From Chloroflexota bacterium (lineage in GTDB: Bacteria; Chloroflexota; Anaerolineae; Anaerolineales; Villigracilaceae), in NCBI GenBank assembly GCA_016234495.1, contig JACRBI010000038.1:1-64000 (forward strand): 64,000 nt of DNA. The letters run 5' to 3'. This document shows, one piece after another, positions 1 through 64,000 of this stretch. The notes beneath the pieces are model-generated. The model did no database searches and had not been told where the DNA came from. It saw only the letters and a program-made list of their open reading frames with translations. Every line of letters begins with the position of its first letter. Position 1 is the first letter of the stretch. Made by a program: the position numbers and the translations under genes.

Positions 1-241
1 AAGGCTTAACGCGAAAAGCGCAAATTGGGCGAATGTTCGCGAAAATCAATCAGAAATTTGCGGAATTCGTCTTTTCGCGTAACACCGCACTGGCGGCGCA
101 AGTGTTCGCGTTAAGATTTTCCTGACCTTGGAAAAGCCATGCGCTCGGTGCAAGTGTTCGCGGGTTTTTACGTAAACCCTAGCTTAAACGAATTTTTGGA
201 AATTTGTATTCACCTCTGAACAATGGAGCAGTTGAAACTTT
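1..241. other. non-coding region upstream of the pectate lyase-like gene
   Basis: No gene is seen here. A 17-bp near-perfect direct repeat (CGGYGCAAGTGTTCGCG) lies at 94-110 and 146-162. An inverted CTTAACGCGAA / TTCGCGTTAAG pair lies at about 5-15 and 105-115. The region is rich in CGCGAA/TTCGCG words. The window edge cuts it, so it may be the end of a longer repeat. Confidence 0.5.
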
Positions 242-1717
242 ATGAAGTTGAAGGGTTTTTTCTCAAAGGAACTATGGCTTTTTCGCTTTGTCTTGTATGG
301 GGTGATGGCAATATTTATCCTGTTGCTGGCTGTTTATATAAGATGGGGGCAGCCTCCCGCGCTTCCTAAAAAACAAACCTTCCTTCCAGCCTTTCCCGGC
401 GCTGAGGGGTTTGGGACATCCACTCCAGGAGGCAGGTTTGGCCGCATAGTTTTTGTCACGAACCTGAACGACACCACGGATGTCAGCAGCCCCGCTTATG
501 CGGGCAGTCTGCGCTGGGCGGTGGAGCATGCCTGGCCGGATGATCCAGCCGACCCGTATGGTCAGAGGCGGATCATCATCTTTAAAGTCGGCGGCGAGAT
601 TCCATTGGTCGATAGTTTGATCCTCAAACACCCCTTCATCACGATCGCGGGGCAAACCGCTCCCGGAGATGGCATCACTCTCAGGGGAAATGAATTGATC
701 GTTGCCACTCACGATGTGATCGTCAGGGGGATTCGAATCCGTGTCGGCGATCAGGGCGAACCGACTTGCTGCCTGGACGGTATAAGCATCAGCACATATC
801 ATTCAGACAGCGATGTGTACAATATTGTCGTTGACCACAGTTCGATCAGTTGGGCGATTGATGAGAATTTTTCCTTTTGGATTGACCCATCGAAACCATA
901 TTTGATCCATGATGTGACCCTGCAATGGTTGGTGATCAGCGAGGGACTGCATAACAGCATTCACATCGACGAAGGCGCAACCGTCCCAGACCCGCATAGC
1001 ATGGGGCTGATTATCGGCGCCGGGGTTTCAAATGCATCCATCCACCATAATTTGTTTGCGCATAATTGGGGGCGTAATCCGCGCCTCTCCGGTGTGAGCA
1101 ACACGGAAATAATTAATAATTTGATTTACGATTGGGGCGATAAAGGACTTGAAATAAACAGCGGGGTAAACGTTGCTCGCATTAAGTCTAATTATTTTAA
1201 ACCCGGCGATTCCAGCAATGGGCCGGGGATTTATTTGGGGGAGGCGAAGCCGGGATCTGCCTTGTTGTTTGATGGCAACCTGCTCGAGCAAAGCGGATGG
1301 GCGGCAGGGTTCAACTCGATCGGTGGTCAAAAGCTGACGACTGCTCAAAAACCGAAGTTTGAGCCAAGCAATATCCTGATAACAAAAGCCCGGGCAGCCT
1401 ACAATCATGTCTTGCAGTTTGCCGGAGCAATTGCGCCATTTAGAGACAGTATTGATGTGCGGCTGGTCTCTGACGTGAAAGCGGGGGCAGGATTGATCAT
1501 TGACAGTCAGTCTCAAGTGGGGGGCTGGACGGAGAGTTTGGCGACACCAGCATATCTTGAGGACAGGGATGAAGACGGCATCCCTTCAGAGTGGGAATCC
1601 TCACATGGTTTGGACCCCAATATCCCAGACGATGCCAATGATCCCGCCAGACTCTCGCCTGCAGGGTATTCGTGGATCGAAGAATATATAAACTCATTAC
1701 TGCCTGTTACGAACTAG
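242..1717 (+). CDS. pectate lyase-like right-handed beta-helix protein, membrane-anchored
   Basis: The 491-aa product has an N-terminal hydrophobic helix at about residues 14-35, most likely an uncleaved anchor or signal peptide. The mature part opens with FPGAEGFG (51-58), the typical first strand of family 1 pectate lyases, followed by GGRFGRIVFVTNLND and a long beta-helix region with IAGQTAPGDGITL. The C-terminus has a short calcium-binding-like segment, DRDEDGIPSEWE. Family members cleave polygalacturonate by beta-elimination outside the cell; the true substrate here is not shown by the sequence. The next genes (TupA-type ligase, APH-fold kinase) suggest a cell-surface polysaccharide context, but this is inference. 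Confidence 0.8.
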   Translation: MKLKGFFSKELWLFRFVLYGVMAIFILLLAVYIRWGQPPALPKKQTFLPAFPGAEGFGTSTPGGRFGRIVFVTNLNDTTDVSSPAYAGSLRWAVEHAWPDDPADPYGQRRIIIFKVGGEIPLVDSLILKHPFITIAGQTAPGDGITLRGNELIVATHDVIVRGIRIRVGDQGEPTCCLDGISISTYHSDSDVYNIVVDHSSISWAIDENFSFWIDPSKPYLIHDVTLQWLVISEGLHNSIHIDEGATVPDPHSMGLIIGAGVSNASIHHNLFAHNWGRNPRLSGVSNTEIINNLIYDWGDKGLEINSGVNVARIKSNYFKPGDSSNGPGIYLGEAKPGSALLFDGNLLEQSGWAAGFNSIGGQKLTTAQKPKFEPSNILITKARAAYNHVLQFAGAIAPFRDSIDVRLVSDVKAGAGLIIDSQSQVGGWTESLATPAYLEDRDEDGIPSEWESSHGLDPNIPDDANDPARLSPAGYSWIEEYINSLLPVTN

Positions 1718-1879
1718 TAGGTGTCATTTTGCGGGGGTTCTGGTGCCTTTTCTCTCTGTACCAAATTTCACTAATTTGGTATAAGAAATCATCCTTGTAG
1801 AGTTTGGGCTTTTTTCAGACAGTCTTGAAAATATTGCTCAATTTTCGCGGGTGAATCTGCAGTCAGGCGAAGGCGGTTT

Positions 1880-2788
1880 ATGAGCAATCGAAGTAAAAAC
1901 ATTTTGGAAAATTCAGCCAGACATTTGGTGGCGCACTTTATTTCGCGGCTGGAGTGGCAGACGAGTCTGCTCCTTGACCTGTTCCCGTCAACTCCCAGGG
2001 ATTTTGCGTGGAAGGTCAGGCGCCGAATGAAGCAGGACCGGAATCCCTTGTTCGTTGAAGTGCAGGACAAATATGGGGTGAGACATTTTGCTGAAACGCG
2101 GGGCGTAAGAACAGCGGAACTTTTCTATGTGACAGAAGACCCGGACACAATTCCGTTTGATGCGCTGCCCAAGGACTACTTCCTAAAGGCGAACCATGGC
2201 TGTAAGTGGAACATCCTTTGCAGGAATGGGGAGTTGTTTTATTACAGCGATGGGGAGGATTTGATAGGGCGGAAGAACTTTTCGATGCGAAAGATCACGC
2301 GCGAAGAGTGCATACGCTATTGCAGGCAGTGGCTGAAAACCACTTACTCCAGAAGTCAGTGGGCGTACCAGCACATCCCTCCGAAAATAGTAATTGAAGA
2401 AGTGCTGGAACAAAAAGGCGGGGGGGCGTTGGTGGATTACCGATGTTTTACGTTCAATGGTTCGGTTAAAGCGGTGCAAGTATCCTCTCCGGAATTAAAG
2501 AGCAGGAACAGCAATATGTTTGTTGATGAAAATTGGAAAGAGTTGAAATTAACAGTTTACAGGGAAAGCGCCCCGAATCCGCCGCTGGAAAGGCCTGATA
2601 ATTTCGACGAGGTCATCCGCGCCGCTGAAAGACTCGGCGCAGGGCTGGACTTTGTGCGGGTGGACCTGTATAACACCACTCGCGGTGTCACACTTGCTGA
2701 GATGTCAATTTATCCGGAGGCAGGTGAGGCGGAATCTCCAACGGCCTGCCCGGTATTTAATCAATGGCTTGGAGATCACTGGCGGTAG
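1880..2788 (+). CDS. TupA-like ATP-grasp family protein
   Basis: The 302-aa product resembles the ATP-grasp proteins grouped with TupA, the teichuronopeptide synthesis protein. Supporting segments are LKANHGCKWNILC, then IVIEEVLEQ, VDYRCFTFNGSVKAVQV and, near the C-terminus, DFVRVDLYN and LAEMSIYPEAG, where ATP and magnesium ligands normally lie. Such enzymes join a carboxylate to an amine or decorate surface polymers. It lies 162 bp after the pectate lyase-like gene on the same strand. No signal peptide is seen, so it should act in the cytoplasm. The substrate is unknown. Confidence 0.7.
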   Translation: MSNRSKNILENSARHLVAHFISRLEWQTSLLLDLFPSTPRDFAWKVRRRMKQDRNPLFVEVQDKYGVRHFAETRGVRTAELFYVTEDPDTIPFDALPKDYFLKANHGCKWNILCRNGELFYYSDGEDLIGRKNFSMRKITREECIRYCRQWLKTTYSRSQWAYQHIPPKIVIEEVLEQKGGGALVDYRCFTFNGSVKAVQVSSPELKSRNSNMFVDENWKELKLTVYRESAPNPPLERPDNFDEVIRAAERLGAGLDFVRVDLYNTTRGVTLAEMSIYPEAGEAESPTACPVFNQWLGDHWR

Positions 2789-2796
2789 CAGCCTCT

Positions 2797-3918
2797 TCAC
2801 ACCGGTTGATGACCTTTTCTCATCAGCTCCAGATACTTCATTATCTTCGATTTGAAATAAAACCTGAGCAGCGGGGCAGCGGGGATTGAAAGCAGGTATT
2901 TCCCGCTTTTTGCCTTGTTCATTATGTTTTCATACATGACCCATTTGTCCAGCAGTTTGATGGCGCAATAGAGATTGACCAGCGCGGCATCAAATTCCCG
3001 TCCGCCAAAGTACCCCCTGAGGAAGGAGGCGCGGTATGCCCGGATGACCCGCCCGCGGAAAAAGAATCCAAGGCTGAATATTTGCGGCATGAAGGTATCC
3101 GGGTGGATCATAATGAGGCCGATGTCGGAATATATGGGCGCTGACTGAAGTTTGATGTCCACCATGCAGACCCTGCCGTCGTTCGAATAAAGGACATTGT
3201 CGCAGGTCATGTCACCGTGGATGTTGGTGTAGGGGATCGTTTCCGGGCGAATTAAAGGCATCCGTTTCAGGAACTCAGACCGCACGGATTGTGCCATCTG
3301 TGGATGCAGGCTTGCGGTGTCCAGACGTTCGATCAACCCATTTATTTCTTCCACGATAGGCTGCAGCGGGTTTCTGACTTCATGATACTTTTGCATCTTG
3401 TGATGAAATTGGTACAACCATTGGCCTGTCAATTCCGCCGCATCGAGTAAATAATTCAAATTATCTTTCAATCCAAGGATGGTTCTCCACTCCATCAGCA
3501 GTTGACGCAGGTTGCGCGACTCGAATTCCTCCATGATGATCGCGTGGTATTGCTCAATGTAAAACAGCGGGCGGATGGCTCCGAGGTTATTTTTTTGATC
3601 TTTGAAAAAATCGTGAAGTAATATCAGTTCTTTGAATTCGGTGGGGATCTTGATGTGCAGATCCTGTTTCAGCACCGCCTGATTTATTGTTTTCATTTTT
3701 GGATGGCGGCGGATCTTAACCAGGAGATTCTTTTTCTCCCTGCCGGGCCTTGTCAATGGGAAACTGAGCATGAAGCAGTTCGAATAACAGTGAATTGAGG
3801 GCTGCGCTAGCGTTAGTCCGGGTTCTTCCTGATACCACTCGGTTAAATGTTCATTTATGGTCTGGGCAATAAACTCAATGATCGGTGGGTCTTCTTCGTT
3901 CGGTTGATATTTTTTCAA
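2797..3918 (-). CDS. APH/ChoK-fold phosphotransferase
   Basis: The 373-aa product has the catalytic loop IHGDMTCDN (233-241) and the metal-binding segment VDIK (253-256) of the aminoglycoside/choline kinase fold. It probably phosphorylates a small molecule or sugar hydroxyl with ATP. It is convergent with the TupA-like gene, 8 bp apart, so the two end face to face. The start used is a TTG with a weak ribosome site; a later start is possible. Resistance to aminoglycosides should not be assumed: the family is broad and the N-lobe is not similar to known resistance enzymes by eye. Confidence 0.65.
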   Translation of the reverse strand: MKKYQPNEEDPPIIEFIAQTINEHLTEWYQEEPGLTLAQPSIHCYSNCFMLSFPLTRPGREKKNLLVKIRRHPKMKTINQAVLKQDLHIKIPTEFKELILLHDFFKDQKNNLGAIRPLFYIEQYHAIIMEEFESRNLRQLLMEWRTILGLKDNLNYLLDAAELTGQWLYQFHHKMQKYHEVRNPLQPIVEEINGLIERLDTASLHPQMAQSVRSEFLKRMPLIRPETIPYTNIHGDMTCDNVLYSNDGRVCMVDIKLQSAPIYSDIGLIMIHPDTFMPQIFSLGFFFRGRVIRAYRASFLRGYFGGREFDAALVNLYCAIKLLDKWVMYENIMNKAKSGKYLLSIPAAPLLRFYFKSKIMKYLELMRKGHQPV

Positions 3919-4246
3919 ATGGAGCCAACCTGTTCTGCAAGGGAGGATGCGTTTAATGAAATGGCTGCCTTTGTTCCACTTTATGATCGACTATCTTGAA
4001 AACACCTGCGCTGCTGTGAAAACTGATCCAGCGGGAAAACTGCTCAATGGGGCTGGCAGGCTTCGGCAGGAACGATGCGGGTTTTCATCCTGCAATTATC
4101 CATGCTGTGCTCAAAATTATACACGACATATCCAAATTGCTGACAGGCTTGGTCTGAAATGCTTGAAATTTGGGGAATGAAAAATATTGACTCCTTGCTA
4201 GGTTGGGTGTATTCTTGCCCTACCAACCGTTCGGTAGGGAGAACCC
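3919..4246. other. 328-bp intergenic region between divergent genes
   Basis: The region separates the leftward kinase gene from the rightward TetR gene. The right end carries the TetR promoter and operator (listed separately). In the rest I see only short spurious reading frames with no recognisable protein and no clear hairpin. Confidence 0.5.
4187..4239 (+). promoter_or_regulatory. promoter and palindromic operator of the TetR/beta-oxidation locus
   Basis: TTGACT (4187-4192), a 17-bp spacer and TATTCT (4210-4215) form a sigma-70-type promoter. The predicted start point falls inside the inverted repeat CCCTACC-N8-GGTAGGG (4218-4239), whose centre reads AACCGTTC. This is the typical place and form of a TetR-family autoregulatory operator. 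A repressor bound here would block transcription of its own gene and probably of the following beta-oxidation genes. Confidence 0.65.
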
Positions 4247-4807
4247 ATGACCAGAGAAGATATTCTCGATGCCGCTGCACAGGTGATACGCCAGAAGGGA
4301 TTTCACGGCGCGTCCATGTCGGATATTGCCGAAGTTGTCAGTTTGCGTAAGGCAAGCCTGTATCATCATGTTTCTTCAAAGCAGGAAATATTGCTTGCGC
4401 TGCTTGAACGCGCGCTGGGGATGCTCACTGAGCAAATAGCGGGGATTTCCAGCCAGTCCATTCCCGCTGATGAAAAACTCAGGCTGATGATCCGCACGTA
4501 TTTGTCTGCGCTTGCTGAAAATTCGGATCTGTCTTCCGTGCTTTTGTTTGAACACCGTTCGCTTGATAAGAAATCACATGCCCGCCATATCCCTCACCGC
4601 GATGCCTTTGAGGGTTTATGGCGGGATGTCGTTAATGAAGGGGCGCGCGCGAAAATATTTTCCTGCGCCGACGCCGGCATGGCTGTGCGCGCCTTGATGG
4701 GCGTGATGAATTGGACGTTGACCTGGTTTAGCCCCGAAGGAGGAAAGTCAATTGAAGTTATTGCAGATGAATATGCAGATTTGTTTTTTCATGGCTTGTT
4801 AAAGTAA
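4247..4807 (+). CDS. TetR/AcrR family transcriptional regulator
   Basis: The 186-aa product has the N-terminal TetR helix-turn-helix: ILDAAAQVIRQKGFHGASM followed by SDIAEVVSLRKASLYHHV and SSKQEIL. The C-terminal part is the variable ligand-binding domain. It stands directly before the beta-oxidation genes and has a palindrome over its own promoter, so it most likely senses an acyl-CoA or fatty acid, like the FadR and PsrA regulators of this family. The ligand is inferred from the neighbours only. The ATG is preceded by an AGGGAG ribosome site. Confidence 0.85.
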   Translation: MTREDILDAAAQVIRQKGFHGASMSDIAEVVSLRKASLYHHVSSKQEILLALLERALGMLTEQIAGISSQSIPADEKLRLMIRTYLSALAENSDLSSVLLFEHRSLDKKSHARHIPHRDAFEGLWRDVVNEGARAKIFSCADAGMAVRALMGVMNWTLTWFSPEGGKSIEVIADEYADLFFHGLLK

Positions 4808-4881
4808 ATCCGACCATGAATGGCAGACCGTTGGCCATCGTCCACGATCTACTGGCAATCGTCTAACAAAGGAGAAGAGAT

Positions 4882-5979
4882 ATGTATTCGTTCGAACCAA
4901 ATGAGGAGCAACAAATGTTGGTGGACGCGGTGGGGAAGTATGCAGCAAACGACCTGCGACCCGCGGCGCACGAAGCGGAGGAAAGCCGCGAGTTACCGAA
5001 GAAACTCATCAGCAAGGGCTGGGAACTTGGCTTGTTGCAAGCATCCATTCCAGAAGCATACGGCGGCTTCGGCGAGCGCTCTGCGGTGACGAGCGCTTTG
5101 GCTGTTGAAGAAATGGCGAATGGCGATCTTGCTGGCGCACTCGCTGTCATGACCCCGTCGCTGTTTGCAACCCCGATTCTGCTTGCGGGCAGCGAAGAGC
5201 AGAAGCAGGCATATCTGCCAAAAATTATCGAAGGCGAATGGCATCCGTACACCGCCGCGCTGATCGAATATGCGTTTGACTTTGATGCAAACGCGCTTCG
5301 CACAACTGCAAAACTGTCGGGTGAAAACTACATTCTCAATGGCGAGAAAGCCTTCGTCCCGTTTGCAAAAGACGCGGAAGCGATGATCATCTATGCCGAT
5401 CTCGACGGGCAGACACAGGGTTTCATCATTCCGAAAAATGCCGCTGGATTATCCATTGCAGACGAACGCGAAAAGTTAATGGGGATCAACGCCCTTCCGC
5501 TTTACCGCGTGAAATTGGATAACGTGACCGTTCCACAATCCAACCGACTCGGCGGCGCATCAGGACATAACTTTGAGCTGATTCTGGCATCGATGCGAAT
5601 TGCCTCCGCCTCAGCGGCTGTCGGTGTTGCCAGGGCGTCTTTTGAATATTCCAAAGATTATGCAAAAGAGCGCGATGCCTTTGGAATGAAGATCGCGCAG
5701 AAACAAGCCATTGCCTTCATGCTGGCTGAAATGGCGACCGAGATCGAAGCCATCCGCCTGCTCATCTGGGAAGCCGCGTGGATGCTCGACAATGGCAAAG
5801 AGGATGCCTTCAAACAGGCGTACCTGGCGTTCACCGGCGCGGCGGACATGGCCATGATGGTCACTGACCGCGGTGTGCAAATCCTCGGCGGACATGGCTA
5901 CATCCGCGAGCATCCCGTTGAAATGTACATGCGGAATGGTCGCGGGTTTGCAATGTTCACTGGCTTGGCGATTGTATAG
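4882..5979 (+). CDS. acyl-CoA dehydrogenase family protein lacking the usual catalytic glutamate
   Basis: The 365-aa product has the acyl-CoA dehydrogenase fold: an N-terminal helical domain, a central beta domain (LNGEKAFVPFAKDAE) and a C-terminal helical domain ending in QILGGHGYIREHPVEMYMRN. Family members oxidise acyl-CoA to enoyl-CoA with FAD. Here the chain stops soon after GRGFAMFTGLAIV, where active members read IYEGT..I.R with the catalytic Glu. That Glu is replaced by Thr and the final helix is missing. It may be the non-catalytic partner of the dehydrogenase encoded next, 94 bp downstream. A degenerate repeat precedes the gene; AAAGGAGAAG is the ribosome site. Confidence 0.85.
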   Translation: MYSFEPNEEQQMLVDAVGKYAANDLRPAAHEAEESRELPKKLISKGWELGLLQASIPEAYGGFGERSAVTSALAVEEMANGDLAGALAVMTPSLFATPILLAGSEEQKQAYLPKIIEGEWHPYTAALIEYAFDFDANALRTTAKLSGENYILNGEKAFVPFAKDAEAMIIYADLDGQTQGFIIPKNAAGLSIADEREKLMGINALPLYRVKLDNVTVPQSNRLGGASGHNFELILASMRIASASAAVGVARASFEYSKDYAKERDAFGMKIAQKQAIAFMLAEMATEIEAIRLLIWEAAWMLDNGKEDAFKQAYLAFTGAADMAMMVTDRGVQILGGHGYIREHPVEMYMRNGRGFAMFTGLAIV

Positions 5980-5987
5980 CGTTAAAA

Positions 5988-6061
5988 AGTTTGAATGTTA
6001 GAAAGTTAAAAAATTTGCGCATTAACTTGTAAACCTGCCAACTTTCCAACCTTCCAACTAC
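5988..6061. repeat. AACCTTCCAAC-type intergenic repeat
   Basis: The gap between the two acyl-CoA dehydrogenase genes is filled by a copy of a repeat containing CCAACTTTCCAACCTTCCAAC. Other copies lie at 12007-12070 and, inside hemW, at 45818-45860. The repeat ends just before the AAGGAG ribosome site of the next gene. Confidence 0.6.
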
Positions 6062-6073
6062 AAGGAGAAACAC

Positions 6074-7333
6074 ATGACCATTGAATTTGAAACACCCAAA
6101 CCAATTGCCCAAATGAATACGATGCTGCAGAGCGTTGCAGAAAATATGATGCGTTCTGTCTCCCGTGAATTTGATGAAAACGAACATGCCATCCCGTGGA
6201 GCTATGTTGAGTTCATGCATACCGCAATGAAAGCCGCTGGCGGCGGCGGCGGGTTGACGCCCGGAGATGATAAACCAAAAGAAGGCGCTGAAAAACGCCC
6301 GCCGATTGGCTATCAAAGGCTGGCATCCCAAATTGAAATGCTCTCGTGGGGCGACGCTGGTTTTTATCTCATTACGCCCGGCGGCGGACTCGGCGCGGCG
6401 GCGGTGCAGGCGGCCGGCTCGCCGGAACAACGCGCAAAGTTTTTGGCGCGGTTTAACGGTGAGAAGCCGACCTTCGCCGCAATGTGCATGACCGAGGCGG
6501 GAGCAGGCTCGGACACGTCCGCGATACGCACGCGCGCCGTGCTGGATGAAGCCACGCAGGAATGGGTCATCAACGGCGAAAAGATATTTGTCACAAGCGG
6601 CGATAAGTCGTTTACGGAGTACGAACAATTTGGCAAAGGTTTTATCGTTGTCTGGGCTTCCATTGACCCAACGGCTGGGCGTGCGGGCATGAGAGCCTTT
6701 GTCGTTGAGGCTGGGACAAAGGGTGTGACGATCGCAAAACTGGAACACAAACTCGGCATTCGCGCGAGTGACACAGCCACGATCGCGCTGGTGGATGCGC
6801 GTGTGCCGTACGATAACATCCTTGGCAGCCCTACGGTTGAAAAGACCACGACAGGATTCAAGGGCGCGATGGCTACCTTCGATGCGACTCGGCCCCTCGT
6901 GGCGGCATCAGGCATCGGCGTGGCAAGAGCCGCACTTGAATTCCTCAAGGAGAAATTGACCGAGAACGGAGTCACGATCCGCTATGGGTTGCCTCGCAAC
7001 AAGTTGACTTCCATCGAACGCGACGTGATTGATATGGAAATTCAATTACGCTCGGCGTGGTTGTTGATCATCAAGGCGGTTTGGATGGCTGATAATAGGA
7101 AGTCGAACGCGCTTGAGTCGTCGATGAGCAAGGTGCGTGCGGGCGACGTGACGACGAAGATCACGCAAAAGGCTGTCGAGATCATGGGGCCGCTCGGCTA
7201 TAGCCGCGAGTTCCTGCTCGAGAAATGGTTCCGCGATGCGAAGATCACGGATATTTTTGAAGGCACCGGGCAGATCAACCGCCTGGTGGTGGCAAGGCAG
7301 ATTCTTGGATATAGTGGAAAAGAGTTAAGGTAA
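6074..7333 (+). CDS. acyl-CoA dehydrogenase
   Basis: The 419-aa product has all the expected elements: MCMTEAGAGSDTSAIRT (flavin and substrate loop), INGEKIFVTSGD, the C-terminal MGPLGYSREFLLEKWFRDAK, and IFEGTGQINRLVVARQIL with the catalytic Glu. It therefore can carry out the first step of beta-oxidation, unlike the preceding paralogue. A glycine-rich loop near residue 60 is unusual but does not break the frame. Its stop codon lies inside the left arm of the inverted repeat that encloses the next gene. Confidence 0.9.
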   Translation: MTIEFETPKPIAQMNTMLQSVAENMMRSVSREFDENEHAIPWSYVEFMHTAMKAAGGGGGLTPGDDKPKEGAEKRPPIGYQRLASQIEMLSWGDAGFYLITPGGGLGAAAVQAAGSPEQRAKFLARFNGEKPTFAAMCMTEAGAGSDTSAIRTRAVLDEATQEWVINGEKIFVTSGDKSFTEYEQFGKGFIVVWASIDPTAGRAGMRAFVVEAGTKGVTIAKLEHKLGIRASDTATIALVDARVPYDNILGSPTVEKTTTGFKGAMATFDATRPLVAASGIGVARAALEFLKEKLTENGVTIRYGLPRNKLTSIERDVIDMEIQLRSAWLLIIKAVWMADNRKSNALESSMSKVRAGDVTTKITQKAVEIMGPLGYSREFLLEKWFRDAKITDIFEGTGQINRLVVARQILGYSGKELR

Positions 7334-7868
7334 TTGGATATCAGAGATTAGTGATTGGAGATTGAAATGGCAATTGGACTTGAAGATTTACAGGTTCTAA
7401 AATCTGCGGAGTTGGTTGCTGATTCAATTTGGAAACAGGTTGTTGGCTGGGACGATTTTGCGAAAGATGTGGTTGGAAAACAAATCACCCGCGCGGCTGA
7501 TTCTGTTGGAGCGAATATTTCCGAATCATTTGGAAGATATAACTTTGGCGAGAAACTTCAATTTCTATACTACTCGCGTGGAAGTTTGTTCGAGACAAAA
7601 TACTGGCTTAACAGAGCAAAAGAGCGAGGATTGATGAAGCCTGATGAAATTCTTGAATATACAGATGGCTTGACGGTAATTGCGAGACAGTTAAATTCTT
7701 TTGCCAGTGGCATGAAAAATGCGCGTACAGAAACCAAAAAGTCTGCCGTTCGAGAAACCGCGCCAGAATATCTTGCCATTCCTGTTGAAGACGTTCAGAG
7801 CCTCTTTTCTCCGACACTGATTTCTATTTCCTGAATCTCTAATCACTTATTACCAATCTCCAATTACC
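7331..7868 (+). repeat. inverted-repeat-bounded unit A enclosing a four-helix-bundle gene
   Basis: The arms at about 7331-7366 and 7833-7868 are inverted copies of a TAATTGGAGATTGG-type repeat, with 27 of 36 positions matching without gaps. The left arm begins at the stop codon of the upstream dehydrogenase. The right arm starts at the stop of the enclosed gene and ends just before the AAGGAG ribosome site of fadN. In the operon mRNA the arms could pair and present the enclosed gene as a large stem-loop, as in 23S rRNA intervening sequences. Confidence 0.6.
7367..7834 (+). CDS. four helix bundle protein (23S rRNA intervening-sequence protein family)
   Basis: The product from the ATG at 7367 is 155 aa; a TTG four codons upstream lies in the repeat arm and is less likely. 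The segment AADSVGANISESFGRYNFGE and the LYYSRGSLFETKYWL helix are typical of the S23/four-helix-bundle family, first known from intervening sequences in 23S rRNA genes and related to the Avd accessory protein of diversity-generating retroelements. The biochemical role of the family is not settled. Here it sits within a beta-oxidation operon and is bracketed by its own inverted repeats, so it looks like an inserted unit, not a metabolic gene. Confidence 0.8.
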   Translation: MAIGLEDLQVLKSAELVADSIWKQVVGWDDFAKDVVGKQITRAADSVGANISESFGRYNFGEKLQFLYYSRGSLFETKYWLNRAKERGLMKPDEILEYTDGLTVIARQLNSFASGMKNARTETKKSAVRETAPEYLAIPVEDVQSLFSPTLISIS

Positions 7869-7881
7869 AAAAGGAGCAACC

Positions 7882-10284
<2,403 letters not shown>

Positions 10285-10298
10285 TGTTGCGAGATGCG

Positions 10299-10774
10299 GG
10301 TTGCGAGGTAGGAGTTAGGTGATGAGCGACAAGTTTTTGAAGTTTGACGATTGGCAAAAAACCGTTCCTGATTACATGAAGAAAGATCCACTTTGGGAAT
10401 CCGTTTACTATCGCGTGGCTCTGTTTCTTCATGATCTGGTTTGGGATGATTGCGAATTTCTTCATAAAGATTACCGCGCTTCTCATAATATCTCTCAGAT
10501 TGTACGTAGTTCAGGAAGTATTAGCGCAAATATGGAAGAGGCCTATGGCCGCGGCGTTGGAACCCCTGATTACGTGAGAATTTTGAAGATAAGCCTTGGT
10601 GAAATCCGTGAAACGAAAGGTTGGTATTATCGCTCCCGGCGGGCTTTGCCTGCTGATTTGCTTGAACATCGTTACACTGTAATTGACCACCTGCTTTCTT
10701 TGGTCATCAATATCCTCAATTCACATAAACGTAATCTTGACAAGAAGTAACTCGCATCGCCTAACTCGTAACCA
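10299..10774 (+). repeat. inverted-repeat-bounded unit B enclosing a second four-helix-bundle gene
   Basis: GAGTTAGGTGATGAG at 10312-10326 pairs with CTCGCATCGCCTAACTC at 10751-10767 (12 of 13 positions over the core), and GGTTGCGAGGTAGG (10299-10312) resembles the complement of the outer end of the right arm. The left arm contains the start codon of the enclosed gene and the right arm starts at its stop codon. The repeat family differs from that of unit A. Confidence 0.5.
10322..10750 (+). CDS. four helix bundle protein (second copy, divergent)
   Basis: The 142-aa product has the family motif SSGSISANMEEAYGRG followed by YVRILKISLGEIRETKGWYY. It is only distantly related to the first copy at 7367. 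The ATG at 10322 directly follows an overlapping GTG; both lie in the left repeat arm. The gene is co-directional with fadN (37 bp upstream) and fadA (59 bp downstream) and would be co-transcribed. Function is unknown; position and flanking repeats suggest an inserted unit. Confidence 0.8.
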   Translation: MSDKFLKFDDWQKTVPDYMKKDPLWESVYYRVALFLHDLVWDDCEFLHKDYRASHNISQIVRSSGSISANMEEAYGRGVGTPDYVRILKISLGEIRETKGWYYRSRRALPADLLEHRYTVIDHLLSLVINILNSHKRNLDKK

Positions 10775-10809
10775 GATTATTGAAGTCAAGATAGATAAGG
10801 AGAATTACC

Positions 10810-11997
10810 ATGACATTACGAGACGCTGTAATTGTTTCCGCCGTACGAACACCCGTAGGAAAAGCCAAACGCGGAGGACTTGCCACGGTTCGCCCAGACG
10901 AGATGGCTGCTGCCACAATCCAGGAATTGCTCAAGCGGACGCCGAATCTCGACCCTGCCGAAGTTGAGGATGTGGTCTTTGGCTGCGCCTTCCCCGAAGG
11001 CGAGCAGGGCATGAACATCGCGCGCATGATCGCGCTGCGTGCCGGCTTGCCGGACACCGTCCCAGCCGAAACCATCAACCGCTATTGTTCCTCCGGCGTG
11101 CAGTCGATTGCGCATGTGGCACACGCCATCAAATCAGGTGACATTGAAATCGGTATTGCAGGCGGAGTCGAATCGATGAGCATGGTGCCGATGATGGGTT
11201 ACAAGTTTTCGCCCAACCCGCACTTTGCGATGGACTTGCCGCACTACTACACCAACATGGGACTCACAGCCGAGAATGTTTCCGTCAAGTACGGAATCAG
11301 CCGCGAGGATCAGGATGCGTTTTCGTTCAAGAGTCATCAGAAAGCCGCCAGGGCTGTGAACTCCGGTCTCTTTGACCCGGAACTGGTTCCAATCGATGTT
11401 GAGTTGACGGAACTCGACACCAACGAAAAGCAAGTGAAGAGGAACTTCACAGTGAAGCGGGATGAAGGACCGCGCGCAGATACGACAATGGAAGCGCTTG
11501 CCAAGTTGAAGCCAGCCTTCAAGGAAGGCGGAACGGTCACAGCCGGCAACTCCTCGCAGATGTCTGACGGAGCGTCGGTTGTGATGGTCATGTCTGCGGA
11601 TCGTGCCGCACAATTGGGCTTGGAGCCGCTTGCGAGATTCGTCTCCTTCGCTGTGGGCGGAGTCCCGCCGGAGTTGATGGGCGTCGGGCCGATTGCGGCC
11701 ATCCCCAAGGCGCTGAAAGTGGCAGGGTTGTCCCTAAACGATATTGACCTGATAGAATTGAACGAAGCCTTCGCCGCGCAAGGATTGGCCGTGATGCGCA
11801 CGCTGGAAATTGACGAGAACAAGGTCAACGTCAATGGCGGTGCGATTGCCCTCGGTCATCCGCTTGGATGCACCGGCTCTAAATTGACCACGCAGCTCAT
11901 CTATGAAATGGGTCGCCGCAAATCCAAATATGGAATGGTGACCATGTGCATCGGCGGGGGCATGGGCGCAGCTGCGGTCTTTGAGAATCTACAATAA
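10810..11997 (+). CDS. fadA: acetyl-CoA C-acyltransferase (thiolase)
   Basis: The 395-aa product is of normal length for a degradative thiolase. The active-site Cys93 lies in RYCSSGVQSIAH, GGAIALGHPLGCTGSKL carries the catalytic His, and MCIGGGMGAAAVFE carries the second active Cys. It cleaves 3-ketoacyl-CoA to acetyl-CoA and a shortened acyl-CoA, the last step of the cycle begun by the upstream genes. The start follows a TAAGGAG ribosome site. Confidence 0.92.
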   Translation: MTLRDAVIVSAVRTPVGKAKRGGLATVRPDEMAAATIQELLKRTPNLDPAEVEDVVFGCAFPEGEQGMNIARMIALRAGLPDTVPAETINRYCSSGVQSIAHVAHAIKSGDIEIGIAGGVESMSMVPMMGYKFSPNPHFAMDLPHYYTNMGLTAENVSVKYGISREDQDAFSFKSHQKAARAVNSGLFDPELVPIDVELTELDTNEKQVKRNFTVKRDEGPRADTTMEALAKLKPAFKEGGTVTAGNSSQMSDGASVVMVMSADRAAQLGLEPLARFVSFAVGGVPPELMGVGPIAAIPKALKVAGLSLNDIDLIELNEAFAAQGLAVMRTLEIDENKVNVNGGAIALGHPLGCTGSKLTTQLIYEMGRRKSKYGMVTMCIGGGMGAAAVFENLQ

Positions 11998-12006
11998 AAT
12001 CGTTTA

Positions 12007-12070
12007 CAGGTTGGAAGGTCGTCAAGTTGAAACGCAACCTTCCAACATTCAAACTTTTCAACTTTCAAAC
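12007..12070. repeat. AACCTTCCAAC-type intergenic repeat
   Basis: GGTTGGAAGGT and AACCTTCCAAC form an inverted pair, followed by the degenerate run CATTCAAACTTTTCAACTTTC. It fills the fadA-SCP2 gap and ends before the ribosome site of the SCP2 gene. It belongs to the same family as 5988-6061. Confidence 0.6.
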
Positions 12071-12082
12071 CTAGGAGAAACA

Positions 12083-12409
12083 ATGGCTCTCACAATCGAA
12101 ACCCTCATGTCCAAAATGCCCGGCGCATTCCTCCCCGAAAAAGCGACCGGACTCGATGCCACCATCCAGTTCAAATTCACAGGTGCAGAAGCGGGCGAAT
12201 GGTACGCGACCATCAAGGATGGGAAAGTCACTGTTGAAAAGGGAACCTTTGCCACCCCAAAGATGACTCTTACCGCTGACTCTGGCGATTATGTCAAAAT
12301 TTTCACCGGTGAAATCGACGGGATGCAGGCCTTCATGCAGGGTAAACTTAAACTCGCCGGCGATTTGAATCTCGCGATGAAATTGACGCAGATGTTCAAG
12401 ATCAAGTAA
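12083..12409 (+). CDS. SCP2 sterol-binding domain protein
   Basis: The 108-aa product is a single SCP2 domain: IQFKFTGAEAGEWYATIKDG, PKMTLTADSGDYVKIFTGE, and AFMQGKLKLAGDLNLAMKL, which is the classic end of this fold. It has no catalytic residues; family members bind acyl-CoA or other lipids in a hydrophobic tunnel. As the last gene of the beta-oxidation operon it may carry acyl-CoA substrates. The ATG at 12083 after TAGGAGAAA is preferred; upstream in-frame codons are read from the repeat. Confidence 0.88.
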   Translation: MALTIETLMSKMPGAFLPEKATGLDATIQFKFTGAEAGEWYATIKDGKVTVEKGTFATPKMTLTADSGDYVKIFTGEIDGMQAFMQGKLKLAGDLNLAMKLTQMFKIK

Positions 12410-12447
12410 TGTCATTGCGAGCCGTGAAGCGGCGAAGCAATCTCGTC
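12410..12447. repeat. CATTGCGAG/GAAGCAATCTC repeat
   Basis: The unit TGTCATTGCGAG..GCGAAGCAATCTC is a palindromic repeat also present at 22342-22436, 25995-26072 (inside a helicase gene) and 36306-36343. It begins one base after the stop codon of the SCP2 gene. Confidence 0.7.
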
Positions 12448-12453
12448 ACCATA

Positions 12454-12489
12454 AAAACGGGACAGGCTTTTTAGGGCTTGTCCCGTTTT
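12454..12489. terminator. bidirectional intrinsic terminator
   Basis: AAAACGGGACA (12454-12464) and TGTCCCGTTTT (12479-12489) form an 11-bp stem with A- and T-runs at both ends. It separates the rightward beta-oxidation operon from the leftward gene at 12520. Confidence 0.85.
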
Positions 12490-12519
12490 AGTAATTCTAT
12501 TTTTAGTTTCTTTGGCTCA

Positions 12520-12909
12520 TCATATTGGGTATTCACCACTGCGTTTCGCTTCTTGGGGTGGAGGAACGATGCAAAGATCAAGACGCTTAATAAATTCACC
12601 ATCAACTTTGACGAATACTAAACCAACAAGGTTAGACTTATCGGCTTGAGCAAGTATTACACAGGGTTGATTTTCTCGATACGCCATTACGGTTCCCATT
12701 TCCGCAAATGCTGTAGCTTTTGCTTGTTGAATCGCTCTGAGTTTTGGGTAGATGTAATCAAGAAATTCCTTTTTTGATTTTAGCGGTACGAGTACCATTT
12801 GCGACTCATAGATAAAATCATCAGCAAGTAAAGGCTCAAAACACTCCACGTTTAATGTGTTCATCATTTTGGCGTACGCACGTAAAGCAGATTCCTCGTC
12901 TAGTGACAT
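12520..12909 (-). CDS. SnoaL/NTF2-like fold protein, function unknown
   Basis: The 129-aa product (MSLDEESALRAYAKMMNTLN, then FEPLLADDFIYESQ and EFLDYIYPKLRAI) has the layout of NTF2/SnoaL-like proteins: an N-terminal helix, a short loop with Asp and Glu residues, and a beta-sheet. No catalytic residue can be assigned. It lies 31 bp downstream of asnS on the same strand and may be co-transcribed with it. The ATG is preceded by AGAGGAA. Confidence 0.6.
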   Translation of the reverse strand: MSLDEESALRAYAKMMNTLNVECFEPLLADDFIYESQMVLVPLKSKKEFLDYIYPKLRAIQQAKATAFAEMGTVMAYRENQPCVILAQADKSNLVGLVFVKVDGEFIKRLDLCIVPPPQEAKRSGEYPI

Positions 12910-12940
12910 GGTTATTCCTCTTTTGGTTCAGTTCTTTTCT

Positions 12941-14284
12941 TTACGGATACACTCTCTTGATCGTTCTTGGGAACGCAATCGCCTCTCGCACGTGCTCGAT
13001 GCCGCACATCCATGCGGTGACACGCTCCGTGCCCATGCCGAAGCCGGAGTGGGGGACAGAGCCATACTTTCGCAGGTCAAGATACCACTTGAAGGCATCC
13101 TCTGGTAAACCTTCCTTGTGGATTCTCGCCAGCAGGTTTTCGTGGCTGCTCATGCGTTCGGAGCCGCCGCAGATTTCGCCGTAGCCTTCGGGTGCGAGCA
13201 AATCCACACTCTTGCAGACTTCCGGTCGCCCCGGCCATGGTTCCATGTAAAAGGCTTTGACCGCGCTCGGGTAGCCGTAGACAAAGACCGGCTTGTCGAA
13301 TTGCTGCGTGATGGCTGTCTCATGCGGAGCGCCGAAATCAATGCCCCAATCGAATTTGAGTAATTCCTTCTTTTCGGGGTCGGTTTCTTTTTCGTACAAG
13401 TCCTGCAGCATTTTTGCGGCATCGTCATAGGAAATGCGCGGGAAGGGGGCTTTGATATTTTCCAGTTTGGAAAGATCACGCCCGAGGAATTTCAACTCCG
13501 GTTCACGGTCACGCAAGACGCGCTGGACGATGTGCGTGATCATCTGCTCTTCGACTTCCATCAGCCCGTCGAGGTCGCAGAAAGCGATCTCAGGTTCGAG
13601 CATCCAGAACTCGGTCAGGTGGCGGCGCGTCTTGGACTTCTCCGCGCGGAAGGTGGGACCGAAGCAATAGACTTTTCCAAAGGCGAAGATGTTCGCCTCG
13701 TTGTACAGTTGACCTGTCTGCGCGAGATAGGCTTTACCTTCGTCAAAGTATTCCGTCTCGAAGAGAGTCGTCGTACCTTCGGCGGCGGCTGGAGTGAGGA
13801 TGGGCGTGTCCATCGCAGTGAAGCCGTTTGTGTCGAGCCATTCGCGGGTGGCGGCCATGACCGTGGCGCGCACGCGCAAGATCGCCCATTGACTTTGCAT
13901 CCGAATCCACAGGTGGCGGTTATCCAGCGCGAAATCCACGCCGTGATCTTTAAGCGACATGGGATAGTCGAGTTCGGCGGTCTGTACGACCTGCAAATCC
14001 TTGATGCCTACTTCGTATCCGCCGGGGATGCCGGGTGCGCGTTTGTCCTCGCGGACGGAGCCGGTGATGATGACAGACGACTCCTGCGGCAGATGGGAGA
14101 TTTGCTCGAAGAGTTCGGGACTCAGGTCGCCTTTGAATGCGACACATTGAATAAAGCCTGTCCCATCGCGCACGAGCAAAAACGACAGTTTGCCCTTGTC
14201 TGTGCGGTTGTAGACCCAGCCTTTGAGGGTTACTTCCTGCCCAACGTATTTTGAAATTTGTGTAACGCTGACGTGTTCAGCCAT
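12941..14284 (-). CDS. asnS: asparaginyl-tRNA synthetase
   Basis: The 447-aa product begins with an OB-fold anticodon domain ([20 protein letters not shown]) followed by a class II core: motif 2 [20 protein letters not shown] and motif 3 near the end, [13 protein letters not shown]. The ending [10 protein letters not shown] is typical of AsnRS, and the length fits. It charges tRNA-Asn with Asn in the cytoplasm. I start at the ATG at 14284 with AAAGGA upstream; a longer frame adds 45 residues unrelated to the family. Since aspS and gatCAB are also in this window, the cell may have two routes to Asn-tRNA. Confidence 0.92.
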
Positions 14285-14315
14285 GGATGAAATCCTTTGA
14301 AAGTTGATTGCGCCA

Positions 14316-14324
14316 ATTATAGCA
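14316..14324 (-). promoter_or_regulatory. extended -10 promoter element of asnS
   Basis: On the minus strand TGCTATAAT lies 31 bp before the asnS start codon. No good -35 hexamer is seen, as expected for extended -10 promoters. The same TGCTATAAT sequence precedes the aspS leader and the DinB gene, which supports its use here. Confidence 0.6.
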
Positions 14325-14447
14325 GAGACACCTCGCCCAGTTTCCATTTGGCGCATTGGAATTTGCGGATGGAATCGCCTTCTCGAAGGCGGTGAGGCCA
14401 GTGTATACTTTTGATACAACAGTCAACATATAGAGATAGGAGCCAGG

Positions 14448-15068
14448 ATGACCAAACCGGAAGAAGCTGTCATTATCAACTCGCTTGTGCGGCAGGCATT
14501 GACCTCCATGCAGGAGGTGATGGGGGAAAATGGCTTGAACGCTGTCTTGAAATCCTGCGGACTTGAAAAGTTCGTGGGAAACCTCCCCCCGAACGACCTT
14601 AACCCGTCCATCAAGGCTTCGCAGTACTCGCAACTAAATCAGGCCATAGAGGATTTTTACGGGCGCGGTGGCAGGGGCATGTTGCAGCGCGTTGGCAGGG
14701 CTTCCTTCCAGTATGGTGTGCGCGAGCAGGCTGCGTTGCTGGGAATCGCCGGTGTTGCGCTCAAGTTGATGCCCGAAAAACAACGAATCAAGTTCATTCT
14801 GAATGGCATGGCCGATGCGCTCAAGAAGAGCAACTCACAGGTCAAGGCATGGCTGGATGAAAGCGATGGCAAACTTGCTTTTGTAGATGCCACCTGCGGC
14901 GTTTGCAACTCCCGCCACAGTGACCGTCCCATCTGCTACCTTTACATCGGTTCCGTTTCCGAGGCTGTGAAATGGGCAACTGGAAAAGACTATGAAGTTA
15001 CCGAAACTCACTGCACTGCCAGGGGCGATGAATATTGCAGGTTTGAAGTCGGGAATGTAAAAGGATAA
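14448..15068 (+). CDS. V4R (4-vinyl reductase-type) domain protein
   Basis: The 206-aa product has a C-terminal V4R domain, a small-ligand-binding fold: FVDATCGVCNSRHSDRPICY, then GKDYEVTETHCTARGDEYCR. The cysteine-rich pattern suggests metal binding. The N-terminal half is helical and unassigned. Family members act as sensors or accessory proteins in hydrocarbon metabolism and bacteriochlorophyll synthesis; the role here is unknown. It is divergent from asnS, and the ATG has an AGGAGCCAGG ribosome site. Confidence 0.75.
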   Translation: MTKPEEAVIINSLVRQALTSMQEVMGENGLNAVLKSCGLEKFVGNLPPNDLNPSIKASQYSQLNQAIEDFYGRGGRGMLQRVGRASFQYGVREQAALLGIAGVALKLMPEKQRIKFILNGMADALKKSNSQVKAWLDESDGKLAFVDATCGVCNSRHSDRPICYLYIGSVSEAVKWATGKDYEVTETHCTARGDEYCRFEVGNVKG

Positions 15069-15083
15069 GTACTGAGCTAATAT

Positions 15084-15440
15084 TTATTTCATCAATGGTG
15101 TCATGCGGATTCTGGTATCTTCAACAACTGAAAAATGCCCAGCCCAACCGCTTTGACTGGCAAGTGCCTGCACGGCAACTTGGGCGATGTATTGCGGCGA
15201 GATCGGAGTAATGCGAAATAATATCACCCCGCTCTGCGCTGGAAGCTTGGAGCGAAATGCCAATTCCCCGAAATCTTTGTCAAACGTAATAACAATGCGA
15301 TTTTCTTCCTGTGCGCGGTGGAGAACTTTGTCATCGGATATGCCGCGTGAGTCTTCGCGAATCCATGCAACGTCGTGACCGTCAGTACGCAAGGCTTCCA
15401 CAGCATCCAGTGGAAAATTTTCATTTGCGAGCAGGCGCAT
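15084..15440 (-). CDS. DUF5615 PIN-like protein (putative toxin)
   Basis: The 118-aa product starts MRLLANENFPLDAVEALR and contains VLHRAQEENRIVITFDKDFG, the usual acidic residues of the DUF5615/Mut7-C PIN-like fold, a predicted ribonuclease. The ATG lies 2 bp after the stop of the DUF433 gene, so translation is coupled. DUF433-DUF5615 pairs are common and are regarded as likely toxin-antitoxin modules; activity has not been shown here. Confidence 0.8.
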   Translation of the reverse strand: MRLLANENFPLDAVEALRTDGHDVAWIREDSRGISDDKVLHRAQEENRIVITFDKDFGELAFRSKLPAQSGVILFRITPISPQYIAQVAVQALASQSGWAGHFSVVEDTRIRMTPLMK

Positions 15441-15442
15441 GG

Positions 15443-15682
15443 TCAAGCCTGTGAAAGTTCGAAGGGATAGATTTTCTCAGCCTTGAGAAGATTTGTTGCA
15501 TACGTTAGGCAGGCTGAAATATCTTCATGAGTGATGCCGGGGTAATTCCGCAGAATTTCGCTTTCAGCCCAGCCTTGCGCCAGCAGTTCCACGATAAACT
15601 CAACAGCCAACCTTGTCCCTTTAATGACAGGCTTACCGACGAGGATTTTAGGGTCAACAATAATGCGTTCTTTCCAGTCCAT
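15443..15682 (-). CDS. DUF433 domain protein (putative antitoxin)
   Basis: The 79-aa product carries the DUF433 signature RIIVDPKILVGKPVIKGTRL followed by VEFIVELLAQGWAESEILRN and YPGITHEDISACL. Members have a winged-helix-like fold and usually precede a DUF5615 gene, as here. The start at 15682 has an AAAGGAGTT ribosome site; longer upstream frames overlap gatB and are rejected. It lies 47 bp downstream of gatB. Confidence 0.82.
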   Translation of the reverse strand: MDWKERIIVDPKILVGKPVIKGTRLAVEFIVELLAQGWAESEILRNYPGITHEDISACLTYATNLLKAEKIYPFELSQA

Positions 15683-15729
15683 GTTTAACTCCTTTTGGAA
15701 AAGGCAACTGCCTGATTGTAGCACGGAGA

Positions 15730-17175
15730 TTATTTCCTTCGCTCTTCCAATCCCTTCAACATCAATTCCTTCGCCACGTTCGGGTCTGCCTTGCCTTTGG
15801 TGGCGCGGGCCACCTGTCCCATGAGCCATTGGAACAGCGTCTCTTTGCCTGCAAGGTATTGTTCCACTTCTTTGGGGTTGTTGTTCAAAATCTTATCGAC
15901 GGTTTCTTGAATGAATCCCGTATCGGAAACTTGCGCGAGATTTTTATCCTTGACGATTTGGGCCGGGTCGCCGCCATGCTCGAACAATTCACGTAGCACA
16001 ACCTTCCCTGCGTTGCCGCTGATCACCTTGTCATTGACCATGTCCACCAATTTCGCAAAGGTTTCTGGTGAAATGGGTGCATCTTCAATTTCAGTATTCG
16101 AGTCGTTGAGCAGGCGCATGAACTCGCCCGCGATCCATGAATGAACTGTCTTGGCAGGACTCTTTGATTTCGCAACCACACTCTCGAAGTAGTTAGCGAG
16201 AGTCCGCTCGGAGGTGAGGAAACGCGCCTCGGACGGAGTCAGGCCAAAGTCCGAAATGAAGCGGGTGGTTTTTGCTTCCGGCAGTTCGGGCAATTGACTC
16301 CGAATCGACTCGATCCACGCATCCGATAATTGCAGCGGAGGAAGGTCAGGCTCAGGGAAGTAACGATAATCGTGCGCTTCTTCCTTCGACCGTTGGCTGG
16401 TCGTCACACCGCGAGCATCATCCCAGCCGAGAGTTTCTTGAATGACTGTGCTGCCCGCTTCGTAAATTTGAATCTGGCGTTCGATCTCATATTGCGAAGC
16501 ACGAACGAGCGCGCGAAAACTATTTAGATTTTTTATTTCTGTGCGTGTGCGAAATTCATCACTGCCAACAGGACGCACAGAAATATTCGCCTCAAAACGC
16601 AGCACACCTTTTTCCATGTCGCCGGAGTTGACGCGGAGGTAACGCAAAATGGCTCGGACTTTCGTGGCGTAATCGAGCGCGGCTTCGACGGTGCGGATAT
16701 CAGGCTCGGAGACGATCTCGAGCAGGGGGACGCCTGCTCGATTGAAATCGACCAGCGCATAATTTTTTTCGTGGGTGAGCTTCGCCGTATCTTCTTCCAT
16801 GTGAACGCGGCGAACTCTCACCCGAAGTTGATTTTCTGAATCTGCCAAAACATCCAGCCAGCCTTTTTCGGCAATCGGCAAATCGTATTGGGAAATTTGA
16901 TAACCCTTGGGCAGGTCGGGGTAGTAATAATTTTTGCGCGCAAAGGTGTTATGCTTGTTGACGGAGCAGTTCAAAGCGAGACCGACCAGCGCGGCGAGTT
17001 CGGTCATCTTTTTATTGACGACCGGCATGGCGCCCGGCAATCCTGTGCAGATGGGGCAGATGTTGCTATTCGGCTCAGGCGCGGAGCCATAGTCTGCTGA
17101 GCAGCTGCAAAACATTTTGGAGTTGGTGAGCATTTCGCTGTGAATTTCAAGTCCGATTACAGGTTCGTATTTCAT
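15730..17175 (-). CDS. gatB: Asp-tRNA(Asn)/Glu-tRNA(Gln) amidotransferase subunit B
   Basis: The 481-aa product is a full GatB: YEPVIGLEIHSEMLTNSKMF at the N-terminus, the zinc-type cysteines in FCSCSADYG and NICPICTGLPGAMP, and FARKNYYYPDLPKGYQISQY. The C-terminal YqeY-like tail (from about residue 330) is present. GatB holds the kinase and tRNA-binding part of the GatCAB complex, which amidates Asp-tRNA-Asn and Glu-tRNA-Gln. It is separated from gatC and gatA, which follow aspS in this window. Confidence 0.95.
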   Translation of the reverse strand: MKYEPVIGLEIHSEMLTNSKMFCSCSADYGSAPEPNSNICPICTGLPGAMPVVNKKMTELAALVGLALNCSVNKHNTFARKNYYYPDLPKGYQISQYDLPIAEKGWLDVLADSENQLRVRVRRVHMEEDTAKLTHEKNYALVDFNRAGVPLLEIVSEPDIRTVEAALDYATKVRAILRYLRVNSGDMEKGVLRFEANISVRPVGSDEFRTRTEIKNLNSFRALVRASQYEIERQIQIYEAGSTVIQETLGWDDARGVTTSQRSKEEAHDYRYFPEPDLPPLQLSDAWIESIRSQLPELPEAKTTRFISDFGLTPSEARFLTSERTLANYFESVVAKSKSPAKTVHSWIAGEFMRLLNDSNTEIEDAPISPETFAKLVDMVNDKVISGNAGKVVLRELFEHGGDPAQIVKDKNLAQVSDTGFIQETVDKILNNNPKEVEQYLAGKETLFQWLMGQVARATKGKADPNVAKELMLKGLEERRK

Positions 17176-17193
17176 AGTTAGTTGGTCTCGCTG

Positions 17194-17223
17194 TTGATTA
17201 GTTGAAAGTCCGTTTGCTATAAT
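17194..17223 (+). promoter_or_regulatory. promoter of the DinB gene
   Basis: TTGATT (17194-17199), an 18-bp spacer and TATAAT (17218-17223), with an extended TGC before the -10. The DinB gene starts 30 bp downstream. Confidence 0.65.
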
Positions 17224-17253
17224 GCAATTACTTCGTAAAAAGGAGCCTTACTA

Positions 17254-17748
17254 ATGAATGCAAATGCCTTTCGCCATTTCTATAACTATCACTTCGCCGA
17301 AAATCGCAAGGTCTGGGAGCATGTCGCTTCGTTGACCTTTGAGCAGTTTACCCAGAAAGTGGATTACTCTCGCGGCTCGGTTCGGGAGCAGGTCGTTCAT
17401 CTTTTCGATGCGGAAGAAATGTGGTTCAGCGAATTGCGCGGTGTCGAACCATCCGCGCCGCTTCCTGAAACTGTTGATATTGATGACCGAGACGCTATTC
17501 GCACATTCCTGGATAAGGCGGAAAAAAACTCCCGTGCCTATCTTGCCGAATTGCAAGATGACATGTTGTTTTCCAAACCGATCAAGGAGCCTGAAGAAGA
17601 TCAAGTCCTCTTTGCCTGGCAGGTGCTTTTGCATGTTGCCAATCATGCCACCGATCATCGCGCTCAACTGTTGCGTGTCTTGCATGATCTGGGCGTAGAT
17701 ACGAAATCTCAAGATTACATTTTTTACGTATACGAGAACCCTGTCTAG
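17254..17748 (+). CDS. DinB family protein
   Basis: The 164-aa product is a four-helix DinB/YfiT-type domain. Candidate metal-binding histidines lie in REQVVHLFDAEEMWF and in HVANHATDHRAQLLRVL, the normal positions. The family includes thiol transferases and many uncharacterised stress proteins. It has its own promoter and an AAAAGGAG ribosome site and is convergent with the transporter gene, 9 bp apart. Confidence 0.82.
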   Translation: MNANAFRHFYNYHFAENRKVWEHVASLTFEQFTQKVDYSRGSVREQVVHLFDAEEMWFSELRGVEPSAPLPETVDIDDRDAIRTFLDKAEKNSRAYLAELQDDMLFSKPIKEPEEDQVLFAWQVLLHVANHATDHRAQLLRVLHDLGVDTKSQDYIFYVYENPV

Positions 17749-17757
17749 TTTGGTTTT

Positions 17758-18627
17758 CTAGATTCCTGTAACAACGATACCAATAATTGCTGTTGCAATT
17801 CCAAGTCCTTGCGGCTTGGTGATTTTTTCTTTAAGAAAAACGACCGCCAATGCTATGGTCACTATCGACAAAGCGGAGGCGATGGGAGTGATCAAGATCG
17901 CATCGCCGATGGTCAACCCGTAATTGACAACAGCAACCGCGCCTGCTTCAACCATGCCCATGACGAAGATGACGGATATGGTCCTTCCAGCGCTGCCTGT
18001 CAGACCCATCCCGCGTTTGGAAAGGATGGAAAAAAGGAGCATAAAAACAACGATGCCCAACTTGATCAACGCCGTGCTGACCAGCCACCCGACCTCTTCG
18101 ACGATGATCTCGCTGACATTCCAATAAATACCGAAGAAAAAGGCTCCCGCAATGGCTTCCTTGACCCCTGAAGAAAGTTGAAACCTTCGCTGTTGGATCT
18201 CGCTCCAGTGCAGGGAGGCGAGAGTCACGCCAGCAAGGATCATCAGGACGCCGACGGTTTGGAGGGTTGACAGGCGTTGTCCCATGAAGGCGAAGGCGAA
18301 CAGCATGGTGAACACTGCCCACAAGTTCATGGTTGCGGCAACAATGGACATATTGCCGATTTCAAAGCCTTTGAAGAAGAACAAATAGCCAGCCGAGTAA
18401 AGAAGCGCAGCAACCGGAAACAAAAGCATGACGCCTGATGGGATTTCCATGCTTGGGGCAATTAGAAAGCCAAGTAAAAGAATGGATATCAGCCCGGCCA
18501 ACTGTGACCAGAAAAACGATTTGTAAGGTCCGATCTGTTTGGCGAATACGCCGCCCAGAAAATCATAAAGTCCCCAGCCGAGCATACCTGCTAATCCAGA
18601 GAGGATGCTGAGGAGGGTGGTGCTCAT
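17758..18627 (-). CDS. EamA/DMT family transporter
   Basis: The 289-aa product consists of about ten hydrophobic helices in two similar halves, as in EamA-type drug/metabolite transporters. A typical segment is GMLGWGLYDFLGGVFAKQIG, and the final helix pair follows VVFLKEKITKPQGLGI. It overlaps the end of gatA by 4 bp (ATGA), so it belongs to the aspS-gatC-gatA operon. The substrate is unknown; amino acid export is possible for this family but not shown. Confidence 0.82.
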   Translation of the reverse strand: MSTTLLSILSGLAGMLGWGLYDFLGGVFAKQIGPYKSFFWSQLAGLISILLLGFLIAPSMEIPSGVMLLFPVAALLYSAGYLFFFKGFEIGNMSIVAATMNLWAVFTMLFAFAFMGQRLSTLQTVGVLMILAGVTLASLHWSEIQQRRFQLSSGVKEAIAGAFFFGIYWNVSEIIVEEVGWLVSTALIKLGIVVFMLLFSILSKRGMGLTGSAGRTISVIFVMGMVEAGAVAVVNYGLTIGDAILITPIASALSIVTIALAVVFLKEKITKPQGLGIATAIIGIVVTGI

Positions 18628-20084
18628 AAATTGGGGAACTGCTTATGCCAATCGGTCACTTGCTGATAGGCGTAAGCGACTTGGAATAAGGTTTGTTCAT
18701 CCAGATGTTTGCCGATGAGTTGCATACCGACGGGCATGTCGTTGGAGAAACCTGCGGGAAGTGCTAATGCGGGGACGCCAGCGGGGTTGGTCGCGACAAC
18801 ATAAATATCCGAGAGGTACATTTCGAGCGGGTCGCTGATTTTTTCGCCGAGTTTGAAGGCGGTGGTGGGACAGGTCGGGGCGAGGAGAATGTCAACTTTG
18901 GAAAAAGCAGTTTCAAAGTCCCGACGAAGAAGCGTGCGCACTTTTTGTGCTTTCAAGTAATACGCGTCGTAATATCCAGCCGAGAGGGCGTACGCACCAA
19001 GCATGATCCTGCGCTTGACCTCATCCCCGAAGCCTTCGTGGCGAGTCTTGAGATAGATGTCGATGACATCCTTCGCGCCGTCCGAAACGGAGAGACCGAA
19101 GCGCGTGCCGTCCATGCGGGCGAGGTTGGCGCTGGCTTCAGCGAAGAGCAAGAGATAGTAAACGGGCAAGCCGTATTTGGTGTGGGGGAGCGAGACTTCG
19201 TGAATCTCCATGCCGAGTTTTTCGTAGGTGCGAATCGCTTCTTGCATGGCGGACTCAACACCCGCTTCCATGCCTGCCACGAAATATTCTTTCGGAATGC
19301 CGAGTTTCATTCCCTTGACGGACTTGTTGATGCTCGCGGTGTAGTTGGGGACAGGCGAGTTGTAAGTGGTGCTGTCGTGCGGGTCGTGACCTGCGATGTG
19401 TTCGAGGACTGTTGCGCAATCGTAGGCGTCGCGAGTCATGGGACCGATGCAATCGAAAGACGATGCGAGCGCGATAAGACCGTAACGAGAAACACGTCCA
19501 TAGGTTGGCTTGATGCCAGTGACGTTAGTGAAGCCCGCGGGCATGCGCACCGATCCACCTGTGTCTTCACCAATTGAGAAAGAGCATAGACTCGCCGACA
19601 TGCTCGCCGCCGCGCCACCGCTCGAGCCACCAGGGACACGTTCCAAATCCCACGGGTTGTGAGTGTTGAAGAGCGCGGAGTTCTCGCAAGAAGAACCCAT
19701 GCCGAACTCGTCCATGTTGGTCTTGCCGACAAGGACCGCGCCAGAGTCTGCGAGTTTGTTGGTGACGGTGGCGTTGTACTGCGGGACGTAGTTTTCGAGA
19801 ATCTTCGACGAACAAGTAGTGCGGACATCCCGCGTGGAGATGCAGTCCTTCATCGAGAAGGGGATGCCTGTGAGGGGAGTCACGTTCTCGCCTTTGGCAA
19901 TGCGCTCATCGGCTTGACGCGCTTGTTCGATGGCGAGTTCTTCGGACACAGTGACGTACGATTTTATTTTCGGGTCAATGTCGCGGATGCGTTGAAGAGT
20001 CGCCTGAGTCAGTTCAACGGAGGAGAGTTGTTTGGTAATTAGTAATTGGTGAATTTCTTGAATGGTTAAGTTGGTTGGTTGCAT
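18624..20084 (-). CDS. gatA: Asp-tRNA(Asn)/Glu-tRNA(Gln) amidotransferase subunit A
   Basis: The 486-aa product is a full-length amidase-signature protein. The catalytic Ser-Ser-Lys system is visible in PFSMKDCI (Lys) and VPGGSSGGAAASMSA (serines). GatA releases ammonia from glutamine for the amidation reaction. The gene follows gatC by 103 bp, a gap filled by a repeat, and it overlaps the downstream transporter gene by 4 bp. Confidence 0.95.
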   Translation of the reverse strand: MQPTNLTIQEIHQLLITKQLSSVELTQATLQRIRDIDPKIKSYVTVSEELAIEQARQADERIAKGENVTPLTGIPFSMKDCISTRDVRTTCSSKILENYVPQYNATVTNKLADSGAVLVGKTNMDEFGMGSSCENSALFNTHNPWDLERVPGGSSGGAAASMSASLCSFSIGEDTGGSVRMPAGFTNVTGIKPTYGRVSRYGLIALASSFDCIGPMTRDAYDCATVLEHIAGHDPHDSTTYNSPVPNYTASINKSVKGMKLGIPKEYFVAGMEAGVESAMQEAIRTYEKLGMEIHEVSLPHTKYGLPVYYLLLFAEASANLARMDGTRFGLSVSDGAKDVIDIYLKTRHEGFGDEVKRRIMLGAYALSAGYYDAYYLKAQKVRTLLRRDFETAFSKVDILLAPTCPTTAFKLGEKISDPLEMYLSDIYVVATNPAGVPALALPAGFSNDMPVGMQLIGKHLDEQTLFQVAYAYQQVTDWHKQFPNL

Positions 20085-20120
20085 GGTTTGATAGTTTCTT
20101 AATCGAGACTAAAAGGAAAA

Positions 20121-20178
20121 CCACTGAGACACGGAGTCACGGAGTTTTTAAATTCTCAGTGTCTCGGTGTCTCCGTGG
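20121..20178. repeat. CCACTGAGACACGG palindromic repeat
   Basis: CCACTGAGACACGGAG (20121-20136) and CTCGGTGTCTCCGTGG (20163-20178) are arms of an imperfect palindrome. A second copy lies at 58453-58519 inside a transposon-like element. It occupies the gatC-gatA gap. Confidence 0.75.
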
Positions 20179-20187
20179 TTCAAGGTT

Positions 20188-20484
20188 TTATTCATTGCCG
20201 AGTACTGTCGGCACTTTGACATACCCGCGCTCGGATTGCGGCGCATTCTTGAGAAATTCTTCGCGGCTCATGGACGGTTTGACCACATCCTCGCGCAGCA
20301 CATTCTCGGCGTTGGCGATATCTGAAGCAGGCGGGACGTTCTCCGTGTCCACTTCGTTGAGCATGTTGAAGTAGTCAATGATGGACGAGAATTGTCCGCT
20401 GAAGGTTTGGGCTTCCTCATCGGAGATTCCGAGGCGTACTAAAAATGCAACATGTTTTACTGTCTTTGTATCGATTGTAGACAT
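20188..20484 (-). CDS. gatC: Asp-tRNA(Asn)/Glu-tRNA(Gln) amidotransferase subunit C
   Basis: The 98-aa product matches GatC: VKHVAFLVRLGISDEEAQTF, then FSSIIDYFNMLNEVDTENVP and LREDVVKPSMSREEFLKNAP. It stabilises the GatA-GatB interface. I start at the ATG at 20484; the upstream in-frame region is the repeat at 20500-20553. It lies 71 bp after aspS. Confidence 0.93.
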   Translation of the reverse strand: MSTIDTKTVKHVAFLVRLGISDEEAQTFSGQFSSIIDYFNMLNEVDTENVPPASDIANAENVLREDVVKPSMSREEFLKNAPQSERGYVKVPTVLGNE

Positions 20485-20499
20485 GATCACCTCATAAAA

Positions 20500-20553
20500 G
20501 ACGATGGACAATAGACCGTTGACCATGGTCTGTCGTCCATCGTCTATTGTCCG
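20500..20553. repeat. GACGATGGACAATAGAC-type palindromic repeat
   Basis: GACGATGGACAATAGACC and GTCGTCCATCGTCTATTGTC are inverted copies around GTTGACCATG. Other copies lie at 27525-27573, 31541-31590 and, in frame, inside hemW at 45208-45262. Confidence 0.7.
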
Positions 20554-20555
20554 TT

Positions 20556-22319
20556 CTAACTGAACTTAATATGCAGTTCTTTCAACTGCTTCGGTTCCAC
20601 TTCAGACGGAGCATCTGCCATCACATCGCGTCCGTTCTGGTTCTTCGGGAAAGCGATCACTTCGCGGATGTTGGGCTCGTCCGCCAGCAGCATGACCAAA
20701 CGATCAATGCCCGGAGCCATGCCGCCGTGTGGGGGAGCGCCATACTCGAACGCTTCCAACATGTGACCAAACTTTGCCTTGATCTCTTCATCGCTCATGC
20801 CGAGCATCTGGAACATCTTCATCTGAATGTCGCGGCGGTGAATTCGTATCGAACCCGAAGCGGTCTCATAGCCATTGCAGACCATGTCGTACGCTTCCGA
20901 ATACACCTCGCCGGGGTTAGTGTCGAACTTCGGCAAGTCTTCCATCTTCGGCATCGTGAACGGATGATGTTCCGACTCCCACACCTGCGTCTCTTCGTTG
21001 AACGCAAAGAACGGGAAGTCCACCACCCACGCGAACGCCATCATCGATTTATCCGCCAAATCCAACTTATCGCGGAACCACAGGCGCAGTCCGCCGAGAG
21101 TCTTGTTCACAACGGCACGAGCATCAGATGCGAAGACGATCAGATCGCCGACTCCTGCTCCCGTTTTCTCTTTCAACGCTGCGAGTTCTTCTTCCTTAAA
21201 GAACTTTGCCGCGCTTCCTTTCACGCCCTCGGCTGTTACCGCCAAATAGGGCATTCCCTTCGCCCCAAACGACTTCGCCACTTCCGTGAGCGCATCGAGT
21301 TCCTTGCGAGACATCTCCGCAGATTTCGGCGCGACGATACACTTGATCACTCCGCCTGCCTCTAACGCGGACTGGAAGACCTTGAACTCACTCTTCGCCA
21401 ACACATCAGTAACGTCAATCAACTCCATACCAAAGCGCAGGTCGGGCTTGTCCGAGCCGAAGCGTTCGAGCACTTCCTTATAAGAGAACTTGGGCCACGG
21501 CGACGAGAATAATTTCTTGTGCGGCGCTACAGCGGGAATCATTTCTGTAAACAAACCTTCAACCAACGCAAGCACATCGTCACGGTGAACGTAGGACATC
21601 TCAAGGTCAAGTTGTGTGAACTCAGGCTGGCGGTCGCCGCGCAGGTCTTCATCGCGGAAACAGCGCGCAATCTGGAAGTACTTGTCCATGCCTGCGACCA
21701 TCAGCAATTGCTTCAACTGCTGCGGCGACTGCGGCAATGCGTAGAACTGCCCCGGGTAGATGCGGGAAGGCACAAGGTAGTCACGCGCGCCTTCGGGAGT
21801 CGCTTTGAACATGATGGGCGTTTCAATTTCAATGAAACCCTGAGCATCGAGATAGTCGCGCATGAACTTGATGACCTTATGGCGCAACACCATATTCTTG
21901 GTCAGGCGTTCGCGGCGCAAGTCAATGTATCGGTATTTGAGGCGCATATTTTCATCGGGCAGGTCGGCGTCGGTGTTGACCATGAATGGGGGAGTCTTCG
22001 ACGCGTTGAGCACGGCCACGTTCCTGGCGATGATCTCAATCTCGCCTGTCGCCATTTTAGGATTCGCCATCCCATCGGGGCGTTTCTGCACCAAGCCTTC
22101 GATCTGCAAGACCCATTCATTGCGGACGCTGGCAACCTGGTCAAGAATTTCCTTGGACAGGTCTGGGTTGATGGTGACTTGGATGATACCTGAGCGGTCG
22201 CGCAGGTCAAAAAATACCACCCCGCCGTGGTCACGACGGCGATTCACCCAGCCGGCCAGCGTAACGACCTGCCCGGCATGGCTGGCTCTTAATTCACCAC
22301 AAAGTTGAGTTCTGTACAT
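20556..22319 (-). CDS. aspS: aspartyl-tRNA synthetase, probably non-discriminating
   Basis: The 587-aa product is a bacterial-type AspRS: OB-fold (TLAGWVNRRRDHGGVVFFDL), class II core with FRDEDLRGDRQPEFTQLD (motif 2), an inserted GAD domain around residues 285-415, and motif 3 GGMAPGIDRLVMLL. Residue 31 is His within RRRDHGG; in studied enzymes His here goes with acceptance of both tRNA-Asp and tRNA-Asn, whereas Leu marks the discriminating type. With GatCAB it could therefore make Asn-tRNA. The start MYRTQL at 22319 is chosen because upstream codons fall in a repeat. An attenuator-like leader lies upstream. Confidence 0.93.
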   Translation of the reverse strand: MYRTQLCGELRASHAGQVVTLAGWVNRRRDHGGVVFFDLRDRSGIIQVTINPDLSKEILDQVASVRNEWVLQIEGLVQKRPDGMANPKMATGEIEIIARNVAVLNASKTPPFMVNTDADLPDENMRLKYRYIDLRRERLTKNMVLRHKVIKFMRDYLDAQGFIEIETPIMFKATPEGARDYLVPSRIYPGQFYALPQSPQQLKQLLMVAGMDKYFQIARCFRDEDLRGDRQPEFTQLDLEMSYVHRDDVLALVEGLFTEMIPAVAPHKKLFSSPWPKFSYKEVLERFGSDKPDLRFGMELIDVTDVLAKSEFKVFQSALEAGGVIKCIVAPKSAEMSRKELDALTEVAKSFGAKGMPYLAVTAEGVKGSAAKFFKEEELAALKEKTGAGVGDLIVFASDARAVVNKTLGGLRLWFRDKLDLADKSMMAFAWVVDFPFFAFNEETQVWESEHHPFTMPKMEDLPKFDTNPGEVYSEAYDMVCNGYETASGSIRIHRRDIQMKMFQMLGMSDEEIKAKFGHMLEAFEYGAPPHGGMAPGIDRLVMLLADEPNIREVIAFPKNQNGRDVMADAPSEVEPKQLKELHIKFS

Positions 22320-22341
22320 AGTGCGCCTCCGAAGGGATTCT

Positions 22342-22436
22342 GTCATTGCGAGGGCGCTTTTGTTCTTTGCCCGAAGCAATCTCTACTATAAATCATGAGA
22401 TTGGATCCTCGGGGAGAGCACCCTCATCGCAATGAC
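22342..22436. repeat. paired CATTGCGAG repeat
   Basis: GTCATTGCGAGGGCGC..CGAAGCAATCTC is followed by an inverted partner, GAGATTGGATCC..CTCATCGCAATGAC. The pair lies between the aspS leader terminator and the aspS start codon. Confidence 0.7.
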
Positions 22437-22460
22437 GGGGGAATGAAATGTATATAAAAA

Positions 22461-22488
22461 ATCGCCCTGCGCTTTCGCGTTGGGCGAT
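22461..22488 (-). terminator. terminator hairpin of the aspS leader
   Basis: Read on the minus strand, ATCGCCC pairs with GGGCGAT. An inner CGC-GAAA-GCG stem-loop closes with a GNRA tetraloop. The run TTTTTTATATA follows. The hairpin is intrinsic in type and lies 141 bp before the aspS start codon. Confidence 0.8.
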
Positions 22489-22510
22489 TGGTTTCGACTT
22501 GGGTTATTCG

Positions 22511-22594
22511 TCAACCAGCAAAGCTTCGCCCAACGATTCGGGAATCGTTATCATTGTAATTATTGTCATTGGCGAAGTTGATTTTTTCCTGCAT
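22511..22594 (-). CDS. putative 27-aa leader peptide, Asn/Asp-rich
   Basis: The ORF begins MQEKINFAND and 9 of residues 6-17 are Asn or Asp (6 Asn, 3 Asp). The start codon lies 9 bp after the -10 element, so the mRNA would be almost leaderless; no Shine-Dalgarno sequence is seen. The codon run coincides with the first pairing segment of the attenuator, as in classical leader peptides. A competing ORF starts at 22569 in another frame and encodes an Ile/Thr-rich 21-mer. I prefer the first because its codons match the products of the operon. Confidence 0.5.
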   Translation of the reverse strand: MQEKINFANDNNYNDNDSRIVGRSFAG

Positions 22595-22630
22595 GGTGGC
22601 GGTATTATAGCACAAGAGTGGATATCCTCG

Positions 22631-23521
22631 CTAAATGAAACTTTTGGCTGCTTTTGTAAAATCCTGAATCAACAGGTCCATGCTATGGTATCGGTCTTCA
22701 GGGTTATTTTCAATGCAGCGTAATAAGATGTTATCGAAAATCTTGGGTAGATATGGGTTAAGGTCGCTTGCAAGTTTGGGAGTGGTGCTCGCCGTTTCCG
22801 AGGTATTCCTGTGTTGCGTCAACGGCTGAAACTCGGTTAGTAACTCGTACAATAATATCCCGAGAGAATATACATCCAATGCGGGTGTTGCCAAGACTGG
22901 ATTGTTGTAGCTCTGAAGCGCCTCGGGAGCCATATAGCCAATCGTGCCCCCAATAATGGGCTTGTTGATTGGCCTAACCAGCCCAAAATCGATGAGGGTC
23001 AGATTTGAGCGGACGGAAATAATATTATTTGGCTTCAAGTCGCAATAAACATACCCTTTGTCGTGGACATAGCCCAGCGCGTCACAGATCTGCTCCAGGA
23101 TATCCAGGGTCTCTTTTATGGAAAATGTCCTGCCTTTGTAAAGGATCTCCTTTTCAAGGGTGATGTTTTCCAGAAAGTCCAAAACTATGTAAGGGAGTTT
23201 GGATTCTAGGTTGTAATCACGCAGGTGAATGATGTTCGGGTGGTGACAGGTTTCCAGAAATCTGGCTTCCTGGTTAATGAATTCATACGCCTTCTCAATT
23301 TCCCGCGGGGATATCTCCAGATTCTTTTCGTCCTTGTCAATCCCCGCATATTCCGACAGCAATATCTTTATGGCAACTTTTGAGTTGTTAAATGTATCAA
23401 TGGCTTTGTAAATCTCGGATGTGCCGCCTTTACTTAAGCGCGCAAGGACTCGATACCGACGGGAAACATATTCGTCGATCTCGCCATTATAGATGTTTTG
23501 ATCTTTAAGGAAGCTGACCAT
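22631..23521 (-). CDS. serine/threonine protein kinase
   Basis: The 296-aa product is a single eukaryotic-like kinase domain: glycine loop LSKGGTSEIYKA, Lys in VAIKILL, catalytic loop VYCDLKPNNI (Tyr replaces the His of HRD), DFGLVRP and APEALQSYNNP. No transmembrane or sensor domain follows, so it is a soluble kinase. It should phosphorylate Ser/Thr in unknown proteins. Its stop lies next to the promoter of the aspS leader, and two membrane protein genes lie upstream on the same strand. Confidence 0.9.
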   Translation of the reverse strand: MVSFLKDQNIYNGEIDEYVSRRYRVLARLSKGGTSEIYKAIDTFNNSKVAIKILLSEYAGIDKDEKNLEISPREIEKAYEFINQEARFLETCHHPNIIHLRDYNLESKLPYIVLDFLENITLEKEILYKGRTFSIKETLDILEQICDALGYVHDKGYVYCDLKPNNIISVRSNLTLIDFGLVRPINKPIIGGTIGYMAPEALQSYNNPVLATPALDVYSLGILLYELLTEFQPLTQHRNTSETASTTPKLASDLNPYLPKIFDNILLRCIENNPEDRYHSMDLLIQDFTKAAKSFI

Positions 23522-23703
23522 GATGCTCTTGTGACAATTAAAGTTGTTTGAAATTGCGTACCGAAATCAATTGTAACCCAATCATCTTTGGCTATAGGAT
23601 TAGAAAAGGATTAGTTTAGGATGGTTTAATGACCCAAAATTGGCAGTGACCTGTATGGGCATATTCGCTTATATGGAATTGATTGATGCGCTTTGATTAA
23701 ATA

Positions 23704-23733
23704 AAAAGCCCACTTGTTGGTTGTGGGCTTTTG
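23704..23733. terminator. bidirectional intrinsic terminator
   Basis: AAAAAGCCCAC (23703-23713) and GTGGGCTTTT (23723-23732) form a stem with a short loop and A/T-runs. It ends the leftward two-gene unit at 23758-24973 before the kinase gene. Confidence 0.85.
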
Positions 23734-23757
23734 AGTGGTTTACTGTTGAATTTGAAA

Positions 23758-24567
23758 TTAATATGGAACCTGAAGGTAACCCAGTATGGGAGCGAAATTT
23801 ACTTTTTGGGCAAGGATACCCAGAGGCGTCATGCCGATCACAAAACTCTCTCCGTTCAATTCGAAATAGAACATTGTGTACCCGCCTTCGTAGTAGATAA
23901 TATCTCCGACCGCTGGCTGGTCAATTGGCCTCAGAAAGTTCCACGGTCTTGTGCCGGGCGGGTAATTGGTTGATATCAGACCATGCTTTTGTAAGACATA
24001 AATCGCGAAATTCGGCGAGTCAAATCCTTCTGCCTCAGAAAAACCATTTAAATTCCAGCCGACTTCATCCATTTGCATGAACAAGATATCCAGAAGCAGC
24101 TCCTCGTGGATGGATGAAAGATATAAAGGACTTCCCTTGATTTCCACAATATCTATCGGGTAAGAGTTGGCAACGAAAAGATTCGCATTTTTTAAATCCT
24201 GGGTGGTTTGGTCAAGCTCTTGTCTAAGTCTCTCGAGTTCCCCCCTCGCTTGTTCCAATTCTCTGGTCGCAGAATCAAGCTTGTTTTGAGTATCCAGAAG
24301 GGTCATGTTCGCCTGATCGAGCTGACCTGTTGCATCCTGCAAAGAAGATGTTGTCGTGGAAAGTTCCTGACTTGTCATATTTAACTTGGACTGGACTTCT
24401 GTCAGTTTTTGTGAAGAAATTTGAATCTGCCAGATTGTGTAGCCCAATAAAATGGCGCCGAATAATAACGGCACGATCGCTGAAAGCCAGGCGCGCCGGC
24501 GGGCTTTCTTCTCAAATTGTTCAATATCCCTCGTGAGGGATTCAATCTGTTCAGGTGATGTATCCAT
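23758..24567 (-). CDS. membrane-anchored coiled-coil protein with NlpC/P60-like C-terminal domain
   Basis: The 269-aa product has a cytoplasmic N-terminus, one transmembrane helix (about 31-47), a long coiled coil (about 50-128, heptads rich in Leu, Gln and Glu) and a globular C-terminal domain. The segments GFDSPNFAIYVLQKHGL and GDIIYYEGGYTMFYFE resemble the Cys and His regions of NlpC/P60 hydrolases. However, the Cys is Ser and the His is not conserved, so it would be inactive as a hydrolase. This assignment is by eye. The next gene upstream is 10 bp away, indicating an operon. Confidence 0.6.
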   Translation of the reverse strand: MDTSPEQIESLTRDIEQFEKKARRRAWLSAIVPLLFGAILLGYTIWQIQISSQKLTEVQSKLNMTSQELSTTTSSLQDATGQLDQANMTLLDTQNKLDSATRELEQARGELERLRQELDQTTQDLKNANLFVANSYPIDIVEIKGSPLYLSSIHEELLLDILFMQMDEVGWNLNGFSEAEGFDSPNFAIYVLQKHGLISTNYPPGTRPWNFLRPIDQPAVGDIIYYEGGYTMFYFELNGESFVIGMTPLGILAQKVNFAPILGYLQVPY

Positions 24568-24577
24568 AATTCATCCC

Positions 24578-24973
24578 TTAGCTGAGAGCCGTCTTTTCAA
24601 GGACTTTCCAAATTAACTCTTCCAGCCGTTTTTGCGAGTCCTCCCGCTTTGATTTGGGAGTGTCTTTCAGGCTGCGCATTTGTACTTTGATGGTTTCAAA
24701 AGCCTGTATCTTCTCTTTTCGATTTAGGATTTCCTTGACCTGGAATGCGCTCAGAGAGGATACAAAAGTGCCTCCCATCCCGAATAAGGCCTTGAAAGTA
24801 TCTGGAATGATGGGGGAATTTGGGGCAAGCCAGGAAGGCGAGACGAAAGCAAACGTTATCACAATAATGCCCAAGGCAACCAACCCCCCGGCGAAAAGCA
24901 CATAATACCGAATGGCTCGGCGCTGGTTCTGGATTAACTGCTCAAGGAACACATCGTTATTTGTCGCAACCAT
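24578..24973 (-). CDS. small two-helix membrane protein, unknown function
   Basis: The 131-aa product has two hydrophobic segments (about 22-45 and 62-80) and a charged C-terminal helix rich in Lys, Arg and Glu. No family is recognised. It is first in a two-gene unit with the coiled-coil membrane protein, 10 bp downstream, and the two may form a complex. Confidence 0.6.
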   Translation of the reverse strand: MVATNNDVFLEQLIQNQRRAIRYYVLFAGGLVALGIIVITFAFVSPSWLAPNSPIIPDTFKALFGMGGTFVSSLSAFQVKEILNRKEKIQAFETIKVQMRSLKDTPKSKREDSQKRLEELIWKVLEKTALS

Positions 24974-25138
24974 CAGGTTTTGAATCCTATCTTTAGTATA
25001 GTCAACTATACAGGGATTTCAAGTACGAATTTTCAAGTTTTTGAAAACCAGCCCACCCCGCTTAAATCAGTCTACAACTTCTGTTCCCCGTAGGCAGCTA
25101 TGACCGAAGCATTTAATGGATTTGTCCGCCTCAAAAAA

Positions 25139-25178
25139 AAACGATCCCGTTGACAATCCGCCCGAGACCGTTTTTCAT
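25139..25178 (-). terminator. intrinsic terminator after the UvrD-like gene
   Basis: On the minus strand AACGGTCTCG pairs with CGGGATCGTT (10 pairs including two G-U), followed by a run of T. It lies just after the stop codon at 25185. Confidence 0.75.
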
Positions 25179-25184
25179 CTTTCA

Positions 25185-27515
25185 TTATTTTCCCTCCCAC
25201 CATCCCATCAACTCAGACATCGCCAGACTCGGCGTCGCATCACCCTGACGACCTGAATTCCACGTCACGATCAAATCCTTTTTCGCGCGTGTGATGCCCA
25301 CGTAAAACAAACGCAGACGTTCCTTCACATATCCCAGCCGCGACTGCATCGTCGCCGCGCCTTCCTCGTAGCCATCATATTCACCCGTTGACTCGAGCGC
25401 AGTCAACTGAGCCAGCGCCTCCGCTTCGAGATTCAATCCGCTCCGCACGAACCACTTCTCCGAAATAAAACGGTCGCTCGGCATGTTCGACGGGAAGTCA
25501 TAATTATTGACCGACATCATATACACGCGGTCCCACTCCAGCCCCTTCGCCTTGTGCATCGTCGTCACCACCACCTTGCCGCGGTGCCGCTCAGGGTCAA
25601 AGCCCGAATCGTCCGACGAGAACCCGATGAAGCGCCGCTCGTTCTTCGCGATCACCGCCAGTTCCGACGTCAACTCAGGCAGGCGCCAATCCGCGTGATC
25701 ATCCGCAGCCCCTCTCAGCACCAGTGCCAGCTTATGCGCCAACGCAAGGTCAGACGCCGCCGTGAACACATCCTGCGCCAGCGTCAACATCAGTTGATCG
25801 ATTGGAAGTATGACTGCCTTCAACCATGCTTGAACGATTTTACGGAACGCGATTAATTCTTCGATGACTTGCTGCGGTTCAGACTCACCGATAGTTGACA
25901 GCCAGTCATCGGCTTGACTCGGCGCGATGAATTTTTCCACATAAACAAGCCGCCGCAATACGTTTGATGTCGTTGCGAGGAGTTCGCTTTGCAATGTCAT
26001 TGCGAGCGCGCTTTGCGAAGCAATCTCCCCATCGTTAGGAGGTTGCCTCGGGCTTTGCCCTCGCAACGACATGTTGACACGCCAATCCCTGCGCCAAACC
26101 TCATACGCCTTCGACAACTTCCGCGCAGACTGAGGGTCTGCCAGATATGCCAGTAAATGACTCAACGACCCTGCCGCCGCGCGTGTCTCAGATGTGGACG
26201 AAATCAACTCAATCGGCTCGATACCCTTCTGTCGCAACGCAGTGACCACATCCACGCCGCGTTGATTCCTTGGGGCAAGCACCGCAATGGTCGGCTGTTC
26301 TCCGATGGGCGTTTCGGCAAAGGAATCCAGATAACTTTTTACCGATTTCGCCACCGATTCCAATTCCTCTTCGGGCGTGAATTTCCTGCTCACGAACCGA
26401 ATCGACTCTGGGTTGTCTGGCGGGTTCTGCTGAGGGTCGCCTTCTGGAACAGGGACAATATGCGGCACAGATAATGCCGTCCGCACATTTGGGTCGGGAT
26501 GGGAATTCATCACCCAATCGATCAGGTGATTCGCACTTGCCAGAATGGACGGCTGTGAGCGCCCCGACTCGGGCATGTCTGCGTGGTTGTTGTTACGAAT
26601 AAATTCACGCAGTAACTCTGGGTCTGCGGTGGTGAACGTTTCAAAGATGGCCTGGTTTGGGTCGCCCACGCGAATCCAATTGCCGCCATCTGTAGGGGCG
26701 GGGTCTCCCCGCCCACTTGATAATAAAGATAATATCCTCTGCTGTGACAGGCTTGAATCTTGTGCCTCATCTTCCAAGATGAATGGATAGCGAAAACGCA
26801 AACGATCCAAAAATTCTTCGTCGCTTTCGAGCAGGGTCAATGCTAGGCGAATGAGGTCGTCAAAGTCAACGGCGCCGCGATAGGCGAGGGCGCGTTGATA
26901 GTCGGCGTAGATGCTGCAGCCGAGTTCGGCGAGTGGCAACGGGGCGAAAGATGAATCTAGTTTGGCTCGCAGGCTTTCGGGAGTCAGGAGCCGATCTTTG
27001 GATGAACGGATAAATGCATTCGCGAGGGAATCCAATAGATCAGGCAGTTGCTGACGTTTGACCCAATCCAGTTTTGAATGGTCGAGGGCGGGGTCAAGGT
27101 AGTCATCGAGCGAGTGTGATGCCAGCCAGGCATTAACCGACTCGCGGCGGATGAAGCCCGCCTCACGCTCGTCAATGATGCTGAAGCGCTCCTCAAGCCC
27201 CACGCGCGACGGCTTCTCACGGACGATGTCATGCGCCAGCCCGTGCAGGGTGCGGACGCGATATTTGTAGAGGGCTTGGAGTGGGTTATCGAATAAGCGT
27301 TTGATGCGCGCTTCGAAATTGTCCACCGCCGAATTGACGAGGGTGACGATGAGCACTTCCTGCCCATCCTGCAACTGGTTGTCGTGAATGATCTGCGCGG
27401 CGAGGGCAGAGAGTATGTGCGTCTTGCCTGCGCCGGGTACGGCGGCAATGCCAAGCCGTCCGCCAGTGTAGCGGAGGATGTTTTGTTGAGAGGGGCGGGG
27501 GGAGAAGGTGTTCAT
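25185..27515 (-). CDS. UvrD/Rep-family DNA helicase with two in-frame repeat insertions
   Basis: The 776-aa product has superfamily 1A motifs in order: Walker A AAVPGAGKTH (24-33), LEDEAQDSSLSQQRIL (II), IRVGDPNQAIFETF (III), VVVTTMHKAKGLEWDRVYMM (V) and LRLFYVGITRAKKDLIV (VI). It should unwind DNA with 3'-5' polarity in repair. Two segments coincide with genomic repeats: about residues 267-276 (repeat 26690-26717) and 481-508 (repeat 25995-26072). They probably form surface loops. A glycosyltransferase and a second helicase-like gene lie upstream. Confidence 0.9.
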   Translation of the reverse strand: MNTFSPRPSQQNILRYTGGRLGIAAVPGAGKTHILSALAAQIIHDNQLQDGQEVLIVTLVNSAVDNFEARIKRLFDNPLQALYKYRVRTLHGLAHDIVREKPSRVGLEERFSIIDEREAGFIRRESVNAWLASHSLDDYLDPALDHSKLDWVKRQQLPDLLDSLANAFIRSSKDRLLTPESLRAKLDSSFAPLPLAELGCSIYADYQRALAYRGAVDFDDLIRLALTLLESDEEFLDRLRFRYPFILEDEAQDSSLSQQRILSLLSSGRGDPAPTDGGNWIRVGDPNQAIFETFTTADPELLREFIRNNNHADMPESGRSQPSILASANHLIDWVMNSHPDPNVRTALSVPHIVPVPEGDPQQNPPDNPESIRFVSRKFTPEEELESVAKSVKSYLDSFAETPIGEQPTIAVLAPRNQRGVDVVTALRQKGIEPIELISSTSETRAAAGSLSHLLAYLADPQSARKLSKAYEVWRRDWRVNMSLRGQSPRQPPNDGEIASQSALAMTLQSELLATTSNVLRRLVYVEKFIAPSQADDWLSTIGESEPQQVIEELIAFRKIVQAWLKAVILPIDQLMLTLAQDVFTAASDLALAHKLALVLRGAADDHADWRLPELTSELAVIAKNERRFIGFSSDDSGFDPERHRGKVVVTTMHKAKGLEWDRVYMMSVNNYDFPSNMPSDRFISEKWFVRSGLNLEAEALAQLTALESTGEYDGYEEGAATMQSRLGYVKERLRLFYVGITRAKKDLIVTWNSGRQGDATPSLAMSELMGWWEGK
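25995..26072. repeat. CATTGCGAG repeat pair inside the helicase gene
   Basis: TGTCATTGCGAGCGCGC..GCGAAGCAATCTCC and its inverted partner GGAGGTTGCCTCGG..CTCGCAACGACA keep the reading frame open and encode about 26 residues, including SLRGQSPRQPPND. Confidence 0.75.
26690..26717. repeat. GTAGGGGCGGGG palindrome inside the helicase gene
   Basis: GGGCGGGG-TCT-CCCCGCCC with the leading GTAG is a palindrome of the GTAGGGGCGACC family, also at 51955-52017 and 52107-52136. It is read through in frame as SGRGDPAPT. Confidence 0.75.
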
Positions 27516-27516
27516 T

Positions 27517-28092
27517 TTATGAGAGACTATAGACTATGGACGATAGACGATGAATGGTCAATGGTCTATCGTCGCCGAAGGTTGGGAGGGGCGGGAGTGA
27601 AATTGTTCTTTTCTGTTGTGCCAAATATAAATTGCAACAGGCGTTTAAATCTGCAATTAAAGCATCAAAATTTACCTGTAACCCTAATCTTTTGATTTGC
27701 TTTCGGATTAATTCCATTGATTCAAGGAATATGTTGACTATAAATTCTTTCTTGTCTTTCTCGGATTTTTTATAAAAATCTTTGCTGATGGCAATAGTTG
27801 CACCTGTAGATAACTCTTTTGGTCGATAACGATTGATTTTTACTTGTTTTGGGGGAAGTGCAAGGTATTTTCCTTCTAAGGGGTACTGAATCAAGATCAA
27901 TTTTAAATCTTTGCTATAAATCTTTCCTTCGAGATTAACCACAATGATGTCCCGAAATGGTTCTCGATAAGGAAGAAATTCCCTGCTCGTTTCAATGTCA
28001 CCAGATTTCACAAAAAAACCAACCATTTTATGCCTCACCAAGTTGCATTGTAAAGGAAATTCAAAACCGCCATTAACAACCATGCGAATCAC
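27517..28092 (-). CDS. protein of unknown function with repeat-encoded C-terminus
   Basis: The 191-aa product is not recognised. It is probably soluble, with a beta-rich N-terminal half (DIIVVNLEGKIYSKDLKLIL) and a Lys-rich helical second half with two adjacent Cys (NACCNLYL). The last 20 or so residues, after LPTFGDD, are read from the repeat at 27525-27573, so the original stop was probably lost to an insertion. The start is uncertain (28092 or the ATG at 28080). Lower G+C than its neighbours suggests transfer. Confidence 0.5.
   Translation of the reverse strand: MIRMVVNGGFEFPLQCNLVRHKMVGFFVKSGDIETSREFLPYREPFRDIIVVNLEGKIYSKDLKLILIQYPLEGKYLALPPKQVKINRYRPKELSTGATIAISKDFYKKSEKDKKEFIVNIFLESMELIRKQIKRLGLQVNFDALIADLNACCNLYLAQQKRTISLPPLPTFGDDRPLTIHRLSSIVYSLS
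27525..27573. repeat. GACGATAGACCATTGACC-type repeat
   Basis: GACTATGGACGATAGACGATG and GGTCAATGGTCTATCGTC are related inverted segments. They encode the C-terminal tail of the unknown protein at 27517-28092. Confidence 0.65.
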
Positions 28093-28188
28093 AGACCCTT
28101 AAAGGTTTTCCGCGTGAACCATCGTCACCTCTGGCGGGAAGGTTTCGTTCGCAAACTCGCGAGTCGGCCAAGGAAACCTTTAGGGTCT
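28093..28188. repeat. AGACCCTAAAGG-type inverted repeat
   Basis: AGACCCTTAAAGGTTTTCC (from 28093) and GGAAACCTTTAGGGTCT (to 28188) are inverted. A short copy is at 62891-62921. It fills the gap upstream of the unknown gene. Confidence 0.7.
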
Positions 28189-28201
28189 CGTACTTTCCTG
28201 C

Positions 28202-28231
28202 CACCTGACACTTCGACACCTGACACTTCGA
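28202..28231. repeat. 15-bp tandem repeat, two units
   Basis: CACCTGACACTTCGA occurs twice head to tail, with degenerate copies continuing to about 28265. It lies at the 3' end of the glycosyltransferase gene. Confidence 0.65.
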
Positions 28232-28252
28232 CACATCCATCGACACCCGACA

Positions 28253-29401
28253 TCATTCCCCTGACACTTCTTTCTTTGAAACCATCTTCCATTGCTTCCA
28301 GAGCAGGAAACAAATTGCCAGAAAATTGATCCATGCTGCGGCGGGGACGAATCCCATTTGCCCGCGCAATTTGAAAAGATACGGCATGTACGATAGCAGT
28401 GAAATGACTTGATAGGCGACCGGCAGAAACCACGTGCCCGGCACAAAGAAAGCGGCGATCAATGAAAACACGTCGGCAGGATAGAAATAACGGTCGTGCA
28501 TTTTAGGCAGCAGGAAGGGAGTCAACGCCACAGAGACGAGCGCGGTGAAGACAAGAATGTTCGGGGTGAGGGAATATGCTTTTCGTCCATAGACCAGCAC
28601 CCAGATCAGAAGAAGAAGCGCGGCGAGCGGAATGCCGATCAGCAGGGCAGACTTGTAATCCCGCTGTCCGATAAAAAAATAAAAATTGGCCGCATTCATG
28701 GAGGCGCGGCTGAATGTTTCTCCCTGCCCGGCATAGGTTGAAAAGATCGAGTCCAACGGACGGCCTGCCAAAACGGTGGGCAGGAATGAGAGAACATATA
28801 CAACAGGGACGAGGAAGAAAGTGTGCCAGCGAATCCGTTTTTGGAAGAAGAGCACGCCTAACAGCGGGGCGAGAAATATCCCCTGTGCCTTGACCGAGAT
28901 CGAAAGCGCAAATGCGACCACCGCCGCAGTTGGACGGTCTTTGAGCAGATAGAGAACTGCAAGTAAAAGAAAACAGGTGTAGAGCGAATCGGTCTGCCCC
29001 CAAAATGAACTGTTGATCAAAATGGTCGGCGTGAGCCAGAATAAAAGCGCGGCAAGCAACGGCTTGTTGTCATCAGGAAAGCGCGTTTTGACGATCTTGT
29101 AAACGAGAACGGCATTGATTAAATCAAAAGCAAATGGGATGAGTTTGATCGCGATGATCTTTGGCAGGAAGGATTGGGTCAGCGTTGCAAGCGCGAGCAG
29201 ATAAATAAAGGGCGGGTTATACCCAAATGATTCTCCGCCGAGCGAGGGGATGATACCGTGTTGGGCGATGTAGTCGTACCATTGGATATAAGCCAGCATG
29301 TCCAATGTTTTGGCGGGCATAAATAACAAACGCAGTGCAAGTCCCATTGCGAGCATGAGGGAAAATAAAATTGCGCTTTGGAATCGTTTTCGATTTTCCA
29401 T
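28253..29401 (-). CDS. GT-C fold membrane glycosyltransferase (mannosyltransferase-like)
   Basis: The 382-aa product has about nine to ten hydrophobic helices. An early acidic segment (TLDMLAYIQWYDYI) could hold the catalytic Asp of GT-C enzymes, and NSSFWGQTDSLYTCF is a conserved feature of the PIG-M/GT87-like group. Such enzymes transfer sugars from polyprenyl-phosphate donors outside the membrane. The start lies 2 bp after the stop of the upstream helicase-like gene, so the two are co-translated. The final residues run into the tandem repeat region. Confidence 0.75.
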   Translation of the reverse strand: MENRKRFQSAILFSLMLAMGLALRLLFMPAKTLDMLAYIQWYDYIAQHGIIPSLGGESFGYNPPFIYLLALATLTQSFLPKIIAIKLIPFAFDLINAVLVYKIVKTRFPDDNKPLLAALLFWLTPTILINSSFWGQTDSLYTCFLLLAVLYLLKDRPTAAVVAFALSISVKAQGIFLAPLLGVLFFQKRIRWHTFFLVPVVYVLSFLPTVLAGRPLDSIFSTYAGQGETFSRASMNAANFYFFIGQRDYKSALLIGIPLAALLLLIWVLVYGRKAYSLTPNILVFTALVSVALTPFLLPKMHDRYFYPADVFSLIAAFFVPGTWFLPVAYQVISLLSYMPYLFKLRGQMGFVPAAAWINFLAICFLLWKQWKMVSKKEVSGE

Positions 29402-29403
29402 GG

Positions 29404-31494
29404 CTATTGATTCGTTTTTTGAATGACCTTTTGAAACGCCCTGAGTAACTCACCGCGCTGTTCAAATCCCGTTTCGCTTAATTCCGCCAGCCCAAGATAG
29501 ACACGCTCGCGGCAGCGATGCAGCAAGCCGGACACCAGCCGCGCCATGCCTTCCTTTGAAGTGCGGACTTCATCCGCGTCACCCCAGACCTGGTCACTGC
29601 GCCAGTCACGAGAGAGCACATACGGGTGCGTCAGCGGCTGCGCCAAACGCTGGAACCAGCCGCTCGAGCCGGGATCAAGCCAGAATTGAATCGTGACCGG
29701 GCGGTTCATCATCAGAAAACTGTAGGCAGGCGCGACCAGCACCGCGTCATCATCCTGTGGATTCCATGCTTCGACATAGGATGCGGCGATGACGCCGTCT
29801 TCAAGCAATTGGATGTATTCTTTTCCAAGACCTGACAGGTTTCCGAAACCTGTCAGGTCTAATGCGAGTCGGAATTTCTTCACCGATTCAACGAGGCTGG
29901 CAGCCACGCGCACCGAATCCAAATTATCGTGATAACCAAACCCGGGCTGTGACAACACCTCGCCAAATATCTTGCGGAAGAAATGGTCAAGCGGCAGGAT
30001 TTCCGAATTGCGATATTCCTCGATCCAGTTCCGCAGGGTTGTATATTGCTCCCCGATAAAATATGTAATCCGTTCCTGCACATCTGTTTTGATGTCTTCA
30101 AACGGGGCAAGAGTCAATTCACGCGGACGGTAAACAATCTCGGTCAACAGCTGTGCGCGGATGAGGTCAAGTCCCTGAATGGATTGCATCAGCATATATG
30201 CCGCGTCAAATTTGGGCGGGCGGATATTCCATTGCGGATGCGCCAATGCCGCCAGTGTGAGCAGCGCGTGGCTGGAGGGTTCGTCGTTCAGCGAGCGCGA
30301 CGGGCGGTGTGACCGCCACGGGATTTGTTTTGCTTCCAAACGATGCGTGAGTGAAAAGCGCAAGGCATCTGAAAGATACGGCGCGAGGACAACGATCTCG
30401 GAAGCGGGGATGCCTGAAGCCAATAACTGTTGGACTTCATCCGCAACCGCATCGAGTAATTCGGGGTAGTAGTGGCTTTGAATAATTGCCAGCGAATCGA
30501 CGTTTGATGTTTGACCTTCGACATTTGACGTTTGACTCGGCAGAATCGCCGCGGTCAACCCTCCACTCAAATTGGCAATAGAATCAGACATGACGAACGA
30601 ATCTGCCAGGCTGATTTGCTCATCGCAAAGTTCGCGCAAAGCCCATGCAGTGTTCACATCCGCGCCGAGGAAGCGGCGATAGCCGCCGCCTTCATCGTAG
30701 ATCAGCAATGCCGAGTCAAATTCTGGCAGCCATTCACGAACGATGTCGTGCGAGCGCGGGCCGTCTTCTTCAGTATTGTCGTAGATCAAGTGACGGTAGG
30801 TCTGTGTGAGGTAATTACGGACAATTTCCTGCGGCCACAAAACATTTGCAAACACTTCGAGTTGGAGTGAGAAATCAAGCAGATTGTGGTTGAGGCAGTA
30901 TTGACGAAAACGATTGGCACAGTCTTGCGCGTCTGCGTAGACTCGGCGTTGGGCGGGGTCGCCGAAGTAGGCCGAGTCGAGGCGGCTGCTGATGTTTGTG
31001 TGTGGAAATCCGATCATGGCTGATTTATTCAGGTTGTCAATAATTTGGGAGTACAACCGATTGCGGTCAATGGTGATGGATTCAAAATAGCCGCTATCCA
31101 ATAATGGGCGGACGATATGCGCCATGTAGTATTGGGCTGTTTCAAGTGTCAGGAAAATGGGGGGCTGGTCAGGTTGGGCAAAGCCGGCTTGTTCTGCGGC
31201 GAGAGGCCAGAACAGGTCGCACATGCGCCGCGCGATGCCGCCCAGCGTGGCAGGAGTGACATCGCCTCCGGCTAGTGTTTGAGGCGAGTGCATGACTTCG
31301 ACGTACGGCTCCTGCAAACTCCGTTGCGGGGTGAGCATGAGGATCGAGTCCCCGGGCACGCCTTGCGCAAGTAAATGAGTCAGACGCGCAACACCTGCGG
31401 TTGTTTTCCCGCTCCCTGCGGGACCGCAAACGAAGAGGCGCGAGTCAAGGGGCGAGTCAATTATTTGACGCTGGGCAGGTGTGAGGTCAGGCAT
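29404..31494 (-). CDS. UvrD/AddB-like helicase-nuclease family protein
   Basis: The 696-aa product has a Walker A site FVCGPAGSGKTT near residue 25 and a motif III-like segment YDEGGGYRRFLGADVNTAWA. It also has a UvrD-type second half (GIPASEIVVLAPYLSDALRF), but no clear Walker B or motif VI. This resembles AddB/RexB or AdnA-type subunits, whose helicase motifs are partly lost. I saw no Fe-S or nuclease motif. It may work with the UvrD-like protein encoded downstream. The start at MPDLTPAQ (31494) is preferred; the longer form is upstream noise. Two repeats are read in frame. Confidence 0.7.
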   Translation of the reverse strand: MPDLTPAQRQIIDSPLDSRLFVCGPAGSGKTTAGVARLTHLLAQGVPGDSILMLTPQRSLQEPYVEVMHSPQTLAGGDVTPATLGGIARRMCDLFWPLAAEQAGFAQPDQPPIFLTLETAQYYMAHIVRPLLDSGYFESITIDRNRLYSQIIDNLNKSAMIGFPHTNISSRLDSAYFGDPAQRRVYADAQDCANRFRQYCLNHNLLDFSLQLEVFANVLWPQEIVRNYLTQTYRHLIYDNTEEDGPRSHDIVREWLPEFDSALLIYDEGGGYRRFLGADVNTAWALRELCDEQISLADSFVMSDSIANLSGGLTAAILPSQTSNVEGQTSNVDSLAIIQSHYYPELLDAVADEVQQLLASGIPASEIVVLAPYLSDALRFSLTHRLEAKQIPWRSHRPSRSLNDEPSSHALLTLAALAHPQWNIRPPKFDAAYMLMQSIQGLDLIRAQLLTEIVYRPRELTLAPFEDIKTDVQERITYFIGEQYTTLRNWIEEYRNSEILPLDHFFRKIFGEVLSQPGFGYHDNLDSVRVAASLVESVKKFRLALDLTGFGNLSGLGKEYIQLLEDGVIAASYVEAWNPQDDDAVLVAPAYSFLMMNRPVTIQFWLDPGSSGWFQRLAQPLTHPYVLSRDWRSDQVWGDADEVRTSKEGMARLVSGLLHRCRERVYLGLAELSETGFEQRGELLRAFQKVIQKTNQ
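29830..29858. repeat. ACCTGACAGGTTTC palindrome inside a CDS
   Basis: A 29-bp palindrome with 14-bp arms, ACCTGACAGGTTTC and GAAACCTGTCAGGT, is read in frame in the AddB-like gene as LDLTGFGNLSG. Confidence 0.8.
30499..30538. repeat. TTTGACGTTTGA-type direct repeat inside a CDS
   Basis: Degenerate units of CGTTTGATGTTTGACCTTCG / CATTTGACGTTTGAC encode the tandem peptide QTSNVEGQTSNVD in the AddB-like protein. Confidence 0.7.
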
Positions 31495-31540
31495 GATGCG
31501 AGGGTAAAGTATCGGGAGAGTTTTGTCAATCAAAGGTCAT

Positions 31541-31590
31541 TGACGATAGACGATGGACTATTTTTCGTCCACGGTCTATTGTCCATCGTC
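31541..31590. repeat. GACGATAGACGATGGAC-type palindromic repeat
   Basis: TGACGATAGACGATGGAC and GTCCACGGTCTATTGTCC with CATCGTCA are inverted. The repeat lies between the dienelactone hydrolase stop and the AddB-like start. Confidence 0.7.
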
Positions 31591-32263
31591 AAACCGTTAA
31601 ATGTTTCGCAAAGAATTTCTTCACGCGTTCCCACGCATCTTTTGATGCTTCTGGAATGTAAACTTTTGGATCGCTGTCGCGGAAGAAGGCGTGACCTGAA
31701 TTTGGATAGGTGATGATTTCATGTTCAACGCCGATTTCATCCAGCAGTTTGTCGAACTCTTCGACTGTGCCAGCCGGGATGGAAACATCCGCGTCGCCGA
31801 ATAAGCCGAGCACGGGGGCTTTGAGTTTTTCGCGCAGTTGATCGAAGATGGTTTGCATTCCGCCGCCGTAAAATGTGCAGATTGCATCCACGGGGCGGCT
31901 CAAGCCAAGGGTGAGCGACATTCGCCCGCCGAAGCAGAAGCCCACGCTGCCGACTCTGCCGCTGCAATCGGGGCGCAACTTGAGCGCGTCAAAAATGGAT
32001 TGCAGATCAAGATAGGCGTTGGGGCCGTATTTTTGCACGAGTTTCATGGCGGTCTCACCGTCGCCGAGTTGGGCGAGTTCGCCGTGATAAAGATCGGGCG
32101 CGAACGCAAGGTAGCCTTCTGCAGCGAACCGATCCGCGATGGATTTTGTCTGCGCGTCCAGTCCCCACCATTCCTGAATGACGATCATGGCGGGGAATTT
32201 CCCGTCACCTGCCGGCGTGGCAAGATGACCTTTCACAGAACCGAGCTGAATTAATTCGCTCAT
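31589..32263 (-). CDS. dienelactone hydrolase family protein
   Basis: The 224-aa product has the alpha/beta-hydrolase fold of dienelactone hydrolases: VIQEWWGLDAQTKSIADRFA, the nucleophile elbow GSVGFCFGGRMSL with Cys, then LGLFGDADVSIP (Asp) and NSGHAFF (His). It probably hydrolyses an ester or lactone; the substrate is unknown. The ATG at 32263 has GGAGGATGAA before it and starts inside the 3' end of the upstream gene, so the genes are translationally coupled. Confidence 0.88.
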   Translation of the reverse strand: MSELIQLGSVKGHLATPAGDGKFPAMIVIQEWWGLDAQTKSIADRFAAEGYLAFAPDLYHGELAQLGDGETAMKLVQKYGPNAYLDLQSIFDALKLRPDCSGRVGSVGFCFGGRMSLTLGLSRPVDAICTFYGGGMQTIFDQLREKLKAPVLGLFGDADVSIPAGTVEEFDKLLDEIGVEHEIITYPNSGHAFFRDSDPKVYIPEASKDAWERVKKFFAKHLTV

Positions 32264-32264
32264 T

Positions 32265-33728
32265 TCATCCTCCGGGTGTGGGTGTGGCTTCGCTGCCCGG
32301 CTCCACTGGCGCGTCGCCGCTGATGGGTTCTTCAGTGGCGAAACCTTCGCCGCCATCTTCTGAAAAACTTCCGCCAAAGCCGACACTGCAAATTCCCATG
32401 CTATCTTGCAGCACGCAATTGGACAGCGATCCGCTCGTCAGGGTGCTGAGTAATGAAAGCAGGTCTTCCGGCGAGTCTGCGAGCAGGGTCAAGCTGTTGC
32501 CATTTTTATTTTTCTCAAACAACAGCAAGCCATTTCCAGCGCGCCCGATCACACCAAAACCTTTTACGGTGAGTGTCTCGCTAAATTCATCAAACTCGAT
32601 GTTGAACGAGTCAGTGAAAACGGACAGGTCGTCGGTGGGAGTGAATGTTCCAAGTACCAGTGTGTCGCCGTCGTGCGGGGCTTTGTCCATGATCTCGACT
32701 GAAATATTCACAGCACTCAACGCCGATTGCAACCCGCTGAGCGCGGAAATTGTCTCGGCGGTCAACTGCACTTCCGTTGTTGGGTAAACCTGCAAAACCG
32801 ATTGCGTGAAGATGAACGGGAAATTAGCCAGCGAAACGATCTGCCTGCCGCCCAGCGCAAAGTCGGCGATGTTGGCGATCAGTGTGGCATTGTCGGCGAC
32901 ATTATGATAGGGAAAGGTCAGGAATGTGAAATCACCGAACGCGAGGACATTTCCATTCTGACTGAGGGCTGCGCCGCCTTCGGCTGGATCATGCGCATCG
33001 TTGATCGACGAGAGGGTGGATTCTGTTCCTCGGAGCAGAGTCAGCCCTGAGGGCGATTTGACCGAGTGCGTCCCGTAGAGTGCGACCCGTTTGAGTCCGA
33101 AGGTCAATTCATTTTTGCCGAAGTCGTCAAAGAATACATTTCGGAAGTTGCCCTCGTTCTCATCCACGTTATAAAGATAATCGTTGTTGACGGTGATGCC
33201 GAATGGCGAGAGCAGCGGGTTGACTGCGCCTGCGTCAGAGTAGTTGACTGCCGAACCGCTGAACGAGTCAAAGTAGACCACGCCGCGAGTGGCATCTGCG
33301 AAGACCAGCAGTCGTCCGCCGCGATTTACGAAATCCCGCACGATCTTTGTTTCCCCATCGGTAAACACACTGGAAGGTGAAATGACAACGTAGGTGCTTG
33401 CGTATTTCAGCTTGTAATCCAATGATGTAGAGTCGGTAGCTGTCTCCACTTTTCCGCCGCGTTTTTCAATTGCCTCTTTGAGCGAGCGGATTTCAGAGGC
33501 TTGATATTGATTGGAATGGGCGACGTCAAATAATACGATGCCGCTTGTTTGTTTGACCTCTTCTTCCACCGATGGCGTTTCGAGTGGCGGCTGTGACATG
33601 GTCAGCGACTGGTAATCAGGCGTGGAGATTTTTGGCTGGCTGGGAGTGCCGCGATAGAACCAAAGTCCGCGCACAACGGCGGGAATGATCAAGGCGGCCA
33701 GTGCGATCCAGAGCATGTTTTTTTTCAT
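32265..33728 (-). CDS. membrane-anchored protein with GATase-like/DUF4350-type domain
   Basis: The 487-aa product has an N-terminal membrane helix (about 5-25) and a large extracytoplasmic part. IVLFDVAHSNQYQASEIRSL and YVVISPSSVFTDGETKIVRDF followed by VNRGGRLLVFADATRG follow the Rossmann-like GATase1/DUF4350 pattern. The C-terminus is Gly/Glu/Pro-rich and ends in a low-complexity tail. No catalytic residue can be named. It lies between the S49 protease and the dienelactone hydrolase on one strand, with 9 bp to the protease gene. Confidence 0.6.
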   Translation of the reverse strand: MKKNMLWIALAALIIPAVVRGLWFYRGTPSQPKISTPDYQSLTMSQPPLETPSVEEEVKQTSGIVLFDVAHSNQYQASEIRSLKEAIEKRGGKVETATDSTSLDYKLKYASTYVVISPSSVFTDGETKIVRDFVNRGGRLLVFADATRGVVYFDSFSGSAVNYSDAGAVNPLLSPFGITVNNDYLYNVDENEGNFRNVFFDDFGKNELTFGLKRVALYGTHSVKSPSGLTLLRGTESTLSSINDAHDPAEGGAALSQNGNVLAFGDFTFLTFPYHNVADNATLIANIADFALGGRQIVSLANFPFIFTQSVLQVYPTTEVQLTAETISALSGLQSALSAVNISVEIMDKAPHDGDTLVLGTFTPTDDLSVFTDSFNIEFDEFSETLTVKGFGVIGRAGNGLLLFEKNKNGNSLTLLADSPEDLLSLLSTLTSGSLSNCVLQDSMGICSVGFGGSFSEDGGEGFATEEPISGDAPVEPGSEATPTPGG

Positions 33729-33737
33729 GACGGCCTC

Positions 33738-34586
33738 CTATTGTTTGAGCGGTAATTGCGGGATGAAAAGCATGTACATGCCAGGCTCGGTCGGGTACGG
33801 CAATCTGACTCCATCCGGGCTTTGAAGGAAGAAAGGCACAGCGGAAGTGGAGTTGCCTGTCAGTTCGCGCAGGTCTGCTGTTTTATAGTGCGCCACTTTC
33901 GCCAACTCCGCGGCTTTGTTGAATGCGTCCGTTTCCGAGCCGAGCGCATCTGCGATGCCAATGCGGACTGCTTCCGTGCCGATCCAAATCTGTCCGCTCA
34001 AGACATCCTCAGCGCCGACAGTGATCCGCTCGCCGCGTCCGAGCATGACAGCCTGAAAGAATCCCTCCTTGATCATGTCGATCTGGCGCATGTCCGAATC
34101 GCGCGGCGCGCCCCATAATTTATACGGCCCGGTGGAAATGATCTCTTCATAAATGAATGGCGTGGGGGGCAGGTAGCCGATCACGCCGATATTGCCGACC
34201 ATCGAGGTTGGCTTGGCGTAAATGTAATCGGTGTTCACCGAGAGATAATACGCGCCGCTGGCAGCCATGCCGTTCACCGCAGTGACGACAGGTTTCTTCG
34301 CGCGCAGGCGTGTCAGTTCCATGTACACAGCTTCGGTGTCGACCACGGTTCCGCCGGGGCTGTCAAATGCCAGCACGACCGCGCGGATTTCAGGATGGTC
34401 AATTGCGTAATTGATCTGCTCTATCATGTTTCGCGCTGTAAACGAGTAGATGGCGTCGTCGAGGCGAATGATGCCGATCACTGGCTGCGGAATTGCAGAT
34501 GCGGCCAACAGTCCGATCACAAGCGGAAGCGCGAGCCATAACAGCCAGGTACGAACACGGTCCCAATTCAAGTCAGCTTGTTCCAT
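33738..34586 (-). CDS. S49 family signal peptide peptidase-like protease
   Basis: The 282-aa product has an N-terminal membrane anchor (about 12-30) and a single SppA-like domain: AVVLAFDSPGGTVVDTEAVY, KPVVTAVNGMAASGAYYLS with the catalytic Ser, and a probable catalytic Lys further on. Enzymes of this type degrade signal peptides or membrane proteins. The ATG at 34586 is preceded by AAAGGAG. It starts a three-gene unit with the DUF4350-type protein and the hydrolase. Confidence 0.82.
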   Translation of the reverse strand: MEQADLNWDRVRTWLLWLALPLVIGLLAASAIPQPVIGIIRLDDAIYSFTARNMIEQINYAIDHPEIRAVVLAFDSPGGTVVDTEAVYMELTRLRAKKPVVTAVNGMAASGAYYLSVNTDYIYAKPTSMVGNIGVIGYLPPTPFIYEEIISTGPYKLWGAPRDSDMRQIDMIKEGFFQAVMLGRGERITVGAEDVLSGQIWIGTEAVRIGIADALGSETDAFNKAAELAKVAHYKTADLRELTGNSTSAVPFFLQSPDGVRLPYPTEPGMYMLFIPQLPLKQ

Positions 34587-34895
34587 TGCAACTCCTTTGG
34601 TTAGGGTGACGACCTGTTCAGGATATACGAGATGAAGGGGTTTGTCAATAAGATTGTTTTTGGAAAGCCGCATCTTTCCTGACCCGCAGCCTGCGTGCCC
34701 GGCTTTGGCATTTTCTACCCTTATGCCTGCCGCCGCAAAAGGGGATCTGTTTGGATTTTGCGCCGAAAAATCGTTGACAGGCGCGCCAACCCGCATGTAT
34801 AATACCGTCCGCTAAATAACCCAGCTTCCCCGTGACAAGGCGTAGAGTGCAAGTTCTCCGCAGGGTACGCGGCGAAGTGATGACTGGAGAAAATA
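34587..34895. other. 309-bp divergent intergenic region
   Basis: It separates the S49 gene from rplU. The right part holds the rplU promoter and an untranslated leader of about 85 nt with a small CCGC/GCGG hairpin near 34859-34873, possibly a binding site for autoregulation by L21. No gene is seen. Confidence 0.5.
34774..34803 (+). promoter_or_regulatory. rplU-rpmA-rpmE promoter
   Basis: A perfect TTGACA (34774-34779), an 18-bp spacer and a perfect TATAAT (34798-34803). This is the strongest consensus promoter in the window, as expected for ribosomal protein genes. Confidence 0.85.
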
Positions 34896-35399
34896 ATGAG
34901 AATTGCCATCGTTGAAAGTGGCGGCAAGCAATATCGCGCCGTCGAAGGCTCCACGATCGATGTGGACCGCCTCGCCTATGAAGTAGGCAAAAAGTTTGAT
35001 TTTGAACGCGTCCTGCTCATGGCAGACGGAGATGTGGTCATGGTCGGTACGCCGACTGTCGGCGAGATTACAGTCTCTGCCACAGTGGTTGACCACGTCA
35101 AAGGCCCCAAGGTTACCTCTTTCAAATATCGCCCCAAGAAACGCATCCGTGTGAAGGGTGGTCATCGTCATTTCTACACCCGTTTGATGATCGATTTTAT
35201 CGGCAAAGCCGGTGAAGAGCGCAAGGTTGAGGCCAAGAAGGAAGTTGCCGCAGTCGTTGAAGTTGAAACTGACCAGGCGGCGGAAGAACCCAAGGTCGAG
35301 AAGCAGAAAAAGGCTTCGACAAAGACCGCGGTGAAGAAATCCGCAGCACCCAAACCAGCATCCAAGTCTTCGGCAACCAAGAAGACTGACAAGAAGTAA
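34896..35399 (+). CDS. rplU: 50S ribosomal protein L21 with Lys/Ala-rich extension
   Basis: The 167-aa product starts with a normal L21 (MRIAIVESGGKQYRAVEGST to about residue 103, with FKYRPKKRIRVKGGHRHFYT). It continues with about 60 extra residues rich in Lys, Ala, Glu and Ser. L21 binds 23S rRNA in the large subunit. The basic tail is absent from typical L21 and may reach into solvent or bind nucleic acid. Confidence 0.93.
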   Translation: MRIAIVESGGKQYRAVEGSTIDVDRLAYEVGKKFDFERVLLMADGDVVMVGTPTVGEITVSATVVDHVKGPKVTSFKYRPKKRIRVKGGHRHFYTRLMIDFIGKAGEERKVEAKKEVAAVVEVETDQAAEEPKVEKQKKASTKTAVKKSAAPKPASKSSATKKTDKK

Positions 35400-35413
35400 A
35401 GTGAGAGGTAGAA

Positions 35414-35674
35414 ATGGCGCATAAAACAGGCGGCGGATCAACCCGCAACGGTCGTGACAGCAACTCCCAGCGTTTGGGTGTAAAGCGTTACGCCGGTCAA
35501 TTTGTTCTTTCCGGCAATATCCTTGTCCGCCAACGCGGAACCAAGATCAAGCCGGGTATTAATGTGTTGGTTGGCAAGGATGACACCTTGTTCGCAACCG
35601 CAGACGGTATCGTGATGTTCGATGTTGTGCATGGGCGCAAGCGCGTAAATATCGTGCCTGCCGAGGTGGAGTAG
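35414..35674 (+). CDS. rpmA: 50S ribosomal protein L27
   Basis: The 86-aa product begins [20 protein letters not shown], the conserved N-terminus of L27 that reaches the peptidyl transferase centre, and is of normal length. It has no N-terminal cleavage extension of the Firmicutes type. It follows rplU by 14 bp, the standard order. Confidence 0.96.
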
Positions 35675-35675
35675 C

Positions 35676-36209
35676 ATGAAAGCTGAAATCCATCCTACAG
35701 TGTACGATGCAAAGGTGACCTGCGCATCCTGCGGCAAAACATGGGTGACCACTTCCACCAAGAAGGAATTGCGCATCGATGTTTGCTCCAACTGCCATCC
35801 GTTCTTTACCGGTGAAGCAGCCCGCATCATGGATATCGAAGGTCAGGTGGACCGCTTCTATAAGAAGCTTTCAGCCCGCCAGACTTATGTCGAACAGCAG
35901 AAAACCAAGGAAGAGTCCGCCAATTCACCTGACCGCTCAATTGATGACCTTGAGCTTTCGCCACGCGCAACGGATGCGCTCAAGAAGGCTGGTATTCTGA
36001 GCTTTGGTCAGATGCTTGCAAAACTTGGCGAAGGCAATGCGGCTGTGTTGGAGATTTCCGGCTTTGGTCAGTCATCTCTTACTGCGGCCAAGAAGAAGCT
36101 GCGCGCTTTGGGTTTTGAAGTCCCCGAAGTTCCAGATGCTCCCAAGCCGCCCAAAGCCCCCAAAGTTGCTGCTGAAGCCCCGCAAGCAGAAGCCGAAGCA
36201 GGCGAATAG
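35676..36209 (+). CDS. rpmE: 50S ribosomal protein L31 fused to an RNA polymerase alpha-CTD-like domain
   Basis: The 177-aa product is more than twice the normal L31 length. Residues 1-66 are zinc-type L31 (Cys16, Cys19, Cys37, Cys40, then HPFFTG). After a charged linker, residues 89-147 read [20 protein letters not shown] and [20 protein letters not shown]. These match the helix-hairpin-helix C-terminal domain of the RNA polymerase alpha subunit. The E. coli Arg265 and Ser299 positions are kept (Arg97, Ser134), while Asn268 and Lys298 become Asp and Ser. A Pro/Ala-rich tail follows. The gene starts 1 bp after rpmA. Confidence 0.88.
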
Positions 36210-36259
36210 AGTTTTCCGATTCCAAGCTTTGTCAGGTAACAGTTTCTCAGGTAAACTAG

Positions 36260-36292
36260 ACAGGCAGATGCACAAGCATCTGCCTGTTTTTC
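36260..36292 (+). terminator. intrinsic terminator of the rplU operon
   Basis: ACAGGCAGATGC (36260-36271), loop, GCATCTGCCTGT (36276-36287), then TTTTTC. It forms a 12-bp perfect stem. Confidence 0.92.
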
Positions 36293-36305
36293 ATACTCCA
36301 TTTAT

Positions 36306-36343
36306 GTCATTGCTATGAAGTGTTTGCCCTCGCAATGACGAGA
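36306..36343. repeat. CATTGCGAG-type palindrome
   Basis: GTCATTGC (36306-36313) and GCAATGAC (36332-36339) flank TATGAAGTGTTTGCCCTC. It lies between the rpmE terminator and the tdk start. Confidence 0.6.
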
Positions 36344-36349
36344 GGTTTT

Positions 36350-36919
36350 ATGCGCCACACACACGGCTCCATTGAAGTTGTCTGCGGTTCGATGTTCAGC
36401 GGCAAGACCGATGAGTTGATCCGCCGGCTGGTACGAGCAACGATCGCCAAGCAAAAAGTCCAGGTTTTCAAACCCGCCATAGATATCCGCTACGCGGTGG
36501 AAAAAGTCGCTTCTCACGCAGGCTCAACCTATGACGCGATCCCTGTTGAAAAAGCCGCCGAGATTCGCTCACGACTGGATGCGGATACAACGGTCGTTGG
36601 AATCGATGAAGCGCAATTTTTCGACCCTGAAGTTGTGACCGTTGCACAGGAATTGGCTTCACGCGGCTTGCGGGTGATCGTGGCCGGCCTCGACACCGAT
36701 TTCCGCGGAGAGCCGTTCGGCTCCATGCCCATCCTCATGGCCGAGGCGGAGAATGTCGCAAAACTTCATGCGATCTGCATGGTCTGCGGTGACGACGCCT
36801 CACGCACGCAAAGACTGGTCAATGGCAAGCCCGCCCGTTATGATGATCCCGTTGTGATCGTCGGGGCTTCTGAAATGTACGAAGCGCGCTGCCGCCTGCA
36901 TCACGAAGTCCCGCGCTAG
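36350..36919 (+). CDS. tdk: thymidine kinase
   Basis: The 189-aa product is a type II thymidine kinase: Walker [32 protein letters not shown], and the zinc-binding CMVCGDDAS with a C-terminal CRLHHEV. It phosphorylates thymidine in the salvage pathway. I choose the ATG at 36350 with AGAGG before it; an earlier in-frame ATG lies in the repeat. The stop codon is inside the first unit of a 21-bp tandem repeat. Confidence 0.93.
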
Positions 36920-36999
36920 TGGGGCGAAGTCCCGCGCTAGTGGGGCGAAGTCCCGCGCTAGTGGGGCGAAGTCCCGCGCTAGTGGGGCGAAGTCCCGCG
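36905..36999. repeat. 21-bp tandem repeat, about 4.5 units
   Basis: The unit GAAGTCCCGCGCTAGTGGGGC is repeated almost perfectly, with the last copy changing to GCGTTAAATTGG. The first copy is the 3' end of tdk and gives its TAG stop. The unit length is a multiple of three, so an in-frame open reading of RDFAPLA appears on the other strand. Confidence 0.9.
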
Positions 37000-37062
37000 T
37001 TAAATTGGAGTGCAAAATCTCCCGATTTTGCATCTCTACAAAATAAAACCAAACGGTGAATT

Positions 37063-37620
37063 ATGCAAAATTACAAAGATGTATTGGCTGAAGTTCTAAT
37101 CGAAGCAGAACCACTTCAAGCCCGGGTTAAAGAACTTGGCGCGCAGATCAGCGCGGACTATCCCGATGGCGACCTGCTGCTCATCTGCATTTTGCGCGGC
37201 GGCGTGCCTTTCATGGTGGACCTCAGCCGAAGCATCACAACCCCGCACATGATGGACTTCATGGCTGTCTCATCCTATGGGGCAGGTGCGCGCCAGTCAA
37301 CTGGTTCGGCTCGGGTGACCCTCGACCTGCAAACGGACATCCGCGGCAAGAACGTCCTCCTTATCGAAGATATTATTGACAGCGGACATACCATCGCCTC
37401 AGTGTTGAACATGCTTGAAACGCGCCAGCCAAAATCACTTAAAGTCTGCGCGCTGCTGGATAAACCCGAACGCCGCGAAGCGCATGTCCCGATTCATTAT
37501 CTTGGCTTCACCATCCCAAACAAATTTGTTTTTGGTTATGGCCTCGACCTTGACGAATATTATCGCAACCTGCCATTCGTCGGCGTTGTTGACCTTGATA
37601 AATACAACCCGCCCAGTTGA
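37063..37620 (+). CDS. hpt: hypoxanthine phosphoribosyltransferase
   Basis: The 185-aa product has the type I phosphoribosyltransferase motif VLLIEDIIDSGHTIASVLNML for PRPP binding, with ICILRGGVPFM before it and the flexible-loop region at AVSSYGAG. It recycles hypoxanthine or guanine to nucleotides. Length and ending (YYRNLPFVGVVDLDKY) match Hpt. It stands 12 bp before the CCA-adding-type gene. Confidence 0.92.
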   Translation: MQNYKDVLAEVLIEAEPLQARVKELGAQISADYPDGDLLLICILRGGVPFMVDLSRSITTPHMMDFMAVSSYGAGARQSTGSARVTLDLQTDIRGKNVLLIEDIIDSGHTIASVLNMLETRQPKSLKVCALLDKPERREAHVPIHYLGFTIPNKFVFGYGLDLDEYYRNLPFVGVVDLDKYNPPS

Positions 37621-37632
37621 CATGTGATCGAA

Positions 37633-39297
37633 ATGAACGACGACTCACCCCAACCTCATTCACCGTATGCAGGTCGTTGGGTTGCCCTTGTTCATGGCAA
37701 AGTCGTGGCGCAGGGCGGCACGCCAGAACAGGCTTTGCGCGCTTCACAGCATAGCCGTCCCAAAGAAAAACCAGAGATCGTATTCATGCATGACCCTTTT
37801 GCTCTTCCCCCTTTAGTGGAAAAAATACTCGACATCCTGCCTGCTGATCAGGAGATTTACCTCGTCGGCGGCGCGGTGCGTGACTTATTAATTTCACGCA
37901 TCTCACCCGACCTGGATTTTGCCCTGCCGTCGAATGGCATTTCCCTCGCTCGAACAGTCGCCAACGCCCTCAACGCCGATTTTATCCCACTGGACGATGA
38001 GCGGGATACCGGCCGCGTCATTGTCACCAACGAAGACGGCACGCGCATCTCCCTCGATTTTACAGTCTATCGCGGAGCAAATCTGGATGAAGACCTGCAC
38101 GCCCGCGATTTTACGATCAACGCCATTGCCTACAACTTGCGCGACAAAACCATCATTGACCCGCTCGAAGGCGGCAATGACCTGCGCCAGAAATTGATCC
38201 GCGCCTGCTCGCCGACAGCCATGCTGGATGACCCGGTCCGCATTTTGCGGGCGATACGCCAGGCCGCGGCGTTCGGATTCAAAATTGAGAAAAATACCCG
38301 GGAATTAATGAAGCAGGCCGCAGGTCAGATTGGACGCGTATCGCCCGAAAGACTCCGCGATCAGATATTGAAAATCCTCGAAGGTCCAAAACCAGATGCA
38401 TCCATGCGCGCGCTTGAAATGCTCGGTGTGCTTCCGCATGTGCTGCCTGAGTTGGTGCCAATGAAAGGTGTGCAGCAATCCGAACCGCACATGTACGAAG
38501 TTTGGACTCACACGCTCGCTGTGTTGGATTATCTTGACCAGATCATTTCTGCTTTGCGCGTGGGTTATGATGCCGAGAGCACAAATGACATGTTTACCGG
38601 CTTGCTGACCCTGCGCCTTGGGCGGTACCGCGAACAAATCGCAGCACATTTTGCCAGTCCCATTAATGTTGATCGGTCACTGCGTTCGTTGCTTTTCTTC
38701 GCCGCGCTTTATCATGATGTGGGCAAACCCGAAACAAAGACCGTTGAAGAATCAGGCCGCACGCGCTTTTTTGATCACGATATGAAAGGTGCGCAGGTTG
38801 CCGCGGATCGCGCGCGCGCATTCAACATGAGCAACGATGAAATTGACCGCCTGCGCGCCATCATCAAGAATCACATGCGGATTCATTTCTTCGCAGACCG
38901 TGTGCTGAACGAAAATCAAACGCCATCGCGCAAAGCTATTTATCGTTTCTTCCGTGAAAGCGGAGAAGCGGGAGTTGACCTCGTTTTGCTGGGGCTTGCC
39001 GATGTGCGCGCCACACGAGTCCATGCGCTGACCATCGAAACATGGAATGCGTATCTTGATGTCGCTCGAATTTTGCTCGAGAATTATTGGGAACGACCGC
39101 ACGAAGTCATCACTCCGCCGCGCCTTGTTGATGGACATGACCTGATAAAAGAAATGGGCTTGAAGCCCGGCGCTGTGATCGGTAAACTGTTGGAAGCCAT
39201 CCGCGAGAATCAAGCCGCAGGAAAAATTGAAAACCGTGAGCAGGCTCTGGCTTTTGCGCGTGATGAAATTGCGAAAGGAATTAATGGTGCAGCATGA
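37633..39297 (+). CDS. CCA tRNA nucleotidyltransferase / poly(A) polymerase family with HD domain
   Basis: The 554-aa product has an N-terminal segment AGRWVALVHGKVVAQGGTPE (DUF5678-like). The nucleotidyltransferase head follows, with IYLVGGAVRDLLISRISPDL and DLDFALPS. Then come ARDFTINAIAYNL, the RNA-binding region and an HD phosphohydrolase domain (FAALYHDVGKPETK). It could add or repair CCA ends of tRNA, or act as poly(A) polymerase; motif reading cannot separate these. A GTG at 37624 and ATG at 37633 are both possible starts. It overlaps the next gene by 4 bp. Confidence 0.85.
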   Translation: MNDDSPQPHSPYAGRWVALVHGKVVAQGGTPEQALRASQHSRPKEKPEIVFMHDPFALPPLVEKILDILPADQEIYLVGGAVRDLLISRISPDLDFALPSNGISLARTVANALNADFIPLDDERDTGRVIVTNEDGTRISLDFTVYRGANLDEDLHARDFTINAIAYNLRDKTIIDPLEGGNDLRQKLIRACSPTAMLDDPVRILRAIRQAAAFGFKIEKNTRELMKQAAGQIGRVSPERLRDQILKILEGPKPDASMRALEMLGVLPHVLPELVPMKGVQQSEPHMYEVWTHTLAVLDYLDQIISALRVGYDAESTNDMFTGLLTLRLGRYREQIAAHFASPINVDRSLRSLLFFAALYHDVGKPETKTVEESGRTRFFDHDMKGAQVAADRARAFNMSNDEIDRLRAIIKNHMRIHFFADRVLNENQTPSRKAIYRFFRESGEAGVDLVLLGLADVRATRVHALTIETWNAYLDVARILLENYWERPHEVITPPRLVDGHDLIKEMGLKPGAVIGKLLEAIRENQAAGKIENREQALAFARDEIAKGINGAA

Positions 39298-39830
39298 ACC
39301 TTGTTTTCTTTGATCTGGAAACGCAAAATTTATTCCAGGATGTCGGCGGCCGCGAGAATATCGGCCAGCTTAAAGTTGCCTGCGGCGTCACATGGTCAAC
39401 GCAGAAAAATGATTTTTCAGTCTATTGGGAAAAAGATGTCCCAGCCTTGATCGAGGAATTAAAATCTGCGACGAAGGTAATCGGCTTCAACCTGCGCGGA
39501 TTTGATTATCTGGTGCTGCAAGCTTATGCGCCTGCCATGAGCTTCGCATCCCTGCCGACCCTCGACCTGCTCTTCGACCTGCAAAGGATTCTTGGCTTTC
39601 GCATCAGCCTCGATACCATCGCAGGCGCCACTCTCGGCGCGGCAAAAACCGCCGATGGATTAATGTCTGTGGAGTGGTTCCGCGCCGGTGAATTGGACAA
39701 GGTCGCCGAATACTGCAAAGCCGATGTGGACATCACCCGCCGTGTTTACGAGTTTGGGCGCGACAATGGCCATATTTTTTACAAGTCAAAACTGGGCAGT
39801 AAATTGAAAGTGAATGTAAATTGGAAATAA
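39294..39830 (+). CDS. DEDD-type 3'-5' exonuclease-like (RNase H fold) protein
   Basis: The 178-aa product has LVFFDLETQNLF (first acidic pair), VIGFNLRGFDYLVL (second) and YCKADVDITRRVYEFG (third), the pattern of DEDD exonucleases of the YprB-like group. It probably degrades single-stranded nucleic acid ends. It overlaps the preceding gene by 4 bp and the next by 10 bp. Confidence 0.75.
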   Translation: MNLVFFDLETQNLFQDVGGRENIGQLKVACGVTWSTQKNDFSVYWEKDVPALIEELKSATKVIGFNLRGFDYLVLQAYAPAMSFASLPTLDLLFDLQRILGFRISLDTIAGATLGAAKTADGLMSVEWFRAGELDKVAEYCKADVDITRRVYEFGRDNGHIFYKSKLGSKLKVNVNWK

Positions 39831-40594
39831 TTTCTGTAAACGGAATCGATCTGGCTTATGCGCGTCACGGCAGGGGAACGCCGCTTGTGCTCCTGCATGG
39901 CTTCCCGTTGGACCACACCGCGTGGAAAGAAGTCGCTCCTTTTTTGGAAAATGATTTCAACCTCTTCCTGCCTGACCTGCGCGGATTTGGTCAATCCACG
40001 GCCATTGAAACGTCATATTCAATTTCAGACATGGCGGATGATATTGCGGGTCTGCTCGATCACTTAAGAGTTGAGAAAGCAGTGGTTGTGGGGCACTCGA
40101 TGGGCGGTTACGTCGCGCTGGCTTTTGCGAGGAATTATCCGCAACGGGTGCTCGGGCTGGGATTGATCTCCTCGCAGGCAGCAGCAGACACCCCCGAAGG
40201 AAAAGAGCGCAGGTACAAAATCGCCGCAGAAGTTGCAGAGCAGGGTGTAATGGTCGTCGCGGAATCCATGACTCCGAAGCTCTCATCAGATGTGCGGGTG
40301 CGGGCATTTGTGCGGCGCATAATTGAAAGGCAGAATATATCCGCTGTGATCGGCGCGTTGAAAGCCATGGCTGGCCGCGAGGATTTACTTGCCCATCTTT
40401 CCACTGCCAACTTTCCTGTAGTTCTTGTTCACGGAGATGCGGATATGTTGATTCCCATTGAGCGCGCAAATGAAATTAAGGCGGCGCTTCCATCCGCACA
40501 GATGGTTGAGATAAGTGGCGCGGGTCACATGCCCATGATGGAGTTTCCCAGTAAAACCGCGCGTGGTTTATCTTTATTGGCTGACCGACTTTAA
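39821..40594 (+). CDS. alpha/beta hydrolase
   Basis: The 257-aa product is a standard alpha/beta hydrolase: LVLLHGFPLDHTAWKE (oxyanion HG), the nucleophile elbow VVGHSMGGYVALAFA (Ser), VHGDADMLIP (Asp) and GAGHMPMMEFP (His). The substrate is unknown. The start is a TTG inside the end of the exonuclease-like gene; no ATG fits the family N-terminus. Confidence 0.85.
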   Translation: MEIISVNGIDLAYARHGRGTPLVLLHGFPLDHTAWKEVAPFLENDFNLFLPDLRGFGQSTAIETSYSISDMADDIAGLLDHLRVEKAVVVGHSMGGYVALAFARNYPQRVLGLGLISSQAAADTPEGKERRYKIAAEVAEQGVMVVAESMTPKLSSDVRVRAFVRRIIERQNISAVIGALKAMAGREDLLAHLSTANFPVVLVHGDADMLIPIERANEIKAALPSAQMVEISGAGHMPMMEFPSKTARGLSLLADRL

Positions 40595-40595
40595 A

Positions 40596-40632
40596 AACAA
40601 ATGCCCGCTAATTTGGCGGACATTTGTTTTTA
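40596..40632. terminator. bidirectional intrinsic terminator
   Basis: ACAAATGCCCGC and GGCGGACATTTGT form a stem with A-run and T-run on the two sides, between the convergent hydrolase and response regulator genes. Confidence 0.88.
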
Positions 40633-40643
40633 AATGAGGAAGT

Positions 40644-41081
40644 TTATAGGTGGGACGAAAGCGGCTGAGTATTTCTGTTTAGCGGACCCGTAAATTTTTT
40701 TATACTTTTTTCGTGCGCTTCAGCCCGCCTGACCATCTTCCTGATGTGGGCGACGAGCACTCCGCTTGGAACAGGCTTGACAAGAAAATCGTCCGCGCCC
40801 GCATCCAAAACGCTCGCGACCACGCCGGGATCATTAATGGCGGAAAGTATAAGGATGGGAATATTGCTGAATGAACGGATTGCTGAACAAACCTGCCATC
40901 CATCCATGTCCGGCATCATAAGATCGAGCAGGATGACGTTTGGTGAATTTTTTTGCGCCATTTCAACACCCTCGGCGCTGATGTTGGATGTGATGACATC
41001 AAAGCCATGTGTTTTGAGCAGCATGCTCATTAATTCTGTAATGGCAATATCATCATCAATAACAAGTATTTTTGTCGGCAT
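40644..41081 (-). CDS. response regulator, receiver domain only
   Basis: The 145-aa product is a single CheY-like domain: ILVIDDDIAI (acidic pair), VILLDLMMPDMDGW with the phosphorylated Asp, ILSAINDPG and FLVKPVPSG (Lys). No output domain follows; the C-terminus is a short basic tail. No histidine kinase gene is adjacent, so its partner is elsewhere. Confidence 0.9.
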   Translation of the reverse strand: MPTKILVIDDDIAITELMSMLLKTHGFDVITSNISAEGVEMAQKNSPNVILLDLMMPDMDGWQVCSAIRSFSNIPILILSAINDPGVVASVLDAGADDFLVKPVPSGVLVAHIRKMVRRAEAHEKSIKKFTGPLNRNTQPLSSHL

Positions 41082-41173
41082 ATTTTTTCCTGCGTCTATT
41101 ATCCTTGATTTGTCTGCCGTTCAACTTTGCAATAAGTTAACAGATTGGGCCGTACTTTCATGATGTTTGTCAG

Positions 41174-41201
41174 TTGTCAATTTTGTTATTTTTGGTAGAA
41201 T
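41174..41201 (+). promoter_or_regulatory. ppdK promoter
   Basis: TTGTCA (41174-41179), a 16-bp spacer and TAGAAT (41196-41201), 43 bp before the ppdK start codon. TTTAGGAG is the ribosome site. Confidence 0.6.
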
Positions 41202-41244
41202 GTTTCAGCATTGCTCGTGAAAATCATTACATTTAGGAGTCACT

Positions 41245-44076
41245 ATGAATAAGTGGGTTTATCTCTTTAACGAAGTTAAAGAAGTCGAGAAGGTTGCCGG
41301 TGGTTCGTGGGACAGTGTTAAAAGTCTCGTAGGCGGCAAAGGTGCAGGTTTGATGGATATGACGCGCGCGGGCGTTCCCGTTCCGCCGTTTTTTACCGTG
41401 ACAACCGAAGCATGTAACGCGTATCAAAAAGCGAATAAGTTCCCCGCCGGTATGTGGGATCAGGAATTGAAGGCGCTCAAAGCCATTGAAAAAGCGACAG
41501 GCAAAAAGTTTGGCGATGCGCAGAATCCGCTGTTGGTTTCCTGCCGTTCGGGCGCGAAGTTCTCCATGCCGGGCATGATGGATACGATCCTCAATATTGG
41601 CCTGACCGATAAAGTTGCAGAGGGCATGGTTGCTGCAACAGGTAACCCGCGCTTTGTGTATGACTCGTACCGCCGCCTGATCGAAATGTTCGGGTCTGTG
41701 GTCATGGAAACCGGGGACGAAATCTTTGAACACGCGCTCAATTCCTATAAGGCTGAAAAAGGCTACAAGAACGATACGGAGATGACCGCCGAAAATTGGA
41801 TGGCGATCGTTGAAAAGTTCAAAGCCGCCTACCGGTCAAAGACTGGCGAAGACTTTCCGCAGGACCCGTTCAAACAACTGTCACTGGCGACTGAGGCCGT
41901 GTTCAAGTCATGGAACGGCAAACGCGCGGTGGATTATCGCAACAAGGAAAAGATTTCACACGACCTCGGCACTGCCGTCAATATCTGCACGATGGCATTC
42001 GGCAACATGGGCGATGACTCTGCGACAGGTGTGGCGTTCACACGCAACCCGTCCACCGGCGATGGCTTGATGATGGGTGAGTATCTCATCAACGCGCAAG
42101 GCGAGGACGTGGTTGCAGGCATTCGCAATGCAGACCCGATCCAGAATCTTGTCAACCAAATGCCGAAGGCGTACAAGCAATTCATGGACATCACTGCGAA
42201 GCTTGAAAAGCATTATCACGATATGCAGGATGTTGAATTCACCATCGAGCGCGGCAAGTTATGGATGCTCCAGACCCGCGTCGGCAAGCGCACCGCGAAG
42301 GCAGCCGTCAAAATGGCAGTGGATATGGCGACTGAAAAACTCATCACCAGGGAAGAAGCGGTTAAGCGTGTAACTCCCGAAAATGTGGATGCGTTGCTTC
42401 ATCCGCAATTTGACGACTCCGCGATGAACCAGGCCGAGAAGGATGGTCATTTTGTCGCGAAGGGCGTCAATGCCTCCCCGGGCGCGGCTGTCGGTCAGAT
42501 CTATTTTGATGCCGATATGGCTGAGAAGATGGCCAAGGAAGAAAAACAGGACACCATCATGGTGCGTCCGTTCACCAAGCCCGATGACGTGCATGGCATG
42601 ATCGCCTCAAAGGGCGTACTCACCAGCGAGGGTGGAGCAACTTCCCATGCGGCAGTTGTTGCGCGCCAGTTCGGTATCCCGTGTGTCGTGGGCGCATCTG
42701 CAATCAAGATCGATCTCGAAAAGCGGGTGATGAACGTCGGAGAAATGATCCTCCAGGAAGGTGACTGGATTTCTGTGGATGGCACGACCGGCAAAGTGTT
42801 TGCGGGAAAAATCCCGACCAGCGAGCCGAGCCTCGAAGAACAGACCGACCTGCTGACCCTGCTCAACTGGGCGGACGATATCTGCGCGCGCAAAGATGTC
42901 CGCGTTGCGCCGAAAGGCTCTCCGACACGCGGCCTGCAGGTTTGGGCCAATGCCGATTATCCGAAGGATGCGCGCCGCGCCCGTTCTTACGGCGCTGTGG
43001 GTATCGGCCTGTGCCGCACCGAGCATATGTTCTTTGAACCCGAGCGCCTGCCCATCGTGCAGGATATGATCCTCTCTGAAACAAGTGAAGGTCGCACAGA
43101 AGCGTTGAATAAACTTCTGCCGCATCAGCGCAAGGATTTTGATGGCCTCTTTGAAGCGATGGATGGCTACCCGGTCATTATCCGCTTGATCGACCCGCCG
43201 CTGCACGAATTCATGCCCGATGAAGAAAAACTGCTCGAAGAAGTTATCACCATGCGAGTCAAAGGTCAGACCGATGGTTTGACTGCCAAGGAAAATTTAC
43301 TCGAGTCCATCAAGGGTATGCACGAATCGAATCCGATGATGGGGTTGCGCGGCGTGCGTTTGAGCATCGTCATGCCCGAGATCGTTGAGATGCAGGTGCG
43401 CGCCATCTTCGAAGCCGCGGCAGATTGCACCCTGCGTGGAATTATCGTGAAGCCCGAAGTGATGATTCCCCTCACGGGCACGGTCAAGGAATTGGAGTGG
43501 ATTCAGCCGCGCCTGCTGCGCATCGCTTCGGCTGTGATGGCAGAAAAGAACATCAAGTTCGAATATAAATTCGGCACGATGATCGAAATTCCGCGCGCCG
43601 CAGTGACCGCGAAAGAAGTTGCAAATTATGCCGAGTTCTTCTCCTTTGGCACGAACGATCTCACGCAGATGACCTATGGTTACTCACGTGATGATGCCGA
43701 GCGCAACTTCCTCATCACATATCAGGAGCAGGGCATTCTCGAAAAGAATCCGTTCCAGACCATTGACCGCGGCGGCGTTGGCAAGCTCATGCAATGGGCC
43801 ATCAATGAAGGACGCGAGACGCGTCCGAATTTGGAAGTTGGCATCTGTGGTGAACACGGCGGCGATCCCGACTCCATCGAATGGTGTCATCTGATCGGCA
43901 ACAATTATGTTTCCTGCTCGCCGTTCCGCGTGCCGATCGCTCGATTGGCTGCGGCTCATGCGGCGTTGAAGCATCGCCCGGTTGCGCCTGCGAAGAAACC
44001 TGCAGTCAAGAAACCTGTTGCTAAGAAACCTGCAGCCAAGAAGCCCGCAGCGAAAAAGGCCGCTAAGAAGAAGTAA
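41245..44076 (+). CDS. ppdK: pyruvate, phosphate dikinase with basic C-terminal tail
   Basis: The 943-aa product is a full PPDK: VGGKGAGLMDMTRAGVPVPP at the ATP-grasp end, the phosphohistidine loop TSEGGATSHAAVVARQFGIP, and the C-terminal TIM barrel with GICGEHGGDPDSIEW. It interconverts pyruvate and phosphoenolpyruvate using ATP/AMP and phosphate/pyrophosphate. After about residue 905 a histone-like Pro-Ala-Lys tail of some 35 residues is added, unlike typical enzymes. Confidence 0.95.
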   Translation: MNKWVYLFNEVKEVEKVAGGSWDSVKSLVGGKGAGLMDMTRAGVPVPPFFTVTTEACNAYQKANKFPAGMWDQELKALKAIEKATGKKFGDAQNPLLVSCRSGAKFSMPGMMDTILNIGLTDKVAEGMVAATGNPRFVYDSYRRLIEMFGSVVMETGDEIFEHALNSYKAEKGYKNDTEMTAENWMAIVEKFKAAYRSKTGEDFPQDPFKQLSLATEAVFKSWNGKRAVDYRNKEKISHDLGTAVNICTMAFGNMGDDSATGVAFTRNPSTGDGLMMGEYLINAQGEDVVAGIRNADPIQNLVNQMPKAYKQFMDITAKLEKHYHDMQDVEFTIERGKLWMLQTRVGKRTAKAAVKMAVDMATEKLITREEAVKRVTPENVDALLHPQFDDSAMNQAEKDGHFVAKGVNASPGAAVGQIYFDADMAEKMAKEEKQDTIMVRPFTKPDDVHGMIASKGVLTSEGGATSHAAVVARQFGIPCVVGASAIKIDLEKRVMNVGEMILQEGDWISVDGTTGKVFAGKIPTSEPSLEEQTDLLTLLNWADDICARKDVRVAPKGSPTRGLQVWANADYPKDARRARSYGAVGIGLCRTEHMFFEPERLPIVQDMILSETSEGRTEALNKLLPHQRKDFDGLFEAMDGYPVIIRLIDPPLHEFMPDEEKLLEEVITMRVKGQTDGLTAKENLLESIKGMHESNPMMGLRGVRLSIVMPEIVEMQVRAIFEAAADCTLRGIIVKPEVMIPLTGTVKELEWIQPRLLRIASAVMAEKNIKFEYKFGTMIEIPRAAVTAKEVANYAEFFSFGTNDLTQMTYGYSRDDAERNFLITYQEQGILEKNPFQTIDRGGVGKLMQWAINEGRETRPNLEVGICGEHGGDPDSIEWCHLIGNNYVSCSPFRVPIARLAAAHAALKHRPVAPAKKPAVKKPVAKKPAAKKPAAKKAAKKK

Positions 44077-44088
44077 TTTTGTAATAGC

Positions 44089-44130
44089 AGACCTCCGAGG
44101 CGCCAAAAAACGGCGAGACCTCGGAGGTCT
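44089..44130. terminator. long hairpin after ppdK (AGACCTCCGAGG repeat)
   Basis: AGACCTCCGAGG (44089-44100) pairs with CCTCGGAGGTCT (44119-44130). CGCC/GGCG extends the stem inside. It can end ppdK transcription, although only ATTATTTAATT follows, not a T-run. It is probably a repeat used as a terminator. Confidence 0.6.
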
Positions 44131-44143
44131 ATTATTTAATTCC

Positions 44144-44770
44144 ATGTCTCTTATTCTCTTTGACTTTGACGGCGTTCTTGCTGATACGCTTAATGACCTG
44201 CTTCAATTTGGACAGGAGGTCTGTGATGAACTGGGCGTGAAGCACACCGCAACTGCATATGACCTGAGTTCTCTGGAGGTCATGTCTTTTGCAACCTACG
44301 GGCGGCAGTTGGAAGTGCCCGAGGCATTGATTGATGAGTTTGTCCGTCGCAGTCTGGAAAAGGTTGCGGCAAAGAAATCCCCGCCGGCCATATTTGCTGG
44401 GTTGGCTGATGTGGTTCGGAAATTATCTGCAAAACACGTGCTTGGTATTGTCACAACAAATTCCGCCCGGAACGTAAACTTATTTCTTGCAGAACACGGA
44501 TTGGAAGATTGCTTTCGCGTAATTCATGGAATCGATTCGCCGGGCTCCAAAACCGAAAAGATATTAAAGGCGCGGGAGCAGTTTTCGAATCAAGGCGAAG
44601 ATACATTTATGATCGGCGATTCCATGAGCGATATTCGATCTGCAAAAGAGGCGTCCGTTCAAAGCATTGCGGTCAGTTGGGGGCATCAGAGTCTGGAAAG
44701 ACTGGTCACTTTGAATCCTGATTATGTGGTTCGCTCGCCGATGGAATTGTTGAAAATATTTGAAATTTAA
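44144..44770 (+). CDS. HAD family hydrolase
   Basis: The 208-aa product has the HAD motifs FDFDGVLADTL (I), VTTNSARN (II, T/S), a Lys near GSKTEKILKAR (III) and MIGDSMSDIRSAKEA (IV). It is of the phosphoglycolate phosphatase-like type with an alpha-helical cap. The substrate is unknown. The ATG at 44144 begins only 13 bp after the hairpin; no clear ribosome site is seen. Confidence 0.85.
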   Translation: MSLILFDFDGVLADTLNDLLQFGQEVCDELGVKHTATAYDLSSLEVMSFATYGRQLEVPEALIDEFVRRSLEKVAAKKSPPAIFAGLADVVRKLSAKHVLGIVTTNSARNVNLFLAEHGLEDCFRVIHGIDSPGSKTEKILKAREQFSNQGEDTFMIGDSMSDIRSAKEASVQSIAVSWGHQSLERLVTLNPDYVVRSPMELLKIFEI

Positions 44771-45996
44771 ACAAACCGCATGAAAACCTGATTCCCTAAC
44801 AAGCGTCCGCGTTTGGTGAGTCTGACGCCCCCCGAAATTTTTTCAAGCAGGCCATTACGGATTAATTCCTCGATCTCCTTTGGATAGACATCCAAAAGCG
44901 CGCGTCCGAATCTTAATCTGAAATCTGATTCTGTGACCCCGGCATTCGTCAACCTGAGGTTGTTGATCATGTAATCGGAGATGTCATCTGCGGGAGTTTG
45001 TTTGTGTGAATTAACGGTTGCCGGTGTGAGAGGAAAATTGTAATTCGTAAATCGTAAATCGTAATTTGTAATTCGCTCGATGTAGGTTTTTATTCGCAGC
45101 GCATTTGAATAGCGGTAGCCGTTTGCATATCCGTGCGCGCCGGCTCCGAAGGCCAGGTAGGGGAGCGAGCGCCAGTATTGGAGGTTGTGTTTACAGGCGT
45201 GAGACGGTTGACTGTGGACAGCGGACGGCGTACGGTCTATGGTCTGTCGTCCATCGTCCATTCCCCAGTTCGAAATTTCGTAATGGACATATCCATTGCT
45301 TTCCAAAAATTCTTCGGTATATTCATACATTTCTGCGGCAAGGTCAGGGTCGGGAAGAGGAAGCAATCCTTTCGATGCCCAGCGTCCGAAGGGAGTGCCG
45401 TGCTCGAGGGTGAGCGCGTAGGCAGAGATGTGCTCCGGGTGCAGGTCAACGATGCGTTGAAGAGTAGTCTGCCAGGTGGATAATTTTTGCTGCGGCAGAC
45501 CGTAAATGAGATCGAGGTTGAGATTGTCGAAGCCTGCTTTTCTGGCAGTGGATACGGCTTCGATGACGGTGAAAAAATCGTGGATGCGTTCAAGCATCAG
45601 TAGTTCTTCGGTGTTGGCAGATTGCACGCCAAAGCTGATGCGGTTGATGCCTGACTTGCGGATGGCATTTAACTTTTTGGGTGAGATCGTGCCCGGGTTG
45701 GCTTCAATGCTGATCTCCGCGTCAGCGGTAAATGTAAAGGCGGAGCGCAATGCCTTGAGGACAGAATCAAATTGCGGCGCGGAAAGAAGCGAGGGAGTCC
45801 CACCCCCGAAAAACACAGTTGGAACGTCGAAGGTTGGAAGGTTGGCAAGTTGTCTGCCGACAAATTCAATCTCGTTAATAAGGGCATTTACATAGGCGGG
45901 AATTGAATCCTCCTGGCTGGCGTAGGTGTTGAAGTCGCAGTAGGCGCAGCGGTGTTTGCAGAAGGGGATGTGGATGTAGATGGAGGTATTTTCCAT
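44767..45996 (-). CDS. hemW: radical SAM protein HemW (coproporphyrinogen III oxidase-like)
   Basis: The 409-aa product has the radical SAM cluster motif in IPFCKHRCAYCDF, then VFFGGGTPSLL and the HemN-type C-terminal domain. Typical HemW is about 380 residues. Three extra segments match repeats of three different families: residues 45-59, 245-263 and 306-322. HemW is thought to bind and deliver heme, not to oxidise coproporphyrinogen. The ATG at 45996 starts the family N-terminus. It overlaps the convergent HAD gene by 4 bp at the 3' end. Confidence 0.9.
   Translation of the reverse strand: MENTSIYIHIPFCKHRCAYCDFNTYASQEDSIPAYVNALINEIEFVGRQLANLPTFDVPTVFFGGGTPSLLSAPQFDSVLKALRSAFTFTADAEISIEANPGTISPKKLNAIRKSGINRISFGVQSANTEELLMLERIHDFFTVIEAVSTARKAGFDNLNLDLIYGLPQQKLSTWQTTLQRIVDLHPEHISAYALTLEHGTPFGRWASKGLLPLPDPDLAAEMYEYTEEFLESNGYVHYEISNWGMDDGRQTIDRTPSAVHSQPSHACKHNLQYWRSLPYLAFGAGAHGYANGYRYSNALRIKTYIERITNYDLRFTNYNFPLTPATVNSHKQTPADDISDYMINNLRLTNAGVTESDFRLRFGRALLDVYPKEIEELIRNGLLEKISGGVRLTKRGRLLGNQVFMRFV
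45031..45076. repeat. ATCGTAAATCGTAATTTG repeat inside hemW
   Basis: Degenerate units of TTCGTAAATCGTAAATCG encode TNYDLRFTNYNF in frame in HemW. Confidence 0.65.
45208..45262. repeat. GTGGACAGCGGACGG..GTCGTCCATCGTCC repeat inside hemW
   Basis: A copy of the family at 20500-20553 is read in frame as DDGRQTIDRTPSAVHSQ in HemW, between the conserved EISNWG and KHNLQYW segments. Confidence 0.7.
45818..45860. repeat. AACGTCGAAGGTTGGAAGG repeat inside hemW
   Basis: A copy of the AACCTTCCAAC family is read in frame as QLANLPTFDVPTV, just before the conserved FFGGGTPS of HemW. Confidence 0.6.
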
Positions 45997-46058
45997 GAAA
46001 GGCAGTATAGCATGAGTACATCTGGCGGCTGTGAAAAAATCCTCGCCACATCTGGGGC

Positions 46059-46087
46059 TTGACATTCTAGAACATGGGTTCTAAAAT
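46059..46087 (+). promoter_or_regulatory. promoter with palindromic operator for the VOC/ABM operon
   Basis: TTGACA (46059-46064), a 17-bp spacer and TAAAAT (46082-46087). The spacer holds the inverted repeat TAGAAC-ATGG-GTTCTA (46068-46083), a probable repressor site. The regulator is not encoded next to it. Confidence 0.65.
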
Positions 46088-46125
46088 CAGACTATCGTTG
46101 TCCACTTTATCAAAAGGAGAAACCC

Positions 46126-46494
46126 ATGTCCAAGAGAAATATTGTCCACGTTGAAATCCCCGCTGCGAACGTCGAAAGCGGGGGCAAGTTTTATGGTGAC
46201 CTGTTCGGCTGGAAACTTCAGCACATGGCGGAAATGAATTACACCATGTGGGAAGCCGAAGATCATACTGGCGGCGGCATCACGGAGGTCTCAGCCGAGA
46301 ACCCTGCGGGGCAGGTGCTGGTCTACATTGACAGCGATGACATTGATTTGGATCTGCAGAATGTGACGAAACTTGGCGGCACAGTGATTCGCGCAAAGAC
46401 AGAAATCCCCGGCATGGGCTGGTTTGGAATTTTCAAGGACCCAACGGGAAATGCGCTGGGGTTGTTTACGAGCATGAAACCTGCCAACAGCTAA
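46126..46494 (+). CDS. VOC family (glyoxalase-like) protein
   Basis: The 122-aa product has the paired beta-alpha-beta pattern of VOC proteins: IVHVEIPAANVESGGKFYGD, LFGWKLQHM and the final FGIFKDPTGNALGLF. A metal-dependent dioxygenase, isomerase or antibiotic-binding role is possible; the ligands are not clear. It starts a four-gene unit (46126-48270) and has an AAAAGGAGAAA ribosome site. Confidence 0.85.
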   Translation: MSKRNIVHVEIPAANVESGGKFYGDLFGWKLQHMAEMNYTMWEAEDHTGGGITEVSAENPAGQVLVYIDSDDIDLDLQNVTKLGGTVIRAKTEIPGMGWFGIFKDPTGNALGLFTSMKPANS

Positions 46495-46501
46495 CGATAA
46501 A

Positions 46502-46807
46502 ATGTATGCGATGACAGGCAAACTTACCGCGCAGGCTGGGAAGCGTGACGCGGTGATCGAGATATTGTTGCGCGCTTCGAGTGTTGTGGCTCAACTCGGC
46601 GGATGCCGCGCATATATTGTCAATGAAGATGTGGCTGACGCAACCTGTGTTTGGGTATTCGAGATGTGGGACAATAAAGACGCGCATGACGCGTCGCTCA
46701 AGGATGAGCGGGTGAGGTCTCTCATTGCAGAAGCGATGCCCTTGATGGGTGGAACTCCAAGCGGCGCAGAGTTAAGGGTCGCCGGCGGACACGGGATAAA
46801 CCCATGA
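46502..46807 (+). CDS. antibiotic biosynthesis monooxygenase (ABM) domain protein
   Basis: The 101-aa product is a small ABM ferredoxin-like fold: MTGKLTAQAGKRDAVIEIL, LGGCRAYIVN and TCVWVFEMWDNKDAHDASL. Such proteins oxidise quinols or small aromatics without a cofactor, but many are uncharacterised. It follows the VOC gene by 7 bp. Confidence 0.8.
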   Translation: MYAMTGKLTAQAGKRDAVIEILLRASSVVAQLGGCRAYIVNEDVADATCVWVFEMWDNKDAHDASLKDERVRSLIAEAMPLMGGTPSGAELRVAGGHGINP

Positions 46808-46861
46808 AAGCGATCATGGCAAAATTTCAACAGGCAGCTTAACTTTAGAAAGGAGCAGAAC

Positions 46862-47977
46862 ATGAGCGGAGTACGGGTTTTGGTCGGCACACACAAAGGC
46901 GCGTTTATTTTGACCTCGGATGAAAGGCGCAAAGACTGGAAAGTCAGCGGACCGCATTTTGCGGGCTGGGAGGTCTATCACATGAACGGGTCATCCGCAG
47001 ACCCGAATCGACTTTACGCATCACAGTCGACGGGTTGGTTTGGGCAGATCATCCAGCGCTCGGACGACGGCGGCCAGACATGGGAGCCGGTCGGCAACAA
47101 GTTCGCCTATGACGGCGTGCCCGGCACGCATCTGTGGTATGACGGCACGCAGCATCCCTGGGAGTTTAAACGCGTCTGGCGGCTTGAGCCATCGCCGACT
47201 GACCCAGACACGGTCTATGCCGGGGTCGAAGATGCGGCTTTGTTCAAATCCACAGACGGCGGGCAGACATGGCAGGAATTGCCCGGTCTGCGCGAAGTCA
47301 AAGGGAACCTGTGGCAGCCGGGCGCCGGCGGGATGTGCCTGCATACGATCCTGCTTGACCCGCGAAATGCTCAGCGAATTTTTGTCGCCATCTCCGCTGC
47401 GGGCGCGTTCCGCACCGATGACGGCGGCGTGACCTGGCTTCCAATTAATCAGGGACTCAAATCTCCGTACGAACTTCCTGAAGCAAATGTCGAAGTCGGT
47501 CATTGCGTTCACAACATTGCGATGCATCCTTCGCGGCCGGACGTGTTGTTCATGCAGAAACATTGGGATGTGATGCGCAGCGACAACGCCGGCGACCTGT
47601 GGCACGAGGTCAGCGGCAACCTGCCAAGCGATTTTGGATTTCCGATTGCCGTTCATGCGCACGAACCGAATACCATTTATGTCGTCCCGATCAAAAGTGA
47701 CTCAGAACACTTTCCGCCCGACGGAAAACTGCGCGTGTACCGCAGCCGCACGGGCGGAGATGAATGGGAAGCATTGACAAACGGCCTGCCGCAAAGCGAC
47801 TGTTATGTGAACATTCTGCGCAGCGCAATGGCAGTCGACTCGCTCGACTCATGCGGAATTTATTTCGGCACCACCGGCGGACAGGTGTACGCTTCTTCAG
47901 ACTCCGGCGACAGTTGGATGCCCATCGTCAGCAACCTGCCTGCTGTGTTATCAGTCGAAGTCCAGACATTGCCATGA
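46862..47977 (+). CDS. BNR/Asp-box repeat beta-propeller protein
   Basis: The 371-aa product has at least five Asp-box repeats, including [44 protein letters not shown] and [11 protein letters not shown], so it is a beta-propeller of the sialidase/sortilin type. No signal peptide is seen and the sialidase catalytic residues are not evident, so it is probably a cytoplasmic binding protein. Its stop overlaps the start of the MoaD-like gene (ATGA). Confidence 0.85.
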
Positions 47978-48270
47978 TCCGCGTTGTATTGCCGCATCAT
48001 TTGCGGACTCTGGCGCAAGTCACCAGCGAGGTGGAGGTTTCCGTCGATGGGCTGGCAACTCAAGGCGCGGTCCTCGATGCGCTTGAGTCGCTGTATCCCA
48101 TGCTGCGCGGGACGATCCGCGATCATGTCACAAAACAGCGCCGGCCCTTCATCCGCTTCTTCGCCTGTGGAGAAGATCTGTCTCTTGAACCAAATGATTC
48201 GATATTGCCAGATGCGGTCATAAAAGGCACGGAACCCTTCCGAATTATCGGCGCGATGGCTGGAGGATAA
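47974..48270 (+). CDS. MoaD/ThiS-like beta-grasp protein
   Basis: The 98-aa product is a ubiquitin-like sulfur-carrier fold ending in AMAGG, the Gly-Gly tail used for thiocarboxylate formation. [20 protein letters not shown] precedes the tail. It overlaps the beta-propeller gene by 4 bp, so the two are translated together. The partner sulfurtransferase or E1-like enzyme is not in this window. Confidence 0.8.
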
Positions 48271-48287
48271 AACAGTCCAAATCTTGC

Positions 48288-48316
48288 TTGACGCATAAAT
48301 ATCACAGTGGTATGCT
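48288..48316 (+). promoter_or_regulatory. promoter of the aminotransferase leader
   Basis: TTGACG (48288-48293), a 17-bp spacer and TATGCT (48311-48316). The leader ORF starts 7 bp after the -10, so the transcript would be nearly leaderless. Confidence 0.6.
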
Positions 48317-48323
48317 TGCGCGA

Positions 48324-48437
48324 ATGTTCAGCCAAATCCTTGTTGACACCAATAATACCAATCGTAATACCCGCACTCGCACGGTGACGGGGCGTTGGTA
48401 TTTATCAGATGAACAGCAACAAGGTCATTCATCCTAG
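48324..48437 (+). CDS. putative 37-aa leader peptide, Asn/Thr/Arg-rich
   Basis: The ORF begins MFSQILVDTNNTNRNTRTRT. Residues 9-22 include six Thr and four Asn. It has no Shine-Dalgarno sequence but starts at the predicted transcript end. The Thr/Asn codons at 48348-48371 cover the first pairing segment of the attenuator, the usual layout for control by ribosome stalling. It is too short for a conserved enzyme and nothing else explains the open frame. Confidence 0.5.
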   Translation: MFSQILVDTNNTNRNTRTRTVTGRWYLSDEQQQGHSS

Positions 48438-48480
48438 ATAAGGAAACCAGACGCCCCGAACCTCGGGGCGTTATTTTTAT
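48348..48480 (+). promoter_or_regulatory. peptide-leader transcription attenuator upstream of the aminotransferase
   Basis: Segment 1, AATACCAA (48354-48361), pairs with TTGGTATT (48395-48402). Segment 2, CGGGGCGTTGGT (48388-48399), pairs with segment 3, ACCAGACGCCCCG (48446-48458; 12 pairs, one bulge). Segment 3 also forms the terminator with TCGGGGCGT (48463-48471). The pairings exclude one another. Stalling at the Thr/Asn codons would block segment 1, leaving segment 2 free as an antiterminator. The design is the same as in the aspS leader. Confidence 0.65.
48451..48478 (+). terminator. terminator hairpin of the aminotransferase leader
   Basis: ACGCCCCGA (48451-48459), loop ACC, TCGGGGCGT (48463-48471), then TATTTTTATAT. 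The stem is 9 bp and GC-rich and lies 93 bp before the aminotransferase start codon. Confidence 0.85.
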
Positions 48481-48511
48481 ATCTACCCCCGCCCATCCCA
48501 TTGGGACAGCC

Positions 48512-48556
48512 TCCCCCATTTTCAAAGAAAATGGGGGAGGGACGGGAGGGGGCATA
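48512..48556. repeat. CCTCCCCCATTTTC hairpin before the aminotransferase
   Basis: CCTCCCCCATTTTC and GAAAATGGGGGAGG are perfect 14-bp inverted arms around AAA (48511-48541), followed by GACGGGAGGGGGC. It may protect the mRNA 5' region or be a repeat; it is not followed by a T-run. Confidence 0.6.
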
Positions 48557-48572
48557 AAAAGGAGAAATCATC

Positions 48573-49877
48573 ATGTCCGTTTCCAACGCCACGCCAGTCT
48601 TTGCAGTTGACGAAAAGAATCTTGTCCCTGTCAGCGGTCATCTCAGGCAAATGGCCGACATCCCCCCTTCGCGCATGTTCCTCATCAACAAATCGTTGAA
48701 GGTCTATGTGGAAAAGAACCCTGGCGCAAAAATATTTGACGCTTCGCAGGGTGATGGAGGCGCTTCGCTTCCCGGCACCCCAAAAGCGATCCTCGACCGC
48801 GCGCATCAACTCCAACTGGAGCATGGTACAGCTTACGATATGCCGTTCGGCACCGACGCATACCGCAAGTCGGTCATTGAGCAATATTGGAAACTGGACT
48901 CATCCTCAGGCTGGGGACCTGCCAATGTGCTCGGCACCGCCGGCGGACGCGACGCGCTAGTCAAGGCCTATCAGGCGATGATGGCGCTCGGGCATGGACG
49001 CCAGGGCGATGTCATCATGGTTTCGCGCGTCCCGTGGATCTCCTACAACTGGGGGCCGTACGGTGTCGGCGCGAACGTGCTCTGGACTCCCGGTGACCCT
49101 GCCCAGGGTTGGGCTTATTCTGAAGATGCGATTCGCGAAAGTGTGAAATTCGCCGAATCCAGCGGGCGGAAGATCGCGGGTATCGTCATCACCAATCCCG
49201 ATAACCCCACAGGGCTGACCATCGCGGTCGAGAAGCAGGTCTCGCTTGCCAAAGCTGCACTGGAAGCGGGCGTGGCCTTCGTGCTCTTTGACTGGATGTA
49301 TCACTACGTCACCGACGAATCGCCGATGGATTTGAATTCGTTCCTGAAGAATTTCACGCCCGAAGAACGCAAACGCATCATGTTCCTTGACGGCATCACC
49401 AAATCGCTGGGCGGGTCGAACATCCGCAACTGCCATTTGATCGCGGACGAGAACGTCATTAAGTTCATTGTGGCGCGCGCGTCGCACACGGTCATGCCGT
49501 CGTTCTATTCACTGGCTGTGGCGATGGCCGCCTATGAAATGGGATTCTCCGAAGCCGCGAATCCCATCATCGAGCCGACCAACGCCAGCCGCGTGGCCTT
49601 GAAGAAACTGCTCGCCGAAAGCGGGATGCAGCACATCATCGGCAAGGGATATTACGCCTTCATGAATGTCGGTGAATTCATCAAGGCAAAAGGCTGGGCT
49701 GACAGCGAACCGCTTGGACAATATCTCGCCGAAAATCACGGCGTTGCCATTGTCCCCGGTGCGTTCTTCTCTCCCTTTGGCGCGGATTGGATTCGCTTCT
49801 CGTATGCCACTCCCGCCGAAAGAACCGAAGGCGCGTTCAAGAGGTTGGTGGAAGGGCTGGAGAGTTTAAAGAAGTAG
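48573..49877 (+). CDS. class I/II pyridoxal-phosphate aminotransferase
   Basis: The 434-aa product is a fold-type I aminotransferase: GTAGGRDALVKAYQAM, ITNPDNPTGLT, LFDWMYHYVTD, and the PLP lysine in FLDGITKSLGGSNIRNC. The C-terminal domain ends FSYATPAERTEGAFKRL. The substrate is not evident. It is expressed from the attenuated leader above and followed after 9 bp by the ligase/peptidase fusion, so the pair may act in one amino acid or peptide pathway. Confidence 0.88.
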   Translation: MSVSNATPVFAVDEKNLVPVSGHLRQMADIPPSRMFLINKSLKVYVEKNPGAKIFDASQGDGGASLPGTPKAILDRAHQLQLEHGTAYDMPFGTDAYRKSVIEQYWKLDSSSGWGPANVLGTAGGRDALVKAYQAMMALGHGRQGDVIMVSRVPWISYNWGPYGVGANVLWTPGDPAQGWAYSEDAIRESVKFAESSGRKIAGIVITNPDNPTGLTIAVEKQVSLAKAALEAGVAFVLFDWMYHYVTDESPMDLNSFLKNFTPEERKRIMFLDGITKSLGGSNIRNCHLIADENVIKFIVARASHTVMPSFYSLAVAMAAYEMGFSEAANPIIEPTNASRVALKKLLAESGMQHIIGKGYYAFMNVGEFIKAKGWADSEPLGQYLAENHGVAIVPGAFFSPFGADWIRFSYATPAERTEGAFKRLVEGLESLKK

Positions 49878-49886
49878 GAATCAATC

Positions 49887-52811
49887 ATGCCCTCACAAAA
49901 ATTCCCCGAAAAATATCACCTCGCCCTTGAACAATCCATCAAAGAGAAGCCCGAAAGCGGACTCAGCGGCTTCGAGCAGGAATGGAATCTGCTCGATGAA
50001 GACCTGCGTCCGCTATTGACCGTTGGCGCGGGTCCCAGCCAACACTCGTTCGTGGATTACCTGCGCGCAGAGTGCGTTCCCCATTGGCACAAACAATTCA
50101 GCCAGCTTGAAGTTTTTCACTGGATGATCGAATGGGCAACGCGGCCGTACTATTCTCCGCGCGGCGCGATGTACGAAGCGCGCCTGATGGAAGCCACACT
50201 GATAAACGCCCTGCACAAAGCGGGCGTCAGTTTCGGCGAGCGCCTGCATTACTGGCACGGCAACCTGCTCTTCCTGACCGACATTGGGCATCAGTCCATT
50301 CCGGGCAACTGGTCAATTGCCAAACGCCGCTATCTTGAAAAATGCGTCGACCTGTACGGTGACATGCTTGCCACGACCGGCATTCACACCAATATGTCGC
50401 TGCCTGATCCGCTCTTTGCATGGGACTTCATGCACCTTTCCCCGAGCGAGCGCGGCGACCAGCACCTCGATGAATTTAAATCCGAGTTCTACATCACTGC
50501 CACGCGATTGCTGCGCGCATTCGCGTCCCTCTTTATTGCGACCAGCGCTTCGACGCCGATGCAGGCCCAGGTCAAGGATGGACGCGCTGCGGTCATCCTC
50601 ACCGAACATGATTCAATCCGCAATCTGACATTCCCCAATCCGCGCGAAATTGACCTGCCCGATCTATATCGCTCGTATCAGGATTATCTGCAAATCTCAT
50701 ATGACCTTGTGCGGCGTGGCGTGCGCTTCGGCAACAACAACTGGACGCCCGTCCGCGCGCGTAGTTTTGCCGACCCTGTGGAAAGAATCATCTCGACCAC
50801 GAGCGACCAACTCAACGCACTGTACACACGCGGGTTGTATGCCGCGGGCGAATCGACTCCGCCCGAAGAGATGGCGCTGCAAGTCGAGAAGCAGAATCTC
50901 ATGGCGCGTATCAATCTCCCGATGGGGCGCGTCGAGGTCCGCGTGGATGAAGGCGGTCACAGCCTTGACCTGGATATTGCGAACCTGACCTTCAAGCATT
51001 TGCTGATGTTGAAGATTTACTCCGACCCGAAGTTCGCGCGCGGATTCCGCTATGACCGCGAAGATATTGCCCGCGCCCGTGTTAATGAGAATCTCGCTGC
51101 GCAGTTTGGTCTCCGCGCCGAAATCGAAAATCCGCTGACTGGCAAGCCGGTCAATATGCGCGACTTTTTGAAATGGACGTTGAGTGAGATCAAACCTCTG
51201 GCGCAGGCATTGAACATGTGGGACGATTTGCGCCCGCTGGTCGAGATATCTGACGGCGGACGCAACACCGCTGAAAAGATCCGCGCGCGTTTGAAGATGG
51301 AGATCGGCGGGGCGAACGAAGTGCCGATGTCTTTGCTGAAAGAATTATTTTACGAACACGAAGCGCAGATCAAAGCAGACGTGGAAAAGATCTGCGGCGA
51401 TTACGGCTCGCTCGGCTCGGATGCTTCCAAGATCGCGGAATTCGTTCAGCGCAGCCGTGAAGTGATTCGCCACGAACAGAACATGCCGATCCAATTCCGC
51501 GCGCGCGCGCAAGCGGTGATCGAAGTTTCGTACCCCGACAAGACCGCTGAAATTTTGGATTTGGCGCAGCAATTGATTCGGATTCCGTCTGTCACTGCCT
51601 GCCCGAACGAACGGCTCGAGGAAGTCCACCGCGCAGGCTCGTTGATCGATGATTATCTCCGCAACGCGGGGCTCGATGTGAAATATTTCGACGGGAAATA
51701 TCCCGCGGTTTACGCGACATTCCCTAAGAAGGAATTGGTAATTAGTAATAAGGGATCAGGGACAGACCCTCGCCTAATTCCTAATCCCTCATCACCTATT
51801 CTCTTAACAGGCCATTTCGATGTGGTGGAGCCTGAGCCTGATGATTCGCAGTTCACGCCGCGGATCGAAGGTGACTACCTATTTGGCCGCGGCGCGGCGG
51901 ATATGAAGACTGTCGTTGCGACCTATATGGTTTGGATGAAGGATGTGATGAAGGGTAGGGGCGACCCGTCAGGGTTGAGCAAAGCCATTGGCACAAACAT
52001 AGCGGGTCACCCCTACAATTACCCCAACATCGCGTTGATGCTGGTCGGTAACGAAGAGAACGGCGAAGCCGAGGCTTGGGGCACGCCGTTTGTGTTGAAG
52101 GAATTAAGTAGGGACGACCCATTGGGTCGCCCCTACGAACCCGCGTTATTTATCGCAGGCGAGCGCACCGGCGAGAAAGGCAATGAACTCTTCGGCGAGA
52201 TCTGCGTGGAGAATCGCGGCGTGATGCGTTTTGATGTCATCGCGCGTGGCGCGAAAGGTCACAGTGGGGTGGCCGGCACCGGTGATCTGAGCGAGAGTCT
52301 CATTGCCGCGCGCTCTGCGTTGAATGAAATCTTCGCCAAACACCTTACGCTAAAATCCGCGGACGGGTGGCAGTCGCAGGCGAAATTCCCATTTATCAGC
52401 GTAGGCACTCCGGGCGTGTATAACGTCACCGCAGGCGAGGGGATTCTTGGTGTGGAGATTCGACCCATTCCGCAGGATGATGTCCTCGGTCTGAGGTCTG
52501 CAGTCGAAGCGTATTGCGCAAAGAGCGAACTTGAAGTTCGCTTTACGGTGATGGAAAACGGCGTGGCGTGCGACCCGAATAACCCGGCGTTGATCGCGCT
52601 CATCGAAGCAGGCAAACAGGCATCGGGTGGGCAGGATCCGCGTATCGGTAGAAAGCTGCCCGGCACTTCGGCAAGATTCGCTCCGGGCGGGCAGGCTGTC
52701 GTTTGGGGGCAGTCGGGCGTCGGTCCACATGCCAAGAACGAAGCGCATTACATCCCAAGCATTGAGCCGTATTACAGGTCGCTGAATGAGCTGGCGAAGT
52801 TGTGGAAGTAA
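49887..52811 (+). CDS. fusion of a glutamate-cysteine-ligase-like (GCS2) domain and an M20 peptidase
   Basis: The 974-aa product has an N-terminal ligase domain (about 1-540) of the GCS2/YbdK-like group: SGLSGFEQEWNLLD, TTGIHTNMSLPDP and LPMGRVEVRVDEGGHSLDL. The C-terminal part (about 550-974) is an M20 metallopeptidase: LLTGHFDVVEPEPD, LFGRGAADMKT, VGNEENGEAEAWG, and the final HAKNEAHYIPSIEP. One part can make an amide or peptide bond and the other can break one. Three repeats are read in frame in the M20 domain. It follows the aminotransferase by 9 bp. Confidence 0.85.
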   Translation: MPSQKFPEKYHLALEQSIKEKPESGLSGFEQEWNLLDEDLRPLLTVGAGPSQHSFVDYLRAECVPHWHKQFSQLEVFHWMIEWATRPYYSPRGAMYEARLMEATLINALHKAGVSFGERLHYWHGNLLFLTDIGHQSIPGNWSIAKRRYLEKCVDLYGDMLATTGIHTNMSLPDPLFAWDFMHLSPSERGDQHLDEFKSEFYITATRLLRAFASLFIATSASTPMQAQVKDGRAAVILTEHDSIRNLTFPNPREIDLPDLYRSYQDYLQISYDLVRRGVRFGNNNWTPVRARSFADPVERIISTTSDQLNALYTRGLYAAGESTPPEEMALQVEKQNLMARINLPMGRVEVRVDEGGHSLDLDIANLTFKHLLMLKIYSDPKFARGFRYDREDIARARVNENLAAQFGLRAEIENPLTGKPVNMRDFLKWTLSEIKPLAQALNMWDDLRPLVEISDGGRNTAEKIRARLKMEIGGANEVPMSLLKELFYEHEAQIKADVEKICGDYGSLGSDASKIAEFVQRSREVIRHEQNMPIQFRARAQAVIEVSYPDKTAEILDLAQQLIRIPSVTACPNERLEEVHRAGSLIDDYLRNAGLDVKYFDGKYPAVYATFPKKELVISNKGSGTDPRLIPNPSSPILLTGHFDVVEPEPDDSQFTPRIEGDYLFGRGAADMKTVVATYMVWMKDVMKGRGDPSGLSKAIGTNIAGHPYNYPNIALMLVGNEENGEAEAWGTPFVLKELSRDDPLGRPYEPALFIAGERTGEKGNELFGEICVENRGVMRFDVIARGAKGHSGVAGTGDLSESLIAARSALNEIFAKHLTLKSADGWQSQAKFPFISVGTPGVYNVTAGEGILGVEIRPIPQDDVLGLRSAVEAYCAKSELEVRFTVMENGVACDPNNPALIALIEAGKQASGGQDPRIGRKLPGTSARFAPGGQAVVWGQSGVGPHAKNEAHYIPSIEPYYRSLNELAKLWK
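51738..51803. repeat. TAATTAGTAATAAGGGAT-type repeat in the M20 domain
   Basis: GGTAATTAGTAATAAGGGATC and CCTAATTCCTAATCCCTC are inverted segments around AGGGACAGACCCTCG. They encode VISNKGSGTDPRLIPNPS in frame. Confidence 0.7.
51955..52017. repeat. GTAGGGGCGACCC repeat in the M20 domain, long-loop form
   Basis: GTAGGGGCGACCCGTCAGG and AGCGGGTCACCCCTAC are inverted arms about 30 bp apart. They encode GRGDPSGLSKAIGTNIAGHP in frame. Confidence 0.75.
52107..52136. repeat. GTAGGGACGACCC repeat in the M20 domain, short form
   Basis: GTAGGGACGACCC and GGGTCGCCCCTAC flank ATT; the palindrome is read in frame as SRDDPLGRPYE. Confidence 0.75.
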
Positions 52812-52814
52812 GCG

Positions 52815-52846
52815 AAGTCCCCGATCACTCGGGGACTTTTTTTATT
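52815..52846 (+). terminator. intrinsic terminator after the fusion gene
   Basis: AAGTCCCCGA (52815-52824), loop, TCGGGGACTT (52829-52838), then TTTTTTATT. It lies between the convergent fusion gene and MarR gene. Confidence 0.9.
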
Positions 52847-53279
52847 CTTCAAGCCGCGCCCAAAACTCTCCCATCGTCTTCAGCTCGTCCTCGCTGAATT
52901 TGCTGAGAAAATTCGCGCGGACGCACTCCCCATGCTTTTGCGCGGCAATACGGAAGCGCTCCGCGCCCGCTTCGGTCAGGACGGCGTAGGCGCCGCGCCG
53001 ATCCTCTGGCGCTTCCTCGCGTTTGACGAGTCCTGCCTTTTCGAGCCGCTCCACCACGCGGCTGACCCCGCTCCTCGTCAAGATGCTTTCCGCCGCTAAA
53101 TCCTGAATTCGCATTTGGTGGGTTTCGTTCCACGAGAGGCGCAGCAACACCTCAAATTCCACGTGGGTGAGATGCGAATGTGACTGCAAATCCTCTTCGA
53201 TAATTCGGCTCATTTTGCCGTACACGCTCAAAAAGCCACCCCAGGCATTTTGTTCACACTCGTTGAAGGTTTTCGACAT
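52842..53279 (-). CDS. MarR family transcriptional regulator
   Basis: The 145-aa product is a winged-helix MarR protein: VEFEVLLRLSWNETHQMRIQ, DLAAESILTRSGVSRVVERL and EKAGLVKREEAPEDRRGAYA (the wing Asp-Arg). It probably represses the divergent genes (53384 onward) and itself; palindromes lie in the shared region. The start at 53279 has a GGAG-type site; the longer frame covers promoter DNA. Confidence 0.9.
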   Translation of the reverse strand: MSKTFNECEQNAWGGFLSVYGKMSRIIEEDLQSHSHLTHVEFEVLLRLSWNETHQMRIQDLAAESILTRSGVSRVVERLEKAGLVKREEAPEDRRGAYAVLTEAGAERFRIAAQKHGECVRANFLSKFSEDELKTMGEFWARLEE

Positions 53280-53299
53280 AGTTTCTCCATATTTTAGGC

Positions 53300-53350
53300 T
53301 TGACAAATGCGTGAACACGCACATATAATGCAAATTATGTGATTAGTCAC
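53300..53350 (+). promoter_or_regulatory. promoter of the 53384 operon with candidate MarR operators
   Basis: TTGACA (53300-53305), an 18-bp spacer and TATAAT (53324-53329). The spacer holds the perfect inverted repeat TGCGTG-AA-CACGCA (53308-53321). A second palindrome, GTGATTAGTCAC (53339-53350), lies just after the start point. A repressor here would block polymerase. Confidence 0.7.
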
Positions 53351-53383
53351 TCAAATTCTACCACAAACACAAGGAGAAATATC

Positions 53384-53794
53384 ATGTCTGAAATCAAAGA
53401 AATCGTGCGCCCGTTTTACACCGAATGCCTGACCGTCAATGCCGAAACCAATGTTGCCGAGAAGATGGGGCAACTTCTGGCGGATAACTTCCAGTCCAAA
53501 GGCTCGACCGAAGTCAAAGGCAAAGAGCAACTCATCGGGCAGATTGGCTTTTTCTGGAAGCTCGTCCCCGACCTGAAATGGGAAATTCAGGAAATGATTG
53601 CGGAAGGAAATCAGGTGGTTGTCCGCAGTCTCGCCTCTGGCACGCCAAACGGGAATTTCATGGGCGTGCAGACCGACGGCACAAAATCGTTCAAGACCAT
53701 GACCATTGACATTCACACCGTCGAAAACGGGCAGGTGGTGGAAGTGCATCACCTCGAAGACTGGTCAACCGCCATCAAGCAGTTGCAGGGATAA
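53384..53794 (+). CDS. SnoaL-like / ester cyclase family protein
   Basis: The 136-aa product has the SnoaL/NTF2 fold: VRPFYTECLTVNAETNVAEK, LLADNFQSKGSTEVKGKEQL, and the ending TMTIDIHTVENGQVVEVHHL. Relatives cyclise polyketides or are of unknown function; the substrate is not known. It is the first gene of the operon opposite MarR and has a strong AAGGAG site. Confidence 0.8.
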   Translation: MSEIKEIVRPFYTECLTVNAETNVAEKMGQLLADNFQSKGSTEVKGKEQLIGQIGFFWKLVPDLKWEIQEMIAEGNQVVVRSLASGTPNGNFMGVQTDGTKSFKTMTIDIHTVENGQVVEVHHLEDWSTAIKQLQG

Positions 53795-53795
53795 A

Positions 53796-53846
53796 TTGGT
53801 AATTGGAGATTGGTAATTGGTTTCCAATCTCCAATCTCTATTTTTA
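53796..53846. repeat. TAATTGGAGATTGG repeat
   Basis: TTGGTAATTGGAGATTGGTAA is followed by the inverted TTTCCAATCTCCAATCTC. It is the same family as the arms of repeat unit A at 7331-7868, but here no four-helix-bundle gene lies between the arms. Confidence 0.75.
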
Positions 53847-53862
53847 GTCAAGGAGCAATGCC

Positions 53863-54309
53863 ATGAACGATAAGCCACTCGAAAAATCAGTTAAAGGAAT
53901 ATTTATCTTCCTCGCCATTTGGGGCGCGATTCAAATTGCGCGCTTCATCGCCATCCCATTGGCAATGGACGTGGTGAACGGCAAAGAGGCCGAAGCGTGG
54001 ATGTTCCCCGCCATCCTCGATACTGTCACCGCGATACTCTCTTTCTACTTCATCTACGCTATTTGGAAAAAGAGAACCTTCGCCACATGGGTCTATTCTT
54101 TCCTCTATCTTTCCATCTCTATCCTTGACCACATTGACGGCGCGGTTGCCGCGTCGCTCACCCCCGCGCCCGCCCTCTTCGGCGGACCCGAGCGAGAGAT
54201 GTTTGGCTTGATCGTTTCCCTCCTCGCCCCCGCCGTGATTGACGCGATTGCGCTGTATCTTCTGAGCCGCAAGGATGTCAGAAGTAAGTTTTTTGAAATC
54301 AAGGAATAA
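53863..54309 (+). CDS. small four-helix membrane protein, one repeat unit
   Basis: The 148-aa product has four hydrophobic helices. Its pattern (FIFLAIWGAIQIARFIAIPL, then AWMFPAILDTVTAILSFYFI and SILDHIDGAVAASLTPAP) is found again twice in the next gene. No family is recognised; a role in the stress response controlled by MarR is inferred from position. Confidence 0.7.
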   Translation: MNDKPLEKSVKGIFIFLAIWGAIQIARFIAIPLAMDVVNGKEAEAWMFPAILDTVTAILSFYFIYAIWKKRTFATWVYSFLYLSISILDHIDGAVAASLTPAPALFGGPEREMFGLIVSLLAPAVIDAIALYLLSRKDVRSKFFEIKE

Positions 54310-54315
54310 ATTATC

Positions 54316-55176
54316 ATGTCGAACACATCAAAGAACACATCCAACCCAATACTGGTCTTCGCCGCCGTGTGGGTAGTCTTTCAACTCGCCAGAATTTTAT
54401 CCTTCTCGACCATTCAAGGCATTACGGCGGGGAACGTTGCGGTTGAATGGTTATACCCGTCCATCATTGACGTAGTTATCGGGCTGTCTGCGCCGCTGAT
54501 TGCATTTTTCATCTGGCGCAAAGATGGGATTTGGACGCGCCTGATTACGCTAATTTGGTTTTCCGTTTCGCTGTTGGAGCATGTCGAGACGATTGGGCTG
54601 AACATGGTTTCAATCAACCCCCATGCCTTCTTCGGCGCGACTCAATCAGCGATTGCAATGGAACTCGCCATCTCTGCCATTCTCGACGCTGCTGCGCTTG
54701 TCGTCGTGGCGAATCAGACGCTGAAAGAGAATCCAGCCGCGGCGGGGAAAGAAGCGAAGTCGCGCGGCATGGTGATTGCGGTTGTCGTTTGGGCGGTGTT
54801 GCAAATCCCGCGCTACATCGCCATTCCCATCATCCAGAATATTTTTTCGGGCGGCACTGATCATCCCGCGTGGCTCATCCCCGCGTTGGGTGATATTGTC
54901 ATCGCCACATTGTCGTTCGTGGTGATTTATGCGTTTTGGAAGAAGCAGGGATTTTGGGTGTGGGCGTTTACCTTGCTTTGGCTTGCCCTTTCCATCTATG
55001 ACCATGCCAGCACGCTCTTCGCCGCGAGCCTGACGCCCAGCCCGCAAATCTTTGGCGGCGGCACAACCCCCAACCTTGCCAACCTCTCTGCCCCTGGCTC
55101 GCAACTCGTGATTGACGCGCTGTTCTTCGTTTATCTGGCGCGGGAAAAAATCAGGTTGATGTTTACTAACAAGTAA
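54316..55176 (+). CDS. tandem-duplicated membrane protein (two copies of the preceding unit)
   Basis: The 286-aa product consists of two similar halves, about 1-135 and 150-286, each with four hydrophobic helices and each alike to the protein encoded just upstream. The second half (VVWAVLQIPRYIAIPIIQNI, FAASLTPSPQIFGGG) is closer to the upstream protein than the first half is. It starts 6 bp after the previous gene. Confidence 0.72.
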   Translation: MSNTSKNTSNPILVFAAVWVVFQLARILSFSTIQGITAGNVAVEWLYPSIIDVVIGLSAPLIAFFIWRKDGIWTRLITLIWFSVSLLEHVETIGLNMVSINPHAFFGATQSAIAMELAISAILDAAALVVVANQTLKENPAAAGKEAKSRGMVIAVVVWAVLQIPRYIAIPIIQNIFSGGTDHPAWLIPALGDIVIATLSFVVIYAFWKKQGFWVWAFTLLWLALSIYDHASTLFAASLTPSPQIFGGGTTPNLANLSAPGSQLVIDALFFVYLAREKIRLMFTNK

Positions 55177-55187
55177 AAGGATGACTT

Positions 55188-55835
55188 ATGGAAATCGCCC
55201 TTCTCGGTTCGACAGGTTTCGTCGGCACGACTCTGCTCAAAAAAGCCCTCGCGCAAGGACATCAACTCAAAGTTCTTGTCCGCTCGCCTGAAAAATTGGG
55301 CGACGCCAAAGACAAAGTGAAAATCGTGCGCGGTGACATGTTCGACTTCGCCGCGCTCGCTTCACTCGTCTCAGGCGTGGAAGCGGTCATCTCGGTGGCG
55401 GGACCTCCGATGAATGGAAAATTCGACGTGGAGAAACACGCCCGCGCCACCGAAGACCTTGTGTACGCAATGAAGAACGCCAAAGTCACGCGCCTCATCA
55501 CCATCACAGGCGCGGCGGCAGAAGTCCCTGGGCAGAAACTTGGCTTCAAGCAATCGCTCCTGCGCTTCGTGCTGGGGACGTTCGTCCGCCCTGATGTGAT
55601 TAAGGTCAAGGATATGGAATTGAAGACCATCGCCGCCTCAGGCTTGAACTGGACGGTTCTCCGCCCGCCGTTGATTGGTTCTGGCAAGCCCACCGGCAAC
55701 GTCGCCGCGAGCGAAGCCGATATGACGGGCATGAAAATTGACGTGGAAGACATCGCCGATTTTATTTTGTCGTTGTTGAAAACGGACGCATGGGATCGCA
55801 AAGCGCCGATTGTTTCGTCACAGAAAGGAAACTGA
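55188..55835 (+). CDS. NAD(P)-binding atypical SDR / NmrA-like protein
   Basis: The 215-aa product has a Rossmann start IALLGSTGFVGTTLLKKALA and VKIVRGDMFDFAALASLVSG, typical of SDR a7/NmrA-like proteins that bind NAD(P)H. The active Tyr-Lys pair of classical SDRs is not seen, so it may be a redox sensor or a reductase. It has a clear ribosome site and lies 11 bp after the membrane protein. Confidence 0.82.
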   Translation: MEIALLGSTGFVGTTLLKKALAQGHQLKVLVRSPEKLGDAKDKVKIVRGDMFDFAALASLVSGVEAVISVAGPPMNGKFDVEKHARATEDLVYAMKNAKVTRLITITGAAAEVPGQKLGFKQSLLRFVLGTFVRPDVIKVKDMELKTIAASGLNWTVLRPPLIGSGKPTGNVAASEADMTGMKIDVEDIADFILSLLKTDAWDRKAPIVSSQKGN

Positions 55836-55836
55836 C

Positions 55837-56145
55837 TTGCCCGACACATCCACCTGCCGCCAGGAGCCTGGCGTCTTCATCCCTGTGATTGACCGCAACA
55901 AATGCGAAGGCAAAGCGGACTGCGTCCCCGCCTGCCCGTACTCGATCTTCACCGTCGCCACGCTTCCCCCCGAACTGAGAACGGATCTGACTTTCATCGG
56001 CAGACTCAAAGGGACAGCGCACGGCTGGCAGCAGGCGTTACTCGTCCACCCCGAACAATGCCGCGCCTGCGGGCTGTGTGTGAAAGTTTGCCCCGAACAC
56101 GCGATCACGCTGGCGCGGACAAAACAAGTGGAGAGCGTCAAATAA
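55837..56145 (+). CDS. 2x[4Fe-4S] ferredoxin-type protein
   Basis: The 102-aa product has two cluster motifs: CEGKADCVPACPY and CRACGLCVKVCPE, with an insertion of about 40 residues between them. It transfers electrons, perhaps to a neighbouring reductase. The start is a TTG after AAAGGA, 1 bp after the preceding stop. Its stop overlaps the next gene by 1 bp. Confidence 0.82.
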   Translation: MPDTSTCRQEPGVFIPVIDRNKCEGKADCVPACPYSIFTVATLPPELRTDLTFIGRLKGTAHGWQQALLVHPEQCRACGLCVKVCPEHAITLARTKQVESVK

Positions 56146-56999
56146 TGAAAGACAAAACCATTCTCATCACTGGCGCCACCAGCGGAATTGGATTCCAGAC
56201 TGCGTTGGCATTGGCAAAAATGGGCGCGCAGGTCATCGTCACAGGGCGAAGCCAGAAGACCACTGAAGAAGCCGTTGCAAATATAAAAAGCGCGAGCGGA
56301 AATTCGCGTGTGGATTTTCTGCTGGCGGATTTATCGACGCAGAAAAATGTCCGTGCTTTAGCCGAGCAATTCAAGGCGCGATATGAGCGGCTGGATGTTC
56401 TCATCAATAATGCGGGCTTGGCTCCATCCAAAAAAGAATTGACCGAAGACGGAGTCGAATCATCTTTTGCGATGAATGTGGTCACGCCATTTTTGCTGAC
56501 CAATCTGCTAAGGGATTCGCTAAAGAAAAGTCTATCGCCGCGCGTGGTCACACTCATGGGCGGCGATGTGCCAGCAAAGTTGGACATGGATAACCTGCAA
56601 TCGGAAAAATCGTTCGATGGGTTGAACACTTACTCGCAAACGAAACTGGCAATGATGGTTTTGATTTACGAGTTTGCCCAGCGCGAAAAAGGCGTGACGA
56701 TCAACATCTGCTACCCAGGGCAAGCCAGCACGAACATGACCCGCAGTGTGACGCCCGAAATGCTGCCGCGCGCCATGCGCTGGATGTTCCCCGTTTTCAA
56801 GTTCATGACTCGTGATGATGGCGGAAAGTCTGCGACGAAGGCCTCGCGCTCGTCGGTGTACCTCGCATCATCGCCCGAAGTGGAAGGCGTGACGGGAAAA
56901 TATTTCGACACGAATTGCAAAGAGGCGGCGTGGTCGCCTGCGGTGATGGATGCAAAAACGCGCGGGGATTTGTGGAAGATTGTAGAGTCGTTGGTTTGA
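56145..56999 (+). CDS. short-chain dehydrogenase/reductase
   Basis: The 284-aa product has the classical SDR motifs: ILITGATSGIGFQTALALAK, VLINNAGLAP, and YSQTKLAMM with the Tyr-Lys pair. It is similar to retinol-dehydrogenase-like SDRs with C-terminal extension. It ends the MarR-controlled gene set (53384-56999), which joins two NAD(P)-binding proteins and a ferredoxin. Confidence 0.88.
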   Translation: MKDKTILITGATSGIGFQTALALAKMGAQVIVTGRSQKTTEEAVANIKSASGNSRVDFLLADLSTQKNVRALAEQFKARYERLDVLINNAGLAPSKKELTEDGVESSFAMNVVTPFLLTNLLRDSLKKSLSPRVVTLMGGDVPAKLDMDNLQSEKSFDGLNTYSQTKLAMMVLIYEFAQREKGVTINICYPGQASTNMTRSVTPEMLPRAMRWMFPVFKFMTRDDGGKSATKASRSSVYLASSPEVEGVTGKYFDTNCKEAAWSPAVMDAKTRGDLWKIVESLV

Positions 57000-57003
57000 G
57001 GGT

Positions 57004-57402
57004 TCAGGCTTCGACGAAGGTCAGGTCGAAAGTATCGGCACGTTCGTCGAAGCGTTGACGGGCTTCCTGCACGGCGTCGGCATTTTTCTCCGCCCACGCG
57101 CCGAGCATGGAGATGGGTTCGAGCAATTCTTTGCCAATGGGGGTGAGGGTGTATTCCACCATCGGCGGGACGACGGGATAGACCTTGCGATTCACGATTC
57201 CGTTTTGTTCGAGTTTGCGTAAGGTTTGGGCGAGCATTTTCTTCGAGATGCCGCCGATCTCGCGCAACATGCGGTTGTGACGGTTGATTCCGCGCGCGAT
57301 GGAGACCAACACGAGCGTCGCCCATTTATCGGCGATGATCTCTAAAGTCTGGCGCGAGGGGCACATTTCATTCAATACATTGGGCGGATATTTGGTCGGC
57401 AT
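57004..57402 (-). CDS. HxlR family transcriptional regulator
   Basis: The 132-aa product is a winged-helix protein: EIIADKWATLVLVSIARGIN, RMLREIGGISKKMLAQTLRK and LEQNGIVNRKVYPVVPPMVEYTLT in sequence, with a Cys at residue 14 (NEMCPSRQ), the usual position for thiol sensing by HxlR regulators such as YodB. It is convergent with the SDR gene and divergent from the next gene. Confidence 0.9.
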   Translation of the reverse strand: MPTKYPPNVLNEMCPSRQTLEIIADKWATLVLVSIARGINRHNRMLREIGGISKKMLAQTLRKLEQNGIVNRKVYPVVPPMVEYTLTPIGKELLEPISMLGAWAEKNADAVQEARQRFDERADTFDLTFVEA

Positions 57403-57403
57403 G

Positions 57404-57426
57404 GTTACCTCTGGGTAACTGGGTTA
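57404..57426. promoter_or_regulatory. candidate HxlR operator
   Basis: GTTACC-TCTG-GGTAAC (57404-57419) and, overlapping it, GTAAC-TGG-GTTAC (57415-57425... within 57426) form two inverted repeats directly before the HxlR start codon. Operators of this family are short GTAAC-like palindromes of the same kind. Confidence 0.55.
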
Positions 57427-57494
57427 CTAAAAAGTGCGTTCTTGGGAAAACGCGGGTGAGCGAATAAGATGGGATTATATCTGAGAACGGAGTA

Positions 57495-57842
57495 ATGACC
57501 ATGCACATGCGCGTTGTGAATATGAAAATCAAACAGGAATATGTGGAGGCGTTCAAGGCGTCGTCTGCGGAGGGGATCGAGAAACTGCTTGCCGAGCCTG
57601 GCGTGGTCAGTTCGGCGCTGCTGCAAAAGGTGGATGAGCCTGCCAGTTTTCTGTTCATCGAAGCGTACGTCAGCGCGGAGGCATACGCGGAACATTTGAA
57701 GTCACAATGTTTTCTCGATTGGCAGGCGGGCGTCGCTTCGCTGTTGAACGGGGAGGCGGCTTCTGTGGAGTACGACCCCGTCTACCCGCCGCGAGAGGCT
57801 TGGGTTCAGGAGTCCGCTCAAAGCGTGGAAGGAGGCGGGTGA
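57495..57842 (+). CDS. ABM-type (putative quinol monooxygenase) protein
   Basis: The 115-aa product is a small ABM fold: MRVVNMKIKQEYVEAFKASS, EPGVVSSALLQKVDEPASFL, and FLFIEAYVSAEAYAEHLKS. It is divergent from the HxlR gene, a common pair in which the regulator senses quinones or aldehydes and controls the oxygenase. A longer C-terminal tail follows the domain. Confidence 0.78.
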   Translation: MTMHMRVVNMKIKQEYVEAFKASSAEGIEKLLAEPGVVSSALLQKVDEPASFLFIEAYVSAEAYAEHLKSQCFLDWQAGVASLLNGEAASVEYDPVYPPREAWVQESAQSVEGGG

Positions 57843-57937
57843 TCGGGAGGAGGAAAAGGTTCGGGCGTTGTACATGTCGGTAAGTCAGGTTAAGTCTGAC
57901 CTGTGGAATTCATCCAAAAAAAATTAAACAAGGAGAA

Positions 57938-58381
57938 ATGAAAATGGAATCGAAAGATGTTGCGTTGAGCGTATCAAAGGCGATCTTGAACGGCGAGTGG
58001 GATAAGTTGGATGGAATTTTGTCCAGCGATTTTACGTACACGGGCGATGGGATGTATCTCAACAAACAGCAGTACGTGGAATTTATGAAGGGCATGAGAG
58101 CCGCGTTTAGCGATATGAACTTTGAGTTCTCGCATATTGTCAGCGAGGGCGATGTGGTGAGCATTCGTTTCGTTGTGACCGCGAAGCACACGGGCAGTTT
58201 CATGGGTGGGGCGGCGACGAACAAGAACCTCAAGTTCAGCGGAATTTTCATGCGGAAGGTGAAGGGCGATCAGGTGATTCAGGAATGGCAAGCCACCGAC
58301 CTGCTCGGCATGATGACCCAGATGGGCGCGGGCACGTTGCTGGGGTACACCATCTTCGGCGTGATGTTCAAGAAGAAGTAA
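57938..58381 (+). CDS. SnoaL-like protein
   Basis: The 147-aa product has the SnoaL/NTF2 pattern: LNGEWDKLDGILSSDFTYTG, FVVTAKHTGSFMGG and MRKVKGDQVIQEWQATDLLG. It differs from the SnoaL-like protein at 53384. The ribosome site AAGGAG lies 6 bp before the ATG. Function is unknown; carbohydrate or polyketide chemistry is possible. Confidence 0.75.
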   Translation: MKMESKDVALSVSKAILNGEWDKLDGILSSDFTYTGDGMYLNKQQYVEFMKGMRAAFSDMNFEFSHIVSEGDVVSIRFVVTAKHTGSFMGGAATNKNLKFSGIFMRKVKGDQVIQEWQATDLLGMMTQMGAGTLLGYTIFGVMFKKK

Positions 58382-58405
58382 GATTATTTTTAAACACAAA
58401 GGGCG

Positions 58406-58564
58406 TAAAGTACGAGAGTGTCTAACAAAATGGGCTAGAAAAAAAACTTGAACCACTGAGACACGGAGACACAGAGGTATTTTGAAGTTTTTTCTCCGTG
58501 TTTCCGTGCCTTCGTGGTGAAAAGATGCAAATAAGCCCACGCAATTAGACACTCCCTAAAGTAC
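58406..58564. mobile_element. small transposon-like element (MITE) with 8-bp target duplication
   Basis: A 143-bp element at 58414-58556 has ends GAGAGTGTCTAAC and, inverted, GGGAGTGTCTAAT. It is flanked by the direct repeat TAAAGTAC at 58406-58413 and 58557-58564. Removing one copy rejoins a CACAAAG-type repeat. It contains the CCACTGAGACACGG palindrome. An 8-bp duplication fits an IS256-like transposase, which is inference; no transposase is encoded here. Confidence 0.75.
58453..58519. repeat. CCACTGAGACACGG palindromic repeat, nested in the MITE
   Basis: CCACTGAGACACGGAGAC and CTCCGTGTTTCCGTGCCTTC are the arms, as in the copy at 20121-20178. It lies wholly inside the element at 58414-58556. 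Confidence 0.7.
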
Positions 58565-58637
58565 ACAAAGTGAAAATTTCTTGGTTTTCCTTTGTGATCT
58601 TTGTGTCCTTCGTGGTTAATTTTTAGGAGGTTTTCTC

Positions 58638-59237
58638 ATGTCCAAAACCCGTCTCGAAGCGTTTAGCGATGGCATGTTCGCCATCATCCTGACCATTCTC
58701 GTGCTTGAGCTGCACGTCCCTGAATTGGAAAATTATTCGTTTGAAGCCTTCCGAGCAGGGATGATCGAGATTGCGCCGAAGTTCTTTGCCTTCCTGTTCA
58801 GCTTCTTCATCATCGCCATCTTTTGGGTGAACCATCATCACATCATCCACGAGGTCAAGGTGGTGGATACGAAACTGCTGTGGCTGAACAATGGCTTGCT
58901 TTTCTTTTCCACCCTCTTTCCCTTCATCACTGCCTTCATCGGCGATTACATTATGAATCCATTTGTCGTCGCGCTGTATCCGCTCAATATGGCGCTTGCA
59001 TCGGTGACGATCAACGCGCTGTGGAAATATGCCTTTGTGGATACCGACCTCGCGCCAAACAATATGACCCATGAAGAAAAGCAGGCGCGTATTAAACGGG
59101 ACAGGATGGCGCTGATCATGAATCTTTCCTCGGCGGCGCTGGCGTTTGTGTGGGTTCCGATCACGTTGTTCATCATGGCGGTCATGCCGTTTGCGTTTGT
59201 TGTGCCTGAGTTTTTGGCGAATAAGACAGAGGAGTGA
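58638..59237 (+). CDS. TMEM175-type (DUF1211) potassium channel protein
   Basis: The 199-aa product begins RLEAFSDGMFAIILTILVLE, with the FSDG motif of bacterial TMEM175 channels, and has about six hydrophobic helices (last one VPITLFIMAVMPFAFVVPEF). Family members form potassium-selective pores of an unusual type. The ribosome site is TTAGGAGG. It stands alone after the repeat cluster. Confidence 0.88.
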   Translation: MSKTRLEAFSDGMFAIILTILVLELHVPELENYSFEAFRAGMIEIAPKFFAFLFSFFIIAIFWVNHHHIIHEVKVVDTKLLWLNNGLLFFSTLFPFITAFIGDYIMNPFVVALYPLNMALASVTINALWKYAFVDTDLAPNNMTHEEKQARIKRDRMALIMNLSSAALAFVWVPITLFIMAVMPFAFVVPEFLANKTEE

Positions 59238-59367
59238 TGAAAGAAGCAGGGAAGATGAATTCATCCTCATCACTGAAGCGGTCAGGAATCTGCCGCCTGC
59301 GGCGCTGAATGCAAACACCAGTGTGAAGGTGTGGAAAATCGTAAGCAGAGCGCAAAAGTGGAATAAC

Positions 59368-59395
59368 AAAAGAGACGGGCAAGCCGCCTCTTTTG
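59368..59395. terminator. hairpin between TMEM175 and phosphatase genes
   Basis: AAAGAGACGGGC and GCCGCCTCTTT form a short stem (59368-59392), followed by TGTTT. It probably ends both convergent genes. Confidence 0.7.
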
Positions 59396-59396
59396 T

Positions 59397-60029
59397 TTAT
59401 GGTTTCTTTTTCTTCGGAAAAAAATCAAATGGCGGGCGCTGATTCAATTTAACAAGATGAGCGTTTGATTCCCCGGCATGGATTATGGTCAATGAGCCTG
59501 TGTCACATGCCAGCCTTTGAAAATGGTCAAGCGGCAAGCCAAGGAAATGTGACACAGCCAATTTGATCGGGTCGGCGTGAAAGACCACCGCCACAATCGC
59601 TTGCGGCTTGCTATGCTTTTGAATTATTCGTTCGAGCACATTTGCAATTCGCATTTGCGTTTCAGGAAAAGACTCTCCTGCGGGGAAACGAAAACGCGAG
59701 GGCGAATTCTGCACGACCTTCCATGCATTTGTCAGCCGCAGGACCTTCCACGACTTGCCCTGCCACTTGCCGACGTTTGTATCCATCAAATCTGGTTCTT
59801 GAATGATGGACAATTTATGCGATTTGGAAATCGGACTTGCGGTTTCCATTGCCCTCTCCAGCGGACTTGAATAAATGGCCTTGATCGGAACATCCTTTAG
59901 CGCATCGCCCAACGCCTCAGCCTGCTTCTGTCCCCGGTCATTGAGATGCACCCCGGGCAATCGTCCTGCCATTTTTCCTGTTTTGATATAATTGTTTTCG
60001 CCGTGACGGATCAGTAGTAGAACGGGCAT
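59397..60029 (-). CDS. histidine phosphatase family protein
   Basis: The 210-aa product is a phosphoglycerate-mutase-like protein: LLIRHGENNYIKTGKMAGR (RHG core), IYSSPLERAMETA, and the second His in VVFHADPIKLAVSHFLG. It removes phosphate from a small molecule or protein. The last residues are Lys-rich. It is convergent with the TMEM175 gene. Confidence 0.9.
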   Translation of the reverse strand: MPVLLLIRHGENNYIKTGKMAGRLPGVHLNDRGQKQAEALGDALKDVPIKAIYSSPLERAMETASPISKSHKLSIIQEPDLMDTNVGKWQGKSWKVLRLTNAWKVVQNSPSRFRFPAGESFPETQMRIANVLERIIQKHSKPQAIVAVVFHADPIKLAVSHFLGLPLDHFQRLACDTGSLTIIHAGESNAHLVKLNQRPPFDFFPKKKKP

Positions 60030-60155
60030 AAAGTTTCCTGTTCAAGCTTGGGATAAAGTTTGTAACTCCATTGTACTAAATAACCTGTCGGCAATAATGA
60101 GTCTACCATCACCGTAAATAACACCGGCAGATAAATTTTGTGGAAAGGAAATACA

Positions 60156-61349
60156 ATGATTAAAGATTATTGGATTTTTTTAAAGCGTTGGACGGGGATG
60201 CTATTTTGCCTTGCTTTGATATTTGCATTAACATCCTGTAACCTGCCGTCAAAAGTTGTTACTCCTGAGATTATCTCTGCCGTGGTTGAAAACAATTGCA
60301 ATATCCGCATTGATTATGTTGATCACGTGAAGGATGTAAATGCGGTTGTTTTCCTGAAACGACAAGTTGGTAATGCATCCTCTGACCCAATTAAAGTGGC
60401 CGACCCGCATGGCGAACAAACCGCCAGTTTTTTGGATGAGGCTCTGCCGGCTGGGGTGTATTCGTATAGGGTGGGTTATTTTGATGCCAATGGCAGTTAT
60501 TACAGTCAACAGTATAGCGCGCCGGTCACTCTTGACGCAATTTGCGGAACGACTCCTCTGGTAAGTATGCCTCTCAATCCGATAATAACCAGAGCGGATG
60601 TTGGCGGTATTGACAGTTGCACAGCCCAAATAACGGCGAAGGTTTTTACAGATAGAACAGATGGCGTTCGGATTTATCGCTCAAATTCAGGCGCGGAATA
60701 TTTAGAAATTGACGATCTTTCTCCCGCTGAATGGTTTGGCGATCCACCCACAGGATTTATATTCAGCGTCAAAACATACGCTGACCCAAACCTGCTCAAA
60801 GGGACATACCTGTATAAGATAAGCGCCTACAACGTAAACGGCGAGTCTTTTAGCGACCCCAGCGCGGAGGTTTTGATTCCAGAGACAAATTGCGCTCCCA
60901 AATTGGAAAATGTACCGACGATTGCATCCCTTTTATCGGTGACGCCTACCGCTGTTGCGCTACCCGAGCCAAAGCCAGAGCCATGTATCTGGGAAGCGGT
61001 TGTTAATGTCTTTGTGCGAGAAGGTCCCAGCGCTAGTCTGTATCCTGATATTACCGGCGTGGTTAAGGGAACTCAATTTCCGATTGTCGGGCAGAGCGGG
61101 GATGGTCAGTTTTGGGTGGTCGAGGTAAAGGCTGGTTTAAATGGATATGTTCCGAAAGCGGAAAAATTTAGCCGCACGAGTGGAGATTGCAGCAATGCGC
61201 CGACAATACAAGATCCGCCTCTTCCGCCAACCGCCGTACCTACGCCTGTCATAGCCCAATGTGGCGACGGAATTGATAACGATGGCGACGGAAATGTTGA
61301 TATGCGAGATCGTGGATGCACGGGCTTGGATGACAATTCTGAGAATTGA
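60156..61349 (+). CDS. lipoprotein with SH3b-like domain
   Basis: The 397-aa product has a lipobox with Cys28 (LALIFALTSC), so it is attached to the membrane. The middle has two Cys-containing beta domains (fibronectin-like). Residues near 280-335 (CIWEAVVNVFVREGPSASLY, FPIVGQSGDGQFWVV) resemble an SH3b domain. The C-terminal CGDGIDNDGDGNVDMRDRGC is an acidic calcium-binding-like motif seen on secreted proteins. Start: ATG at 60156 after GGAAAGGAA. Confidence 0.82.
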   Translation: MIKDYWIFLKRWTGMLFCLALIFALTSCNLPSKVVTPEIISAVVENNCNIRIDYVDHVKDVNAVVFLKRQVGNASSDPIKVADPHGEQTASFLDEALPAGVYSYRVGYFDANGSYYSQQYSAPVTLDAICGTTPLVSMPLNPIITRADVGGIDSCTAQITAKVFTDRTDGVRIYRSNSGAEYLEIDDLSPAEWFGDPPTGFIFSVKTYADPNLLKGTYLYKISAYNVNGESFSDPSAEVLIPETNCAPKLENVPTIASLLSVTPTAVALPEPKPEPCIWEAVVNVFVREGPSASLYPDITGVVKGTQFPIVGQSGDGQFWVVEVKAGLNGYVPKAEKFSRTSGDCSNAPTIQDPPLPPTAVPTPVIAQCGDGIDNDGDGNVDMRDRGCTGLDDNSEN

Positions 61350-61382
61350 TCCTTGCGCTGTGGTTAAGATATAAAACTTTAA

Positions 61383-61420
61383 AACATCTCAACCCTACTG
61401 CGGGTTGAGACGTTTTTTTG
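61383..61420 (+). terminator. intrinsic terminator after the lipoprotein gene
   Basis: CTCAACCC and GGGTTGAG form a stem with loop TACTGC (ATCTCAACCC.. to ..GGGTTGAGACG), followed by TTTTTTT. Confidence 0.92.
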
Positions 61421-61459
61421 TAAAAAAACTCTGTGATGTGATGAGCAGTAGCGAGGAGA

Positions 61460-62869
61460 TTACTTGATCTTCCGTTTCATCTCTTTGATCTGTTCTTCGT
61501 TCATGTCGGGAATATGTTCGGTCTTTTCGATGTTCAAGGCTTTGCGTTGAGCTTCGCGCCACATTTCCAATCTAGCGGTTATCTGTGATTCGTATCCTTC
61601 CTGTGACGGCGCATAAAAATAAGTTCCGAGCAATCGCTTGGGTAGATATTGTTGCGGCACAAAATGTCCATCGCTGTCGTGCGGATAAACGTAATCTTTG
61701 CCGTGTCCCATCGCCGCCGCATCGCGGTTCCCATCCGCAAGATGACGCGGCACAGAAACCTGTCCCTCTTCTTCTATCTTTTTCATCGCTTTGAAGTATG
61801 CGCCCGCGCTGTTGGATTTCGGCGCAGTGGCAAGATACAACGTCGCTTCGGCGAGGGGATAAATTCCTTCGGGCAACCCGATGTAATCAAAAGCCTGCGC
61901 CGCCGAATTTGCAACCACGAGCCCCATTGGGTCTGCGAGTCCGATGTCTTCGCCAGCCAGAATAATTAATCGGCGCAGGATGAATTTTGGGTCTTCGCCA
62001 GCGTAGATCATTTTTGCCAGCCAGTACAATGCCGCGTCGGGGTCTGACCCGCGCACGGATTTGATGAAGGCGCTGATCGTATCGTAGTGCGCGTCGCCGT
62101 CTTTATCGTACAGCACGGCCCGTCGTTGAATGGATTCCTGAGCCACATCCAGCGTGATGTGAATGACGCCATCAATGTCGGGAGACGTTGACTCCACGGC
62201 GAGTTCGATTGCGTTGAGGGCGTTGCGTGCGTCGCCTGAGGAAACTTCAATTAAATGGGAGCGGGCATCCAGGTCAAGGATGATGCGTTTATTTCCGTAG
62301 CCGCGCTCCTGGTCGGTGAGCGCGCGGTCAATCAGAATCCCAGTCTCGGTTTGATTCAGATTGCGAAGTTGAAAAACGCGCGAGCGGGAGATGAGCGCCT
62401 TGATGACTTCAAAGTATGGATTCTCCGTCGTCGCGCCGATCAGGGTGAAGGTCCCGTTTTCGACGTGGGGGAGGAGCGCGTCCTGCTGGGCTTTGTTCCA
62501 GCGATGGACTTCATCCACGAAAAGAATCGTGCGGATGTTGTGCAGGCGCCTGCGTTCCAGTGACTCGTCAATGACGACACGCAAATCTGCTTTGCCAGCG
62601 AGGATGGCGGAAATGGTGGTGAAGTGACTCCTGGTGGTGTTGGCGATGACCTGTGCGAGCGTGGTCTTGCCAGTGCCGGGCGGCCCCCAAAGAATGATGG
62701 ACGAAAAAAGTTTGTCGGCCTCGATGGCGCGCCGCAGAAGTTTGCCTTCGCCGACAATATGCTCCTGCCCGATGTATTCATCCAGGGTGCGCGGACGCAT
62801 CCGCGCGGCAAGCGGCGCTTCGCTTTTCAGTCGCTCGTGCATGGCGTGGTCGAAGAGGTCTTGAGACAT
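61460..62869 (-). CDS. rarA: replication-associated recombination protein RarA (MgsA)
   Basis: The 469-aa product is an AAA+ ATPase: MRPRTLDEYIGQEHIVGEGK, Walker A LWGPPGTGKTTLAQVI, Walker B TILFVDEVHRWNKAQQD, and LIGATTENPYFEVIKALISR. The C-terminal MgsA tetramerisation part is present (EDIGLADPMGLVVANSAAQA). It acts at stalled replication forks. A short repeat-like hairpin lies upstream and the next gene upstream is on the same strand. Confidence 0.95.
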   Translation of the reverse strand: MSQDLFDHAMHERLKSEAPLAARMRPRTLDEYIGQEHIVGEGKLLRRAIEADKLFSSIILWGPPGTGKTTLAQVIANTTRSHFTTISAILAGKADLRVVIDESLERRRLHNIRTILFVDEVHRWNKAQQDALLPHVENGTFTLIGATTENPYFEVIKALISRSRVFQLRNLNQTETGILIDRALTDQERGYGNKRIILDLDARSHLIEVSSGDARNALNAIELAVESTSPDIDGVIHITLDVAQESIQRRAVLYDKDGDAHYDTISAFIKSVRGSDPDAALYWLAKMIYAGEDPKFILRRLIILAGEDIGLADPMGLVVANSAAQAFDYIGLPEGIYPLAEATLYLATAPKSNSAGAYFKAMKKIEEEGQVSVPRHLADGNRDAAAMGHGKDYVYPHDSDGHFVPQQYLPKRLLGTYFYAPSQEGYESQITARLEMWREAQRKALNIEKTEHIPDMNEEQIKEMKRKIK

Positions 62870-62890
62870 GCTGTGATTATAACAACGAAG

Positions 62891-62921
62891 AGACCCTAAA
62901 GGTTTTAATCCTTTAGGGTCT
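62891..62921. repeat. AGACCCTAAAGG palindrome
   Basis: AGACCCTAAAGG and CCTTTAGGGTCT form perfect 12-bp arms around TTTTAAT. It is a short copy of the repeat at 28093-28188. Confidence 0.8.
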
Positions 62922-62944
62922 GAGGTGTGAAATAAAGCAGCCTG

Positions 62945-63853
62945 TTACGTTTTCTTTGTTTCCTTAGTTTCCTTCTTCAAGCCGAGCATTCTATTTAGTA
63001 CATCGAACCAAAACGGTGCGCCGAGGGAGGCGGCTGACCCGGTGAGGAAAATACCGAGAACTTTGAGCCCGATGCCGGTTGCATCCTGCGGGGTGGTTTT
63101 TTCATCCCAGCCGACGGGCAGGGACAATTCATTCAGCTTTTCTTGAATGCTGCCAACGCTGAAACTTTCTTCCGGGTTGATGTTGCCTGCCTGCGCGACA
63201 ATCGCCTGACGCAAGGTGGGGTCGCGCCAAAGTTGATTGACAATGGCAATGGAGTCAACATTGAAGAACAGCGCAATGACAAACCCAATGGTCAATGCGA
63301 TCGTGGATGCATATTTTCGGTAGAGAATTGTCGCCTGCACCATGGTGGTATCGAACCAGGCTTCGACGTTCCCGCGGTATTCGGCAAGCTTATCTTCCAC
63401 TTTTGCGGTTTCCTCATCCAATTTTGGGGTAAGGTATTTCAGGGTGCGCGCAAAGACTTTGTTTTTATTATCAATATATTTAAAGCTTTCCTGCATGCTG
63501 AGATTCATGGCTGACAGGCTCATCGTTCCGGCCGGGATGTCGTTGGCGGCCTTGCCCGCGTTCAGGAAAATGTCAACTGCGGCTTTTGCGAAAATGGGAT
63601 TTGGAATATTGGTCGGATTCCGCTTTCTGCCCCAGATCGTTTTTGTCGCCAGGGATTCGATCAGCGGATGTTTGTAGAATTGTTCCACCATGGTTCGGTC
63701 TTTGAACATTTCCTGAAGCCGCTGTTCAAGAAATGTTGCGCGCCAGTTCAGCATTTCCATGATCACTTCCTGTATCTGACTGGTTGCCATGCTGATGATG
63801 AGCCAGGTCACTACCAGACCGATGGCGATTTCGAGAAGGGCGTCAAGCTGCAT
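62945..63853 (-). CDS. membrane protein of unknown function
   Basis: The 302-aa product has an N-terminal hydrophobic helix (about 7-25), a helical charged middle part (TATVEDKLAEYRGNVEAWFD region) and two more hydrophobic segments near residues 184-205 and 262-282. ATSQIQEVIMEMLNWRATFL after the first helix is its most conserved-looking part. No family is assigned. The ribosome site is AAGGAG, and the promoter is listed below. Confidence 0.65.
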   Translation of the reverse strand: MQLDALLEIAIGLVVTWLIISMATSQIQEVIMEMLNWRATFLEQRLQEMFKDRTMVEQFYKHPLIESLATKTIWGRKRNPTNIPNPIFAKAAVDIFLNAGKAANDIPAGTMSLSAMNLSMQESFKYIDNKNKVFARTLKYLTPKLDEETAKVEDKLAEYRGNVEAWFDTTMVQATILYRKYASTIALTIGFVIALFFNVDSIAIVNQLWRDPTLRQAIVAQAGNINPEESFSVGSIQEKLNELSLPVGWDEKTTPQDATGIGLKVLGIFLTGSAASLGAPFWFDVLNRMLGLKKETKETKKT

Positions 63854-63894
63854 GTTGGTCTCCTTGTGCTTGTGATGTGGAATGTTGCAATATC

Positions 63895-63923
63895 AGTATA
63901 TAGGCGTGGAAGAGAAATTTCAA
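63895..63923 (-). promoter_or_regulatory. promoter of the membrane protein gene
   Basis: On the minus strand TTGAAA (63923-63918), a 17-bp spacer and TATACT (63900-63895), 42 bp before the start codon. Confidence 0.6.
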
Positions 63924-64000
63924 GCGTTTGGAATTTCCTGCTCTGCGTGCAAATGTGATTGATTGACGATGTATATTCCAGCCAGCGCCACCGCTCCGCC

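Follow-up and report, generated by a model that had tools for sequence, protein, structure and literature searches.

Ribosomal protein L31 joins the two halves of the ribosome, and in E. coli NusG and NusA link the ribosome to the polymerase. In a Chloroflexota bacterium of the class Anaerolineae (order Anaerolineales, GTDB family Villigracilaceae), rpmE encodes an L31 that continues into a segment resembling the C-terminal domain of the RNA polymerase alpha subunit (alpha-CTD). The gene lies in a stretch of 64,000 nucleotides (the window; contig JACRBI010000038.1 of assembly GCA_016234495.1), and it raises the question of where this segment came from and what it might do on a ribosomal protein.

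These bacteria are common in digesters and sediments. A core ribosomal protein with a transcription domain that is kept across much of a class would offer a natural test of ribosome-polymerase linkage outside E. coli and, if the domain binds RNA, a promoter-recognition fold would have been turned into a ribosomal part; either way, fusion-bearing ribosomes should show unmodelled density on the 30S head. We found no published description of an L31/alpha-CTD fusion, as judged by titles and the openings of abstracts, and the accessible portion of a review (PMC10931766) mentions none. The fusion architecture may well be displayed in protein databases already.

The fused protein and its two parts

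The features of the locus, all on the forward strand, are the following.

34896-35399, + strand: rplU (bL21), which opens the ribosomal cluster and encodes a long, basic C-terminal tail (ORF list, named by sequence reading)
35414-35674, + strand: rpmA (bL27), directly 5' of rpmE (ORF list, named by sequence reading)
35676-36209, + strand: rpmE fusion ORF, an uninterrupted frame of 177 aa
35676-35873, + strand: bL31 part of rpmE, zinc type, residues 1-66 (PF01197, 5.1e-25; NCBIfam NF000612, 2.2e-25)
35874-35933, + strand: linker, residues 67-86, predicted continuation of a long helix at 48-82 (AlphaFold2 secondary structure; dN/dS 0.185)
35934-36125, + strand: alpha-CTD-like helix-hairpin-helix domain, residues 87-150, elsewhere given from 84 (PF03118, 3.5e-9; VIA Z 11.7; dN/dS 0.134)
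36126-36206, + strand: variable Pro/Lys/Ala/Glu tail, residues 151-177 (pLDDT 51-59; dN/dS 0.353)

A single base separates the L27 stop from the rpmE ATG, with GAGGTGGAG just 5' of that ATG. The gene order is bL21-bL27-bL31, followed by a tdk-like gene (thymidine kinase; neighbours named by sequence reading). We considered the possibility that the extension arises by read-through from a neighbouring rpoA and rejected it, because rpoA lies on another contig (C36) and the tdk-like gene follows L31. Chance similarity or a frame error was ruled out by the profile matches and by recurrence of the fusion in the genomes of relatives. The original prediction had judged a sequencing error unlikely, the frame being continuous; the frame is indeed open, and a full-length match in 57 of 61 close genomes (the window's own included; the other four gave an RpoA-sized match only) indicates that the fusion is not a sequencing artefact. 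As separate observations, bL21 (34896-35399) is 167 aa long, against about 100 aa usually, and ends in a long C-terminal tail rich in Lys, Ala and Glu, and a 21-bp tandem repeat of 4.6 perfect copies (window positions 36904-36999) overlaps the end of the tdk-like gene.

Residues 1-64 match Ribosomal_L31 of Pfam (PF01197; 5.1e-25, 87.9 bits against a cut-off of 27) over model positions 1-63 of 65, and NCBIfam assigns the fusion above cut-off as 50S ribosomal protein L31 (TIGR00105, 82.1 bits against 38.35). The four zinc ligands (C16, C19, C37 and C40) are all present in the translation and these cysteines are invariant in two alignments, A1 (26 rows) and A2 (22 rows), in agreement with the proposal that residues 1-66 are a zinc-type L31. 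In this segment, its full set of zinc ligands and the adjoining bL21 and bL27 genes, the protein resembles bL31A (RpmE; PF01197/TIGR00105), whereas ordinary bL31, in Bacillota and at other loci, ends at about residue 65-75 and the fusion has some 110 more residues with a folded domain. Unfused Chloroflexota L31s, among those that were read, often have a charged low-complexity tail in place of the domain. Since the fusion is the sole PF01197 match in the window's genome, it is presumably the bL31 that is incorporated into the ribosome, where it would sit at the B1b/B1c bridge.

A different function, off the ribosome, would be that of a free regulator binding its own mRNA or DNA, in autogenous control or in a zinc response. 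According to the part of PMC10931766 available to us, bL31 of E. coli represses its own translation, which is in favour of such a function, but the repression maps to the N-terminal segment of bL31. The single PF01197 match in the genome, and hence the lack of any sign of a zinc-free paralogue for exchange, also agrees with it. Yet fused L31s of families f20 and f10 (L053, L168, L169, L208 and L209), which stand outside alignments A1 and A2, have lost most or all of the zinc ligands and keep the alpha-CTD-like domain, which indicates that the domain is not tied to zinc. We regard a regulatory function of the free protein as improbable.

The C-terminal part matches RNA_pol_A_CTD (PF03118) over residues 78-143 (3.5e-9; score 36.7 bits, cut-off 23.8), so that the profile searches proposed with the original prediction gave matches above cut-off for both the L31 and the alpha-CTD models. 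PF03118 was found twice in the window's genome, in the L31 fusion and in RpoA; the latter is encoded separately, on contig C36, and has its own CTD, and the L31 domain is not attached to an alpha-NTD. The RpoA models of NCBIfam align to residues ~63-149 of the fusion, below their cut-offs. All 22 members of alignment A2 (21 named sequences and the window) match L31 and 19 of them match RNA_pol_A_CTD at E ≤0.01, while two also match Pfam HHH_5.

An AlphaFold2 model made with 22 sequences had a mean pLDDT of 76.6 and a pTM of 0.42, a value at which little can be read into how the domains are arranged. By ten-residue blocks, pLDDT was 73-90 over residues 1-40, 54-66 over 41-60, 77-89 over 61-150 and 51-59 in the tail, and helices were predicted at residues 48-82, 89-92, 96-104, 110-118, 121-125 and 132-144. 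A Foldseek search with the predicted model returned bL31 chains first and alpha-CTD chains next. In VIA the best score (Z 11.7) was to E. coli alpha-CTD (1.2 Å over 64 residues, 30% identity); the predicted model superposes on the helix-hairpin-helix of alpha-CTD, and another match reached 0.8 Å over 57 residues. VIA rows 1-39 were bacterial or plastid RNA polymerase or alpha-CTD entries, and Dmc1/Rad51 appeared from row 40 (Z 9.3), mixed with more polymerase rows. The helix-hairpin-helix that had been proposed for residues 89-147 is thus present in the predicted structure as well as in the sequence profile.

Distribution and ancestry of the added domain

A survey of L31 in Chloroflexota, as the original prediction had suggested, placed the fusion in one class. 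In an even draw of 400 genomes of the phylum, 43 were fused, that is 37 of 37 in the window's order and 6 of 24 in the rest of the class. None of the 339 Chloroflexota genomes outside the class had it, the best match there (6.7e-39) covering L31 positions only; this zero rests on the best-E value per genome among the matches listed. Three longer-looking L31 cases outside the class (G068, G293 and G446) proved on reading to lack the domain. Within the class, 296 genomes were surveyed and at least 102 were fused among the matches listed, a genome being counted if its match reached position 135 or beyond of 164; G462, whose match extended that far, was excluded after its L31 had been read and found unfused. 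The close-genome and class surveys together place the fusion in 31 family labels.

The named records with the fusion (21 loci, L084-L104) are titled Anaerolineaceae, Anaerolineales, Anaerolineae or Chloroflexi/Chloroflexota bacterium, and the matches of the 59 loci after L104 stop at or before query residue 104. The fusion was found in none of 81 genomes of Bacillota (the phylum of a Paenibacillus), 79 of which gave an L31 match, and in none of seven genomes from assorted phyla, which had been picked from loci already known to be L31-only. The coverage was therefore Chloroflexota, Bacillota and these seven genomes. Within the genomes searched, the fusion is specific to one Chloroflexota class.

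A profile of the L31 domain found 51 Chloroflexota alpha subunits (1e-18 to 6e-8), with the best matches mostly in the window's order. For trees, 134 fusions were reduced to 120 distinct and then to 72 non-redundant sequences. All 72 of these L31-borne domains (L31-CTDs) have an insertion of 3-5 residues between E. coli alpha positions 284 and 285, and every one of the 47 alpha subunits compared from the class has one of 3-4 residues; the insertion is absent from E. coli alpha and from all 21 alphas of the rest of Chloroflexota. The L31-CTDs also nest among the alphas of the class (FastTree). Because the insertion is common to the L31-CTDs and the alphas of the class only, we conclude that the L31 domain derives from the class's own alpha-CTD. 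Judged by its sequence, it is a true relative of the alpha-CTD of its lineage and not a look-alike.

A sister domain is also found on NusA. In the window's genome, NusA (L360 1459-3348, contig C25) has an alpha-CTD-like domain at residues 452-503 (E 8e-5 among 30 proteins). An alpha-CTD-like helix-hairpin-helix stands near the end of NusA at L341-L343, L348, L350, L352, L353, L355-L358, L325 and L329-L331, and the NusA of L325/L342 has two copies. In some genomes of the class the same module occurs on other proteins (L326, L327, L328 and L332), among them PPK2 (polyphosphate kinase 2), SNF2-type, GH18-like and other large proteins, and a repeat protein that combines five Pfam copies with sigma-70 region 4.

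In a first tree, made without these other carriers, all 72 L31-CTDs formed one clade (support 0.95). A single origin on L31 was nevertheless rejected, as the clade broke up once 11 domains of other carriers were added, and also in an 83-row FastTree of hand-picked sequences (29 L31, 13 NusA, 3 other and 38 alpha). In the latter tree, the main L31 clade (0.942) included two L328 domains (large proteins of G669), most NusA domains formed a clade with the PPK2 domain (0.872), the L31s of families f108, f126 and f130 stood beside this NusA clade (0.865), and the L31 of f115 fell inside the NusA domains of f115 (0.952). In G490, an f115 genome, the nusA frame ends ~0.8 kb from rpmE on the same contig; in G467, the other f115 genome, the NusA domain is present and the L31 match is weak. 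The grouping of the f115 L31 with NusA domains suggests that L31 probably gained the domain at least twice, and perhaps three times, although with ~65 aligned residues the deeper order of the tree is not safe. The domain of the main L31 lineage could have come either from rpoA directly or via a NusA-type carrier.

A precedent for an alpha-CTD-like segment on a core protein other than L31 comes from the beta' model NF011498 (PRK14906), which we take to be a beta'/alpha fusion. The L31 domains of L102 and L104 align to positions 1317-1369 of this model, with scores below its cut-off. The carrier in that case is a polymerase subunit, whereas L31 is a ribosomal protein.

Residues, charge and selection in the domain

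The DNA-binding 265 determinant of alpha-CTD consists of R265, N268, G296, K298, S299 and E302. Among 120 distinct fusions aligned with alphas, R265 was kept in 111 and G296 in 114, compared with 24 for N268, 71 for K298, 65 for S299 and 7 for E302, while N294 was kept in none and replaced by Gly in 118. Each of these seven residues (R265, N268, N294, G296, K298, S299 and E302) was kept in 49 of 49 Chloroflexota alphas compared, L237 and L257 having been lost at domain extraction. The L31 of the window keeps R265, G296 and S299, and has D for N268, G for N294, S for K298 and A for E302; in its genus, K298 is lost throughout, replaced by S in 28 of 30 sequences and by A in the other two. The earlier remark that the DNA-contact residues are kept only in part thus applies to the fusions at large. 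As these residues are eroded in L31 and conserved in all alphas examined, promoter-type DNA binding by the L31 domain is unlikely.

The same erosion argues against one function suggested in the original prediction, a tether of the ribosome to DNA. In such a case the domain would bind UP-element-like or nucleoid DNA and tie ribosomes to the chromosome. Its predicted alpha-CTD fold and the retention of R265 would suit this, but the losses at N268, N294, K298, S299 and E302, four of which are substituted in the window itself, make it highly improbable.

The substitution N294G yields a G-x-G hairpin in the L31 domain. At position 305, K is found in 96% of the L31-CTDs of the window's genus and in 82% of the others, and alphas mostly have E/D/Q/A there; at 308, R is present in 100% and 92% of L31-CTDs, respectively, and already in 66% of the alphas of the order. 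In the main lineage, K at 304, K/R at 305 and R at 308 are nearly fixed. The net charge of the last hairpin-helix is +3.77 in 120 L31-CTDs against +1.10 in 21 alphas of the order. The charge of the whole L31 domain is +0.78 over columns 5-65 (120 rows) and, with flanks, -1.93 in the 29 hand-picked L31 rows across the class against -1.52 for the alphas there, a difference that is small and depends on where the domain is cut.

This pattern fits a hairpin domain that may no longer read promoters yet would still need its hairpin and basic helix. The L31 domain thus resembles the RNA polymerase alpha-CTD (PF03118) in predicted fold, sequence profile and class-specific insertion, and differs from it by the missing alpha-NTD, the eroded DNA determinant and, in the main lineage, K305 and the basic last helix.

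Among 30 congeneric sequences (326 of 435 pairs with usable dS, saturated pairs being dropped), the median dN/dS was 0.134 for the domain. The L31 part had a lower value (0.073), linker (0.185) and tail (0.353) higher ones. The domain is therefore under purifying selection, weaker than that on L31 proper and stronger than that on linker and tail. These values bear on the possibility that a promiscuous module hopped onto L31 and is merely tolerated there. That some genomes of the class have the same module on PPK2, SNF2-type, GH18-like and sigma-region-4 proteins would be expected in that case, but the low dN/dS of the domain, its retention in all 37 genomes of the order that were surveyed and its probable gain on at least two occasions speak against mere tolerance, to which we give little credence.

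Candidate roles on the ribosome

We hypothesized two roles for a domain held at the 30S head, contact with the transcription machinery and contact with RNA. In the first, the main rival of the reading that we favour, the L31 domain would bind the acidic domain of NusA or the alpha-CTD and so hold RNA polymerase near the 30S head. In 21 of the 25 fusion genomes whose NusA was seen, the NusA match runs into a homologous C-terminal domain; three of these 21 also belong to the query alignment. G548 was counted by its match to position 169 of 196, although domain profiles did not call it. Two further fusion genomes (G484 and G509), in which no NusA was seen, are outside the 25. By domain profiles, in a smaller set, the NusA domain was called in 10 of 15 genomes with the fusion, in 2 of 11 without it and in none of the 4 outside genomes, L359, which by eye looks like a decayed copy of the domain, being left out of the count. 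The sister domain on the NusA of fusion genomes is newly described here.

The NusA domains are mostly acidic (13 domains, charge -10 to 0, mean -5.3; -4 in the window's genome), and in the window's genus they have E at positions 304 and 305, opposite K in L31. This arrangement, together with the grouping of the f115 L31 with NusA domains and the closeness of nusA to rpmE in G490, agrees with a contact between the two proteins. According to the accessible text of PMC7171158, the AR2 and N-terminal domains of E. coli NusA both bind alpha-CTD, and that of PMC12820379 describes docking of the NusG C-terminal domain near uS10 in a 30S-RNAP complex; both would make such a contact more plausible. The AR1/AR2 domains of gammaproteobacterial NusA are comparable in being small helical domains at the end of a gene-expression factor, AR2 binding alpha-CTD (PMC7171158, accessible text), and differ in that the L31 domain is on the ribosome; the NusA domain of the class is closer to them in place and charge.

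NusA AR domains are probably akin to the HhH fold, and the face of alpha-CTD that AR2 uses overlaps the DNA determinant. That determinant is eroded in L31, which weakens the case for a contact of this type. The pairing is also not obligatory: the NusA domain was not seen in four of the 25 fusion genomes (f108 and f130), and it does occur in 12 or more genomes regarded as unfused (f16, f112, f115, f101 and f102), their unfused state resting on weak L31 matches among the matches listed. Moreover, Pfam RNA_pol_A_CTD was not found in the window's NusA up to E 0.1. The co-occurrence of NusA domain and fusion is confounded by kinship, and for this reason we attach no probability to it. A contact of the L31 domain with NusA or alpha-CTD is a serious possibility, though a doubtful one. 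The more elaborate proposal that alpha, NusA and L31 carry a matched, alpha-CTD-derived set forming a built-in coupling device, the ribosome docking NusA-bound polymerase via hairpin domains of opposite charge, seems to us rather unlikely.

The reading that we favour, tentatively and somewhat short of an even chance, is that the L31 domain serves as an extra anchor at the 30S head, gripping the RNA backbone. In the proposed sequence of events, rpmE would have gained a C-terminal copy of the class's alpha-CTD module, from rpoA or from another carrier such as NusA. The fused bL31 would occupy the usual place, with its N-part on the 50S central protuberance and its C-part contacting uS13/uS19/uS14 and h41-h42 of the 30S head, and the long helix would carry the added domain past the contact point of the C-part. 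Hairpin and basic last helix could then grip an RNA backbone, either that of the 16S rRNA of the head or that of mRNA or nascent transcript nearby. A second anchor would thereby be added to the B1b/B1c bridge, and subunit association might be steadied. In the accessible parts of PMC7530986 and PMC9966373, the N-part of bL31 is anchored on 5S rRNA and uL5, its C-part reaches uS13, uS19 and uS14 and touches h41 or h42, and subunit association is impaired when E. coli bL31 lacks its last 7-8 residues.

Several findings count against an RNA anchor. The G-x-G hairpin also occurs in the acidic NusA domains, so its presence alone is no argument for RNA binding. The basic pattern is not general, as K/R at 305 is missing from all five L31s of families f115, f108, f126 and f130 (L194, L202, L205, L206 and L207), and the charge of the whole domain is modest. 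That most fusion genomes have a sister domain on NusA suggests a link to the transcription machinery instead. Finally, no matching rRNA dock was found: the 16S head of 10 fusion genomes has no new or enlarged helix, the lengths of h33-h43 being like those in 7 non-fusion genomes of the class. For these comparisons, 16S rRNA was recovered from 24 of the 34 genomes queried and was not found in the window's own. Two further features of these rRNAs were observed. In all 21 Chloroflexota 16S sequences aligned (L294-L314), the helix 39 interval falls 12-14 nt short of its E. coli length, and one of them (L308, G254) has an h44 interval of 148 nt where the other 20 have 104-113 nt, which looks like an insertion.
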